From NCBI RefSeq assembly GCF_025024155.1, contig NW_026251732.1, positions 124,001 through 188,000 on the forward strand: DNA of 64,000 nucleotides, in the 5' to 3' direction. The position numbers and the translations under genes were made by a program. Origin of the DNA: Gamsiella multidivaricata. Its lineage: Eukaryota; Mortierellomycota; Mortierellomycetes; Mortierellales; Mortierellaceae. This document shows, one piece after another, positions 1 through 64,000 of the stretch. The notes under the pieces were generated by a model that was not told where the DNA came from, ran no database searches, and saw nothing but the letters and a program-made list of their open reading frames with translations. Numbering within the stretch: the first letter of the stretch is position 1; each line of letters starts with the position of its first letter.

Positions 1-1365
1 TGCAACAACACAACAAACACTGCGCATAACTGCAGTTCTTGATGGCAGCTGGCTGTTGCCAGCCGAGAGACTACGTTCTGCGCACTGACAAATACCGCTG
101 AATGAACAAAAAAGAAAAAAGGGCGTACACATCTCCAGCAAGATGGGAATGGATATACATGCATTGTTCACCACGATCAGACCCCGGATGAATTCAAAAC
201 GCCGTTCTTTCATTCTTTTATGTTTTTCTCTTTCTTCTTTTTTCCATTCCTCCTTCCTTTCTTTATCCTCTTTCTTCCCCAGCCGCTCATTCACCTTTGA
301 CAAACGCAGGAGAGGGCCCTCACTTCTCGAAGGATCAGGGATACCACGACTAGAGGAGCAAAAACGACAGACAAGACACCTCAGATAGCAGCACTTGCTC
401 CCAGAGACAACGCAGCATAACGTCTTATCTCAAGGTTCGTTCTCACTGCGACCAGTCCGTCTCTTTTCACAAACGCACACGGCCACAGCGATTACCAGGG
501 GAGGGACAGATGAGCATCGTGGATATGACATAGGACATTAGACATTGGGCAATGGACCAGCGGACAGTTCTCTTTTTTCTCGGGATATCAGATTCGTTTT
601 CGGCAAATCTTTATTCTGAAGCGAGCTGTTGAATACGTTATGGGCGACAGATGTAGCGTGGCATGGCATGGCATGGCATGGCCGGGGCTGAGATCACAAA
701 CAAACGGCAAACAAACGAGGACGCGGACAACAGGCGGTCGGAAGGAAAAAAGGAATATCCGCTGTAATCGAAATCAAAGCATCAACACGGGCTTTTATTT
801 TCCGATCGTCCCCCGGCACATACCTCTGCACCGTGCCCTCACAACATATTCCCCACGAACCAGGGACGAGTTCGTCAGCCAGAAGAAAAGGAGCAAGAAG
901 CGCCAGAGGGGGAAGAGGACGGCTGGCAGCATCCAGCATCAGTCAATGGCATAAGAGGCAGGAGGGGAGGAAAGAGCGGGATGCGCTTGCTGCGTGCGAA
1001 TTAGTGGCAAAACCGTCATTTTTATTTTATTTTATTTTATTTTATCTCCAGGAAGGTACAGAGACCGAACAGAAAAAAACCCGTCTCACCCTCCTCTTCC
1101 CTCTTTCTCGTCACTTCTTTTAACCGCTTCTTTCTTTCGTTCTGTCTCTCCCCTCCCCGTCTCCATCAACCGCTCCTTCGAACTCTCCACACTGCTCGCC
1201 ATCCCCGCTCTTCTTCCCCTCGCCCAGCTTACTGCCTCGGCACACCAGGGCCAAATCGATCGGTCGAGTCCTCACGCATTCTGACAAATCGATCGCAGAA
1301 AAGGCGGCGCTCTCGCAGCCACATACCCCCACACCGTCTTTGACAGCTCCATATCAGAACCGCAT
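1..1365. other. Upstream region of the ceramide synthase gene, no gene supported
   Basis: No open frame here looks like a protein. It holds a GGCAT/GGCATG tandem run near 660-680, a (TTTTA)n run near 1019-1045 and CT-rich stretches from about 1080 to 1240 that fit the leader and promoter of the gene starting at 1366. Short frames at 143-388 and 640-1284 are low-complexity and have no recognisable domain. Confidence 0.6.
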
Positions 1366-3399
1366 ATGAAGGACCCCATCAGCTGCGGCATTGTCCCCTC
1401 ACCTGTCCTTGACTCCTCTGCCTCTGTCTTCATGGCCTCCAACACCACCAACACAGTGACTACCACTGCCAGCGCCAACACTAGCGAAACTTCGCGTCTC
1501 TTTGGCAAGGCCAGATCCAACTCTTCCCGCCGCAGAGCCAGCATCGACCACCAGACTGGCAAACCTCACCACTATGATCACCGGCGGCATCATCACCACG
1601 ACCCTACTAAGGGTCGCTCCCCCTCACCTCCCGAGGGTGCCCGACGTCTCGCGGTTGCGGATCAGCAGGTCCTCAAATACAGCGCGGATAATGCTCAGAT
1701 CCATGTCCACCGTCCTGCCAGACAGAGCTGGCCCTCTTTTCTGATCCAGCACCAGCTCGTTCTCTCCTGCTCCGTGATCCTCGCCATCTTTGCAGCCCAC
1801 GCCCTAGTTCTTTTGGAGGAAGCGCGCAAAGGCCACTCTATCGACTGGATCGGAAGTCTCTCGGCGATCGTCCCTCCCCCGATCTGGCAAAACCTCCCTC
1901 AATCTTGGACTAGGGCTTCCTCAGGCGGACCTGCTATCGTCAAGAAATGGGATGGATCCAAGGCTGGTGTCTACAGCCCTAACGAGTCTTGGTCGTCTTT
2001 GGCAATGGGACTGCAGTACCAAGAGATCGTGGTCGATGAGGTGACGGGAGCGAAGCAAGTACTTTATAGTAAGGGATGGAACGATCTATACATGGTTATG
2101 GTCTGGGTCATGATCTGGACTGCCATTCGTGAGGCGGCCATGAGCTATGTCTTCATCCCCTTGGGTCGGTCCTTCGGAGTTGGTGAGCTCAAAACGAAGA
2201 AAATTGGGAAGGGTAGTGAAGCTACAGTTTCATCAACTGCAAAAGCAGGATCGGCAACAAGGAAGCCTGGTGAGCCCGCGTCGCCATCAGCAACAGGAAT
2301 AAACACAAAAACGGTTCAAGGATCGGGTGATGCCAATAGGACGGAGAGTATCCAGCAAAAGAAGGAGCAGCATGCACGCGAGGGCAAATTACTTCGATTT
2401 GCAGAACAAGGTACGGCGCTTCGTCGATGGCTTGTTGATCTTTTCTGGGTACCCACATGTAGGAATGGATGGAGATGTCCCCTGGTTAAGAATAGACTTT
2501 ATGCTCACTCACCTTCTATACTATCTTAATTTTAGGATGGTTGGTGCTCTACGACGGCTGTATGTGGACCTTCGGCATTGTAAGTGCATGCACGCATACA
2601 GTTTTTTCGTTGTATCTCTCGCAATGTATGTACATGCAACTGCAGCACGACCCAAGCTGATCTCCTTTCAAATGAACAGTATCTGCTTTACCACTCTGCC
2701 TATTGGTCCGACACGACCTACTACTGGCGCGATTACCCCAAGACGCACCTGGACGCAACCATGAAGTGGTACTACCTCATCCAATTCGCTTTTTGGATCC
2801 AACAGCTCTTACTCGCCATCCTTGGAATCGAAAAGCGTCGGAAAGACTTTCTCGAGTTCATGATCCACCACATCATTACCTGTCTTCTTATCGGCTTCTC
2901 CTACTCCTGTAACCTTACCTCTGTCGGCCATGCTGTCCTCTGCGCCATGGACTTTTCTGATATCATCCTCGCAGCCTGCAAGATGCTCAAATATATGCAC
3001 AAGGATCAACTCGCTGACGTCGGATTCGTCTTCTTTGTGTTCACTTGGATCCTCTCGCGCCACTACTATTACGGCGTCATTATTTGGTCCACTTTTGCCG
3101 AGGCTCCCAAATACGCGGCCATGGGTTGGGACCCTACCAAAGGAATGTATTTCACGCCCAAGATCTTACAAGGATTTCAGTTCCTACTGTGTTCGCTTTA
3201 CATGGTTCTGCTGTTCTGGCTGGCGATGATCATCCGTGTGGTTATAAAGGTCCTCAAGGGCGGGAATAGCGAGGACGTCAGGAGCGAAGATGAAGATGAG
3301 GAGGAGGTCAAGGTGGGCGAGGTGGAGAAACTGAGGAGTGAGCCAGCACTATTGGAAAATGTCTCTCTCGCCGCCAACGGAACCCCTGCCCTCGCCTGA
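1366..3399 (+). CDS. Ceramide synthase, TLC domain (Lag1/Lac1 family)
   Basis: Acyl-CoA-dependent ceramide synthase of the ER membrane, joining a sphingoid base to a fatty acyl-CoA. Proposed exons 1366-2410, 2536-2579, 2680-3399 (602 aa); the 44-nt middle exon is fixed by phase and restores the GWLVLYDGCMWTFGI segment normal for Lag1 proteins. The Lag1 motif lies in exon 3: the HH pair at residues 426-427 (MIHHIITC) and the acidic DFSD at 454-457, between several hydrophobic helices. The N-terminal ~120 residues are Ser/Thr/His-rich, and a Lys/Ser-rich insert (about 290-340) lies between the first TM pair and the TLC core. The C-terminus is acidic (DEDEEEVK), typical of fungal Lag1/Lac1. The start is the first ATG of the frame; a later one (the Met at residue 23) is possible. 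Family assignment is secure; which paralog is not. Confidence 0.93.
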
Positions 3400-3665
3400 T
3401 GAACTTTTAGTGAAAAAGCACTTGTAACATACCTATTTAATAACAATTTACCTCCATCTTGATATCTCTCTATTCATCTGTCATGTTCATAACACCCTTA
3501 TTGTGGCTGCACTGAATTTGAGTCTGGTGCGCATCTTTCATCTTTTTCCGTGTCCCAACATCACCATCAATATCCACACTGCGAACGGTCCGTTGGATGA
3601 TCCTTTTTTTTATTGCACTCTTTCAATGTCAAAATGAAAGAAAAAAAAAAAAACAAGTACTCCAT

Positions 3666-4979
3666 TCAGTGTCTGTGCTTGATGGTGGACGGCGCTAAGC
3701 CAAAGTTTTCGGTGACAGGCATACCCATCTCACCGCAGATGACCTTTATCATCGCAAAGTGGTGCACCTAACGATGTTACACAAAAACGAGCGAGATCAG
3801 CATTTCGTGCAATGGTTGAGCCGTACAGCCTAGACAACAAAAATCCATTTAAACTAACCGCATGTAGACTGCAGAACCAGAGCTCGCGACCAAAGGTGGT
3901 CTGAAATTTGACGGGCGGGTGGGCAGGGTCGATCGTCGCATGAAGGGTCAAGGCTTTGGAGAGGTCCGTTGGTGTCCCCTCTGACGGTGAATTGCCGCGA
4001 CGACATTCTTCTAGAACATGTTGGAGTCTTGAAAGCTCCTTGATCGCATAGTCCATATCTGTCTCCATCGGGACCTATGTTTGTTTTCCAAGAATTAGAT
4101 GGAAGGTAAAGGATTCTTCGATAGTGCCTTGTGAATAGCCGAAGGTGTCCAGTAATAGGAGTCTTCACTGCGTTACCTCTCGTGACCTGGCGTCGTAATC
4201 CACAGACCATTTGTCCTTTGATGATAGACCCTAAGTTAAAAAAAAAGATGCAAGAACCCATTAGCAGTTGCACATCAGGCTATAACCAAAACCAGTTTCA
4301 TGCGCGTCCTTCGATTCAAGGAAAGCCCCTTCTCTGCGTCATCTGTCCATCATGGACACATAACAAACGAAACCCCCTGCTTTTTACCTTGTTGGGCGGA
4401 TAGGTCGATAAGAGCAGTCGATAATGATCATGAAGATGCCGAACATGTTTCCCAATCGTGCCCTGACATGCCAGCTTTGATGGCTTAGTGTACATCTCCG
4501 AACGTCTACATACCCCCGTGGTCGCGTGAGTACCTAAGTACCGTTCAAGATCAAAGCATTAGAGTCGAGGCGCTCTCCACAATAAGGTCGCCACCATCCC
4601 CCCCCTCTTTTTCTCTTTATTGTACCCATGCGCACTTACTTTCATTTACACCTCGATCCACAGAATCCTCTGTGGTATGATGCCCGTTCGTATGATGCCC
4701 GTTCGCGTGATTCCCATTGACGCCCGCCTTTTGCTGATGTCGCTTCTCCTGCTCCTGATGTTCCTCCTCGGCGACAGCAGCCTTCAAAGACTGGAGTAGC
4801 TCCGCACAGTCCTGTAGTGAGCGTGCCGCGACTGTAAAGATATGCTCCAGGTCGTTCTCGCTCTCGTTCTCTGGTTCATGAGTCAGTGCTGTATAGGACC
4901 CGTTCATCGACGCTTCCGAGCCCTTAGCTGCCACAGTCGCAGAGGAGGAGGAAGGCGCCTCGGGGGTGGTAGTGGCCAT
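3666..4979 (-). CDS. DinB-superfamily protein with low-complexity N-terminus
   Basis: Proposed exons in transcription order: 4979-4640, 4533-4388, 4230-4177, 4074-3859, 3767-3666 (285 aa). All junctions are GT-AG and keep frame. The C-terminal two thirds match fungal DinB-like four-helix proteins: GTIGKHVRHLHDHYRLLLS, then DKWSVDYDARSRE, then FGRELWFCSLHAVHHFAMIK and the ending APSTIKH. The conserved histidines in RHLHDH and AVHHFA are the expected metal ligands of the DinB fold. The N-terminal ~110 residues are Ser/Glu/His/Asn-rich with an HTNGHHTNGHHT repeat. Function is unknown; bacterial relatives include metal-dependent thiol transferases, but no substrate can be inferred. The next gene upstream is on the same strand. 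Confidence 0.85.
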
Positions 4980-5324
4980 AGTGAGAAACGAGGAGGCGAT
5001 GCTGCAAAAGTGCGGAGAAACAAAAATGAGAAAATCTAGGCCGAGCCCGATATAGTTGTGAGGTGGAAGGTCTGGAACGTAAAAAATAAAAACACAAACT
5101 GCTGCTGAATATGATGACTGGATCGAGATGAGGTAGAGGGCGTTTGCGATGAGGTTGATGAGTAATGGCAAAAGGAAGAGGAAGTTAGCAAGGTCAAGGC
5201 AAACCGGTGTGCACAAAGACTTCTCTGTGCTCCTTTTTTGTATTCATCTCCGCGCCTAACAAATGACGCCATCAGTCAACGCACGTGATGCATGTGGGGT
5301 AAAAGATCTTGTTTGTATTTGGCT
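4980..5324 (-). other. Leader/promoter between two minus-strand genes
   Basis: This 345-bp gap holds the 5' leader of the DinB-like gene and the 3' end of the F-box-like gene. Its minus strand is TC-rich. A minus-strand frame continues upstream of the chosen Met at 4979 (in-frame start at 5216), but that stretch is hydrophobic and low-complexity and is probably leader. Confidence 0.5.
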
Positions 5325-7148
5325 TCAAAGGGCTGTCGGGAACAGTGGGATGGCGGTGGAGTCCTGGCTCGCGGCCTCGCTGTCCGTGACCTTCTTCAGC
5401 AACAGCCTCGCCTGCGTAATCTCAGGCACAGGCCCCATCAGCTCTCGTCGCACAATCCCATACTTCCAGATCAGCTCTCGGGAGAAGCCCTCGTGCGCCA
5501 GCATTTCCTCCAAAATATTGCGTGCGTTTAGGAGCCCCATGTTTTGCTTCAGGAGCCCCAGCAGCTGCTCCAGTGCTGCCTCATCCTCCGCCTCGTCTGC
5601 TTCGACCATAGTGTCCGGCCCCTTCTCAGCCGCAGCAGCCGCCTTGCCTTTTTCTTTGTCTGCTTTGGACCCTGGCGCCAAGTCTTCCCATTCCATATCC
5701 GAGCAGTCATTGTCGTCAGTTTCACCTACGACCCTATTGGCACCCTCAAGACGCTGCTCCTTCAACAGAACCCCTGTTCGTCTCAGTTCTCCATCCTTTG
5801 TATCGTGATCCTTGCAATCCGTCCGAGTAATCCACTCCAGAACCGGCCCTGCACGAAGATTCACTGAGATAAAGTCCCGAGGGAGCACCGAAACATCGAA
5901 TCCGTTCATCGCTAGCTCGCCCCGGAGATGCCGACTGACACCCCGCCTCCTAACCTCACTCGCCAATCTATTGAACCGCTCGGCATAAATCCGTCCAATT
6001 CTCTCCTGTGGAAACGGATCCTCCAGTGCAATCGGATCCTCCTCCATCCTTCTAGTCGCAACCGCACCCACTTGCCTTGGCTTGATCGGCAGCGGTAAAC
6101 CCGAGGTCACAAACTTCCATGACACGCGAATATAATCGACCTTCATGCGCAGCTGGTACGGGTTCTCGTTCTCCTGGTCTGACACCATCGTGTACTTCAT
6201 AATAAAGTCCTGATCCCCAATATAATGAACACCCTTAGATAACATGAACTTGTACTGCTTCTTCGACGCCATGACTACATGCCCGACCGTATGCACCAAC
6301 TGACGTGCCTCCTCTGCGAGGGCTGCGGCCGTCATCCCCATTCCCGTTCGTGCATTCTGTGGTCCCGTTGTCCCAGTCAGTCCCAGTACCCTGCGAGTGA
6401 ACTGCGCCATGTAACTTTCGCCTGGTTGTGACCCCTCCTGAGGCGTTGTAGTGCTTCCCACTGCCATTGTCGAAAACAGAGAAGACGTACCAAGCGCAGA
6501 AGAAAAGACGTTGCGGACGGGTTGCATCTGGGATAGAGGCGTGATGGGTCCAGGCCTGGCTAGCTCCTGTTGAATCTGATACTCTGTGCTTTGAATCACA
6601 CCAGCCTGTGTAATACTCGACCTACGACCCCTACCTCCACCCACTGTCTCGGTCGCCGTGGTGCCCTGGCCACTCGGCGTCCCCGATGAAGAAGCCGACG
6701 CGGCCTGTTGTAGTCGCTGCTCCTCCCAGATATTCAGGTCCAGATTCCCCAACGTATACTCACTCCACTCATATATTGGGCCACCATCCGGTCCCAGTGT
6801 CGCGGACCTCGGAGATGGTCCACCTCCTGGCCGCCCGTCGCCGTCGACCGCAGCAGGTTCAGACTGTTGAATAAACTCCAGGTAATTATGTCGAATATCG
6901 TATCGATTGAACACTACTGTGAGAGGGTCATGCTGACGGTTGAGGGTGATGCGGACATAGCAGGCTGTGAGGTCATGCTTTCCTCGAGGGGTGATGGATC
7001 CTGCAGGCATAGCGTGCGCTCTGCGGGATGTTAAGGAACCATCGACACAGTCGCGAAAGCCTTTGGAGATGAGGCGGAGGCTGGCGAGGACATGAAGGCT
7101 GCAGAAGGAACAGACAAGCTGGAAGGTTTCGACCGGAAGAGAATCCAT
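5325..7148 (-). CDS. F-box-like domain protein, uninterrupted frame
   Basis: A 607-aa single-exon protein. The N-terminus (MDSLPVETFQLVCSFC, then LASLRLISKGFRDCVD) has the hydrophobic and Leu-Pro pattern of an F-box, suggesting a substrate adaptor of an SCF ubiquitin ligase. It lacks clear leucine-rich repeats. After the F-box comes a conserved-looking region (residues about 55-100), a Gly/Ser/Thr-rich linker (about 110-250), then a globular segment (about 265-460) and an acidic, Ala/Lys-rich stretch near 500-530. The 3' end (LLKKVTDSEAASQDS) looks complete. The substrate cannot be named. The F-box call rests on a weak motif, so it could be another N-terminal helical domain. Confidence 0.75.
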   Translation of the reverse strand: MDSLPVETFQLVCSFCSLHVLASLRLISKGFRDCVDGSLTSRRAHAMPAGSITPRGKHDLTACYVRITLNRQHDPLTVVFNRYDIRHNYLEFIQQSEPAAVDGDGRPGGGPSPRSATLGPDGGPIYEWSEYTLGNLDLNIWEEQRLQQAASASSSGTPSGQGTTATETVGGGRGRRSSITQAGVIQSTEYQIQQELARPGPITPLSQMQPVRNVFSSALGTSSLFSTMAVGSTTTPQEGSQPGESYMAQFTRRVLGLTGTTGPQNARTGMGMTAAALAEEARQLVHTVGHVVMASKKQYKFMLSKGVHYIGDQDFIMKYTMVSDQENENPYQLRMKVDYIRVSWKFVTSGLPLPIKPRQVGAVATRRMEEDPIALEDPFPQERIGRIYAERFNRLASEVRRRGVSRHLRGELAMNGFDVSVLPRDFISVNLRAGPVLEWITRTDCKDHDTKDGELRRTGVLLKEQRLEGANRVVGETDDNDCSDMEWEDLAPGSKADKEKGKAAAAAEKGPDTMVEADEAEDEAALEQLLGLLKQNMGLLNARNILEEMLAHEGFSRELIWKYGIVRRELMGPVPEITQARLLLKKVTDSEAASQDSTAIPLFPTAL

Positions 7149-8993
7149 TTGTGCAAGGTATGAAATGAGTGTCTATTAAGAGGTAAGGAATAAAACCGAG
7201 TTGGATCGAAAAGGCGTGAGGGTGAGGAGGTGAGGAGGAAGGAGTAGAAAAGAAAAAAAAAAAAAAAAAAAAAAAAGAGGAACGTCTAGTGAGGCTGTTG
7301 TATATAGGAAGGAATGAATGGCAGCGCTTGGATTCAAACGTGGCGACCCACCGAATGTCCACGGCAGGAAAAAGGAAAAATAAGGTTGCCAAACAGAACC
7401 AACAAAATTGGTCGTATACACAGCCGAAGTACCTTTGCTTGCCGAAGAAGACTCCATACATGTCCGTCTACCTCGGCAACCTGCCCACCACAGCCACAAC
7501 AAACCCAGCCTGTTCCCTAGTTTGTGCACTTTGCCGGAGGAATAGGGCCACAGCGTACTTTACTCATAGATACCATGTGTGGTGCCGATATAGGATGAGG
7601 AGTGCAGTAGATCCGATTGATGATAAACGGTATGTAGGGTAAAGAGTGGTTGCAGCTCCCCTCCACTCCTGCCCATCCATTTTGCATTCATGCTGGAGAA
7701 GGCGAGAAGAAAAGAAGGCAGCCTTTTGTCTTTAAGAAGATGGAGAAGGCGACGATGCTTCTTTATACGCTTACACGCCTATCGAAAGGCTAAGGGGTGT
7801 GAATACGCCCAGGAACAAAGGGGCTGGAGAGAGTCGCCAGGAGGTGGTTTCAGCAGGACGCCCAGGACGGAAATGGCAACCAAGGGCAAGCGACAGAGCA
7901 TAGGAGGAAAGGGGAGGAGTCACCCAATCCCCCCTTTTCCTTACTCTCCAGTCGTCCATGTTCAGCTCCTTAAAACAAAAGGCCCCTTTATATTTCTAGC
8001 CATTGCCTTGGCTCCCAGAGGACGAGCGGATGGTGCTGCTTCTTGGCGGATCCCCTGCAGGTGTGCGAAAAATAAGGCCGCTGCTAAATGTGCTATTCCT
8101 GTTTTTTGGAACATGTAGCAGCCATTGTAATATTACATTTGTAACTGCATCCGGACACATGCGTGAATACATGGCTCCCCAAAGACGTGAGCATCAGGCA
8201 CCTGGATGGACAGGCCACGATAACCATCACTACCATCATCATCACCACCGGCACCGGTGCTCCAACCACCACCACCATCCCTCCTTCCGCTCTCTTTCCT
8301 TCGCTCTCTTTCTTTCATTATTCTTTTACTTTTTCGTTCTGATAGCCTGTACTATTGGTTCTACACCTCACATACAGATCTACCGTCCATTCTCCTTCCC
8401 ACTCTGTGTCCCAGCTCGTCCCATCAGATATCCCTGCACGACCCTTGCCGTCTCTTGCAGCTATCTCCGTCTCGTTACTCAAAACCGTATTCCACGCAGA
8501 TCATCACATCATCATCAACTATCCGCTGCAGCACCATCATCGTCATCGACGTCTTCGCCATCCTCTTCGCTTTTCATGTTCTTTCATGTGCCTGCATCGA
8601 CCCGTCAACTGCATACCGCCTTTGTTTTTCTTCCACTTTCTGCTTTCCCTCTCGATCTCGTCTTTGTTTCCGCTCGTTCCTGGCATTCGTCCTTCTCCAC
8701 CTTCACACTCACCCCTGGATAGCGTCCCCTCCACAACCGATCTATCCTTTGCTAACTAAACCGCCCAACCACGGAGAATATACTATATTGTCCAGCACAT
8801 TTCGCAGGTCTCTGTTCAACTACCAAACCACTCCTTTGTTGCCTTTGCAAACTCAAGAACAACCTCAGTGCATTGCATTGCTTCCAGCCCTTGGAGACTT
8901 AAAATCGTGAAGCAATTGGCCAGCCCATACCTCCTGGGCAGCATAACCTTGAAAGCCTCATTCCAAACTCATTCACATAAACGATCTTTCGCC
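7149..8993. other. Intergenic region with poly-A tract and CT-rich leader
   Basis: A divergent intergenic region between the F-box-like gene (minus) and the P2X gene (plus). It contains an A-tract of about 28 bases at 7248-7275 and a strongly CT-rich plus strand from about 8250 to 8900, which fits a long leader for the P2X gene. Overlapping open frames at 7690-8118, 8003-8722 and 8257-8910 are compositional (CT/CAT-rich), with no domain. The frame of P2X exon 1 stays open upstream to an ATG at 8868, an alternative start. Confidence 0.5.
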
Positions 8994-11900
8994 ATGACAT
9001 CGAGTGGAGGTGGTGGATCAGCCTTGTCATTCTCAGACAGGTTCTTTAGGTAGGACAAGAAAGGGTTCTAGAAGAAGTCTACACCCGCAAGTCGCTTTCT
9101 GTCTCTGATTCGTAGTCCACCCTCGTTTGCAATGAGTGAATCTCGAATTCCTTGGACTGACTTGGCTGGCCTATGCTTCTTTTCCCTCAACCACACTACC
9201 CCACACTACCCCTTTCCTGCGACAGTTACGAGACGTTCAAGGTCCTAAGGGTGCGAGAGTAAGTATTTTGACCCGATGTGGTTTGCTACGGCGTGTGCTT
9301 TGTCCTCTTTTTTACTCCCCGCAGCCCGCGCCATTACCTCACGCTGGGAATCGCAGCTCCAGCGGACCACATCCCGCCTCAGGCCGACTCAGCATTCCTG
9401 AACAGTTGACATTTACATTGTTCCTCATGTATTTTTAGCAGGCTGATCTGTTTCTGTCTTGTCTGTAGCTGTGTTATGAGGGCTTGAATGGACCCAATAG
9501 TAAACAAGGAAACACTTTTAGCTGCCCTGAAATGATCCGACACTGAGCAGTCGAGAGCACAAGAGCAAACAAACAAAACACAGAGTTGCACCCACACACG
9601 GAAGGGGGGGAAGAGCCAGCGGACTATGGCTCTTTTTATGGTTTATGGGCACTAGGGTCTCGTGACCCTCGAGCGGGACGGACGCGTTGCGCGCAGTGCG
9701 GTCAACAGGCTGTGGCACGCCTGCACGCCTGCACGCCTAGGGGGATCTGGCGTCAATAAAAAAAAAAGCGGCGCGGGTCAACAGCCACGGCGACCAAAAA
9801 AAAAATCCCGCGCGCCGCACTCTGAAACCTGACGAGTCGCGACGCGCCAATTACACAGCGTTCACCGACCGGCGCATACATCTCGCGACTAAAACTGACC
9901 TTCTTCTCTCGCTCTCTCTCTCCCGCTCCTCTTTTGATTCCGCCCTTTTTTTTTCTTCCGCTGACCATCGTCCTTTTTGGTTGCAGTCGGCGTCTTGGCG
10001 GGCTCTACCGGCTATTTCAGGCTGCCATTCTTCTATACATTGCCACGACCATCATTTTTCAGCAGCGGTACCTCAAGACCGAGAACATCATCAATGGCAG
10101 GTGAACGGGAAAGGCTGCATGCATCCGCAATAGTACATAGCAGGGACAGTAGCGCATAATACCCACTATATATTTTCAAGGACTAACTGAGTAATTTTTC
10201 TTTATATTTGTTGTTTTCTCAGGGGCAGTAAGGGTTACATTAAAGGCGCCCGCGGATGGCATTGGCACACCAGGGTACTGTAATTCAAGCACATCGCCAT
10301 GCATCTACTGGAACGAAAACGATATTCTTTACAACCCCGGTGTCGAAGGAGCCCTGATCACGACCCGCGCAGGGATCACTCAATATGGCCCCTTCAACAA
10401 CCAATCCACTGCTGCAAGCGCTCTCAGCCAATGCAATGTCAACGTGCCAACAGTTTCTGATTGCGATCCACATAAAGCGCCGTCTACGCTGCTGCTTTCA
10501 CCATCCGTCATGGCTGATATCGAGCGGTTCACTTTAATGCTCGAGCACTCGATCCGTGGTCAGGCAACGGGCCTACAGATGCGGTCAGGAAATATGGAAT
10601 CTGGACTCCTGCGCGACTCTGTAACAGGAGAGGTGCTCAAGACCTTCACTGATCAGGGTCGACACGTCCCCATCACCACATCTTCCTCGTCCGAAAATAC
10701 TGTCCGCCTTGCCGGAGATGTCATGACCGTGGACGAGTTCCTCAGGGCATCAGGAATAAATCTAGATGAGCTGTCTCAAGCACCCAATACTGCTGATGGC
10801 GAGACTGTTAGGCAAGCAGGCGTTGTGATCATCGTTGTGATCCAATATGCCGCCAAGGGCTGGGACCCCAACAGGATTAGCTATGAGTATCTTCCCAAGG
10901 CCATTCCTGACCAAGAGTACAAAGCCATTGAAACCATCCGTGATTTCCAGACCGGTAGGCGAGTTGAGATCAACAGGCATGGGTAAGATACGCGAAAAAT
11001 TAACTTTACTGCAATAACCATAAACATTATTAAAATGGGAACTCATCATATCCTCCACTCTAATGCCCTGATACACAACATAGCATCCGCATCGTCTTCA
11101 CTCAGGCAGGGGAGCTCGGACAGTTCTCTCTTATGACCCTGCTGACGAATCTGGTAGCTGCAGTGGCGTTGTTCAAGGTCGCCAATATCATTGTGGAGCT
11201 GATGATGCTGCGGCTCCACCCACAAAAGAAGGTATACGTCCGGGCAAAGTTCGAGAGCACCAAGGGTACTGATGATCATAGAAAAGATCCCAAATCCACG
11301 ACAAAAGTCGCTTCCCGACAACCACTGCATGAGGAAGTCTCTATTCGTAGCCAGAGCGAGATGGAGCGAGGCTCGGCATGCTCTATTTCCGACCAAGAGG
11401 ATCGTCGCCTAAATGACCGTAGTACCTCTAACCATGGACTTCAAGATGAGAATCAATCATTCAAAACGGATGACTGCCACAGAGATGAAAACAGTGACGA
11501 TGAAGAAAGTGGAGACGAGCCTGTAGGATCAGTTGGAGTTCGCCGAAGAGTAAACAGGGCGGGACAGGTATCAGGAAGCTTCGCTTTAAGCTCGTCGATC
11601 GTTCGGTCAAGGAGAGCCCATGCTTCGTTCGGGATCAGCACCTCGACCGACTTAGAGAAGCGTTCGCAGACGCCAGCGCCCTCGAGTGGAACTGCTGACA
11701 TGGGATATGACTCTTCAATAAAACTAGATGAAGAAGTCATTGCCTTTGACTGGAACAGGAACGGATCGAGCTCAGCTTTGAGCGAAGTTGGCGTACCTGG
11801 CGTTGATTGGTCATCATCCCGACCTGGATCCATCCACGTTGCGAGACAATACTCCAGCGATATCGAGATCGAGACCAGATTTGGCCCACTGCGTGCCAAC

Positions 11901-14062
11901 GAATCCAAGGGATTCAACCCAGGGGAGCTGTCTTTGAGCGATGCTCCAACGCGCATTCCTTCACGCTCGCAGATACAGCATGGAATGCTCAAACTCAGGC
12001 ATCAAACAGACATGGATGTTCAGGCAGGATCAAGTCTTGCGGGGTGGCTGGCAACTGACCGATCCCCCACCACCATGCAATTTGTCTCACCACATCCTGT
12101 GTACTTCGACCAGCACAGCAGCAGACAATCAATATCGAGCGCTAGAAAGGGCCATCGGCGGTCGGGAAGGCATGCTTCTTCGAAACAAGGACCTTCTTCC
12201 ACTAAGCGTCAATCGGCTGAGAGTGCGTTCTCGCGTCATTCCTCGCGCTATCATTTTCCACTCACATCATCACCATCTTCGTCGTCTCTTGTCTCTTCTG
12301 GCGACGATTCTGAAAGCAGTGCAAATGACCGCCAGTCGGCAAACAGTGACATGGTACTCAATATTGGTTCGAGGGGGAGACACTCTTCAACGCTGTCTTT
12401 CGGAGCCCCGAAAAGTCCAGCGCACGACGGTAGTAGCAGCGCCGAGAGTATTACGGGACCGGTATCAGCATCAGCATCATCGCCATCATCGGTATCGGCA
12501 TCGGATCGCACTCGGTTGCTGGATAGCGGCTTGGATCGCAGTAGCAGGCATGCGTTCAAGAAGCAAAGAAAAAATTACCAATTTACGACGGCGACCTCGA
12601 TCTCCTCACTCCAGTCAAAGTCCGAGACGTCACTGAAAAGGCCCATATTTGGATTAGAGGAGTCGAGCAATCTGCCTGCGTACTCGCTGTCGCAATCTGA
12701 TTCGGAAAGGACGGATACGAAGGGAAAGCGGCCGGACCACTCTGGATACATGACAACTTCTGGAGGATCTTCATCTAAGAGTCATGGACCCAGCACGACA
12801 TTCCATCCTAATTTATGGAACACTGTGCCAGATGGAGGTGCCGTTATAGACGCAATTGAGGTTTACAACATCGACATGACCTCTATCCAGCCGCCCTTCC
12901 CTAGTTATCTGAGCCAAGCGTCCTCCAAGGCGCAGGATCTGAATAGTGTTTGGTCTGGAGGGGACAACGCGTCCTCTTCGGTTACAAGCAAGCATCCGAA
13001 AGAGAATGACCATGGTAATACTTTGGATTTCTGTGTCCCTTCGTCAACTCTTGCAGCAGAGGACAATGCGCCTTTGACCGCTGTTCGCCTGTCGCTCAGC
13101 TTGATGCCTCTTTCCGTGTCTCCGTGTCCGAACCACTCATGTCGGAAACTTACCTAACCTTTTGCTCCATACCGTCCATAGACTTACCTCCGCTCTCTGG
13201 CGACTGGCGATTCCCTACCCAAGTGGCGACTCCATACAGAGGTATTGAAATTATCAAGACAATTAGCGACAACGCTTTGAAAGCACCAGCGACGTCTATG
13301 GGTGCTTCAGCTGCGGTTACTGGACCAGAACTTCAGACTGGATCCGTCAGCAACTTTGTTCCCTCGCTTCCCAGGCTTGCCTCCACAGAAGTAATACCTG
13401 CAACGCTTGAAAGATCCAGATCCTCTCGATCGGCTCGAAGCATTCCTACAGTGGAAATCCCTAGGGATGAGTCGCACATATCAACCCATATCGAGCGTGA
13501 TACATCTGGAACCTCTCGAATGCCGATTCCTTGTTCAGACGCGATCTCAAGCACAACTTCCCGTTCGAGCAATATCGATATTGCAACGGGATCAGGACAC
13601 TCCAGTTCATGTGTTCGCTCCTCTTCATCGAGATCTTTCGAAACAACCCATCCGCATCCGAATTCAAGTACGCTGACGACCAGCTTCCAAACATCCTCTC
13701 ATGCCGCGCCTCATTCAACCATGGCCATCATCAACCATCTCTCGACTACTAGCCTGAACTATCATACCCCCATCAATACCGATAGCGCAGTTGGTGGTAC
13801 TAACACCATAAGCGTCGGTATGGACTATACCTCCGATTCAGGTACAAGCACCCATCCCTGCTATCCTCCGCACCCGACCAGCAATTTCTTCACTAGCCCG
13901 GTCACGTCCAGTTGCATTACGACCATGGCCAATACAGGCACCCGAGTCTTGGGACGAACAATCACTATAGTTACGGCCGACAACAGGAGACTAGTCCTAC
14001 GTCGTAGCGAGCCCTTGATCTTGCATGAGGGGGTTGGCGAAGAAAAGGCGGCGCGGATATGA
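8994..14062 (+). CDS. P2X-type ATP-gated ion channel homolog with long serine-rich tail
   Basis: Proposed exons 8994-9049, 9226-9258, 9987-10100, 10233-10982, 11084-13014, 13182-14062 (1254 aa). P2X receptors are trimeric ATP-gated cation channels with two TM helices. Seen here: the N-terminal YETFK (the invariant YxTxK/R site of P2X), TM1 at about residues 35-55 (LGGLYRLFQAAILLYIATT), an ectodomain with VTLKAP aligning to the TKVKG strand, four cysteines (GYC, PCIYW, SQC, SDC) and ERFTLMLEHSI, then HGIRIVFTQAGELGQFSL leading into TM2 (about 332-362), followed at once by YVRAK, matching the YxxxK motif after TM2. The core is about 375 residues, the family size. The remaining ~880 residues are Ser/Arg-rich and disordered. 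Uncertain points: exon 4 needs a TAAG acceptor (10232) or a GC donor at 10097; the last intron may be 13141-13181 instead; the intron at 9259-9986 is long. In Dictyostelium such channels act on the contractile vacuole; a similar role here is inference. Confidence 0.85.
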
Positions 14063-14138
14063 ATGCATATATTGAGCGTGGCGATTACTTAGCATGGTTC
14101 CCTTCCCATAAGGCGCAATGCGATTGTATCTCTTAGAA

Positions 14139-14221
14139 TTCACAGTCGAGCCTCCATAGTTTGCACACTTTGGTATCATTATGGAGGGACCAGTCCCGTA
14201 TTCAATCCAATTGAAAAATAT
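14139..14221 (+). repeat. Left terminal inverted repeat of the pogo-like element
   Basis: This pairs with 16243-16325 on the opposite strand. The outermost bases are diverged, while the inner 60 bp are nearly identical. Confidence 0.85.
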
Positions 14222-14297
14222 ACAAAATTGGGTATATCTCAGCACTTTTGTTCCCACATACACCTCTCTCGAGCCCATCCTTTCCTCTATCTCCACT

Positions 14298-16130
14298 ATG
14301 CCCAAAAGAAAACGTTCTAGTCACACAGCTCCGGCCCCCAACTCACCCAACGTTGGCCGTTCTGACCCTGGCGACTCGGCTTTCAAACCATACAGACCTC
14401 ATAGGGAGTATACGCTCAGTTCATCTTAAAATACTACGCAGAGAAAGATCACAATCCATATGCCCCCCATACCGTTCTCTCAAAAATGTTGAGTATGAGC
14501 CCCAGGACAGCCGATAGTATACTCAAAAAGGAAGACGAGATCTGTCAGGCAATGGCGACGCTGCCGCCTATGGTAACAAGAACGATTGTACGTAATAAGC
14601 CAAGACCAATGGTGGTTATGGAAGAAGCCGTTTACACCTGATATTAACCAACAGGAATCCTTAGGTACGGGAGTCTATGCAGCTGCTCGCTTCTGAAAGC
14701 ATATTCCCTAATCCATATAATTTGATAGGCATCAACGTGTCTGGCTCTCGCCTGAAAGGAACGGCTGTGGTAATGTGGATCCTCATGAAAGGTTCTTTTC
14801 GTCCTGAGCATAAGCTAGAATCGATTGCCTTTTGGAAATGGCTGGCTTCAAAAGTTCAGGAGACAGTGAGTGTTCAAAAGATACATCGGCCATAGCGAAA
14901 GCGGATCAGTCAGCTTGGATTTCTACTGGACTCAAATTGAACAAATAGCGCTCAAGGACTTTGGCCCTGACAACATAAAGGCTCTGTCCAACAAAAAGCC
15001 TTGCTACCGATCCAATTTGTGGCAAGAAGTTCACTCGAGTTGCTCGAATGTCGATGTTGTTGTGCAGTAGTACCGCAAGGCACAGACAAACACAACCTTT
15101 ATGTCCTTTGTAAGTAATGCAGTATTGTTTGAACAGTGTAGCAGTGCAAATTTAAAGGATTTTTACTCACCAAGTTTTATATGTCCATAGCTAAGCACCG
15201 TCCGAACGGTTTGACTCAAGCGACATTGAAGGCTATCGATGCCGAATTTAAAGGAAGCGGCTACATGAGACGCGAACTGTTCGCCGATTGGCTCTGGGGA
15301 CTAGACCGGGACATGTATAGGAAGGGGCGCAAGATCGCTTTGCTGATCGGCAGCGCACCAGGACATGGGAGATGCGAAGACGGGGGGTTTCCTCAACATC
15401 ACCACCATCTCACTACTTCCAAATACAATATCCATGACCCAGCCGCTCGATGCTGGGATTATCCGGTCCTTCATGGTCCACTACAGCCAAGAGATGCTCG
15501 AGGTCCTCTGCAGCTGTCACGATCGAAAAGGGCCATCCACGGCTACAGTTTCAGATGGAAGTCTCTGGGCATGTCTAGTCCGCTCTTGGGTAAAGCTGAC
15601 CCCTGATTGCATCCGCAATTGATTTGTCCAAATTCCCATCTTTTCTGAGTACCAGAAAACTTGATTACTGGGTCTTGGAGTTGAAACAAAGGCAGATCAA
15701 GTCAATCGTCTTCAAGGAGAGCTCAAGGAACGAAATGCAGGAAACGAAGAAGCCATCACCGATCAGAAGGACTTCTCTGTCTTGAACTATCTCAGCATGA
15801 TCAATAGCGAAGGACCTTCACAAGCTATTGTCGAGGTCGCCCACGAGGTAATGGGTCGCGAGGAATACAAAGGGACATTCCGGCAACTGAAGGAGGATGA
15901 TTTCGTGGATGAGGACAACTCTGAAGACTCTGATAACGATTCGTGGGGAGACGACGAAGAATCTGACCTAGATTACGAAGATCAGAAGCCAGTTGTTAGT
16001 GACCAAGAGATGCGGGTACTCGAAATCGCTCCCCGTAACCGCACTGTCGAGAAGGAAGTTCCCATTGAAGGATTTTCGTCACCACCTTCAAGCCCCTACA
16101 CAGAAAAGGTCTATTCTAAAGAATATCTTT
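14298..16130 (+). pseudogene. Decayed pogo/Tigger-like transposase (HTH + DDE)
   Basis: Reading-frame fragments in order: an N-terminal MPKRKRSSH segment at 14298, a helix-turn-helix piece (LSKMLSMSPRTADSILKKED, about 14480-14550), a DDE-fold piece around 14677-14890, then FADWLWGLDRDMYRKGRK followed by LLIGSAPGH (15276-15370). After a frameshift comes ISLLPNTISMTQPLDAGIIR (from about 15385), and finally an acidic tail (15782-16130). In active pogo transposases the segment before PxH reads LLLDN; here the Asp is replaced by Gly, so a catalytic residue is lost. The Asp in QPLDAGI survives. Several stops and frameshifts make it a pseudogene. Confidence 0.82.
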
Positions 16131-16242
16131 AAGACGCTGTAAACGAGTTCAATTACAATATTCCGCCGAAGGCTCGCCTTCAGGTCGCTCTGGATGTGTT
16201 CGTTGATTGCCATCGGGTTATAACATAAAATACCAGTTTCAT

Positions 16243-16325
16243 ATATTTTTCAATTGGATTGAATATGAGACTGGTCCCTCCATAATGATATCAAAATATG
16301 CAAACTATGGGGGCTCCACATTGAA
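16243..16325 (-). repeat. Right terminal inverted repeat of the pogo-like element
   Basis: Reverse complement partner of 14139-14221. It lies beyond the acidic C-terminal tail of the transposase remnant. Confidence 0.85.
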
Positions 16326-16599
16326 CGATATGCATATGGGTTATGATGGAAACTCTGCTACCGCAACCGACATCACAACCATCACTACAACCACCGCTAC
16401 TGACGCATACGCTGTCTTTAAGTCAAAAGCTCGAGACATTTGTGACAGAAGGCATGCTACATTACCAACAGTAGGTATGTCAATCTTTTTAGGCACCGAA
16501 ATCGGCTCGGGAATATAAGCCAAAATTTAAGTATACTGCGAGACTAGACTTTTTAGTTTCTTCAAAAATGCATGCGATCGGTCGAAAGATCACCGAGTA

Positions 16600-17540
16600 T
16601 ACCCAATTTTTTTTTTTACGGACAGAAGGATAAGAAATCTGTCCGCAAAATAGTTTCGAAGAAATGAATTGAAATACTATTCAGTCAGAAGAACTATTCA
16701 GTCACATGCCCCATCTGTCCCGTGTCCATGTCAAGCTATCTATTTGACAACCCGGGTTACCATGCATTATTTGCCAACCCCCCCTAATTGACTGTTGCTA
16801 CGAGACATATTTTGGCCCGCCTGCTGAATCCACATAGACTGCAGCGGCGATTGAGGCAGCGGTCAGGTCGGCTCTACTCAGTACAGCTGGATCCATGCTA
16901 CGAGGATGTGGGTAGGCTAGTGTAATGACTCCTCAGCAGAGGTAAAGGAGGAGGAGGAGGAGTAGTGGGACAGTGAGGAGGAATGGCAAGAGCAAGCAGA
17001 TGTGAGTTAGTGCAGCCTGTGGTGGACAAGTGTGCAGTGGGCAGCATCAGCGGTCAATTAGAGGGGTGTTGGCAAACAATGCATGGTAACCCGGGTTGTC
17101 AAATAGAGTTCGCGACAAAAAGTCGTTGCCCAAATATTCTTTAAATTGACTCAATAAGTTCCTTTTTGGGAATAGGGATATTCACTGTGATTCGTTCAAA
17201 TATAACTTAAGTATCTACTGTGGCTTTTTCCATCTCTACTCTTCCATCTCCCTTTGACCATGTGCATTGTCGACATGTCACGCCATGCCCATGACTAAGG
17301 TCATTGTTTAACGCTGCACTGCCACATTACCTTAACCTCAAAAGACTGAATTGAGCATTTTATTCTAAAAAATATTTGGGCGACTTTTTGTCGTGGACTC
17401 AAGATAGCTTGACATGGGCACGGGATAGATGGGGCATGTGACTGAATAGTTCTTCTGAGAATAATATTTCAATTCATTTCTTCGAAACTATTTTGCAGAC
17501 AGATTTCTTATCCTTCTGTCCGTAAAAAAAAAATTGGGTG
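16600..17540. mobile_element. Outer MITE (TA target site), interrupted by a second MITE
   Basis: Non-coding inverted-repeat element. The left arm from 16600 (TACCCAATTTTTT, then ACGGACAGAAGGATAAGAAA) is the reverse complement of the right arm ending at 17540. The pairing continues through TGTCAAGCTATC and, beyond the inner insertion, through GACAAAAAGTCG and CCCAAATATT. TA dinucleotides flank both ends (16598-16599 and 17541-17542), the Tc1/mariner-type target duplication. Without the insert it would be about 580 bp. It has no coding capacity, so it would need a transposase from elsewhere. Confidence 0.8.
16743..17103. mobile_element. Inner MITE nested in the left arm of the outer MITE
   Basis: A 361-bp element flanked by TA (16741-16742 and 17104-17105). 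The ends are inverted repeats of about 57 bp starting TTTGACAACCCGGGTTACCA. It splits the outer element: the outer left arm breaks at AGCTATC and resumes at GAGTTCGCGACAAAAAGTCG, while the intact right arm runs straight through the equivalent point. The interior is purine-rich (GAGGAGGAGGAGGAG near 16950) and non-coding. Confidence 0.85.
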
Positions 17541-17542
17541 TA

Positions 17543-17748
17543 CAGTCGAAACTCGTTTTTAGGCCGGGGTTTGTTAACAAAACGCGGCCAACAAACTTAA
17601 TTTGAAATTGAATTGACCTCTCTGAGTGGGCTATTCTAAAGACCAGAAAATACAGTCACATATTCAGTCACATGCTCTACCGTTGGCTTTATTATTCCTG
17701 CAAAGCACGCACCAGTTGCTTCACTGTCCGTCGAATATCAAACGTATT
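17543..17748. other. Possible end of a third TA-inserting element
   Basis: The sequence TACAGTCGAAACTCG at 17541 looks like the TA plus CAGT start of a pogo/Tc1 element. On the minus strand a short frame ending in RTVKQLVRALQE then a stop (about 17690-17735) precedes it, as a transposase C-terminus would. The Harbinger element begins at 17749, inside this remnant. No matching opposite end was found to the right, so the call is tentative. Confidence 0.35.
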
Positions 17749-17870
17749 CGCCGTCCTCAGTTCTTAGCGATTTGATTTCGATTTGATTTGCTTTCTGTGT
17801 TAAGGGGTGTTTTCGACGCGGCGGTATCTTTTTTTTATGTTTTGTGTAACTTGGGAAGTGAAGCGATATC
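17749..17870 (+). repeat. Left terminal inverted repeat of the Harbinger element
   Basis: Perfect or near-perfect match to the reverse complement of 21443-21559 over the outer part. Divergence rises after about 85 bp, with GTGTAACTTGGGAAGTGAA against GTGTAACCTGGGAAGTGAA. Confidence 0.9.
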
Positions 17871-18031
17871 AAATCCAAACCGTTTTACTCTCAGTTCTAA
17901 ACACTCGATTTCGGGAAGGAGGATGGTTGGCACGTTGCAGTTTTGGTATACATGCTCTACCTTTCACACTCACCTTTCTTTCGCTCTCACCCTTCACTCT
18001 CCCTTCATTCGCACCTCACTTCATTCTCCTG

Positions 18032-19375
18032 ATGGCCCGCGGTCGTAATTTAGTTCGTCATCCGAGAACTCTCCGTGAACGAGCAATCGCCACAGCGAAA
18101 TGGCTTGCGCTTTACGAACTTTTACAAGCTGCCGAGGACGAAACATACGAAATTTCTTTCAGATTTGTCGTCTTTGTTTGGCTCATTCGATACTTCCAAA
18201 CGGCCCGTTACCTGAATTTAAGATCATCGCTGAGTTTTTACAAGTCCACGGCTCATCGAGACATGGTCTTATCTGTGGGGTCGGATCGCATCTTCAAGAA
18301 CGCATTCCGTATGACGATGGTTCAGTTTAATTTCGTGGTTGATGCTATCAAGGACCACCCTCAATTCCAAAACAGGGGTAGAAAACCGCAGGCGTCCGTT
18401 GCTATTCAGCTCAAGGTCGCACTTCAACGACTTGCCCACGATGGATCCTTGGCCGGATACGAGTCCATTGGCCCTTCCATGGGCGTGTCCGTGGGCACAG
18501 CACATGAATACTACCAACGATGTGTTCTGGCGCTGCGCGATAACGTCGAGCAGTTCATCACATGGCCGCACGCTGACAGGAAGACCCAGGTCAAGGCGCA
18601 TTTTGCTCGAAAGGGCTTTCCTGACGCCGTTGGTATCGTAGATGGGACGATGTTTCCATTCGTCCGTGCGCCGACCTGGAATCGGGATTTATGGGCGACA
18701 AGGAAGAAGAACTTTGCCATGGGAGCTACTGGAGTGTGTGACCACCATGTTATCTTCATCGCCTTCACGACTGGTTATTATGGAAGTTGGCATGACTCCA
18801 CAGCATATAGGACGACCCCACCTTACCAACGAAAAAATCAGCACTTTTCAGATCAGGAGCATTTGCTAGGAGATGCGGCGTATAAGTCATCGCCTACTAT
18901 GATGACAGGCTACCACAGGATGCAACGACCTATCATCAATGCCCACAGATTCAACAAACGCCTGAACTCTGCTCGAGCAAGGATCGAACACGCGTTTGGA
19001 ATGCTCAAAGGACGGTTCCCATCTCTCACGAATTTGCGACAGGTTATTCGTCAAGAAGAGGACGTCGACAAAGTGTGCAATCACGTCATGGCATGCGTCG
19101 TCGTGCACAATATCCTCACGATGCTTGATAAAGACGATGAAGAGCTAATGGATCTTGACGCGCAGAGGAATTTGGAAGAGTTGAGGCAAGAGCAGGAGCG
19201 GCCCGATGTCCAGGTAAACGGAGCGGTAGAAGAGGAAATACCAGCACCAGGAGAGGAAGTAGATGAAGAAATTGACTTTGAGGACTGGAGGGAGGTTGCG
19301 CGATATGATGCAGCAATGAAGACTTGGGGAGATATCAAACGAGCACAGCGTAAGGCAATAATGTTTAGCGAGTGA
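18032..19375 (+). CDS. PIF/Harbinger DDE transposase (DDE_Tnp_4 type nuclease)
   Basis: A 447-aa protein from the ATG at 18032 (MARGRNLVRHPRTLRER). The frame is open further upstream to 17807, but that part lies in the terminal repeat and is CT-rich. A middle helical region (SIGPSMGVSVGTAHEYYQR) resembles the HTH of Harbinger nucleases. The catalytic triad is present: Asp in VDGTMFPF, Asp in LLGDAAYKSS, and Glu in ARIEHAFGMLKGRF. GYYGSWHDSTAY sits between the first two, as usual. The C-terminus is acidic. It cuts and integrates the element together with the adjacent SANT-like protein. No stop or frameshift was seen, so it may be functional. Confidence 0.93.
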   Translation: MARGRNLVRHPRTLRERAIATAKWLALYELLQAAEDETYEISFRFVVFVWLIRYFQTARYLNLRSSLSFYKSTAHRDMVLSVGSDRIFKNAFRMTMVQFNFVVDAIKDHPQFQNRGRKPQASVAIQLKVALQRLAHDGSLAGYESIGPSMGVSVGTAHEYYQRCVLALRDNVEQFITWPHADRKTQVKAHFARKGFPDAVGIVDGTMFPFVRAPTWNRDLWATRKKNFAMGATGVCDHHVIFIAFTTGYYGSWHDSTAYRTTPPYQRKNQHFSDQEHLLGDAAYKSSPTMMTGYHRMQRPIINAHRFNKRLNSARARIEHAFGMLKGRFPSLTNLRQVIRQEEDVDKVCNHVMACVVVHNILTMLDKDDEELMDLDAQRNLEELRQEQERPDVQVNGAVEEEIPAPGEEVDEEIDFEDWREVARYDAAMKTWGDIKRAQRKAIMFSE

Positions 19376-19405
19376 ATATTTGAATAAAGAACTTATTGAA
19401 GTCTG

Positions 19406-21291
19406 CTACGGGGAATTGTTGGGTGACCTATTCGGCGACTTGCTCTGGGACCTTGCTCTCACTTTGCTCTGCACCGTGCCTGTGCCATCCAGCTTCATTT
19501 CCTGCTCCAATAAAAGTTCTTTATTCTCCTCATTGTTCATCCGTCGCATGTTTTGCCTCCTTTCCTTCAGTGCCATTTCTCTCTCCTCCAATGCGATTTC
19601 TCTCTCCATATTCTTCAATCTTATCTCCTCAAGCTCCTGCTCCCTTCTCTTGATATCCAACTGACGTAGTATCGCCTCGTGATCATCCTTGCTCCTCTCT
19701 TGAGCGAATCTCTGTTGCTCTAACAAGAGTCTAGCCTCGTCCGTCATGCGTTGTCGTTCAAGCTGTTCGCGCATCAACATCCGTTGCTCTGCGTTGTGTT
19801 CGCGCAGAATCTCATTTTTCTGATCAGACTGTTGGCGCAGAAGATCTACAAGCGTCTCCAATCCACCGAGTGCGCCTCCATTACTCTTTGACTTCTGTTG
19901 CGAATGCTGCGTCTGTCTCGTCATAGCAATAAGGCCGTCTGGAGGGGTGATATCGCCATCGTCAACGTCCGTCAAGCTATCGTCGTCAACGCCGTACAGG
20001 GCGGCAGCTTCAGGGCCAGAGACAGCGTTGGGCTTGGACATCACGGTAGAGAGGTTTTCATCGAAATGACGGGGTTTAATGTTCCCGGTGGTGGGCTTAC
20101 CGGCGTTGAGCAGGGTGAAGAAGTAATGACAACGGCCGATGGTCTCCTCATTCAGCGTTGGGCCATTAGGTGTATTGCCGTTGCCAGTTGTGTCGTAGCG
20201 CTTCAGCTCATTTTTGAAGATCCGGTACATGTTATCGACTTTGTTTTTCATCTGATTTTCTCCCAGTGTCACCGTGCAGTCCTGGGTTGTGAAACGATTG
20301 CTGAACTTCTCGGTGATATCTGCGTAAACATCCTTCTTCGAACGTTTGTGCTTCCTGTTTTTGCCTAAGGCTGTTAAGACGGGCCAATTATCGGGATGCG
20401 CCATCTGTTCAGCAATAAACGCTTCGTGTGCTATAATGAAAACGAATGCTTGGGCCCTTCCTGTGCCGGGCGTTTGTTGGGAGGAGGTTGCTTCTGGCGA
20501 AGGTGAAAGTCGTTTGCGAGGAGCTAAGGATGAGGACGGATCTGAGAAGGCTGCCTTTCGTTTCACAGAGGGGTTCAAAAGCACGGGGAAGGATGTCGAG
20601 AACTGAGCAGCGTTTGAGGACATGCGAATGGGGGTGGAGGACATCGACCGCTGTGAAGTATAGGATGAGGAAGAGGAGGCAACAGATGCTGCTGATTGGG
20701 CGGAGATTGGGGAGAGTGGAGTCTCACAGTCGGGCACACCCTGGGGCCACGTTGATGACGAGCAAGCATCGAAATTGTAGACAGGGCCCGGCTGGCTACC
20801 ATGGAGCATGGGATAGGTTAAGGTGGAAACGCGTGTTGATCCACCGTCGATCTAGAATGTAACGAAAGATATTAGTGTCAAGAATACCGCGCAACTTGCA
20901 GCATCTCTATTTCAGAGGGAAAAAATTTGTGTATTACCTGCTGCCGCTGCTGTAGCTGAAACTGTTGCTGCTGGCTCGGCCGATGATAGGGCAGCTGTCG
21001 TTTTGAAAAAAAAGTGGTGGGATCCTTATTCACGTCTACGGCACGTCGCGGGGTGAATTGTCGATATTGGGATTGTTCAGGTATGGTATTGATAGCTGGC
21101 TGCAGACTGCCAGGCGCCTCTTGCTGAACAAGAGGTTGTGTTTGTGCTTGTGGTAGTAGTGAAGGTATGCGTCCAGAATTCTGTATCTCGCCAGAGGAGG
21201 GGATGAAGGGAGTTGATGTCTGGCTCGCCTTTTGTCCTTCAGTTTCGATCTCGGATACACAGGGGGGAAGCGAAGAAAGAGGGATAGTCAT
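19406..21291 (-). CDS. Harbinger accessory protein, Myb/SANT-like DNA-binding
   Basis: Proposed exons 21291-20938 and 20851-19406 (599 aa), with a phase-0 GT-AG intron of 86 nt. Exon 1 is Gln/Pro/Ser-rich. In exon 2, residues about 240-340 form a trihelical Myb/SANT-like region: HEAFIAEQMAHPDNWPVL, KRSKKDVYADITEKFSNRF, NQMKNKVDNMYRIFKNELKR. The C-terminal ~130 residues are a Glu/Arg/Gln-rich coiled coil (for example LERQRMTDEARLLLEQQRF). In PIF/Harbinger elements the second protein binds the terminal repeats and brings the transposase to them. It ends 30 bp from the transposase gene, tail to tail. Confidence 0.87.
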
Positions 21292-21442
21292 TTGGGAAGA
21301 TGAGTGGTGGTGTGAGAGAGAGGAGCGATGAGTTGGAGACGAAGAATGCGTGGTTGATGAAAAGTAAGGTATTATATTTTTTGGCTATGCCAAGATGTAT
21401 GAAATCACTTTTGAAATCACCGAATTCAAGCTTTCAACATCT

Positions 21443-21559
21443 GCTTTCACTTCCCAGGTTACACGAAACATTAAAAAAAGATATCGCCGCGTAGAAAACA
21501 CCCCTTAACACAGAAAGCAAATCAAATCGAAATCAAATCGCTAAGAACTGAGGACGGCG
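21443..21559 (-). repeat. Right terminal inverted repeat of the Harbinger element
   Basis: Partner of 17749-17870. It lies outside the start codon of the minus-strand SANT-like gene and probably includes its promoter. Confidence 0.9.
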
Positions 21560-23033
21560 ATTGTAAGAGATTCTATCTTTTTCTCACTCTGCGTCTCGGA
21601 CGCGTTCACCTCGCTAGGCGAATTGTTGCCGTCCTCACCTTCGTCCACCTCGTCCTCTTCGTCGGTCTTCTCATCATGATGACTCCCATGGCCATTCTGA
21701 ATGGCATTGCATGTGAGTGCTCTGGCTCAGTTCCTAGCGTACGTGAAAAAATCCCTCACGTGGAGAATGATGCCGAATGAATTGAAAATTTTTATTGTAA
21801 AATTATTTGCGCTGGGACTTTTTGACGCGGACTCTAATAATCTCGCCAAAAAAAATTTAAGTTTTTAAAGTTACGTGCCATGGCCATGTAACGAGAACTT
21901 CCTTAGTATTTTTGTATTCAAAAACACACTTCGTTTTTGAATGAAAACATCTTTTAAAAATTGCATGGTTTGTAGCCGAAAGAAACCCGAACAAAACCGT
22001 GGTAGCCCCATGTCTCTAGCTCATCTGTACGCTGAGCAGCATGCTTCCCCCCTCACACTTTTATATGTTTACACGGTGTTTGTACGCAAAATGAAAGTCG
22101 TTCCCAATGACTTTTTCTTGGGCACTGTACAAGAGTGGATAGAGAAAGATGATGTTGCGAGAGCGTTACCATGTCGTGGCTTTGAAGGTTTAAATTGATG
22201 TTCCGACAGCGTGGAAATCGACAAAGATTCTTTTAGCGAGATATTCTGTTTAGAAGGCAGTGCATCCTATAAAGAGTATGCAAATCGAGATCCGGGACCT
22301 GAACCAAACCATATTAATCGTGGTCGTTTGCGTTGTGATTCTGGACCGTATCTCTCGGCCTCTTGTTCATTGTTTATTTGCGCGACTAAACCATGCACTA
22401 TTGCGTGCAACCATACAAGCATTCGAGCATGCAACCAGTCAAATACGCGGCGGGTAAGGTTGTCTATGCAGACCATGCCTACATGCAGCATCCAACGACA
22501 CTCCGCGGCGTGCATATAAATCAGTCCGGAAAAACAGGACAGCAGGGGTGGCGATGATTGCCTCGGATACTGTCTCATTGTCGATGTTGTTGTTAGACTA
22601 GCACATTGGGCGTCTAATGGATGTTTCTAGCGGTTGTGTGCAGCGGCTATTTTGTTGCTCAGGCAGGACTGAGCCCACACTGAGCTCCTTCCTTGTCCCC
22701 AAGACTCCAGGACCTCTTGACCTCCATCCTGAACCATTCTTCGCAATTGCCACCGCGTACAGTTCTGCACAGCATTTTTAGAAGGGTGCACGTTACTGAA
22801 TATCATCATGGGATGCCAAAGGATCAAAAAAAGGTATCGCAACGTGCTGGTCGATAGGGCGCTTAAATATACCTCGGTGAATTAATATGCATGCACCATG
22901 GAGCACACCTCTATGCGACAACTATAAAACCATCCGTCTTTCAGTTCTTTCGTTCCTTTCCTTTGCCCCAACGACTCTTCAGGAAAGCGCCATATACCCC
23001 ATACACATCACCTACCCCTTTCTCTGCTTACAA
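21560..23033. other. Region right of the Harbinger element, no intact gene
   Basis: On the minus strand, 21562-21720 reads as an acidic protein piece (HHDEKTDEEDEVDEGEDGNN) running into the insertion site, perhaps the remainder of the frame seen at 17690-17735. From 21780 to 22880 there are only short frames (the longest plus-strand ones at 21941-22198 and 22211-22519) with no recognised domain. The final ~150 bp are the leader of the next gene. Confidence 0.45.
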
Positions 23034-24692
23034 ATGGTGGCAGTGAGTATCGCTGGCACTTACACCTCCGTGGTCACCAAGGTTACCATTCCCTCTATCT
23101 ACGAGACCTACAAGAACTGCCTCAGCAAAGACTTTCTTCCCCATGAGTCCCTCTCGACCTTGTGGTTCAACTACAAGAATCATTTTCGCACAGAACAGAT
23201 CGTTGCTCTCGCCAACAATTGCCCCATCTCCATCCACTTGTTTCTTCAGCCCCTGCTCTCCAAGTCCGAGTACAACTCACCCCGCGAATACCATAGGGCT
23301 ATCTGTGACGCTGTGCTCGAGTATCTCAAGGTCGAGACTGGATACGACGGCGCGCGGGCTCGTTCGAATCAGGAGGCAGAAAGAATCTGTGATTTGGTCT
23401 ATTCGAGTACCCTGGCAATCAGTCGAAGCATTTTCACTGATTTCGACTCTAGGACGACAGAATCGCCATCTTCAATAGCACCCCACGTTTTTGAGTACTT
23501 CTCCTACCTGCCCATCGTCGCCGCTGCCCACGTCCTTGGAGACATTGCCTCTAGATCTCCCTTCTGGTGGTATGCGAATCAGGTTGCGACTCTTGTCCTG
23601 GTCACGGATGCGATCACAGAGTACAACGCTGGGGAACGGACGTCGCCCTATGGTGCCATCTTTCAATCCATGACCGCAGACTTGTTGTATGATCTCAGGG
23701 AGCTCGAGAACGTCTTCCAGGCGATCACCAGCTTTACGTTGACAGGGATCCAGGGTTTACCCAGTGTCATCGATGCTGGATTCTGGGAACACGACAGTGA
23801 TCTGGAGCACACAATCGATCAAATCTCCGGCAGTGAGCAGAACGCTGCCCTGTGTCTCTTCCGCAAAATGTTCCTTCAATGCAACGAACCCTTTACGATG
23901 ACCGTCCTGACATGTCCACAGACGGTCGAAACCAGCCGACGACTTTACCGATACCTACGCGAGTGCACACGAGTGACCAGTCAACTGAGTGAAGATGCAA
24001 CAATCGTTTGCTCCTGTGAGACCTCAATCTGTTTCCGACCAAAATTGGACACGGCAACCAAGGAGGCATGCTACTCTGTCACGACGGATGGTTTGCCTTG
24101 CTGGCGACAGGCTGAAGTGTTGACAGTCTGCGCGATCTGGTTCATCTCGGTTCTGGCAACATTCTTTGGTTTAGCCTTCCATCCGGATCTCGTGGACGCT
24201 TACAATATTGATCCTGCAGGAACCGCCTCTCTCGTAGTCCTTTATATGGGCATGATGGTCTCGGGTTACAAGATGCTGCGGACGGATCTCTGGAGCTGGT
24301 ATGATTTCGTGCGCGGACGGTACTACTCAAAGTCGTTTGATGATTGCCCCTTCGCTGTGGACCGGGTCACAGTAGTGCGCGTCATCAACGACGATCACCG
24401 CCACTTTGCACCCTTGACCTCAAGACTCAAGAACAGCTTCCTTATGGGCGAAAGGAATGGCGATTTCGAATTTGACGTCGGCATCACGATGAGTGATATG
24501 CGTGGGGCAGGGATAATGAACTACACGGACGGCAGTGCCAACTACGTGTTCGATCCCTACCGAAGAGATTGCGATGGATTGACATTGCACAAAGTATGGC
24601 AAATCCCTGGTGATCGCTTCCATATCGATGATGTGCCAGTGCGCAAGGTTAGGCCTATCAGGACAGCTATACTGAATGGACTGGTTGCTTGA
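23034..24692 (+). CDS. Orphan protein with two predicted transmembrane helices
   Basis: A 552-aa uninterrupted frame. The start at 23034 (MVAVSIAGTYTSV) is preferred over the upstream Met at 22887, because the intervening part looks like a CT-rich leader. I do not recognise the family. Two hydrophobic segments lie near residues 368-388 (VLTVCAIWFISVLATFFGLAF) and 402-420 (ASLVVLYMGMMVSGY). The N-terminal ~360 residues are mixed alpha-helical with paired aromatic motifs, and 4-5 cysteines cluster just before the first TM (TIVCSCETSICF). The C-terminal ~100 residues look soluble. It could be a lineage-specific Mortierella protein. Confidence 0.75.
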   Translation: MVAVSIAGTYTSVVTKVTIPSIYETYKNCLSKDFLPHESLSTLWFNYKNHFRTEQIVALANNCPISIHLFLQPLLSKSEYNSPREYHRAICDAVLEYLKVETGYDGARARSNQEAERICDLVYSSTLAISRSIFTDFDSRTTESPSSIAPHVFEYFSYLPIVAAAHVLGDIASRSPFWWYANQVATLVLVTDAITEYNAGERTSPYGAIFQSMTADLLYDLRELENVFQAITSFTLTGIQGLPSVIDAGFWEHDSDLEHTIDQISGSEQNAALCLFRKMFLQCNEPFTMTVLTCPQTVETSRRLYRYLRECTRVTSQLSEDATIVCSCETSICFRPKLDTATKEACYSVTTDGLPCWRQAEVLTVCAIWFISVLATFFGLAFHPDLVDAYNIDPAGTASLVVLYMGMMVSGYKMLRTDLWSWYDFVRGRYYSKSFDDCPFAVDRVTVVRVINDDHRHFAPLTSRLKNSFLMGERNGDFEFDVGITMSDMRGAGIMNYTDGSANYVFDPYRRDCDGLTLHKVWQIPGDRFHIDDVPVRKVRPIRTAILNGLVA

Positions 24693-24840
24693 GAGAATAC
24701 TTTCGTTTTTTACGTTCATACAACATTATGATAATAAAAGGAATATCAAACATAGGTTTATTCATCCATATTGACGTGTTCCTAATGGATAGCGTGCTAA
24801 GTGCAAATAGAATACCATCGAGTGCAGAGATTAAAAATGC

Positions 24841-26033
24841 TTAGCGGTTGCTAACGACAAGCTCCAAGAACTATTCAGCAGAAGTGGGATAAAGACGGTG
24901 CAAGAGTAAGCGAGGGTTGTGATAAATAATACGAACGACGACGATGTAAAGAAAAGGAAAAATAAAATAATATAACTCACCTGCTCATAAGCAATGGTTG
25001 CATAGCCCTTGCCTTCGCGGTCAATCCTCTTGAAGGCATCCGTAAGACTCTTGACAGTAACAGCAATCTGAACAAAATTGTCGAAAGAGACATCGCCACG
25101 ACCTTCAGGGTTTTTACCTAACAAGCATCAGTATCAGGGCTCCGATTGACAACGTGCTTCACTTCCTTACACATGCTGGCCATCATTAAAGCATAGAAAG
25201 TTCTCAACTTTGCACTAGGTTGCAAACAATCGAAAACAACTTACCCCGCTTGTCGTACTTCTTGATGATCAGTTGCAGAAAACGGTCTGAGAGGTTGTAG
25301 CCAAATGAGCGCATAGCGGTCTTGAGTTCGTTAAAGTCAATGTAGCCACTCTTGTCTTGGTCATACGCCTGGAAGCAAGTGCGCCAGTCCTCGATGTACT
25401 TCCATAGCCCTGCAAACTCGGGGAAGGTGATCAGACCCGAGTTATCTATTGAAAAAGAGCCGATAGATGGCGCGTTAGATAGGCCAGATAATGAGCATCT
25501 GCTATGGCATGACGTATGATATCTTTTAGTTCTTTCCAAATGGCGAGTAAGTCCTTACCAGTATCAAACATGTTCATCATAAGACGAACGGTCTCGATAT
25601 TGAAAGGGCTCCAATCGCCTAGAATAAGCAAGGCATAGAGATGTGGTTCATTAGTAAAAGCCCCTAGTATACACAAGTCTTTATTTGACCGTCGGATATT
25701 AATGCCCAGACATACCATTGATAAGCGCACGCTGCAGCTCCTCAGTGCTCAATTGACCTGAGCGGTCCGAGTCCACAGCGTCGAACCAGTACCGAAGGCT
25801 GACCTCAGGTGTCTGTGCTGGGGCTAAAAGCGAGCACAGGGTAAAGGTTAGAAACTAACTCACTCATATACAGCAGCAAAGACGTATGGTTCAGTGTGCA
25901 CACCTGGAGGCTGGGCCTGGTAGCCACCATATCCTGCTTGGGCCTGTTGACCGTGCTGCTGCTGCTGCTGCTGCTGCTGTTGATAGCCTTGCTGGCCGTA
26001 GGGTTGCTGCTGATAGTTCGGGTTGTATGCCAT
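24841..26033 (-). CDS. Penta-EF-hand calcium-binding protein (ALG-2/peflin type)
   Basis: Proposed exons 26033-25904, 25823-25716, 25618-25559, 25445-25245, 25117-24981, 24870-24841 (221 aa), all GT-AG and phase-consistent. The N-terminus is Gly/Tyr/Gln-rich with a run of nine Gln (CAG/CTG repeat at about 25954-25980), as in peflin and fungal Pef1. EF-hand loops visible: DAVDSDRSGQLSTEE (EF1), a short loop around MFDTDNSGLITFPE (EF2), DQDKSGYIDFNE (EF3), and degenerate EF4/EF5 in KNPEGRGDVSFDNF and DREGKGYATI. The last exon encodes only nine residues (FLELVVSNR). These proteins dimerise through EF5 and link calcium to membrane traffic and adaptor binding. Confidence 0.93.
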
Positions 26034-27216
26034 TGGAATGTCTCTTTCTTTGTCTAGTAAGGGAGATGCGTGATGGGTGCAGGTCAAGAAACGACGATGC
26101 GTACCAACAAATTCGTCACAAATATTTCTTGCCGCGTGTGCTCATGGGCGTCAATACATTTCGCGACCGTGTTTAGACCCCACCACCTGTACTAAGAAGG
26201 TTGTACGTGAAAAAAGAGAAGCCCCAAAGCAAAAAGCAGCGGCAGTTGGTCCCAAACTCATTTCTGATGTTTATTGTCACCATCGATTCGTGAAACTTCG
26301 GATTCAGCCCATTTGACATCCTAATCCTTCTTTTCGACCCTCTCCTTAGCCCTACGACCACTCTGGTTGATGAATATCGATTGGAAACACACGTTTTCTT
26401 AAGCCAGTTTCAACCGTTTCTCACATAAGCCCTTCTCTGTCATCGCCATGGAATTTACATAAGAATTTGAATCGCTCCTAATCTCGCAGTGTGTTTATTT
26501 TTTATTTTTGTGCTCTTTGGTTGGTTTTCTTGCTTTTACACTGGGTCAGCGCTGAAGGCTTCGTTAGGACGATCCATAGTTAGGTGATATAAAATTCGCA
26601 CGCACGTTTGGGGACATTACATACAGGTCACCCACCTACTCCGTCCACCACTCACAAAAGGGTTGCCGGAACAAATGGGCTGCCGAATCAAGGGCCTGGC
26701 GCCTTGGCAGTGTATGCATGCGTTGACGGCCACAATATCCGCGTCTTTTCACATTTCTTCTTGCAATGCACCTTCCCCTCACCAAAGCACACCTTTGAGT
26801 TTATCGATCTTCCACCCACCCAATGCAAAATTTGACTTTTGTCCTTGGCCCAGGATGCATGCGGAAGTTGTAAGCCATAACGTAATAGGCCCAATAAGCC
26901 CAGCACATCCAGCTCGGACTTTTATTCTGAGCTACCCCCAGTTCTAGTGTCGTCAGCATCACTATCATCGCTAGCCATTAAGCACGGGAGTCATCTTCAA
27001 GTTCTTATCACCCAAGAACGATGCCACGGGGGGGAGGGACTCCAAAGTGAAATGGAGACTATGTCAACGCTCTAGTATTTCATATTACATTTTGATACAC
27101 AAGTCATTCAATTCTAATTACATCAAGATCATACAGAAAACTAGAAAGCCAGAAACGTAAACTACACTCTTTATTACTCTCGTTCTACGTATCTGCATTG
27201 GAATCCAGTGTGCCTC
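26034..27216. other. Intergenic region, no gene seen
   Basis: This covers the promoter of the penta-EF-hand gene and the 3' side of the Nse4 gene. Short frames at 26077-26316, 26608-26947 and their complements have no domain signature. A CCCCCC-rich pocket near 27030 is the only compositional oddity. Confidence 0.5.
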
Positions 27217-28653
27217 TTATCCGTACCACTCGTTTTTGTTGACATTCTGTTTTGTGTGCCTTGTAGGGATCATAGTCTCCTGGATATCGTACACTTCAAT
27301 CAGTTTCTATTGATAAAGGGAGGAGTAAAAACATGGCATATCCCTTAGTTAGAGCACCCTCTTTGTGTTGAAAATGAATATAGAGCATAGAATGAAGCAG
27401 CAAAGCAAGGAAGCTCACCCGCCATGTAGCCATGTCGATATCCATGACCACTTGCTTCTTCAATAGTCCGTCCTGGTAGTCTTCAGCTGTTGGCACCTCC
27501 GTCAATTCAACCATGGGTTGGATATTAGCCCCTTCCCGCATAGGACGCTCGTCGTCGTCATCATATTGTCCGCGATTAGGATCATCCACGTCCTCCTCAA
27601 AGATACTCGCTTTTCCGTCTCGAACTAAGAATGACAGATAAAAGATGTTTTCGACAGTCTGACCAAATGACTCTGGATTGATCACAAGCTTGAATAGGTT
27701 GACTTTGTCGGACAACCCTTCCAAAATATCGGAGATCTGCATCACGTTTTTGGTTGTCTCGTTCTCCTGGCGTGCGATGTCCTCCTCTTTTAGCTCCTGG
27801 GGTTTCCTCATTGCATTCGGGTCACGGACTATTCTTTGTCTCTGAGTGATCGCCCTAGACTTGTGTTCTACGGACATTGGTCCCAGCCTTCAAGAGGGCA
27901 CAAAATAAAAACGTTACTAGATTCCAATGACCAATCTTTCGAGCTCATACAGCAGCGATACAAGAATCAAAGTGTAGCCTTACATAAAGTCCATTGTGGG
28001 GACTTTTCGTGTCCATTTTTGAGCCATGCCTCCGATCTTTGACCAGTCCATGCCTTGCTCATAATCAGCATCGTGTCCTCCCATCTTGGTCACCAAGCGC
28101 GAGATGTATTCGGTTTCATCGAATCCTCCTTGGCCCATACGAAGATGCTTCGCTTTTTGCATTCCCAAGTCCGCCGACATAACTAGCAACTTTGCATCGA
28201 GCGTTGCCTCGTGGGTTCCAAAGACTATGCAGAAGACAAGAGAATATATCTTCAGCATCATCGAAGCAGCGATTCCTGACAAGTCCAGAACGCCATCCTG
28301 ACATTCGTACCATTCTTATATAACTTGTTTGCCTGGTCCACGTTGGCCAGCAGTCCATTATTGGCGGGGTCCATAAGCTCCTTGCGATGCACTATAATAA
28401 ACGAGGCCCAGCAAAAACGTTATAGGCTACACGTTCCAAGCGCCGCATAATGAATTCATGCACGCAGCTTTTATAAAGTCTGCAAGCAACACGCACCCTC
28501 GGTCTCCGAGATGAGCTTGCGGTACTGCTGGCGGATCTTTCGTTTCTCATTCTTAATCCGCTCTTTTTCCAGCTGTGAGACATCACCCTGGTCCTGATCC
28601 ATCTCGTCGTCCAAATCCAAGTCCATCTGGTCCTCTTCGTGTTGTCGTCTCAT
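27217..28653 (-). CDS. NSE4: Nse4 kleisin, SMC5/6 complex subunit
   Basis: Proposed exons 28653-28497, 28391-28311, 28224-27984, 27887-27419, 27306-27217 (345 aa). Nse4 is the kleisin that bridges the Smc5 and Smc6 heads in the SMC5/6 complex, which acts in DNA repair and replication-fork maintenance. Seen: an N-terminal acidic stretch, the IRQQYRKLISETE helix, NNGLLANVDQANKLYKN, then LDAKLLVMSADLGMQKAKHL, DWSKIGGMAQKW, the DFMLGPMSVEHKSRAITQRQ linker and the C-terminal winged helix (NLFKLVINPESFGQTVENIF, FYLSFLVRDGKASI) ending in RKLIEVYDIQETMIPTRH. The exon 3/4 junction requires an AAG acceptor. It is divergently transcribed from the neighbouring F-box gene. Confidence 0.93.
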
Positions 28654-28826
28654 GGTTGTGCGCGGGATGTATGTAATAAATGGAGATTGTCCAGCCCTTG
28701 ACAAGAAACAAGTGTTTGATATCGGTGGCGCCTTCTGCACAGTCACCCATTGACTTTGCCAAACAGGTGCTGTCTTCTTATCTCCTGGGCTCCACCTCAC
28801 CTTGTTCGCTCAAGGAACACTCAAGC
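28654..28826. promoter_or_regulatory. Short bidirectional promoter between Nse4 and an F-box gene
   Basis: Only 173 bp separate the two divergent start codons, so both transcripts must start here or overlap. No TATA-like box is obvious on either strand. Confidence 0.5.
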
Positions 28827-29888
28827 ATGGACTCTCTGCCGACAGAGCTACTGTTGGTTATTATCGACCTTATTATCCTCGATCAGCCCAGTCTCGCCTT
28901 ATGCAACCAACTGAACAAAAAGTGGCATAGTCTCACTCGGCACCTTCTTTACAAGTCGCCAAGACTGCGCCGTCTCTCTGCACTCGAGGAGTTTCTGAGC
29001 GCTGTGGACACATCAGAGATGGTCCAATACCTCCGCTCGCTTGACAATTCGACTTGCCACAACTCTGCAAACTCGCCCATGGATACAAGCACTTCCCCAT
29101 CAATATCAGTATCAGCAGCGTCTCGATCTGGATCTGTTCAGGCATCTTCAACAACCGCAACAACAGCAGACACGTTTAACGTGGTATCTTCAACATTCAC
29201 ACCATTAGACATGCCTGTCGGAGCCCTTGTTAGGATAATCGATCTGTCAATGCTGCCTCACCGCTGGGACAGCGTGCATATCGGAATGATCCATTCCCTC
29301 ATACAGGGCTGTCCGTTTATCACCACTCTCAATCTCAGCCATTGCATCCTTCTGCGCGACAATGCCGTCCAATTCATTGCCGAAGAACTTGGTCCCCGGA
29401 ATTTAAAATCTCTAGTCTTGTCCGGCTGTGTCAAGATTTCGGATCTGGCTATACTCTCGCTGTGTGCCCATGCTGCGGCACTAGAAAACCTGGAGCTCTC
29501 TGGTTGTGAACGGATCAGCGACATATCGATATTGGAAATTGGATCAGCGGTTATTACCAAGGTGCCTACTCAACAAAACTCAAGGAGTGCCCGGATATTA
29601 GGGCAGGGCAACGACAATGGCCAAGTACCCTCATCACCGAAGGGAATCTCAAAGTCGCTCAGGAGCCTTGACCTGTCGCATTGTACCAGGATCACGGACA
29701 CAGGGATCATGGGATTGCAGATGGGTGCAACTCAGCTCACCTCTTTGAACTTGATGGGCTGCTATGGCGTGCTGATGGCCGACGACGGCATGGTTTCAGA
29801 CGAGTGGGAAGACCTGGACATTTTGGATCAGGCTGATGTGTTAGAGGAAGGCATCGACAATCACTCTGTGGATAACGAAGGGCATTGA
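28827..29888 (+). CDS. F-box protein with leucine-rich repeats
   Basis: A 353-aa single-exon protein starting MDSLPTELLLVIIDLI, a clear F-box (residues about 1-45, with the SLTRHLLYKSPRL ending). A Ser/Thr linker (75-125) leads to AMN1/Grr1-type LRRs: TTLNLSHCILLRDNAVQFIA, NLKSLVLSGCVKISDLAI, NLELSGCERISDISI, SLRSLDLSHCTRITDTGI and SLNLMGCYGV. The alternating LxLSxC pattern is typical of cysteine-containing LRRs in SCF substrate receptors. The C-terminus is acidic (DEWEDLDILDQADVLEEG). A likely SCF adaptor; the target is unknown. Confidence 0.88.
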   Translation: MDSLPTELLLVIIDLIILDQPSLALCNQLNKKWHSLTRHLLYKSPRLRRLSALEEFLSAVDTSEMVQYLRSLDNSTCHNSANSPMDTSTSPSISVSAASRSGSVQASSTTATTADTFNVVSSTFTPLDMPVGALVRIIDLSMLPHRWDSVHIGMIHSLIQGCPFITTLNLSHCILLRDNAVQFIAEELGPRNLKSLVLSGCVKISDLAILSLCAHAAALENLELSGCERISDISILEIGSAVITKVPTQQNSRSARILGQGNDNGQVPSSPKGISKSLRSLDLSHCTRITDTGIMGLQMGATQLTSLNLMGCYGVLMADDGMVSDEWEDLDILDQADVLEEGIDNHSVDNEGH

Positions 29889-30184
29889 TAGGATGTTGAA
29901 ATCCATACCAGACCCTAATAAAGGCGGCGGACGCCTGCTCATATTTGATTGTGGTGCAGGAAGACGAAACACCGATATAACTCTTCTTGTTTCCTCACCA
30001 ACTTTTGGTTGTTACACAAATACCTGTTATTGTATACGTGATTTCAAAACTTTATTTGCCAACACCTTCCAAATTCATCTCGAAATAAAGATCGCCTTCC
30101 AGAAGGTCCTCCGCTAGTCTCTTCCATTAACTGTTCATACGACTCTTCTTCGTATTCTCCATCGATATCGTTTGTATGCGGAGG
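29889..30184. other. 3' flank of the F-box gene
   Basis: Mostly AT-rich and non-coding. It probably includes the terminator of the F-box gene and the lost 5' end of the adjacent Crinkler pseudogene. Confidence 0.4.
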
Positions 30185-32047
30185 TACTGGATGAGGACCC
30201 ATACCCCATCTCGAGGCCATTCTCCGTCATCGCGTCATTGGGAACCATTGTAGACGGTCTCAAGGAGCTCATTGAGGCCAAACAAGCCCCAGTATTTGAC
30301 GATATCGCTGCCTCTCAGCTCACGCTCTAGTCTATCTTGGTTCCTGTCATCACTGCCAACATCCACAATGCAGTCTTCCTGAACGAGATCGATTCCAAGA
30401 TGGAGCTTGTCCCAACGACACACCTCTCCAAGGTCTTCACAGAAGAGTCACCTGAAGAAGCAATTCACATCATTGTGCAGCGACCACCGCAAGGTAATGC
30501 ATCGCGGGTTGCATTGGTGCATGGACTTTCCCGCTGTACCTGTTTTTTTGCGTGAAATACTGATTCTTGGTGTAACCTTTTCTTGTTGCTTTTAATGCTC
30601 TTTGGAACCTGCCACCGACATAAACCAAAGGGCGTATGGAGCGACAACCGACGCGACTCGTACATACCCGTTGATCTCTGCGTCAGTTGAAGTGTGGGGA
30701 GATCTTTTAGCCATGGCGCTCCAAATACCGCTTGGTACTGAGTCATTACATCTAGGTCCAAGACAGGGGGTTTACAATCGAGCAAAGTCTGCACGGAATC
30801 TTCCGCTACGATGTCGGTTCCGTCTAAAGCTTACTCTCCTTTTCAGACACCCTCAGTTCCGCGGGTCTGCTATATGGTACTCCCGACCTGGTATGCTCAC
30901 GCCAGAATGACTTCGACTCGATATTGTTTCTGATCAAAATGGAAAAGTCCTCCTACCTGCGTTTGGATGACGGCACCAGTTGTCCAGCCGCTTATCAGGC
31001 ACAAATAACACAAGCGCAAGGCCCGGCTGGTGCGCTAGAGCAAATATTCGGATACATGCCGTCCAACGGGTTTCGATATGGCGTACTGTCTACCTATACC
31101 CAGACTTGGTTTATCAAGAGAGTCAAGGAGGGTGAGAGCGATATCCTAGTCTCGCCTACAGCCCAATTCGACAGCATAGGGCCAAAGCTACTTCAATTTT
31201 ACTTGTGGATGATAGGGACGGCAGACAAGGGCGGCAGACAAGGACTTGAATGGCAGCCGGACAGTCTCGATAATCCTACGGCTGACAACATGCTCACAAA
31301 CGAACAGCCTGAATACAAGGCTGCGAAACGTGGCCGCGACTGGGAGCCAAGACCTGGCGGAAGTTTTAGGCAAGGAATGAAGAGTATTTTACGCGAGGCA
31401 GGTAAGAAACAAATAAAATGATGCATTGCGGTTGGAATTTTTTTTTTTTATCATAGATAATTAACCATCCCATACTATGTGGTAATACAGCGCCAGGAAA
31501 CAGTCAAGAGTCGCGGAACGAGAGGCTACCGCTATCCCCGCTTTCGAAAACATGAAGCTTATCGCTCAAGTTGAAGAGGGTGCTCGTACGTTCCGGGCGT
31601 CATGGTCAAATGGGAATGCTGTGCTTAAGAAAGGCGACATATGGAGTCAGCGAGAGGCTGTTCATGAGTTAGGGCATGGGGCAAGGGTTTACCAGGTTCT
31701 GTAGAAGTTACAAGGACAATGGATACTCAAGTTGAAGATGGCCGGAATAGCAAATGGAGTGGAGATGATTCTGGTAACGGAATTTATGGGGACTGACCTC
31801 TGCGATGAACACTTGGATTTATCTGATCGGGACAAGATCGGGGCGGCACTGTCAGTAATCCACAGGCTAGGTATCCTACACGGTGATATTCGACCGCACA
31901 ACACCGCGGTGCGGCGCGATGGTGAAAACTCGCAGTTCTTTTTCATCGACTTTGGACGCTCGGAATTCACAAGAGTGAAAAATTTCTGAAGCACGAGGCG
32001 GAAGAGTTGGAATCGCTGCTTGGCACAATGCCTTGGCCAGAAGGTAA
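30185..32047 (+). pseudogene. Crinkler-like (CRN) protein with kinase-like C-terminus, decayed
   Basis: The N-terminal part reads as a Crinkler ubiquitin-like header: PFSVIASLGTIVDGLKELIE, ASQLTL with an internal TAG, then FLNEIDSKMELV, LSKVFTEESPEEAIHIIVQR (about 30220-30495); the LxxV and HIIVQRPP signatures are characteristic. A second piece (30924-31421) includes QIFGYMPSNGFRYGVLSTY. The third (31550-32047) is a protein-kinase-like fold: AVLKKGD (Lys), VTEFMGT hinge, HGDIRPHN (catalytic loop) and IDFGRS. It has an internal TAG (near 31704) and a frameshift near 31989. Crinklers are effector-like modular proteins widespread in oomycetes and some fungi. At least two stops and one shift indicate it no longer makes the full protein. 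Boundaries are approximate and the middle is poorly resolved. Confidence 0.75.
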
Positions 32048-32981
32048 GTAGTCATAGTTCATGTTACATGTCGTTCTCGTACAGCGTTGCGTCCTGAGAT
32101 GGGAGAAACCCCATCTCTCTGAGCCAAGACGCCACGCTCCACCCAAGAGTTGAAATTTGCTGTCATGCTAATGGGGGTATTTGCTCAAGACTATCCAGCT
32201 GCTGGCCTAACTCAAGGGGGAACTGTTCGAATGCCGATTTATTTCCTCCACTCTACAATGCATCGAAGCAATAAATTGCTTGTTCTCATGTTGGAAGCAA
32301 GAATGAAATTGCAACGAAATACGGAGAAATAAAACGGCATACTACTATTCACTGTTGAACACGAATGCTGACACGATGTGTATCCCTTAGATGTCACTCC
32401 AAACTGAAAAAAAAATAAAAAAATAAATAGGTGACAACTTCAATGAATCAAAGCGGTTGTAATTTTCACCATCTATCTGCCATAAAGGCACAAGGCCTAG
32501 GAAGCGCAACCATTCCAACGTCATAGCCCCGTAGGCCTTTCCGCCTCGGTGCATGTGGCATTTACACTCTATTCCAGGTAAGCAAAAGGGCACACTCGAC
32601 ATCATAGTGTCAGGGTATTTGCGTCACCGTCTTACTATTCCAGCCTCAAGCTACAAGCGGGTCATGGGCGCCTTCATGTTTTATATGCATTGTTAAGCAG
32701 GCGGTGTGTTGATCCTACTGAAACCGCTACTAATCCTACTAATTCTATCGAAACCGCTACTGACCCTACTGAAACCACACCTTTCTTCTTCGCGGATACT
32801 TGCGGACACTTCCATTGACACTTTTTCTCTTCGGCAGACACTTCCACTGACACGTTTTTTTGCCGCTTATGGAACACCATCAAGGTGGACTAGGTAGACC
32901 GGGTAGACTGGATGGACAAGTGGACTGGGTGGACAGCCGAACATGGACTGGTGAGCAGATGGACAGGTGTCAGTAGAATTA
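32048..32981. other. Non-coding stretch left of the Tc1 element
   Basis: Holds a short degenerate repeat at about 32715-32790 (ACTGAAACCGCTACT, CTACT units) and a run of GGACTGG/GTGGAC-type repeats near 32905-32970. No supported gene. Confidence 0.45.
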
Positions 32982-34308
32982 CAGTCACCTAACAATTATA
33001 ATTGGCCAACTTTAATTTTCTAGCCATGAGCAAATAAATACATCTTTTCTTTCTTTTCTTCAACACGACTTTTCTTCTCCAAGCACAACCAACAGCAGCT
33101 TGAGTAACCACCATGCCAAAATAGCTATCCATGGAAGAAAAAGGCATTATCGTTGGAATGAGTCTAGCGGGGATGAGCCATACGGAAATTGCAGCGAAGC
33201 GCAACACACCCAGGCCCACGGTGACCAATGTTATTCACATCTACCATCAGAGAGGCATCGCTGCACACGCCCCAGGTTCTGGACGACCAAGAGCGCTCAG
33301 TGAGAGGGACATTAGGAGCACGATACGCAATACCAAGCGTGAAGGACCTGTCACTCTACAGGATATCACCAACATGGTACCCCATGAAGTGAGCGAAGGC
33401 ATCGTTCGGAGAGCGCTCCATTCAGCTGGTATTTTCAGTCGGGTAGCGCAAAGAAACCCTATCTCAGCGACGTCCACAAGGATAGGCGACTCGCATTTAT
33501 GCGGAGGTACAGCAAATGGACAACGGAGCAATGGTCGAGGGTAGTATGGACTGATGAGTCAACTTTCGAGGTTGGAGAGAATTTTCGCCAGATTCGAGTT
33601 TGGCGAACAGCGGAGGAAAAGTACGATGGCGATTGCCTCGCGCCCAATATAAAGAGCGGTAGGACCTCCCTCATGGTCTGGGTCGCATTTACAGTTACTA
33701 AGAAGTCCAGGCTGGTTGTTTTTGAGCGAGGACGTCGCGACAGACGGTGCTTCGTGGAGGATGTGTATGAGGGTGGATTGCTCAGGTTTATGACGGAGGT
33801 ACAGGGTGGAACCCTCATGGAAGATGATGCCGCAGCGTACAGCTGTGCGCTATCAAAGAATTGGCGCCAAGCACGCGGCTTTCGCAAGATAGAGGACTGG
33901 CCAGCCAACTCCCCAGATTTGAACCCCATCGAGCATGTCTGGTCCCTCCTTGGTACTGCCCTTAATCGACGACGAAGACAACCCTGGGACATTGCAACCC
34001 TGGTGATAGCTCTAATGGAGGAGTGGGATGCTTTACCACAAGAGCAGCTGGCAAGGCTGGTCGACACGGTGCCCCAGAGACTGGAATTCGTGAAAAAGTA
34101 CAGCGGTGGTAATGAAAGATATTGAGCGAGCCGTAACCCTCTCCTTCAGCATAAACCACCCTGATATTCACCAAAGATGTTCCCCAGAGCTCTTCGATAG
34201 ACGTGAAGAATTCCATAGCGACTGTATAACTCACTAGGCGTGTTATATATAGGTAATTTGAAAAAGAATGCGCAAAAAGCATGGCTAATTAATTTTGTTA
34301 GGTGACTG
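32982..34308 (+). mobile_element. Tc1/mariner transposon with one disrupting frameshift
   Basis: The ends match in inverted orientation: CAGTCACCTAACAA at 32982 and its complement ending at 34308, with looser similarity for the next ~15 bp. Length about 1.33 kb, typical for Tc1. The TA target is present at the left (32980-32981) but reads TT at the right, so the duplication has decayed. It carries a single transposase frame, broken once. Confidence 0.88.
33131..34125 (+). pseudogene. Tc1-type transposase, frameshifted
   Basis: N-terminal half: paired helix-turn-helix with MEEKGIIVGMSLAGMSHTEI and GSGRPRALSERD, spanning to about 33450. A one-base shift near 33450 then moves to the frame containing the DDE core: VVWTDESTF (first Asp), MEDDAAAYSC (second Asp) and SPDLNPIEHVWS (Glu), giving DD34E spacing. 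The two halves are otherwise colinear and no other stop interrupts them, so the loss is recent. The second motif carries Tyr in place of the usual His (DDAAAY). It ends at 34125. Confidence 0.9.
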
Positions 34309-36209
34309 TTCACTTGTTTCACTTGTCTTCATACATCCAGGCACAGCATGAAATCTGTTTATTTTTCGACCAATCGCTGGTGTTCAAATACAGCACAGCA
34401 CACAGTGGCGCAATCCTATTTTTTGGGGGCGTAAACCATTCCCAGCTTTGGGAAATAGACTGCTCAAGATTGCTCAGGAAAGTGTTTTATTTCATCTCCC
34501 TCATCAGCTACAATCCACAGAAATTAAGATAACGTGTTGAATATCTATCTCTTCCAAGCCTTCCTAGGGCTGCACAATCTTCTGTTAGTGGTTCCATGAA
34601 GGAGCCCGCTCGGGGAGGTATGTCGCGTCGCCGCCATTTGCTGTAAATGAGACGCGTTCCAATCGGCAGCGAGGAGGGGAGAGGTGGGAGGCGACTAAGG
34701 ACTGGAGCCAGGTTATATGTACAAAGGCTATAGAAGAGTTTCGAATAGAGGCGACTTGAAGGATTACAGATGAAGACGATAAGAGTTCCAGACGCAAAGC
34801 AGATTTCTGAAGAGATCTCTTGGGTCGAGGCCTCAAGGAAGAGTCTTGTTCCTTCGCAGAAATGGAAGAGAAAGGGTAAGTGCTATTTGCAAGAACGAGA
34901 GATGCGATGACACACTCGGGTTAGGAATCAGCTAGGTCAAAGGACTATACCCTGGCTTCTGCGCATATACCAACGACCATCAAGGGATACTGTTCTTACG
35001 ATGCGGGATGGTACGAGGATGGATGACAGGGCAATGGACCACAACATACAGGACCCTAGGACAACGAACCACAGCGCAGAAGGCCTCAGGATATAGTACA
35101 GGACTGAAAGTGCTGTCAGGCCTTCTCTTCTTCATTCTCTTTCTCTTTTTTTATTTTTATTTTTATTTTTATTTTTATTTTTATTTTTATTTTTATTTTT
35201 ATTTTTATTTTTATTTTTATTTTTATTTTTATTTTTATTTTTATTTTTATTTTTATTTTTATTTTTATTTTTATTTTTATTTTTTTATCTTTCGGTCTCG
35301 GCCCGGCGGGACCAGCCATGGGGTCGAGGTGCAGTGGCCTTGGAGCTGGCAGTAGCAACAATTAGGGTCATGTTGCATTCAGCAGGAGCAGTGGAAGAGC
35401 GTCTATGGGAAATCTATGATTCCATGAAGTATAGGAACGCGTAATCCACAAAAACCAAGCTAAAAGACAGAGGCGAACAAGACACCAGCACAGCCATCAA
35501 TAATGCCTCGGCAGATTCCACCAAAGGACCAGAACAGTCGTCGCCCTTTGTTAGTAATCGGAGATGATCGTACAACGGTGTCCCCGTCCTCACCAATAAA
35601 TTTATCCTAAGACTAATGGAGCGGACAAGCGCGGATCAAATTCTACTGCTTATATGGACTTTCGTGAAGACTTTCAACAACAAATTGCTCCAACCTGTTG
35701 TCTATCTCTTGTTTATTATCCACGGCTATAAGCGGAGGCAGCAAGTGATTTATAATAATTTGTTCTGTGGGTGATTTCGTGCATTTATTTCGTAGTTGCT
35801 CTCGCTTGACAAAGACAGCAGAAAAGGACGATCAGCCACACGTTCGACCTCCTGTTGCGGGGGCCAATAGCCAGAGGAGTACGATAGGGAACGTGGACTC
35901 AAGGGCCAAGAGAAGCCTATCAAGAATCATGGCGATAGCGTGACGCAGAATATGGCGAATGCCGCAGCGTTATGGCTGGAAAAACAAGAGTACCTCAAGG
36001 CCCTCGGTCACAAATACAAAGATAAATAAGCACCCCGCGGAGGGGTTGCAACAAAGAATATTGCTTGCAAGTAACTTATCTTGCCACTTCCCACTATCCG
36101 CCTTAGAATTTACGCAAAATGAATGATGGCAATTTATTCCTTCTGCACAGTTACATATCTACAGATGAACATCTTTCAGCCACTATAGTGGTCTTCCATA
36201 TCACGGACC
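34309..36209. other. Gene-poor region with a long simple repeat
   Basis: Apart from the TTTTTA array at 35145-35288 I see no coding signal. Frames at 34585-34836 and 35414-35596 are short and unsupported. A piece near 35930-36030 (GCGTGACGCAGAATATGG, then an open segment) has no recognisable match. Confidence 0.45.
35145..35288 (+). repeat. (TTTTTA)n hexanucleotide array
   Basis: Roughly 23 copies of a TTTTTA unit in a nearly perfect run. It yields artificial Phe-Tyr and Lys-Ile frames on the two strands. Such arrays are length-variable and make useful strain markers. Confidence 0.95.
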
Positions 36210-38108
36210 TCAATCCAACGCAGCATTAGAGGTACTGCTGTTCCCCCGCCTAGCCATTAAGGCCATCGGCGACTTCATCGGCAAAGTGACCGATCCCTTC
36301 ACAGCCGGGACCGGATGGTTCGGCATCAAATTGAAACTGTACCTCTGCAGTAAAATTCATCTCGTCGCCATGGCCTCTAAGAGCGCAAATGCTTGTCCCA
36401 GACCATAGACGCGGACCTGCATTGAACGAGATGAACTTGGACTGACTCTTACCCTTGTGCTTTCCGAATGGGGATCTGCTCTCTGGATCCGGGGTCAGCC
36501 ACCGCTCAGGACAAACAATTCGGCGTCAATACTCCACACAGCCTGGTTTTGGCCCTTATACCAGTTCGAGTAGCCAATGAATCCGCCCTTGTAGAAACGA
36601 GTGCCATCGGGAAGGCATCGTCAACGAGGACCTGCTTCACATTCTTGGGCACTAGATGATGTAAGCGCAGGGCCTCGTGTAGAACCGCTTTCAAGTAGGG
36701 CAGCTCATGCATGAGGACCTCATACTTGGTTGTGTCCTCTGACTCCCCAAGAATAGAGTCGATCTCCTGCAAAACATTATTCATGGCGCGTAGGTTGGCC
36801 ATGGGGCAGTAGAACTGCCATATGAGTTCTTGCGCTGTGGTATCGCGATCAGCCATAGAACACGGTTTATCTTAGAATAATGCGTTTTTTTGTTGTAATT
36901 CGTCGCAGTTATAAAGAAATGTTGCATATGCACCATAAAGTTAACAAAGACACCTCGCAGCTCGCGATCCGTAAGCATGATGTTATCCTCAGGTTTATAA
37001 CTAATTTAATAGTCTAAAAGACCACCCGAATATGCTTTTTTTTTCCTCAGGCATTTCGGCGCATCACTTCGAAACTGCCATAGCTGCATATCTATCCAGC
37101 GTATGGATACAATCCCAATGCTTCCTCGAATGGCCTGGAGTCAGTCAGTCCGTAATAGCCCAGAATGGATTCGATATTCTGGCGTCAGCGGCCGCTGTTA
37201 AAAAGTCATATGTATCTTTGAATCATTGGATTCTGCTTGGGACAGGGTCTTGAATTCGATTCTAAAGGTGAATTTGCCAAACACATCCAGAGTAAGCTTC
37301 AAAAACTGGGCTCGAAGATCCATGGGAATATTGGCATTGATATGTCGTTCGATGACATCGCAGAACGCATGCGCACTCGACTTGAAGGCGCCCTGGAAGA
37401 GACTGTGGTAGAGTTTAGTTGTGAAGATGTTTGAAGCCGTCTTACGGTGAAATCGCTAGTCTTCGCTGTTAGACACGGATATACCACGATTGAGGATATT
37501 TGTGGGGCCCAACGGAACAAGTCGCCCTTCACATAATTCCCCAAGTTAGCTGCAGTACATTTGTCAGGGAATAAGGATTAACCAGGATATACGTTAGTAG
37601 CCTTTATTTGCTCTGAAAAGAAACAATGGCTTTTATTCACTTTTAAGGATATGTTCCATGAACTCGGGGAGGTTGACGACGATCACACGACCAAGGACAG
37701 GCATAGTGATGAATCTATCTAAGCAATGACAACAAGAAATACACCACGTCCATTGAGAACTAGAACTCAAGGAATCGGCACCATAACAGTAATGTGCAAT
37801 GAATTTATCACATACATGACATCGCCATGTTCACGAAAGGTCTTATGAAGCATCGACAGTAGATCATCGCGACACTCGATAATAGCAGGAGGGCTGCCAA
37901 GGAGTGGGTAACCCGGCGCATTCTGCCCTTGAGCCTTGAGGTCAGGCCGGGCTCGGGTCAGAAAGGTTCGATTGGGATACTTTAGAATTGCAGCAGCTAG
38001 AAAGACCAAGGTCGCCAATATCATATACTCGAGTGGACTTCGTTTACGCTTTGTTATCTGTCTCTCTAGCAACCATTTTAGGCCTACAAACACAATTGTT
38101 TTGGGCAT
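36210..38108 (-). pseudogene. Cytochrome P450 pseudogene
   Basis: In reading order: an N-terminal membrane anchor and Pro-rich hinge (LEYMILATLVFLAAAIL, then NAPGYPLLGSPPAI; 38108-37767), a C-helix region reading SNSED then TAG where a Trp codon is expected, RFHRKTASNIFTTKLY (about 37470), LDVFGKFTFRIEFK (37260), an I-helix ADRDTTAQELIW (36850), a K-helix LPYLKAVLHEALRL (36690), and the PERF-like FVPERWL and heme-binding region FISFNAGPRL (about 36400), frameshifted so the Cys codon is lost. The ending SFNLMPNHPVPAVKG reads to a stop at 36210. A nonsense codon plus at least three shifts mean it cannot encode a working enzyme. The substrate class is unknown. Confidence 0.85.
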
Positions 38109-39540
38109 GATGGGGGATAAATCAAGACCTGAGAAACGGCTGTGGGGTGTGCGCGAACTTGGCCGCGTGCGTAGGGATGTGAAGTGAAGAGAAGTGGAGA
38201 AAGGGGCAAGTAGATGAAGAGAGTGCTTGGGAAAGCTGATGATGAGAGGGCACTCCTATTCTCATTAGTGAATCAGGAAAATTTGATTATATCGCCAATA
38301 CTTGTCAGAAGGGTTGGTGATCCTCGCATTCAGACCTTGATCGACAATATGCCTAGGCTATAGGCGCTTGGACTTACAGCGCGCGCCATTGAGGGAGGAG
38401 TAGCATGTGGGAGCTGGCGCACCAATTGTTGTGAGGTATACAGCTCTAGCTCCTCTCCCACCGTCATCCCCCAGGCGAAGGTGTGAAGACTTCAAGGACA
38501 GCGACAGCTTTTGCGTTCAGACAGCCCTAACATATTTTAATGTCCATGGCGGTTTCGTATGCATCAGTAGCGGTGTAAACAGCGGGTCGCTTGAGTGTGT
38601 TGCTGTTGGACTCTTGAGGGCTACCGCACAGTCGGGAGGATCTTCGGCACAGTCTAGTGCTATTGTCAACAAACAACATAAATAATGAGCCAGTATGTCT
38701 TGGGCCCATGAGTTGTACCTCTCCATGGATGAAGCTGAAAAGAAGAGGAAGTGCACAGGGACGCATGATTGGCGGTTGCTTCAGCGTTACGCGACAGAGG
38801 AGTGCAGCAAGACATGATATGCAGGATAAAACGCATACGCGACGCGTACATAACGAGCGCTGGACGTGTAAGTAACCTGATTTGGCCTGCCAAATATATC
38901 GCATAGGGTACGCGCCCTGCCTGTGGTATAGCCCATTCATGCGGCAAGCGCTATTCTACAAAACACTCTAAATGCAAATTATTTTTCCCACGGTTCAGAT
39001 CGATATTCGCACTGTGTCCCATCGATGACTTCAATGGCCGCCACTTCTGCACAGGCGGGTCCTTCCTTATCTTGACGAGCAGATTCAGAGGTGTGTCATA
39101 TATGGATGTATGAGGGTAGTCCGGATCCCAAGCATACTGGTTACATGTCCATCAGATAATCTCCTTCTTAGCAGTGTCACTTTACACCACTTACGCCAAT
39201 GGTTCACCATGTCCACCTTCTTACGACCTATTCTTTGCAACACCATTGGACCGGGAACCAGGAAAATGGCCAAAGGTCGAAGGAGAACGGACATGGGGGA
39301 CAGGGAACCGGAAAAAGAGAGATCGATGGCATAGCTTATCCATCCATCCTTCCCTTGGGTGGACTGCAGTGCAATGCATGGGAGGGAACGGCAAGGGATC
39401 GGTTTCCAATGGTTTATGTATAGTGGTGTGCGTACCTGAATTCTATTTCTTCTTTTCCCCATTCCCATTCCCATCCCTTCCTCCTCATCACTTGCCATCG
39501 CCCCCATCTCTCCTCTCCTCCCTCTCTCTCGTGTTGATGT
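38109..39540. other. Intergenic region upstream of an F-box/LRR gene
   Basis: No gene supported. It contains the putative promoter and a polypyrimidine leader (about 39450-39535) of the gene at 39541. Frames at 38407-38947 and 39085-39555 are short and conflicting. Confidence 0.5.
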
Positions 39541-41775
39541 ATGGATGACATGCACGCTGCTACCTCATTCCTTCGCTCATCCCTCCAAAACTCCGCTTTA
39601 CAGCAGACCTTTACTTCTCCAAATCAACCAGTCTCCTCTTCGTTTTACCCTACGCGCCCTGTCTCGGCTTCTTCAACCACCGCTACTGCCTTCAGCCATG
39701 GCCTCATAGGAGCTCCTCCAGAATCCATTTCCATCATGTCCTACAATGCCTTCTCCACGAAACCAATGACATCAATTGAAGCCCCTGAACTCTCCCACGG
39801 GTGCCGCGATACCACCTCCCAGCCGAGTCCGCTTTCTATTCCAGAAATCCTTCAAGGGATCTGTCGCTATCTCGATCGACAGGCGCTTGTCCATACCAGC
39901 CGAGTCTCGAAGCAGTTCTGGGCCTGTACTGAGCCTTTCCTCTGGACTACCATCCCCGAACATGCCTGGGAAAGCGACCACTTCCTTTCCAAATGGCACC
40001 AACAAGCATCAAGAATCATAACCCTGCGCTGCGGACCCCACGTCGATCTCGCCTGTGTGAGTCTATACTGTCGTAACCTGGTATCGCTGGACGTATCCAG
40101 GATAAAACACCCGATCATTGACACTGACGACATTGACGGTATTGATTCAATAACGAGCTCTATCAACCGTCGCTACAGTGGCAACAACAAATACGCCAGT
40201 CGTCATGCCAGCGGCCTGAATAACCACAGCAGTGCAGGGAAGCAGGCGATGCACGACGTATCTGAAGATTCCTACGAGTCATTTCTGCGCATGACAGAAG
40301 TTCTCATCCGAGTCCTCGAGAATAATAGTAATTTACGATGTTTACAATTAACACCACAAGGACGGTTCCCGCCTAGACTGATCCAGGCTCTGGCGAAATT
40401 GGACTATCTCGAAATCTTGTCCTTGAATGCTTGGCGCGACTTTCAAGAGTACTCACTGGAGCTGATCATGAATGCCTGTCCGAGACTCTCGCATCTGTCA
40501 CTCGGAGAGAATGATTTTACGAGGTTTACACTGGAAAACTTTCGTGTCCCGGACATGCCAAAGTCGGAACTAGCTTGCATCGACTCATCAAAGTTGTATG
40601 TTAAGCTAGAGCAATTCGACAACCCTATCAAAGGCCGGAATAGATCCTTTGATAATGAGCAGCAGGACTCCCTCGCCATTCACAGCAAACGGGCCGTACT
40701 TTATACCTCCACCTCGCCCTCCACGCAGGATATCGCTGTCCAGCTTACCTCACACAATGGATTACCCTTACATCAACAGCAGCATCAGCATCTATACCAC
40801 CACTCGATGGCGGGTTTATCACCAGTGATACCCCAGAGTCGGATCAAATCCCTATCCTTGCATCAGGCAGGACTGCGTCAAGAGTTTCTCGTCAACCTTA
40901 CTCGACAATGCCCAGAGCTCGAGCACCTGTCTTTACTCAACGGCTGGGGATTTTACCCATCATCCCAATTCGCCTCAATTCTCTCCCAGCTGTGTCCGCG
41001 TCTCTCCCGCCTCGAGTTCCGCGAACAGTCCCTAGATCTGCAGGACGAGTTTTTCATCTTGCTTTGCCATAACTTCCCTCAACTACAGTTGATCCATGCA
41101 GGCAAGACCGGATTCAGTCGCGGAGCCCTGGATGCGGTGCGGGTTCATTGCAGGTTCATCGTTAGTTTGAACCTGGATGGCGCTCGCGGTATTCCGAGCC
41201 TGGCAATGGATCGGATCATGCGATCCTGTGGCTCTTTGAAAGCTTTGAGCGCTCAGGGTGTAGTTTTGAACGGTCGCGACCTAAGTCATGGATCAAGGTG
41301 GGCGTGTCTCGGGCTCGAAGTGCTCGTTCTCGACATCGAAATATATTCCCTTGCCACAGAAGAGACGCCAGTAAGAACAACGGCAACAGAAGCAGCCAGA
41401 TCCACGCCGAGCGCTGACAGCGTGAAGAGCATTCGAGCGCGCGTATACGACCACCTGGCCGATTTAATCCGCCTAAAAACATTGGGTCTAGGAGGTGGAC
41501 ATCGTGTTGGGGGCAAAGAAGCAGGTCTAGATTTGACCTTGGAGAGTGGACTCGAGAGATTGACGTCCCTCCACTGTCTAGAACGATTGGACATACGCCG
41601 AATGGTGCGCACACAGAGCGAAGAGGATCTGGCATGGATGGTTCAGCATTGGCCTCAGTTTCGTTTTCTAGAGGCGAGTGCCAGTCGTGCATACCAAAGA
41701 GGAACCGACAAGACACATAGAGCGATAGAATGGCTATGCCAATCTAGGCCAGGGATGGACATCAAGCTGTATTAA
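39541..41775 (+). CDS. F-box/LRR protein, long single exon
   Basis: 744 aa. The first ATG at 39541 opens an N-terminal Ser/Thr/Pro-rich stretch (1-90). An F-box follows: PLSIPEILQGICRYLDRQAL, VSKQFWACTEPFLWTTI (about residues 97-140). After an Asn/Ser-rich linker come irregular leucine-rich repeats to the end: NNSNLRCLQLTPQGRF, LDYLEILSLNAW, CPRLSHLSLGENDF, CPELEHLSLLNGWGF, CPRLSRLEFREQSL, FPQLQLIHAGKTG, and a closing LAWMVQHWPQF. A likely SCF substrate adaptor. The final segment resembles that of the convergent neighbour, so the two may be paralogs. The 3' ends are only 88 bp apart. Confidence 0.88.
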   Translation: MDDMHAATSFLRSSLQNSALQQTFTSPNQPVSSSFYPTRPVSASSTTATAFSHGLIGAPPESISIMSYNAFSTKPMTSIEAPELSHGCRDTTSQPSPLSIPEILQGICRYLDRQALVHTSRVSKQFWACTEPFLWTTIPEHAWESDHFLSKWHQQASRIITLRCGPHVDLACVSLYCRNLVSLDVSRIKHPIIDTDDIDGIDSITSSINRRYSGNNKYASRHASGLNNHSSAGKQAMHDVSEDSYESFLRMTEVLIRVLENNSNLRCLQLTPQGRFPPRLIQALAKLDYLEILSLNAWRDFQEYSLELIMNACPRLSHLSLGENDFTRFTLENFRVPDMPKSELACIDSSKLYVKLEQFDNPIKGRNRSFDNEQQDSLAIHSKRAVLYTSTSPSTQDIAVQLTSHNGLPLHQQQHQHLYHHSMAGLSPVIPQSRIKSLSLHQAGLRQEFLVNLTRQCPELEHLSLLNGWGFYPSSQFASILSQLCPRLSRLEFREQSLDLQDEFFILLCHNFPQLQLIHAGKTGFSRGALDAVRVHCRFIVSLNLDGARGIPSLAMDRIMRSCGSLKALSAQGVVLNGRDLSHGSRWACLGLEVLVLDIEIYSLATEETPVRTTATEAARSTPSADSVKSIRARVYDHLADLIRLKTLGLGGGHRVGGKEAGLDLTLESGLERLTSLHCLERLDIRRMVRTQSEEDLAWMVQHWPQFRFLEASASRAYQRGTDKTHRAIEWLCQSRPGMDIKLY

Positions 41776-41863
41776 AATAACCAAACAATCATCTGGCGCA
41801 TATACACCCTCTGCCATTTATTCATCCCTTTGAGTTTTTTTTTAGTCCTCCAAAATGCTATAT

Positions 41864-43381
41864 CTACCAGACATAAACATTTTTGTTCCTGAGATGGACC
41901 GTACGCACGAGCTCCATATCCGCATTCGTGTCTAACAGGATCCCAAGTTTTTGTAGCCGCGGCCAGACCTTGACCATCCAGGCGACCTCCGCACTTCTGA
42001 CTGCATGGTTCAGTTTCTTGATCTCGAGTCTCTCGAGCCGTGTCAACGTTGCCAGGGATGACAGTCCCGTCAGAAGCGACATCTCCAGAATATTGACGCC
42101 CCTATCTTTCGATCCTGCGCCGAGCTGCAAGGACTGCAACTGTGTTAGCCGCGAAAGCTGCTGGTACAACTTGCCCCTGATCCGTTCGGGTTCTCCCACA
42201 GGATAATGGTTCCGTTTCGGAAGCAAGATCTCGAGATAGAGCGACTTGAGCATAGTACATGCCCATTCGTCCGCTGGCTCCATATCCCGTGGATTGAAAT
42301 CGACTCCGCGCGCATCTAAGTGAACCAAAGAAGGGCATTTGAGAAGAATCAAGAGAACCGACCGACTTCCGAGTGAGGTGCAAAGTCCGATATCGAGAAT
42401 CTGGAGCGTCGGTCCGCAATACTCGATTAGCACTTGCACATCGTCGTCCGTCAGCACCGAGCTCGTCGCCCTGAGCTCCTTGAGATGTGGAAGAACGTAA
42501 AACAGGGTCTTGTAAAAATCGTCGGTCGTCGACTGGTTCGTGAGATTGAGCCTCTGCAGCTTCGGACATCGCTCCGCCAGCGACGTGATAAATGTCGAAG
42601 ACAGCCGGATGCCGAAGCATCCCTGCATGCAAAGACTCTCGAGGTCAGGGCAGCGCGAAGCCAGGTTGAGGACTAGGTCTTCATGAAAAATAACCGCCCC
42701 ATCAAGAGTCAGCGACTGAATCTTGAGCCGAGTCTTCGGCGGTGCACCAGAACTCTCCTTCATGTTCTCGAGTCGAAATGGGTACAAAGAATTGTGACCA
42801 AGCGACAATGTCTCGATCTGTGGGCACGCTTCCAGAAGCCTCTCGAGCGCGTCCTGGTGAATCCCTTCCCAATGCTGCAGATACAACTCCCTCAGTTCCC
42901 TCATTCTCCCCACTTTCTCTGTCACCATTTGAAAAATACTCCTATCCAGCCGAATCCGCAAGCTCTGCAAACTCTCACAGTTATGCTCCAGCACCCGCTC
43001 CAAGACTGCGCTGCTTAGGAATCGCATTTGCTCAATATCCAGATGTGTGAGAAACCGGCACTCAGGGACCGACAGTACATCCAGCTTCGACTTGGCCCGA
43101 CAGGACAACCTCCGGATCAGCGACGCATTCTTGGCGAGGCCCTGGTACACTCCCTCAAGAACCCAGTCCTCTGCATCGATCCTGGCCCAGATCTGGGATT
43201 GACAATAGTGTGAAAGCGACAATGTTGGTGAAACAAGGGCACCCTGGAGAATCGCTGAAGGTGGCAGGTACTCAAACACGAGTCGCCACAGCTCCAGTGG
43301 CAAATCAAGATATGATGCCGTTCTTGTAGAAGCGGCATCGAGAGTCGCTGGCGGAAATGTTATCCTATGTTCTCCTCTCAT
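41864..43381 (-). CDS. F-box/LRR protein
   Basis: 505 aa in one exon. N-terminal F-box: LDLPLELWRLVFEYLPPSAI at residues 25-45, ending near IWARIDAEDW. Next come about twelve leucine-rich repeats: LIRRLSCRAKSKLDVLSV, FLTHLDIEQMRFL, CESLQSLRIRLDRS, CPQIETLSLGHNSLY, CPDLESLCMQGCFGI, CPKLQRLNLTNQS, LPHLKELRATSSVL, GPTLQILDIGLC, CPSLVHLDARGVDF. The C-terminal VAWMVKVWPRLQ matches the WMVQHWPQF of the gene on the other strand, hinting at a local duplication. The role is substrate binding in an SCF ubiquitin ligase by analogy only. Confidence 0.9.
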   Translation of the reverse strand: MRGEHRITFPPATLDAASTRTASYLDLPLELWRLVFEYLPPSAILQGALVSPTLSLSHYCQSQIWARIDAEDWVLEGVYQGLAKNASLIRRLSCRAKSKLDVLSVPECRFLTHLDIEQMRFLSSAVLERVLEHNCESLQSLRIRLDRSIFQMVTEKVGRMRELRELYLQHWEGIHQDALERLLEACPQIETLSLGHNSLYPFRLENMKESSGAPPKTRLKIQSLTLDGAVIFHEDLVLNLASRCPDLESLCMQGCFGIRLSSTFITSLAERCPKLQRLNLTNQSTTDDFYKTLFYVLPHLKELRATSSVLTDDDVQVLIEYCGPTLQILDIGLCTSLGSRSVLLILLKCPSLVHLDARGVDFNPRDMEPADEWACTMLKSLYLEILLPKRNHYPVGEPERIRGKLYQQLSRLTQLQSLQLGAGSKDRGVNILEMSLLTGLSSLATLTRLERLEIKKLNHAVRSAEVAWMVKVWPRLQKLGILLDTNADMELVRTVHLRNKNVYVW

Positions 43382-43831
43382 CGCCTCTTCCGAAAGTGAT
43401 CGCGGCTGAGGAATGAACGAAGAGTGATCTCACTTCGTTGGCTTCATGAGTCTTTGCCCTGTTTTGTCAGCAGCGGTCACACAAAGTTCAAAGTCTCTGA
43501 AAAGAGCCCGTTGGGCGTTATTATTATCAACCCCATCCTAACCCTTTGTGGAAGCTCGTTGGGTTCGTTCCAATCGACCCCCTCCACCCCGCCCAGACTC
43601 ACAACCTCATCCTGGTGTGTCACTGTGCAAATGCTAGGGACAAAGAGTAGCTTGTCGCGTTCGCTCCAATCAACCTTTTGGACGTCCTCCATATCGTTCG
43701 CGGTTCTCGCATCATTGTATTGTAGCGCAGTGTTTCTTTGCGTCTTGACACTTTGGGCCAAGTCATATGATATACCATTTATTTGTTAGGAAAGCAATCT
43801 ATGAGTGCCGCATCCACCCTGGGTGGCCGCC
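43382..43831. other. Promoter region of the F-box/LRR gene and helicase 3' end
   Basis: The 450 bp between the start codon at 43381 and the stop at 43832 include the leader of the former. A 121-codon frame on the plus strand (43424-43789) has no domain support. Confidence 0.45.
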
Positions 43832-46800
43832 TTAAATACCATCCGTGCTGACGAGCTTGATCATGGTCTCCACCACTGAGTTTTCGGACACGTTCAGATC
43901 CGGGTTCGAGATCTTCGCCTGCAGAACCGCATCCAGCAGCTTCCGCAACTGGTTCACCAGTACCCCGATACGCGCAAACGCCCTAAGCTTAATAAACCCG
44001 TCGCCAATCTCGAGCCCGCGTCCAAGATGATCAACCTGCACCTGTCCTCCGAACAGCAGCAATCCATACATCGGGACCATCGTAGCATCGTGCACAAAGA
44101 TCTTGCTCGTCTCCAGCTTCGAAAAGTATACCAAGAATGGGACCTGGTACTGGTTCGTCTGGAACAAGATCGATGAAGGATGCAAGAATACGCGTCCATC
44201 ATCCTTTGTGAACATTCGGATCTCTTTCGTCACTGTCTCACGCTCCACAGTTCCCGCAATCATCCTGTCGAACTTTGCATCTGGCATCTTGATCTTGATC
44301 ACGTTCGGATACAGTCCTGACAGCACAATCGCCTTAATCAGCGCCATATTGTCCGAATGCACATTTTCCTGTTCGCACGAACACCTCTCCGACCGTCGAC
44401 GACTCTGCAACTGATTCGCATCTCTGGAGGCGAACCCTATAGTCTCAAGAACTTCTAGATACTGCGACTTCAGATTCTGAATCTCAAACAGAGTGTTGGC
44501 CGAAAGATAATTCTCCTCACAGTAGGCCTTAAGTTCCAATCGACTGGCGCCTGAGTCTCTGAGCTTCTCCCAGCTGTCATAGGCCTTCCATGCCGTCAAA
44601 AGATCCGATTTCGCCGTTGCAAACCGCTTCTTCTTCGCCTGCGCCTCATTTCGCTTATCCATCGGCGACACAAACGGACTCTTGACGCTCATGCACGACG
44701 CCACCACCAGGATCGGCTCCAGACACCTGAACACCGCGCCGAAAATAAGCATCTTCGCAACCCTCAAATCTGCCGGAATATCCGCCATATGCTTTCCGAG
44801 CGGCGTCAACTCGCCGGTCGTGCCATCCAACGCGTTCAGATCCTCCAGTGTCTTAAGTGCACTCTGGATCGCAGTCAAGGAAGGAGGGCTCAAGGCCCGG
44901 CTTAGGAACGCCTCGACGTCCTTCTCGCCCATGGCTTTGACAGACAGGCACAGCTGTTCCAGCGGGATGCGTAAAATCTCTGGATCCTGTTGCGGCGCCA
45001 GCTTGAGCGACTGTTTGCTCGAGAAAAGCTTGTAGACAATACCAGGTCGTGTACGACCAGCACGACCCTTGCGCTGGCGAGTTGATGCAAACGAAGTCCA
45101 TGTTTCCACGAGCTTCGTCATGTTGTTCTCCATCCTTGTCTCCTTCACACGTCCCGAGTCGATTACATATACAACCCCGTCGCTGGAGAAAATTAAAGAA
45201 GGAACAGTTAGCAAAGGAAGATAAGAAGGCAACAATAACTCCTTTCTCTTTGACCGACACTCACATGGTAATACTAGTCTCGGCTACGTTGGTAGCGACG
45301 ACGATCTTGCGGACTCCTTTACGGACTGGCGCGAAGATGCTGTTTTGTTCCTTTGGTGTCAACGCTGCGTGAAGAGGCACAATGTCCAGAGTCTGGGGCA
45401 CTGTTCTTGAAAATAGAATCAAAGCATCTATGCACTTTTTGATCTCCATAACACCTATAAATAGTAATATATAAATGGCAGTAGTTTGTATCAGCAATTT
45501 AAACTGCAGAACCACCTCGCAGCAAGATGAGCGCGTCAAAACTATACCTGGCAAGAAGATAAGGATCGCGCCATCAATACTGCCTGCTGGCTCCTTGCGC
45601 TTCAAAATATCACCGACGCTAGCCACAATCAGCTCGTAGTCGATTCTCTCTGAGTACGACTCCATCGTCTTGACCTTCGCTATCGTCTCTTCATCCAGTC
45701 CTTGGCTCTGATATTCCGCTCTAATTTTCTCCCACTCTTCTTCCATAGCCTCCGTCATCCTTGTCCTCTTCACAGTCGAGCTCCTGAAATCGGGAGTGTG
45801 GCCTGTCCGAGCAACAATCTGCTCCATGTACAACTCCTCGACTGGATGAGTGAATCCAGGGATCTCAATCACTGGGCACCCGTCAAAGTATCCCGAAAAG
45901 AAGTCGCTGTTGATCGTGGCCGACATGAGAATCAACTTCAGGTCCTTACGCACTCGGACAAGATCCCGGAGGATGATCAACAAAAAATCAGAGTCCACAG
46001 ACCGCTCGTGCACCTCGTCTACCATGACATGGGTAACATTCTGGAGGGTGGGGTCTGAGTGCAAGCGGCGCAGGAGAATACCCGTTGTGCAGAACAACAG
46101 CTTTGTGTTCTTGCTCGATTTGTTCTCGCCACGGATTGCATATCCGACCTGCTGTCCAATGTTTGTCGACCTCTCTACTGCCACTCGCTCCGCGACTCCG
46201 ATGGCGGCAATACGACGTGGCTGTGTACAGACAATGTTGGCGTACTCTCCAATACTCTCCTGAATCCAGCTGTCGAGAATAAACTGTGGCACCTGCGTCG
46301 TTTTACCGCATCCAGTTTCTCCACAAACAATAACCACCGCATTATCCTTGACCGCCTGCACAAGCTGGTTCCTGTAGCTCCATGCAGGAAGTTTTTCACG
46401 CGCAGTCTGGAGAGCCTGGAAAGATACGTTGTTGGTTTTCAAGTTCTCGTACTCCCTTAGCATCGCAATCGATCCAGGACTTTTGGGCTTGATATTAAGT
46501 CGTCGGATCGTCTTCTTTCTGTCCGTGCGTGCAGGAGCGCCGTTAAGAGGTAGCTTTAAAGTCTGCGCCTTGAGTAGCAGACTCTCCTCTGCATCTTGGT
46601 CGACCTGGTCTGCAAGGGATTCCTGGCGCTCGGGTTCCTGAGAAGCATCGACACTGATGAGACCCTCTGTGAGCTGCACAAGGCTTGGCGGGTTGTCAAG
46701 GATGTCCCTTAAATTGTCCTGGATCCACTCGACTACATCGTACACGATAGGTCCACCCATAGCCAGCACCATCGAGCGATAGGCGTGTTGCATGGTCTTT

Positions 46801-48699
46801 TGGATGATACTGAGGCGTAGGTACGAAGGGAGATCGGGTTCGTTGATAATAAAGAGAGGAGGCTCGTTGAAGGGATATGTTGAAGATGATGGTATCCGGA
46901 TCTCGAGCTCGATCTTTGGTGCATTTTTGGTATTGTGTAATGTCGTCTCAAGCTTGATCCTGGCGCCCGAGGCGCCTTCTCGTTGGAAGCGATCATCATA
47001 AATGCTCTCCAGTGCCAGCATCTCATCCTCTCGCAGTTCCTGCAGTTGCTCGGGCGATTCGGGCTCCATGGTGATATCTTGAACCATGTCCTCTGGGATT
47101 TGACCCTTGGGAAATGCCAGTCGTTTGAAGAGTTCGACCATGGCTTTGTTTTCATCTCCTCCGACCATGTCGTAAATTTGTCCGCAAGTCGAGGATGCGA
47201 ATCCAATGACAGAGAGTCGTTTGATGGCGTATTCGCGACCTAATGATGTGGACGTATGACTAATGGTTGTAATAGTGGGGTTGTAGTTATGCTGAAGGAA
47301 ACTGGCCGGCAAATCATCCTCAGGCACATGTAGGCCTAATGAAGGCGAAAGTAAAAGATTAGCATATCTGCTCTCGCAAATGCATGCGGAGATGCACGGA
47401 ACTGCTTCTAGTGCAAATTACTTACAGAGCCAGTCGAGTGCGGAGGCCTGATCGTTACAGTACTGAAGGGCTTCCGCTACATGTCGATCTCGGAAGCCCA
47501 TCCTAGTCAAAGTCTTCGAGAGGGTAGTGTTGTACATCGGTTCGCCTTGAGTTCCGTACTCTTCAATATACTGGAGAAGCAATAGTTAATATTTGAGTTT
47601 TTTTTCATTATTGCAGCACACAGCAAAGAGAGTATAAAGTATGATGCTGTAGGTTGTTCTTACTGTTTGGTAGAGTTCACCAGCCATTTGCTTCTTAACA
47701 ACGTCTTCGACTTCTGCTCTCATCTCCTGGTTCATATGCACCATTGGCAGCTTGTCCCATTTCTTCTGCTTGTCGTTATTTACCTCCCCTCCTAATGCCG
47801 ATCGACTGGCGTACTCACTAGGACCATGATGTACAACGGGCTCACTGTCCTTTGTCGGGGTTGCGGATCTAGCGCGCGCTTGTTCCTGTATTATTTGCTT
47901 CTGGTGCTGCTGCTGTAATTGCAATTTGGCGGCTTGACTGATGAATGGATCTGGAAGATAAAGATGCTGTTCACCCGGTCCAGCTTTGGCCTTGCTTGCA
48001 TCTAGCTGTGACCAAAAGTCCCGAGGACCTGGTGGGAGGACCATCATCAGATTCTTGTGGCTGTTGACTCTGTGGAGGGTATAGGTCGCGCTATATTGCC
48101 GTGCTTCGATTGCCGTCGGTTTGTAGATGTCCTGCGCTGTGAATGTAGATGTCTCGATCTGCCCTGTCTTTTTATTTCTCTTGCCAAGGACTACCGTGCA
48201 AACAAATCCACGAGGCGTCCGTTTCTATTTCCATGATCAGTTGCAGGAAAGAGTTTAACGGCCAGTGTACTCTTGATCAACATGTATGCTTAATAGCTAA
48301 GGTAATAGCCATTAATATTTACCACATCAAAAGTCGGCTTTTCCCAACCAAGTTTCTGGCAATGTTCGTGGAGCAAAGACGATGGCGTTTTCCCTGTCCA
48401 TCCTGGAAATACAGCCTTGGAAGGCTGAGGCGCTGCAGGTTCATCAAGCGAAGCTCCTTTGCCACCTTTACCGCCAGGTGGATTGTTTTCCTTAGCGCCT
48501 AAGGCAGTGCCTCCTTTAGGACCTGGCTTGTTCAAGGTGCTTTCATTCTGCCCTGGACTCTTTCCTAAGTGTTTTCAAAAAGGAATAGCAAAAGATGTGA
48601 TGAGCAGATCTGCTTCAGCAATCAGCTTCAGCAATCAGTTTAACGAAGATCATACAAGTGAGAGAAATTGCTACCTTTTTTCGCGGCGTTTTTAGACAT
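43832..48699 (-). CDS. DHX57-like DExH RNA helicase with UBA-like and RWD domains
   Basis: Proposed exons 48699-48675, 48564-48323, 48224-47664, 47570-47426, 47335-45548, 45454-45265, 45182-43832 (1433 aa; human DHX57 is close to this). All junctions are phase-consistent. Order: Gly/Lys-rich N-terminus; a conserved block with PRGFVCTVVLGK; a UBA-like segment (TLTRMGFRDRHVAEALQYC, about residues 285-325); an RWD domain (LREDEMLALESIYDDRF, 424-532); then the helicase core: GETGCGKTTQ (663-672), TQPRRIAAIGVAER, DEVH (764-767), SAT in LMSATINSDFFSG, LIFLPG, ATNVAETSIT and QRKGRAGRTRPG. C-terminal winged-helix, ratchet and OB-fold regions follow. It is a 3'-to-5' RNA helicase by family. RWD plus UBA distinguishes the DHX57/Ucp12 branch. 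Confidence 0.93.
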
Positions 48700-49955
48700 T
48701 AAGAGAGAAGGGAGGGGGAGAAGACAAAACAGTGGAGTGCAGGGAAGAGTGGTGAGTGAGAAGAGAGAGAGAGGGAGAGAGAGAGAGCGAGAGAGAAAGG
48801 AATGAGACAGATGAGAGATGATCTATGCGGATCCCTCTCTCTCCCCCATTAGTTCTTAAAAGGCCGGTAACCTAATATACGACTGCTGTATGGAGCAGTG
48901 GACCTGAACAATGGAAACAATGGACCGTTGTGTCACAAACCACGTTACATTTGGGGGCAAATAAACAACGACCTGTGCGTTCAGGAACAGGAACACGTTT
49001 CTTATTCTCATCGATCTCTCCTTCGCAGAGAAAAGTGTCCGCAGGAACAGCTCTGAAGAAAGGATAAAACGAGCATGCTCTCCTTCGGATGGCACACATG
49101 TAGGTGCAGGCAGCACAGGTCAAGGCAGCAGGACAGGATGGCGTCTCGAGTTTACTGTCATCGCCTTACACACTGTCGCAAACAAAATAGAACCAATCGC
49201 GATGTGATCGATGACCATGCGATGACATCGGGAACTGGCTGCATTATCGGTCCCGTCTGTTGCTGCAGTGGTTGTTGCGAAGGTGCTTTCTTTCCGAGAG
49301 TACAAAAATGTTTCCTCTCCCCCTGGAGCATCGTTATAAATAACTTTTCCATGTCGATCCCTTCTCCCACCCAATGAAAGAATGAAGATTCACTTCATTA
49401 TTAGATCCAGTTCGAGAAAATGAAGACCGGGGAAACAGCAGCCTCTTCTTCACATCGCCTTCCCTCCTTCCTTCAGTATCCCTCTTTCCTTTTCTTACTG
49501 TTCCTTGCCTCCAATTACCCTCCACTGCATTCTCAGCTCAATATCTCCTCATCAATTGCTTCTCTCTCAGCGTCCAATTGCTACTGCCATCCAGATATCT
49601 ACCGTCAAAGCAGCTGTACGTTCCGAATCAGCGAACACGGTCCTTAAAAAAAAAAAAAAAAAAAAAAAGCTGACAAAGAAGTGTTTGTTTTTGCCTAGTC
49701 TACCTTGACTTCTTCTCGGCAGCAGATTCACATTCGACCATCCCATTCCTCATTCCTTGTTCTCGCATCTCAGATGGAGGAGGTATCTTACTCAGTCCCG
49801 GTCGGATATTTTTTCCCGCCACTTTTTGAAACACGCTAGACTAAACAGAACTCTTTTTTCCATTTCATCAGCGTCCGAACCCAGGTACACTATCCGTACC
49901 GACACCAGACTGTGAACAAGCTATCAACACCGCTGCTGAACCAGGTCTTTCCGCA
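48700..49955. promoter_or_regulatory. Divergent intergenic region with GA repeat and poly-A tract
   Basis: Separates the start codons of the helicase (minus) and the DUF726 gene (plus). A GA-rich microsatellite occupies about 48710-48800 and an A-tract of about 22 bases lies near 49646-49668. Frames at 48856-49123 and 49120-49377 overlap on both strands and are not credible genes. Confidence 0.55.
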
Positions 49956-52900
49956 ATGGATAGGACATCTGGGAAAACATCAACGCTCTCGGCAAAGCAG
50001 CCTCAAGGCGATACTTTCAACCACATCACATTTTACATGGACAACAGCCCTCAGGAGAACTCTCTGCCAATGAATAGCGAACTTGCTGGCGGGGATGATG
50101 TCGATGAACAAGAAGATAAAGATGAACACCAAGATAACGCTGTTCCCATGGAGCCAAGCAGCAGCAACGACAATTCGTTAGTGAGCGTCGCTGGAAGTAC
50201 TCTCGAGAAGTTGGCTGGATTCGCCATGGCAACTTCAGACTCGAGAATTAATCACCATGGAAATGACGACGTGGAGACGGAGATCTACCTAGACGACAGT
50301 GAAACCGACCACTATTCCTCAATTCAACCAGCGTCCGCAACTACACCTATGAAGGACCAAGACCCATCCTCCTCTCCCCCTGTCGCACAAATAATGCAAG
50401 AACAGGGAGCGAATCAAAGCAATACAACACTATTACCGCCGATGGCTGCCACGAGCGCGAGCGTGGCCCTTCCCCTCGCCCCTGTAGTCCATTCTGATGG
50501 TACGGCGAATAACTTTGAGAGCCCTATGGCGTCAGCAGAGGAAAAAGCTCCCTCTACGCCCCCCACATCAACAATAGCAACGGGAGTGTCCACTTCTTCT
50601 GCCTCGCCGGATATCGATGCGTCCAAGGACATCCTGACTGAAGGGCAAGCCTTTGCCTATGTCGGCCTCTGCCTCGTTACCGCCAACACGCTCTTCCAGG
50701 CTCTCGAAGGCACCGAAACGGCCCACGCGAAGGAGAGTCTTGAGAGCTTTGTCTCAAAGCTCATCAACCGTCTCTACAGACATCTAGACATCGATACCAA
50801 CAGTAAGTTTCTTTAGTTTTTGGCATGACTTTCTTTGGGAGCCTTCCATTCATGTCATTTCTTACAGTTTGTGCTCTGTTGTCCATCGCAACTGCAGACC
50901 CTTTTCCGTCCCACCCAGGGCACGCTTTAAATGGACTAGTGGGATAATTTGTGTTCAATTGTATTTGGATTGCTGCTGATATTGGCTCTTTTCGTGTCTC
51001 CATAATCACGGTAATTTAGCGCAAAAGACCATCGCTCAGTTGCCCCAGATGATGATCCAACCCCAGGACCTGCTCGAGACCTTCGTAGCCGACGGCACCC
51101 AGCGTATTGTCTCATCTCAGCAAGTCGACCAGGCCGACTTCTCCCAAAGCGGATCTTCATCACCTGTACTTTCCAGACACTCCACCTCATCTCAACGAAG
51201 TGACAATTCTGCAGGCGGATCGACACTGGAAACCTCATCTGTCGATTCTGTAAACAAGTCGGTCTGGCAACAGCGCGATACCTCAAACAGCTCATCGTCA
51301 ACGCTGGTCAGTGAAACCCCTCTAAGCCCGCGGCTATCAACCAGCAGCCAAAAGCCCATCACCGTAGACCTGCGCTGGACCCTGATCGCAGACTTGTTCC
51401 TGATTTCTATTTCGGATTCCGTTTATGACGCCCGGGCCCGTGTTTTACTCAAAACTGTGGGCCAACACCTTGGACTTGACTGGAACGAGATCGTCCTCTT
51501 TGAAAAAGGCATCATGAAGCAATTGCAGTCGACAACAAATGATGGTCTTCTGAAGCCTGATACGAAATCCAGGAACGACGAGTCCAGGAAGAGAAGAATG
51601 ATCATGATGGGTCTGGCCACCGTAGGTGGAGGATTGGTTCTAGGACTCTCCGCTGGATTGTTCGCTCCTGTCATTGGTGCGGGTATTGGAGCAGCGTTGG
51701 CAGGCGCACATATCACAGGTGCAACAGCAACAGCAGCATCAGCCTTCTTGGCTGGCAGCGGAGGCATCGCTGTGATTACAAGCGGAGCAGCAGTGACAGG
51801 GTCTGGTCTTGCCATGAAGAAAATGGCACGACGAACTGCAGGCATTGACACGTTCGAATTCTTGAGCATTCACGATCACAAGAGAGTCAATGTCATCTTG
51901 ACGATTTCTGGGTGGCTGGACATTGGCGAGGAAGACGCGTCTCTGCCCTTTTCGACTCTGGACCCTGTCAACGGCGACCACTTTTCGCTTCTCTGGGAAC
52001 CGGAGATGTTAATGCAGTGTACGTACACTTTATTTCTTGTTTAATTGCTTATGTCCCTACGCTATCAATGTGGTGAACAAACGACTTATCTTTACCTATC
52101 TCTAATGTGCTGTAAACTTTTTTTGTAGTGGGTAATGCTCTGGGATTGCTGGCTACCGAAGTAATTACTTTAACTGCGCAGGAGATTTTAAAGCATACTC
52201 TTCTGTCGGCATTGCTCTCGGCCCTGGCTTGGCCCATGGCCTTGACCCGACTGGGTTACTTGATCGATAACCCTTGGAGTATTGCACTCGATCGCGCCAA
52301 GCTGGCTGGCCTTGTCTTGGCGGATTCCTTGTTAATGCGGTCCTATCTTGGCTTCAGGCCCGTGACTTTGGTATGCTTGTAGGGTCAACATAACCGTAGC
52401 ATCCAATATGCAGCCAGCACCCTAACTTCACTCTCTTTTATAGGTCGGATACAGTCTGGGTGCACGGGTGATTTTCTACTGTTTATTGGAGTTGGGTCGA
52501 CTGGATGCATACGGAATTGTCGAGAATGCATACTTGTTTGGAGCACCTGTTACTGCATCTGAAATTCAGTGGCGCCAAGCTCGGAGTGCCATTGCTGGCG
52601 AATTTGTCAATGGTTACCTCCGCAATGACTGGGTGCTCGGTTTTCTATTCCGTGCGACCACAGGTGGACTGGGCACAGTAGCAGGGCTTCGACCTTTGAA
52701 GAACGTGCCGGGTTTGGCTAACATGGATCTGACATCGCATGTGGAAGGCCATCTGGACTATCGTGTTAAGGTCCCATTGTTAATGAAGCTGATGGGCCTC
52801 AAGATCACGTCCGAGTCATTCCTGGACAAGGAGGAAGCGATCCTATATCAGCGATCTCTGAAGATCAACCCGAACGAGGTGTTAAAGGCCCCAAAGCCCC

Positions 52901-53130
52901 AGATGCCGTCCAAAGCTGAGCTTGCCAAGTCAGGAACATTGACAGAGGACGAGAAGATGCAGCTCGAGATTGCGTTCCGGAGACCAGCGCCCAAGGCCAA
53001 AATACCCGACCTAGACTCACTCAAGGGACTAACAGCGGAGGAGAAGGAAGTTCTGCGGGAGGTACTGATGGGCGCAGCAGCAGTCTCAGGACCTCAGTCG
53101 CCTGCGGAGTCATCCCAAAGGCGCAGGTGA
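49956..53130 (+). CDS. DUF726 / TMCO4-like (Mil1-type) alpha/beta-hydrolase membrane protein
   Basis: Proposed exons 49956-50802, 51020-52018, 52129-52370, 52444-53130 (924 aa). The N-terminal ~280 residues are acidic and Ser/Asp-rich. Then come the DUF726 core with WTLIADLFLISISDSVYDAR, a long glycine-alanine hydrophobic segment (about residues 477-550, GLFAPVIGAGIGAALAGA) predicted to insert in membrane, DTFEFLSIHDHKRVNVILTI, and the nucleophile elbow VGYSLGARVI (Ser at residue 700, start of exon 4). ENAYLFGAPVTASEIQWRQ follows, a conserved block of the family, then GHLDYRV. The C-terminus is Lys/Glu-rich. Yeast Mil1 and human TMCO4 belong here; their substrates are poorly known, so only the fold and a probable lipase-like activity can be stated. 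Confidence 0.9.
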
Positions 53131-53444
53131 TCGACTCCATACCAAAGACACGGTCCCATACACACAAGCATGCACAGCAGACGCTGATTGCTGTTGCTGC
53201 TGCATCCCTATTTCTCCTGTACCATCCATGCATTCATTATTTTGTTATCATAAAAACAACTGTACTTTTATGCCATGCATTTCGATATCTGCGCACTTGA
53301 AGAAAAGCTGACAAATGGGGCTCATCCAGAAACTCTTATCTGAAAAGAGTATTTACACTTTCCTTTCATCTCACCTTGACTCTACGCCGACCAACGCAAC
53401 TCCACCACCTCTAACTATTAATTATCTCCTCAGAAAGCAAAACC
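53131..53444. other. Short gap between two plus-strand genes
   Basis: 314 bp containing the 3' end of the hydrolase gene and the leader of the F-box gene. A CTGTTGCTGCTG run near 53190 is the only repeat. Confidence 0.45.
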
Positions 53445-55294
53445 ATGCCAGCGACGCTCTTCACCAAGGTCTTGCCATCAGATCAGGATTACTCATCAGA
53501 TCAGGATCATCCATCAGATCAGGATTATTCATCAGATCAGGTTCACCATCAACCCATCGCAGTGGAGCTTTTACCACAAGCCAGCCAAGAGCCAGGCACG
53601 CTATTAGTGATCCAGCAGATATCGATCTTCTCCCTCTTGCCCTCTGAGCTCGTCATCGAGATATTCAATCATCTCGATATTCTCACAATCTTCCGCTTTC
53701 TCGATACATGTCGCTACCACCGGTACCTGCTTCTGAACCTTCCGGACGTTTGGCGGAGGGTTCGTTTCATCCCTCTGTCCGAGTACGCTACAACGTCATC
53801 CACTTCTTCTAGGTCGACTCCGCTCAGCATTGCTGCCGCTGCTGCTGCATCCTCTCCTCGTTTGCTAGAGGAGCCGTCTGGTGCGCTTACACCCAACAGC
53901 AGTTCTTCAAGGGCAGGATCTACTGCGACCGCGCAGTTTGCGAAGGCGCATCGGAAGGGACCTCGGCAAGGGGTCCGTACGAGAGGATTGGCCTCTGCAT
54001 CTGGATCTAAATCGGAAGAATCCCAAGAGTCGACGATAAAGGAGGGCAATAGAATTAAGCATTCAGAGGATGAACGGGATCGGGACCGAGGAGGAAGTCG
54101 AACATTGATATCGGAAATATACGCTGTTCTTCGACGCTTTCGAAAGGAGAACCACCTGGTCGATTTTGTCCGCGAGGTATGCTGCTATCCTAGCGATTCC
54201 TTGTGCAATTGTTCTTGGTCCCCCAGCCTCAAGGCCTCAGACCGCTAACTACGTGTCACTCTTTATTGATGTCATGTCAGATCCACATGGACTCAACTGA
54301 TTTCCCACAGTTCCCATCACCGCTTGTTATGCTGATAAAGTTCCCTCGACTCGAGGTGCTGTCCTCAAGATACCGTCGGAAGCAGACCAGTCTGACAATA
54401 GATACACACACCCTCAAGGACCTGCTCCGGAATGGGGATATACTGCCCCACAGCCTTCATCTACGCCGCTGGGACATATTCCATCCCTATATGACTAAGG
54501 AGGACATTACAGGGTTCCAAAATATCTTGGATGCGATAACTATTGTCGGAGCGGAAACACATCAGCCGAGTGCGAGCAGAGATCGGAAATCGCCGAGAGT
54601 CTCGTTGGACATTCGGTTATGTCCAGGATCAGCTGTTTCGTCGTCTGATTTACCTCCAGTGTTATCAAGCATTAGCCCGCATACTAATAGGCCCCTACAT
54701 TCTGGAGGAGGAATGCACTGGGCATCGAGTGCCAGTCCCAGCGTGCCAGGATTCTATACAGGAGCAGCGACGCTCGCTACTTCGCAACCTTTGGTAACTA
54801 CGCCCACACCCTCAGCGATGCAATCAACTCCATCTACACCGTCGCAACCATGCGGCAACATCGTCTGGATTCTTGAAAAGTGTCGCGTCTGCAACGAACC
54901 TCAGGAACGTTGCTGGCAATGCGCAGGGCATTGTACGAAATGCCATACCGCACGAGTACCTCCATATATCAACCATCAAATGGCTCTGGAACGTGAGCGA
55001 ACGAGAAAGATCTCCGCGGCATCAAGCGAACAAGGCCCTGCAACAAACATGTCTACACAGGGTCAAATCAAGGCTGCACGGAGACCACGTACGCCTCCAG
55101 GCTCGATTTCGCTATCACAGATGGCTGACCCTTTGCAAGAAGTCCGATCCGCATATTATTCAACACATGGAGTTGTCTCTTCGCCATTGAGTGCCTTGTC
55201 TGGTCTGCTTCCAACTGAGGGGTCTGACCTCTCGGGCTCACACTCAGCGTCATTGCCATTGATGCGACCCCCAGAGTTTATTTTTTTTGACTAG
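53445..55294 (+). CDS. F-box protein with N-terminal SDQD repeats and C-terminal cysteine cluster
   Basis: Exons 53445-54176 and 54281-55294 (581 aa), phase-0 GT-AG intron of 104 nt. Residues 12-35 are a tandem SDQDYS repeat. An F-box follows at about 62-108 (LLPSELVIEIFNHLDILTIF, LLLNLPDVWRRVRF). The middle is Ser/Ala/Arg-rich (110-230). Exon 2 starts IHMDSTDFPQFPSP and continues with a region reading LIKFPRLEVLSSRYRRK and LRRWDIFHPYMTKEDI. Near residue 450 there is CRVCNEPQERCWQCAGHCTKC, six cysteines in CxxC and CxxxC pairs, likely a zinc site. I do not recognise a named family for the C-terminal half. Confidence 0.82.
53477..53548 (+). repeat. Four tandem copies of an 18-bp coding repeat
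   Basis: Unit ATCAGATCAGGATYAYYC, four copies, each coding six residues (SDQDYS, SDQDHP, SDQDYS, SDQVHH). It lies at the N-terminus of the F-box gene and would vary in copy number by slippage without breaking the frame. Confidence 0.9.
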
Positions 55295-56249
55295 AGAAGC
55301 AATAAAATACTTCGATAATGATGGCCGTGCAAAAGGCCAGGCATATTCGCAACCGCCTTATCGATTAAAACTACACGGCGACGGATTGTGAAAGAGAAAA
55401 TGGGTCGATGATAAGCTGAAGTGATATGGAACCCTACAAGGAGGAAGATAGAGTGACATATTAGTCGTACTCATAGCCGTAGTATCATGTCTGAAATCGA
55501 ACTACACGGAGACCGACACCAGTTTGCATCAATGTCATCATTAATGGAAAGCCAGATCCATATATATTCATTAGGGGGGTTCCAGTTATAGCATGTTTGA
55601 GAGCCTAAATGCGGATCAAATACACAGATGAGACGCAAAGCTGGTGTTGTGCCTTTTAAATAAAACCGTCGAAATACTGATTTCGAACTCTCAGCTCCTT
55701 TTTTATCCCGGTGGGCATGACCTTGGAGCCGATGTATCAACCCAGTTGGTGATACTAGACGCGGAGATGCCCAAGAGAGCTGACACGTCTTTGATATCCA
55801 TGCCCATGATGCAGAAGAGGACTATGGCACGCCATCCGAAGATTCTTCAGAATAGATCATCCTGGATTGTTGTTCGAGGAGTGGGGATAGGGATATTCCT
55901 TGCAAAAGGTAAGGAGAAGTGATATCATGGGACCATGAGTTTAACGGCAGCGATATCTTATTGTAGATGAGAATCTCTACTAGCTTTTCGAAGCTCTCGT
56001 TTGCTGTTGTCCTTGAAAGACACCATTTTTTTACTTGGGTTTGATAACGGACGACTTTTAATAGACTGAAGAGGTAATAAAAAATTCTATGTTCTCCTTA
56101 TCATCCAAAACCAGCTCCTGATGCTGCTTGATCGAAGTTTCTAGCAAAGAAGGCAATAGCGAGGAAAGCTTAGTAAAACATCATTCTCATGCAAAGTCGG
56201 GCCAGTCAACTCGATGCCGTTGTAGACCAATAGACTCTTTTCCTAGCTA

Positions 56250-56312
56250 CACAGTAGACACGAAGACGTTTGCTCGCGAGTACTGGTTTTGACAGAGGGT
56301 AGCATGTGCTGA
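56250..56312 (+). repeat. First copy of a 63-bp direct repeat
   Basis: Paired with 56492-56554, offset 242 bp. The shared core is CTCGCGAGTRCTGGTTTTGA followed by CAGWGGGTAGCATGTGCTGA. The intervening 179 bp are not obviously repeated. Confidence 0.75.
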
Positions 56313-56491
56313 GAGAAGGACGTTGGCGCGCATGGATTACTGGCAATCCTCCCGACCGAGCCTGCCGCGCACAGCAAGCCCACCTCCGACAGAGGTTGCA
56401 CAGCTCCACCACTTCCAGCAGATAAGATCCACGCGGGCTCTACCACCATTTTCAGCTATGCAGGGCGTGAAGAATGAGATCCAACCAGCCA

Positions 56492-56554
56492 CACAACAGA
56501 CGCGAGCAGTGGCTCTCGCGAGTGCTGGTTTTGACAGTGGGTAGCATGTGCTGA
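56492..56554 (+). repeat. Second copy of the 63-bp direct repeat
   Basis: Matches 56250-56312 in the same orientation with about ten substitutions. Confidence 0.75.
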
Positions 56555-57284
56555 TCAGACCCCCTATTACCTCTTGGTCACAGCCCAATTCCTTTGGACC
56601 TGACCCGCAGGAACAGATCCCTCCAGAGATCATCACTGTATTCGGCCAAGAGTCCTGCGCACGATATCAGTCCAGGCTGCTACAACATTACCTTGAAGTT
56701 CCTTGATGATGCGAGTCGATGCATGCATGAAAACGCTATTAATGAAAGCACCGTCACAATGAAACGAGATGAAGACACCCAAAGGCCACAAACAGCTCAG
56801 CATGTCGGTCAAATCAACTGCATCGTCGTCTTCTGCGCTTCGAACGCAACCAGCGCTCTCCGACAAAGTCTACCAATACATGCTGAAGAAAAAGATCAGC
56901 TTGAATGCGCCTAAACTTTTTCGCCACTTTCACTACAAGACAACGGGCGATCCTTTCAGCGGAGTTTACAGTATGGCGCCTGACTGAGGCAGACGAGTTC
57001 TGGCCCAGAATCAAGAAGGAGAGCCACAATAGCTTCTCTTGAATCCACCGAGACATCGCTAATTGAGCATGCTGCACCGGGAGCCCAGAGCACCATTTGC
57101 GAGATGGCCATCAGAAAGGCTGGGGGTCCATGAACGCAGACCTGATCCAGGAGGAAGACTTGACCGTGGACGAGGTAGCTGATCCACAAACCGATCATAT
57201 CTGATGTACCGTGAAAATGTCTTTGCTGAGGCTGCTGCCACTGCCGCTAACTTCGCACATTAAGCAATTTATTGTGAGATCTTT

Positions 57285-57432
57285 TCACCGGTGAATTCGA
57301 CATACGGTAATTCTTCGGTTCACTGAATGTCACCGGATTTCACTGGATTTCACTGGATTTCACCGGTGAGCGGTGAACTTAATGCACGTAACCGACTCTT
57401 TGTTCACCGGTGATCATCACCGGTGAGAATCA
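57285..57432. repeat. Cluster of TCACCGGTGA palindromes and TTTCACTGGA units
   Basis: Perfect 10-bp palindromes TCACCGGTGA occur at 57285-57294, around 57359-57369, 57404-57413 and 57417-57426, with related half sites (CACCGGAT, AGCGGTGAAC) between. Three tandem GGATTTCACT units fill 57334-57362. It could be a protein-binding cluster or a degenerate transposon end. Confidence 0.7.
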
Positions 57433-57953
57433 CTAATAACAGTTTTCCGATATGAAAAAGTGTATTGCTTTTTAAGTGGTCGATGATGAGGACAATAATG
57501 AGCTGGAGGACGCTACCTCTTGTCTACGAATCCCGCCACTAGTTGATTTTCAAACACGCCATGAAGTATAACCAAACGCTTAATTTTGAGCAGGCGGATT
57601 TGGAGGCGGATAAGAATAAGTGGTGATCTGAGGTGTGTCGGAGTTATGCTGTATACCATGCTTCAATTCAGAGGGTGCAGCAACAATACAGGCTTGCCTA
57701 ACATTTTATTTTTCTTCTCCATCCATATCCACCACATTGGAATGTTCACGGCAAAAGTATCCGCGCCTTTGCCGCCGCCACTCCCGGTCTTATCTCTCAA
57801 AACATGTGCAGCCCCTCCCCTCGATGGCAGCGACAAACTGTCACCAGTATCGGACCCTTTAGATTTCGGCGAATACAACTGGCAAAGGCTGTCGGAGACA
57901 GAAAGGAGACAGCGCCAACCTCGGCGTGCAGACCACAAGGCGGAGTTTGAACT

Positions 57954-58051
57954 CAATTGTATTCGTTTGTCGGTACTGTCGAAGGAGGGCTGTAGCGTGA
58001 GGCATATAACCCAATTATATTCGTTTGTCAGTCCCGTCGAAGGAAGGCTGT
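57954..58051 (+). repeat. Tandem pair of 40-bp repeats
   Basis: CAATTRTATTCGTTTGTC units at 57954-57993 and 58012-58051, offset 58 bp, with a few substitutions. Confidence 0.75.
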
Positions 58052-58815
58052 GGCTTGGGGGCGTGTAGTGTTGTTACACTAAACTTTGAATCGCCTTAAG
58101 TAACGCCAAGTGGCAAAGTTGATCCAGTAAATGGTCAGTAGGCCACGTTGACAGCCAACACGGCCTCTAGAGATATAGCAGTAGGAACCAGTAAGAACGA
58201 CTGTTGTTCCTTTCAACTAAAATATGACTAGGATGAAACCATTACGCTCGGAGGCCACAACCCCTCACAACCCCGGGTCGGGCATAATTGACTTAGATTA
58301 CACCAGGGGGCAAGCTGCGTTGTGTAACCTATGCTATGCAAGACATGAGCAAAGTCGGGGGATTTATTTAAGGGGTTTAGTTGTGGGAAGCGCTGTGCTT
58401 CTGCCTTCTAACCTTCCCATAATACACGAGTACCTTCGTCCATCTTTCTCATTCTCAACGCATACCCCCCTCCCGCACACACGCACACACACACACGCAT
58501 ACACGCACATACATTCTTCTCGCTGACGCCCGTTTCTCAAGCGCACATCGAGAGTCGTTACAGAAGGTACATCTCTCCATCCGACCATCACTCCATCGCT
58601 CCATCGCTCCTACCCCTGTCTGCGAAAATAGAATGTGCGGCCTCTTTGGCTATATGTCCATACGGGTGCGGACTTTTTGCCATAGTTTAAATGGCTAAAT
58701 GGCTCCCGTAATAAGAGAAATAATTGCTCTTTCTTACTTTGATCCGGCTTATACTTCTATTATTGCTCTTTTCACATCACATTTTAACGCGTATACTCTC
58801 CTACAACTTCAAAAG

Positions 58816-60220
58816 ATGGCAAAGCCACGTAGTAGGATGCTCCTAGCCTGTGGGCTGTCGTTGTTAATTTTTTCGTACTACGCAATCTACATGGGTATAA
58901 GAAACAAGCCTTTTACGCTCACAAGAACGCTCCAATGTCCCATTCCCGACAATGAAGATGTCTGCATCCATCATCAAGCAAACAAGAGGGACTTCGTGCA
59001 ACTGTGCAAAAACATCCTTCCGTCGGTCGGCACCTGTCAAGATCGAATGTACGGAGCGATTGTGACCACCGAGGGATTCATCACAGAGGCCAGCAACAAC
59101 ACGTATACGATGATTGTGCAAGGAAATCGCCTCGGGAAAGAGATGGATAACTTCGTGCAAACAAGGTCTCATTGGATGATTGACACCATGAGCGAGGAAG
59201 GATATGAGGTGCTGAGGTCGTTCGCCGATACCGAGCGTCTCGCCTTGCAGAAGGAGCTGGATCAAGTACAGCATCAATGCGTCCGTTTCTTTAACGGAGC
59301 AGTCGGTTTTAATGGTTTCGGATCCAACTGGCACAACTTGGGTCTGGGGCTTGCCTATGGCCTGCACTACAACATGACGCTGTCACCTCCACACAAGTAC
59401 GAAAACTTCATACCCATGACGACATGCACCCAGGAAGAAATGGAAAGGGCTTTCAGCGAACACCCTCCAGAGACTGAATATTCCAGATGGAACGTCTCCA
59501 CGGTCAACTTCAAATCCCTTTTCGAAGACGTCCACGCTCTGATGAACAACATAACCATCATCAGGCCTGAATTTCAGCACAAGGGCCATTTCTGGTGGAG
59601 GTCCATGTTGACCTATTATGCCGTACGACCCAATTTCAGGTAACTAGAACATCAACATTCTGTTCAACCTCACCATCATCAAAGCTGAATTTCAGCAATA
59701 AGACTATCTCGAACTGAGATCTATATCGACCTAATATGCCATACTACACAACTTTAGGATGAGGGAGCTAATCAGGCAGTCTGCGGTCGTAAAAACTCCC
59801 TGCATCTCCATCCATGTGAGACGTTCGGATAAGTTTATGGAGGCTGCGCCCATTGCATTCCCAGAGTACATGAAGCAGGCCGCTTTAATGAGGGACAGGA
59901 CAGGAATATCGAATATTTATCTCATGACGGACGACGAAGAAATCATAATGTCGACCAAACAGTACCCCGACTTCCAGTTTCGCTACACGAATGTAACAAG
60001 GTCGAATAAGGGATGGGCCGCCGACAGAGATAGTGGTTTGTCCATGGATTATCAGGAGAAGGTTTTTCTGGTTGACCTGTTTTCTGTCGCACAATGCCAG
60101 CACAGCATCGTCACATACTCCAGCAACGTTGGTAGGCTCATCGCAGAACTCTCGTACGCGATGCGAAACAAAGAACCCGATGTCGTGTCTATGGACATAA
60201 AATGGATGATGGAACCATAG
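58816..60220 (+). CDS. FUT8-like alpha-1,6-fucosyltransferase (GT23-type)
   Basis: Exons 58816-59639 and 59758-60220 (428 aa). The ATG at 58816 gives a short cytoplasmic tail, then a type II membrane anchor (MLLACGLSLLIFSYYAIYM, residues 10-28), as expected for Golgi glycosyltransferases. The open frame extends to 58699, but that start would bury the anchor. The catalytic region shows SIHVRRSDKFMEA (GT23 motif I, donor binding), SNIYLMTDDEEI, NKGWAADRDSG, and SVAQCQHSIVTYSSNVGR near the end. Cysteines and N-glycosylation sequons (NNT, NMT, NVS, NIT) dot the lumenal part. The family uses GDP-fucose on N-glycan cores; actual substrate here is unproven. The single intron is unusual (see findings). 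Confidence 0.88.
59554..59757 (+). repeat. Exon end (59554-59639) and its intronic copy (59672-59757)
   Basis: The 86 bp before the splice donor and the 86 bp before the splice acceptor align without gaps, about 62 of 86 identical by eye. The offset is 118 bp, exactly the intron length. Translated in the frame that runs into exon 2, the intronic copy reads LTIIKAEFQQ, a stop, then a stretch ending AILHNFR, parallel to the exonic ITIIRPEFQH ... YAVRPNFR. Confidence 0.85.
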
Positions 60221-60468
60221 AATATATATATATATATATATATTAACGAGAACTCACAAGAAAGTAGCTCGTCTCTCTCCGAAAATCGTCATCGAAGTCG
60301 TTCTTCCCGCGGAGACGTGCCACCTAAACTAGAAGTGTGCTTGCTAACACACATAATTGGAAAATAAAGATAGACTAACTATGAGAATTTGGCAAACTCG
60401 CTTACGGTGGGCATCTTGCATGGACACTGTTCGCTTGTGTCCATCGCCCTTGCCCTGGCCCCACCGCG
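60221..60468. other. Convergent gap with AT microsatellite
   Basis: Between the fucosyltransferase stop and the stop of the nuclease pseudogene. An (AT)n run sits at 60224-60243. No transposon end was identified here. Confidence 0.5.
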
Positions 60469-63400
60469 TTACTGCTGCCGCCGCTCCCGCTGCGCTGCAG
60501 CCGGCTTCTGTGTGCGATCTTGCATTCTGCATCTAAGGGTAGTGCCCATTTTATCCACCGGTTGAAGATAGAAAGGTCGTTGTTGATTGACCAAATGGCG
60601 ACGAATCGCATTGACAATGTTGTGCCCTGCCATGATATCGCGGTGCACGTAAGACTTGCAGATCGAGCAGTACAGCCTACGGATCTCGACCTGCCCGACA
60701 AATTTCTCGCATGTCGGGCACTTCTTGGACGTACAGTATTCCTCAAGGCCTGGCCTATAGGACAGGAAGGCGAAGTCAGTAAAATATACGAAATGACTTT
60801 ATCATTTTTTAAACAAAATACGACTGGAAGGACTCATGCAGCGAGGAAAGCATCGTCTTGCTTGAAAACTTGTCCAAACCGACTCCAATAACCACCTTGC
60901 TAGCTTCATCCCTCTTTCTGCCGATCGACCCGCCAACCAACTTGAGTAGGCGATCCGTTATGAGCCTGTACTACGCATCCCTGGCCCCTCTCCATCCTAC
61001 TTGTGCTTCTTGAAACGGTTGTTGCCATTGTAAAACTCATTCAGTTGTCTATCTACTCTCTCCAGCTCCGTAACATAGCTCTCAAAGCTGGTCTCGATGT
61101 CGTTGATGAATTCTAGCCCGTCACCTGGGACGATGCTTTTTGCTCTTCTATCCATCCTCTGTGCTTGAAAGCGTGTTGGTACACAACCTTCTACTTCACT
61201 GCGAGGTTGAATAGGTGGCAGGACTGGGAGTTGGAGTTATACCATCGGAAGAGTTGCTCATGTCGACATCAGCATCCTTGCTTCTAGGCGCCGTTGTCGT
61301 ACTGCCGGAATGATCGTTCTTTGGTAGCAACGCGCTCGCTCCGAGTACACAGGCTTGGCCGAGATCTATATCCAGGACCTTGATTTGATCGGGCGCACAT
61401 CCTACAGGTCGACGACATCTTGCTGGGACTTCGCAATGTTTCGAACCTCCATCGAGTAATAACTCACTCCTCCGACTGTGGATGTGATTTGAAGGGGCTA
61501 GACGCCCTGCAGGAGTCGCCTGTATCTGACTGACTGCAGTTCTTTTAACTTGAAAGCTAGCAGCTAAAGACGAAACCCGTCTGTCCGAATAGAGAGCTTC
61601 GGTGAACGTAGCCGCGTCCCTTGTAAGTCGTAGGATCGAAGTCAGCCTGCCGAATGAATTGAACATGTTCTCGCATCATGCTCAGGTCCATCACGGACGT
61701 CGAATCCTTGTAATCCCTTGGTCCTTTGCGTGCCTCATTTCTGCCGATGTTTGAAAGCATCTCTGTGATAAGGAATCTGGGAGTCTTTCCCTGAAGCCAC
61801 TTGCTTGGATCGCTCTTGGAGGGGATGATGCTCTTGTCCTCGAAGTCCACCAGCACCAGCTCCTGAAGTTTTCCTTAGGCGCAGCGTTTTGCCAAAACAA
61901 CGTACCGAACTCTCGCTCAGAGAGCGATATGAAAGGTTGCTCCATGCTCGTTAGTAAGGCCGTCTTGCGATAGCTCTTGCTGGACTGGTTCAGAAGCACG
62001 ATATTCTCGATTGCCGGGATGTCTTGGTCGATCTCTGTACATACTCCATCTGATACGAGACCCTTCGCGTTTAAAGTTTTTGGCTATTATAAACAAATTA
62101 TCAACTACCCTCTATTGGCATGCATGAAGCAACGGAAACGTATTTGCATTCTACCTTTTTCTCTAGCTCAATGCTGCCGTTTCTGTATTGTTTTTTGACC
62201 TCTGTGAGCAACTGCGAGGCAACAGAGCGGAGTAAATCCGTAGCAGGGTATGGCTTCCTGGCCACGATGGCGCCTCTATCATTCCTCCTCTGCAGCAGCA
62301 TGAAATCCGCTGCTCGATCGACAAACTGCTGGACGTGCTTACCAACTGCATTCGTGGTAACGATAGAGTCGTATATGTGGAGATTGTGGAGCAGCACAGT
62401 ATGGAACTGTAGGTGGTCTGAGTCCTTGCGTTCTAGATCACCAACGTCCTTTTCCTGCTCTTTCTCAGCCTTCTCCTGTCCATCATAGTCATCCGCATCG
62501 GTCTCTCCCCCGACTTTGGAGCTCTATGCCGTTGAACTTTAACACTACTAGATTCGCTGTTGCAGGTTCATATGAACCATAACGAGACAGAATAGGTAAA
62601 GGTAATCGAATGAATGAATGAATCCAAGCAAATGATGACTTCGAGGAATGAAAATACTCATATTTACCTGTTCTATGCTTGCATTTGGAAGTACAGCTGA
62701 GAAAGACAATCAAACTTCTTTCGAAGTCCACTATAGGGCATGGCAGCTTGAACAGGAGAGGGAGTAGACAGTTTCAAATAAGCCTGTAATAAATCCACTA
62801 AACTCCTCTGTGAAGTGGTAAATGCTTTCTGGGGAGTATCGTTGCAGCCTCTGCAAGCCGAAAATATATATATGAAAAGTCGGGTTGGGGATACGTTTTA
62901 TGTATCAGTAACATACACAGTAATCTATTTAATAAAAGCTTACCTTCTCCATCCAGTTCCTTGATGACTTTGTAGTTGGTGGCACTTCCGAGAGAGGGGA
63001 TGTTACGGCTGTAGTCGTTTTTGAACACTATACCGAGCACTGTGAACTGGACCAGGCTGGGATCTAGAGTTATATGGGCGCTTGGAACGTCGTACACAAA
63101 GAACTTTCCTTTCGAGATGGATCGTTAAATAGTCTCGGCACCCGTGTACTAAGCATGGCACTGCCTCTTAGTACGACGATGTCATCAGGATTACACTCAA
63201 GGTTCATCGTGGGATCTGCTTCGGTCAAGCACTCGATGACGGTCCACTGTTTTTGCGCATGTAATATGCAAAGGCTTGTGGAGCGTCCATAGACCAACGG
63301 AAGGCTGACCTCAAGTCCTTGTGGGCGTCGATGAAGCGATATCTCCATATACGAAGCTTTTTATCCGGAAGGCGCTCGAGCCCATGTAAGTGTATATCGA

Positions 63401-63725
63401 CACGCTCAAGAGTCTTCCTACGTAGGTCCTTCCGATGCACTTGAGTGAGTCTCTTTTCTTCTGAAGGGTCGCCATCCAGGTAAAAGAAAAGGCTTGCTTG
63501 GATCCCAAGCTTCCGTACTTCTCGCTCAATGCAATGAGCATCCTCCATGGGATGTGGGGAATAGGCGTAGCGGATGGTGACATAAAACGAGCCAAGGATA
63601 TCGAATCGAATCGCCGAGTTGTGATCAAAAGCGTTGGGGAGGTTCAACAAGTGGGAGGACTGATGATGAAGAACAAGCTCATACCCTTTCTTCCGTAGAA
63701 AGGGCCACAGGCTCTCAATACCCAT
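60469..63725 (-). pseudogene. FEN/XPG-like nuclease joined to a TnpB/Fanzor-like RuvC and zinc ribbon, decayed
   Basis: Reading from 63725: MGIESLWPFLRKKGYE, the FEN/XPG start; IRFDILGSFY (metal Asp position); FFYLDGDPSEEK (compare FEN1 VFDGKPP); then, after a frameshift near 63240, TVIECLTEADPTM and NPDDIVVLRGSAML; after another near 63090, VLGIVFKNDYSRNIPSLG (compare FEN1 LLGSDY). Then come spliced or shifted fragments (62731-62489, 62397-62101, 61999-61560). RuvC signatures follow: KVLDIDLGQACVLGASALLP at 61330-61375 (RuvC-I Asp), VVIGVGLDKFSSKTMLSSLH near 60850, EEYCTSKKCPTC (Glu plus first CxxC) near 60720, LYCSICKSYVHRDIMAGHNI (second CxxC and RuvC-III Asp) near 60640, stop at 60469. 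Two stops fall where sense codons are expected (near 61190 and 60970), and there are at least four frameshifts, so it is a pseudogene. The two-nuclease architecture is inferred from colinearity on one strand. Confidence 0.7.
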
Positions 63726-64000
63726 GGTTGTCTACACGATAAGATATCGATTTTTTTAAAACAATGAAAATAAAGGAAGATGAGAATATGGGAACAGTGA
63801 AGGAGCGTGAGAATGTATGAACGGGAAGAAAGATGAGACTTATGTGAATGGCATTGAGCAGGGGAAGGAAAGGGTTCTCACATACGATCGCCAGGTACCT
63901 ACCTGGCTACTGTGTTGCACCTGATCGGCCATTGGCATTCGTGCGCAAATAGCCTCTTTATTATCTTTGTTCTTGTTCGCCAGGCTCGCTGTTGCACTTT
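63726..64000 (-). other. 5' flank of the nuclease pseudogene, window edge
   Basis: Non-coding, with a CT-rich minus strand. No terminal inverted repeat or target duplication was recognised, and the region is cut by the window end. Confidence 0.4.

Follow-up and report, generated by a model that had tools for sequence, protein, structure and literature searches.

A putative FEN–Fanzor two-nuclease fusion, apparently carried by a Mutator-like transposon, in Gamsiella multidivaricata

A stretch of the Gamsiella multidivaricata genome (the window, 64,000 nucleotides of contig NW_026251732.1, C98:124001-188000 in our numbering) carries on its minus strand, at 60544-63725, a decayed, frameshifted copy of one protein, whose annotated relatives reach 1,358 aa. 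Judging from sequence comparison and a predicted model, the intact protein almost certainly starts with a 5' nuclease of FEN/EXO1 type, which a variable linker connects to a complete Fanzor-type RuvC nuclease, ~1,200-1,350 aa in all. Taken as a whole, the observations are best explained by a dead copy of a Mutator-like transposon that would have coded for an RNA-guided nuclease with a built-in FEN, a reading that we consider quite likely. The fusion and its mobility are well supported; guidance and the division of labour between the two nucleases are inferences.

Results

The window copy

The original prediction had placed FEN/XPG-type and TnpB/Fanzor-type motifs in order on one strand. All of these motifs lie on the minus strand of window ORFs in that order, and tblastn with the annotated relative P0002 gave collinear matches with frame changes (residues 1-256 to 63725-62954 and 578-1214 to 62523-60544, E down to 3e-65). 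Such collinear homology to single annotated proteins ruled out chance motifs or two unrelated ORFs. The parts of the copy, all on the minus strand, are as follows.

63225-63731, minus: ORF with MGIESLWPFL and YLDGDPSEEK (motif match)
62798-63124, minus: ORF with NDYSRNIPSLG (motif match)
61196-61675, minus: ORF with DIDLGQACV (motif match)
60469-60798, minus: ORF with EEYCTSKKCPTC and CSICKSYVHRD (motif match)
63252-63725, minus: putative FEN/XPG N-terminal piece with MG start, D34-like strand and DG (D86-like) (tblastn, P0002 1-156, frame -3)
62954-63255, minus: putative remainder of the FEN half, TEAD and NDY kept, DSD changed to RGSA, two frame changes (tblastn, P0002 156-191 and 197-256)
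61590-62523, minus: putative N-terminal part of the Fanzor half, in three frames (tblastn, P0002 578-857; the P0001 model is Fanzor-like from residue 419)
61390-61638, minus: putative RuvC-I region, IDLGQACV holding the first catalytic Asp (tblastn, P0002 844-923, 55% identity)
60544-61402, minus: putative remainder of RuvC, with the E of EEYCTSKKC, four-Cys zinc ribbon and HRD (third catalytic Asp) (tblastn, P0002 920-1214; PF07282)
60258-60362, minus: candidate two-hairpin non-coding RNA (omegaRNA-like), up to the element 3' end (z -1.94)
60258-60280, minus: element 3' terminus; homology to other copies stops at ~60258-60279

The zinc end scored above the Pfam cut-off for PF07282 (TnpB/Cas12f zinc ribbon; 30.8 vs 26.3 bits), and no XPG domain was found by Pfam in the window pieces. 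Because Pfam alone misses the FEN half, the FEN assignment of this copy rests on its relatives. The linker (P0002 residues 257-577) is mostly lost and RGSA replaces the FEN 'DSD' pair (ORF 63070-63360), so that the copy, already read as decayed from its letters, is dead. Rfam gave no match in window 60000-64000. The element extends beyond the span originally reported, its 3' end lying near 60258, while on the parent contig (L009) transposase-like fragments set in directly after position 64000.

On the plus strand, a fucosyltransferase-like gene in two open frames (58699-60220) stops ~38 bp before the element 3' end; its second part matches PF19745 (FUT8-like, 40.1 bits) and its first part has no Pfam match. 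A (TA)n run lies between this gene and the element.

Two nuclease folds with conserved catalytic residues

A homology search with the read-through of one young copy yielded 24 relatives of 731-1,358 aa, named from Dissophora, Mortierella, Linnemannia, Entomortierella, Podila, Haplosporangium, Benniella and Actinomortierella, all eight of which we take to belong to Mortierellomycotina. Among the matches listed (best 120 of 191 in the largest search), no named relative came from outside Mortierellomycotina, in searches that depend on shared 5-residue words and a capped number of candidates and that list many unnamed metagenome proteins. A viral origin was considered and rejected: two IMG/VR scans gave nothing FEN-fused, with none found by the full-length profile among 60 pattern matches, and four loci for the Fanzor-half profile that were ordinary TnpB/Fanzor-like frames of 398-429 aa with no FEN seen by eye.

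In a predicted model of relative P0001, residues 1-248 adopt an EXO1/FEN1-like fold, with 11-19% identity of the FEN half to solved members (fold tables), and residues 419-1113 adopt a complete Fanzor-like fold, REC-WED-RuvC-TNB. The pLDDT of the full model was 72.8, with a low-confidence linker. The closest solved structure was Fanzor2 (9b0l) by sequence and Fanzor1 by fold. Both halves thus fall within the clans proposed for them, and the two appear in single proteins in the gene models of relatives, as had been proposed for the ancestor; the single-protein status rests on these models. The Fanzor1 C-terminal motif, D-X(125,275)-[TS][TS]xx-C4 zinc finger-X(5,50)-RD in Bao & Jurka 2013 (PMC3627910), is found in P0008 (D916, E1156-Y-Y-T-S, C1163, C1166, C1180, C1183 and R-D1190). 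The RuvC D/E/D triad is likewise present, with the E between the last strand and the TNB, a position that agrees with PMC11423790.

Precomputed annotation placed XPG_I and TNB together in P0008 and P0013. In seven relatives scanned with hmmscan, TNB was above cut-off in all seven, and XPG_I was seen in 6/7 and above cut-off in 1/7; XPG_I was also above cut-off in five fusion loci of the G. multidivaricata genome, and XPG_N was absent from the Pfam listings.

Ten catalytic acids were acidic in every relative with the column present. Across the 24 relatives these comprised seven FEN positions (16/16 for the D34-like, assigned by motif alone, 19/19 for the D86-like and 23/23 for the other five) and three RuvC positions (22/22, 13/13 and 12/12); D34 and D86 are presumed FEN1 residue numbers. 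The seven FEN positions are the FEN/XPG active-site carboxylates, and the later motifs align with Rad2/FEN-1. All ten acids were kept in 7/24 relatives, the others lacking columns, and 20/24 had the five FEN acids of TEAD/DSD/NDY together with the RuvC-I Asp in one protein. The G2 of the MG start was found in 13 of the 18 relatives with a residue there. Since the catalytic acids are kept, both nuclease halves look selected for catalysis. Among C118-type FEN exons, dN/dS was 0.30-0.44 in six pairs among L029, L030, L034 and L035, with few changes each; nine loci of this type were tried, five gave a segment, and four pairs with L031 (0.79-1.02) were spoilt by a frameshift.

Residues 1-25 of P0010 are SWIM-like by eye (LPCKHSYLVSW), perhaps because its gene model joins the remnant of a transposase to the FEN-Fanzor gene.

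An old, multicopy family

Window queries against the 37.5-Mb, 180-contig genome gave 81 matches for the FEN half and 145 for the zinc end. Of the 65 merged FEN loci, 50 were followed on their own strand, within 6 kb, by a zinc-ribbon match, vs four in the control with strands flipped and four upstream; the spacing was 3.2-4.1 kb in 29 of these 50 pairs, with most others closer.

A zinc match of only ~37% identity led to a second lineage (lineage B, L080; start MGVRGLYSTLKKRG in L082), the zinc end of which is above the TNB cut-off and the FEN part of which matches Rad2 at 0.003 and contains no Pfam domain. With the lineage B query, 52 of 77 FEN loci were paired (46 of the 52 at 3.0-4.0 kb), vs two in the control with strands flipped, in a list of 77 that takes in main-lineage loci again. 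Further divergent sets, e.g. C108, C24, C19, C57, C44 and C158, C68, C136, have the same order and spacing. Because the very divergent lineage B shares this order and spacing, the FEN-Fanzor fusion is old, and the span of the association across divergent lineages suggests that it is useful to the element and is no chance fusion.

Intact relatives elsewhere in the genome or in sister species had been named as the real target. Single-protein gene models were found in Mortierellomycotina, with apparently complete genes in, e.g., Linnemannia hyalina (P0007), Podila verticillata (P0008) and Haplosporangium gracile (P0009). Assembly of a complete gene was not reached in this genome, where the closely read main-lineage copies (window, C93, C159, C118 and C19) are frameshifted or stopped.

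L081 (C63:10500-16500) contains a Fanzor-type C-terminal half with TNB above cut-off, no FEN noticed in the copy, and MULE-like sequence upstream on the same strand (by eye; no Pfam match). It was rejected as a FEN-less type, as zinc matches of similar score at C115, C136, C68 and C158 have a FEN 3.2-3.5 kb upstream.

A Mutator-like vehicle

The proposed mobile-element origin is borne out by a young subfamily of 11 copies, 96-100% identical over ~1.8-2.5 kb, with three more at 90-94% over less; near-identical young copies also lie at contig ends. The young copies have sharp ends (GGTAGTCTGAAC... and ...AATGCTCCAACG), and the two insertions with both ends read are flanked by 9-bp target duplications (9/9 in L074 and 8/9 in L044). 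Target-site duplications of Mutator-like elements are 9-11 bp. The sole sequence common to both ends is CGCACYAACT at positions 18-27, and long inverted repeats were not seen.

Upstream of the FEN exon of C93, on the opposite strand, are a FAR1-like start (by eye), a putative MULE catalytic fragment and a SWIM finger; in Pfam searches of the exon pieces, SWIM was above cut-off and MULE below it (E 7e-4). L069 has fragments homologous to those of C93 (28% and 59% identity), likewise upstream of its FEN; the MULE match there is again below cut-off (E 5e-5). The window copy, too, has homologous transposase-like fragments (30% identity) upstream of FEN, immediately beyond position 64000. The MULE domain scores were 20.5 and 24.1 vs a Pfam cut-off of 27.6. 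For the lineage B copy L080, inspection by eye of the open frames of at least 75 aa in the 4.4 kb upstream showed no MULE. On these sequence matches, the main lineage is very probably carried by a MULE-type element, with the gene divergent from the transposase. The start codons of the two genes are a few hundred bases apart (by eye), so a shared promoter is possible.

Other elements occur near these copies. L074 (reverse strand, ~2815-5835) contains a separate element with 163-bp inverted repeats, nested inside the FEN-Fanzor element and presumably pogo/Tigger-like; it recurs in L070 (1-704), upstream of another FEN-Fanzor element. The L070 element itself appears just upstream of a gene beyond its 3' end, which we take to be the start of an RNA polymerase II large subunit. 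A presumed piggyBac-like transposase fragment lies upstream of the FEN-Fanzor copy in L029 (1-441, minus).

A structured 3' end as guide-RNA candidate

A hairpin with the core GTGTTNGCAAGCAC recurs downstream of the zinc ribbon in several subfamilies. Genome matches to TGTGTTNGCAAGCACA (at most one mismatch) numbered 41, vs six for the reversed pattern. Of the 41, 27 follow a zinc-ribbon match on its strand by no more than 700 bp, none follows an opposite-strand match, none lies upstream, and 14 are near no zinc match; the hairpin was near 0/14 element 5' ends. No match to the pattern turned up in copies of the C118, L080 or L081 type. In two subfamilies (window type and L065 type), a long second hairpin closes at the element 3' end.

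Conserved ends and a structured non-coding RNA had been proposed as things to look for. The ends are sharp in the young subfamily, and two subfamilies have a two-hairpin candidate; the structure is weak in others. Folding z-scores were -4.2 in L043, -6.4 in L040 and -4.3 in L065, vs -1.94 in the decayed window copy and weak values in L063 (-1.15) and L037 (-0.4), whose 3' limits were set without a known boundary. The young, MULE-carried subfamily shares only the first hairpin with these, and its last 143 nt gave z -1.45. Evidence from covariation is mixed. In the structure derived from L043, 77% of cells pair vs 37-48% for slid partners and 72% for shuffles (0/500 reach 77%), and double changes were found in 22 cells vs 12.3 in shuffles (0/500) and in 7 pairs vs 6.7.

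For part of the family, the data support a conserved structure of RNA type that lies past the ORF and before the element 3' end. In the published descriptions of SpuFz1, the guide RNA includes a 75-nt conserved region with two stems between the stop codon and the right-end repeat and extends 14-15 nt into the flank; the candidate lies in the same place, from the ORF to the element 3' end, with the same two-stem layout.

The two hairpins might instead be a DNA-level terminal structure or a transcription terminator, with the protein still a Fanzor. We regard this as a less probable reading that has to be reckoned with, as the structure sits at the element end, where transposons carry palindromes, and the antisense strand is about as structured by z-score (the two strands at the same place: L043 -4.1 vs -3.6; L065 -3.7 vs -4.1 and -4.3 vs -3.2), which is why a DNA-level palindrome is kept as a reading. 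The asymmetry of the strands argues for RNA instead: in 10/10 the sense strand folds at an energy 5-16 kcal/mol below that of the antisense strand, and in 10/10 its second hairpin is the richer in G-U pairs. The SpuFz1-like position and layout point the same way.

Beyond these subfamilies, a downstream scan found a single structured window in L072, some 300 nt after the zinc ribbon and with the stronger fold on the antisense strand (z -5.5 vs -3.7), and none in L081. In one lineage B copy (L080 3700-3790, plus), the strongest structure is a very stable hairpin of ~30 pairs inside the zinc-ribbon coding region (z -7.1; antisense -5.5), possibly a guide RNA overlapping the ORF; such overlap is known for GtFz1 and TnpB. 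Two window-type 3' ends with the hairpin, C1:795070 and C163:123498, have no zinc-ribbon match nearby and may represent 'ghost' elements, which lack the gene but retain the RNA, of the kind described for S. punctatus.

Alternative functions and gene structures

The main rival to RNA guidance is that the fusion is real and unguided, an accessory to transposition whose task is to clean up the flaps or ends of Mutator-like intermediates, its Fanzor half mainly binding element ends. In the copies tested (C93, L069 and the window's), the MULE-type sequence on the opposite strand, upstream of FEN, would suit such a role, as would conserved hairpins at the element terminus, also a work site of a transposase. 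We nevertheless judge it unlikely, since the RuvC acids are invariant, the whole Fanzor fold is present and the first hairpin keeps to the gene's 3' side and away from element 5' ends, and since no MULE was noticed beside L080. That FEN and Fanzor are two adjacent genes of one transposon joined only by gene prediction is very improbable: although the genome copies that were read have the two halves in separate exons or frames, GenBank gene models of many species give one protein with conserved linker blocks, an intron-like GT...AG gap (by eye) separates the FEN exon of C93 from the open piece that follows, and the spacing is fairly constant (29/50 and 46/52 pairs in the ranges above).

Discussion

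Proposed mechanism

Under the preferred reading of a transposon-borne RNA-guided nuclease with a built-in FEN, the 3' two-hairpin structure would serve as guide RNA scaffold and the DNA just outside the element as guide, as in SpuFz1. Cleavage by the Fanzor half would be directed at DNA that matches the insertion site, e.g. the empty site after excision, and the FEN half would act on the resulting ends or flaps by 5' flap removal or 5'-to-3' resection. Repair may thereby be steered to homology-directed copying, so that the element is kept or multiplied. Homology and anatomy (the Fanzor fold and the position of the 3' structure) are the grounds for the guide step, and that the protein is an RNA-guided cutter seems reasonably likely. 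Whether the FEN half would process Fanzor-made ends, as the known chemistry of the superfamily suggests, is close to an even call. We advance only tentatively the full picture of one naturally programmable polypeptide, present in several deep lineages and tens of copies, in which guide-RNA-directed RuvC cuts would be followed by a tethered FEN/EXO1-type 5' nuclease working on the ends or the displaced strand.

Relation to known systems

The protein resembles FEN1/EXO1/XPG (Rad2) enzymes in its predicted fold, the MG start in models that reach it, the seven acidic active-site positions and TEAD/DSD/NDY, and differs from them in its fusion to a Fanzor and in its low identity to solved members. 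Its vehicle is like MULEs in its SWIM zinc finger, putative MULE-type catalytic fragments and 9-bp target duplications, and unlike them in carrying a second, divergent nuclease gene and in the short, imperfect match between its ends, the candidate terminal inverted repeats. Compared with Fanzor1 (SpuFz1, PpFz1 and GtFz1; eukaryotic TnpB-like RNA-guided nucleases), the fusion adds an N-terminal 250-residue FEN/EXO1 nuclease and a long linker, and guidance is here inferred.

Fanzor1 has been described in MuDR-like elements of Mucorales (ROr-4, PBl-3 and MCi-4) that reportedly encode no MuDR transposase (Bao & Jurka 2013, PMC3627910). The present element shares with these a Fanzor1-type gene, a Mutator-like element, 9-bp target duplications and an early-branching fungal host; unlike them, by that description, it has putative MULE-type transposase fragments. 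In the text of PMC3627910 the words FEN and XPG are absent, and a word count of PMC3627910, PMC10711439, PMC10432273 and PMC11423790 gave no XPG, with 'fen' matching the name Feng. The literature searched, an incomplete set, made no mention of a FEN/XPG domain on a Fanzor, in line with the claim that such a fusion is undescribed. Provisionally, the FEN fusion is the new part, Fanzor in MuDR-type elements being already known.

Implications

To our knowledge, every Fanzor or TnpB described so far has a single nuclease, and it is left to host repair to turn the cuts into element retention. If the proposed reading is true, a built-in flap/exonuclease would give the element influence over how the break is repaired. 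Separating the two activities within one protein would then make the benefit of a Fanzor to its transposon testable. If true, the fusion would also offer a natural model for programmable nucleases able to process the cuts they make.
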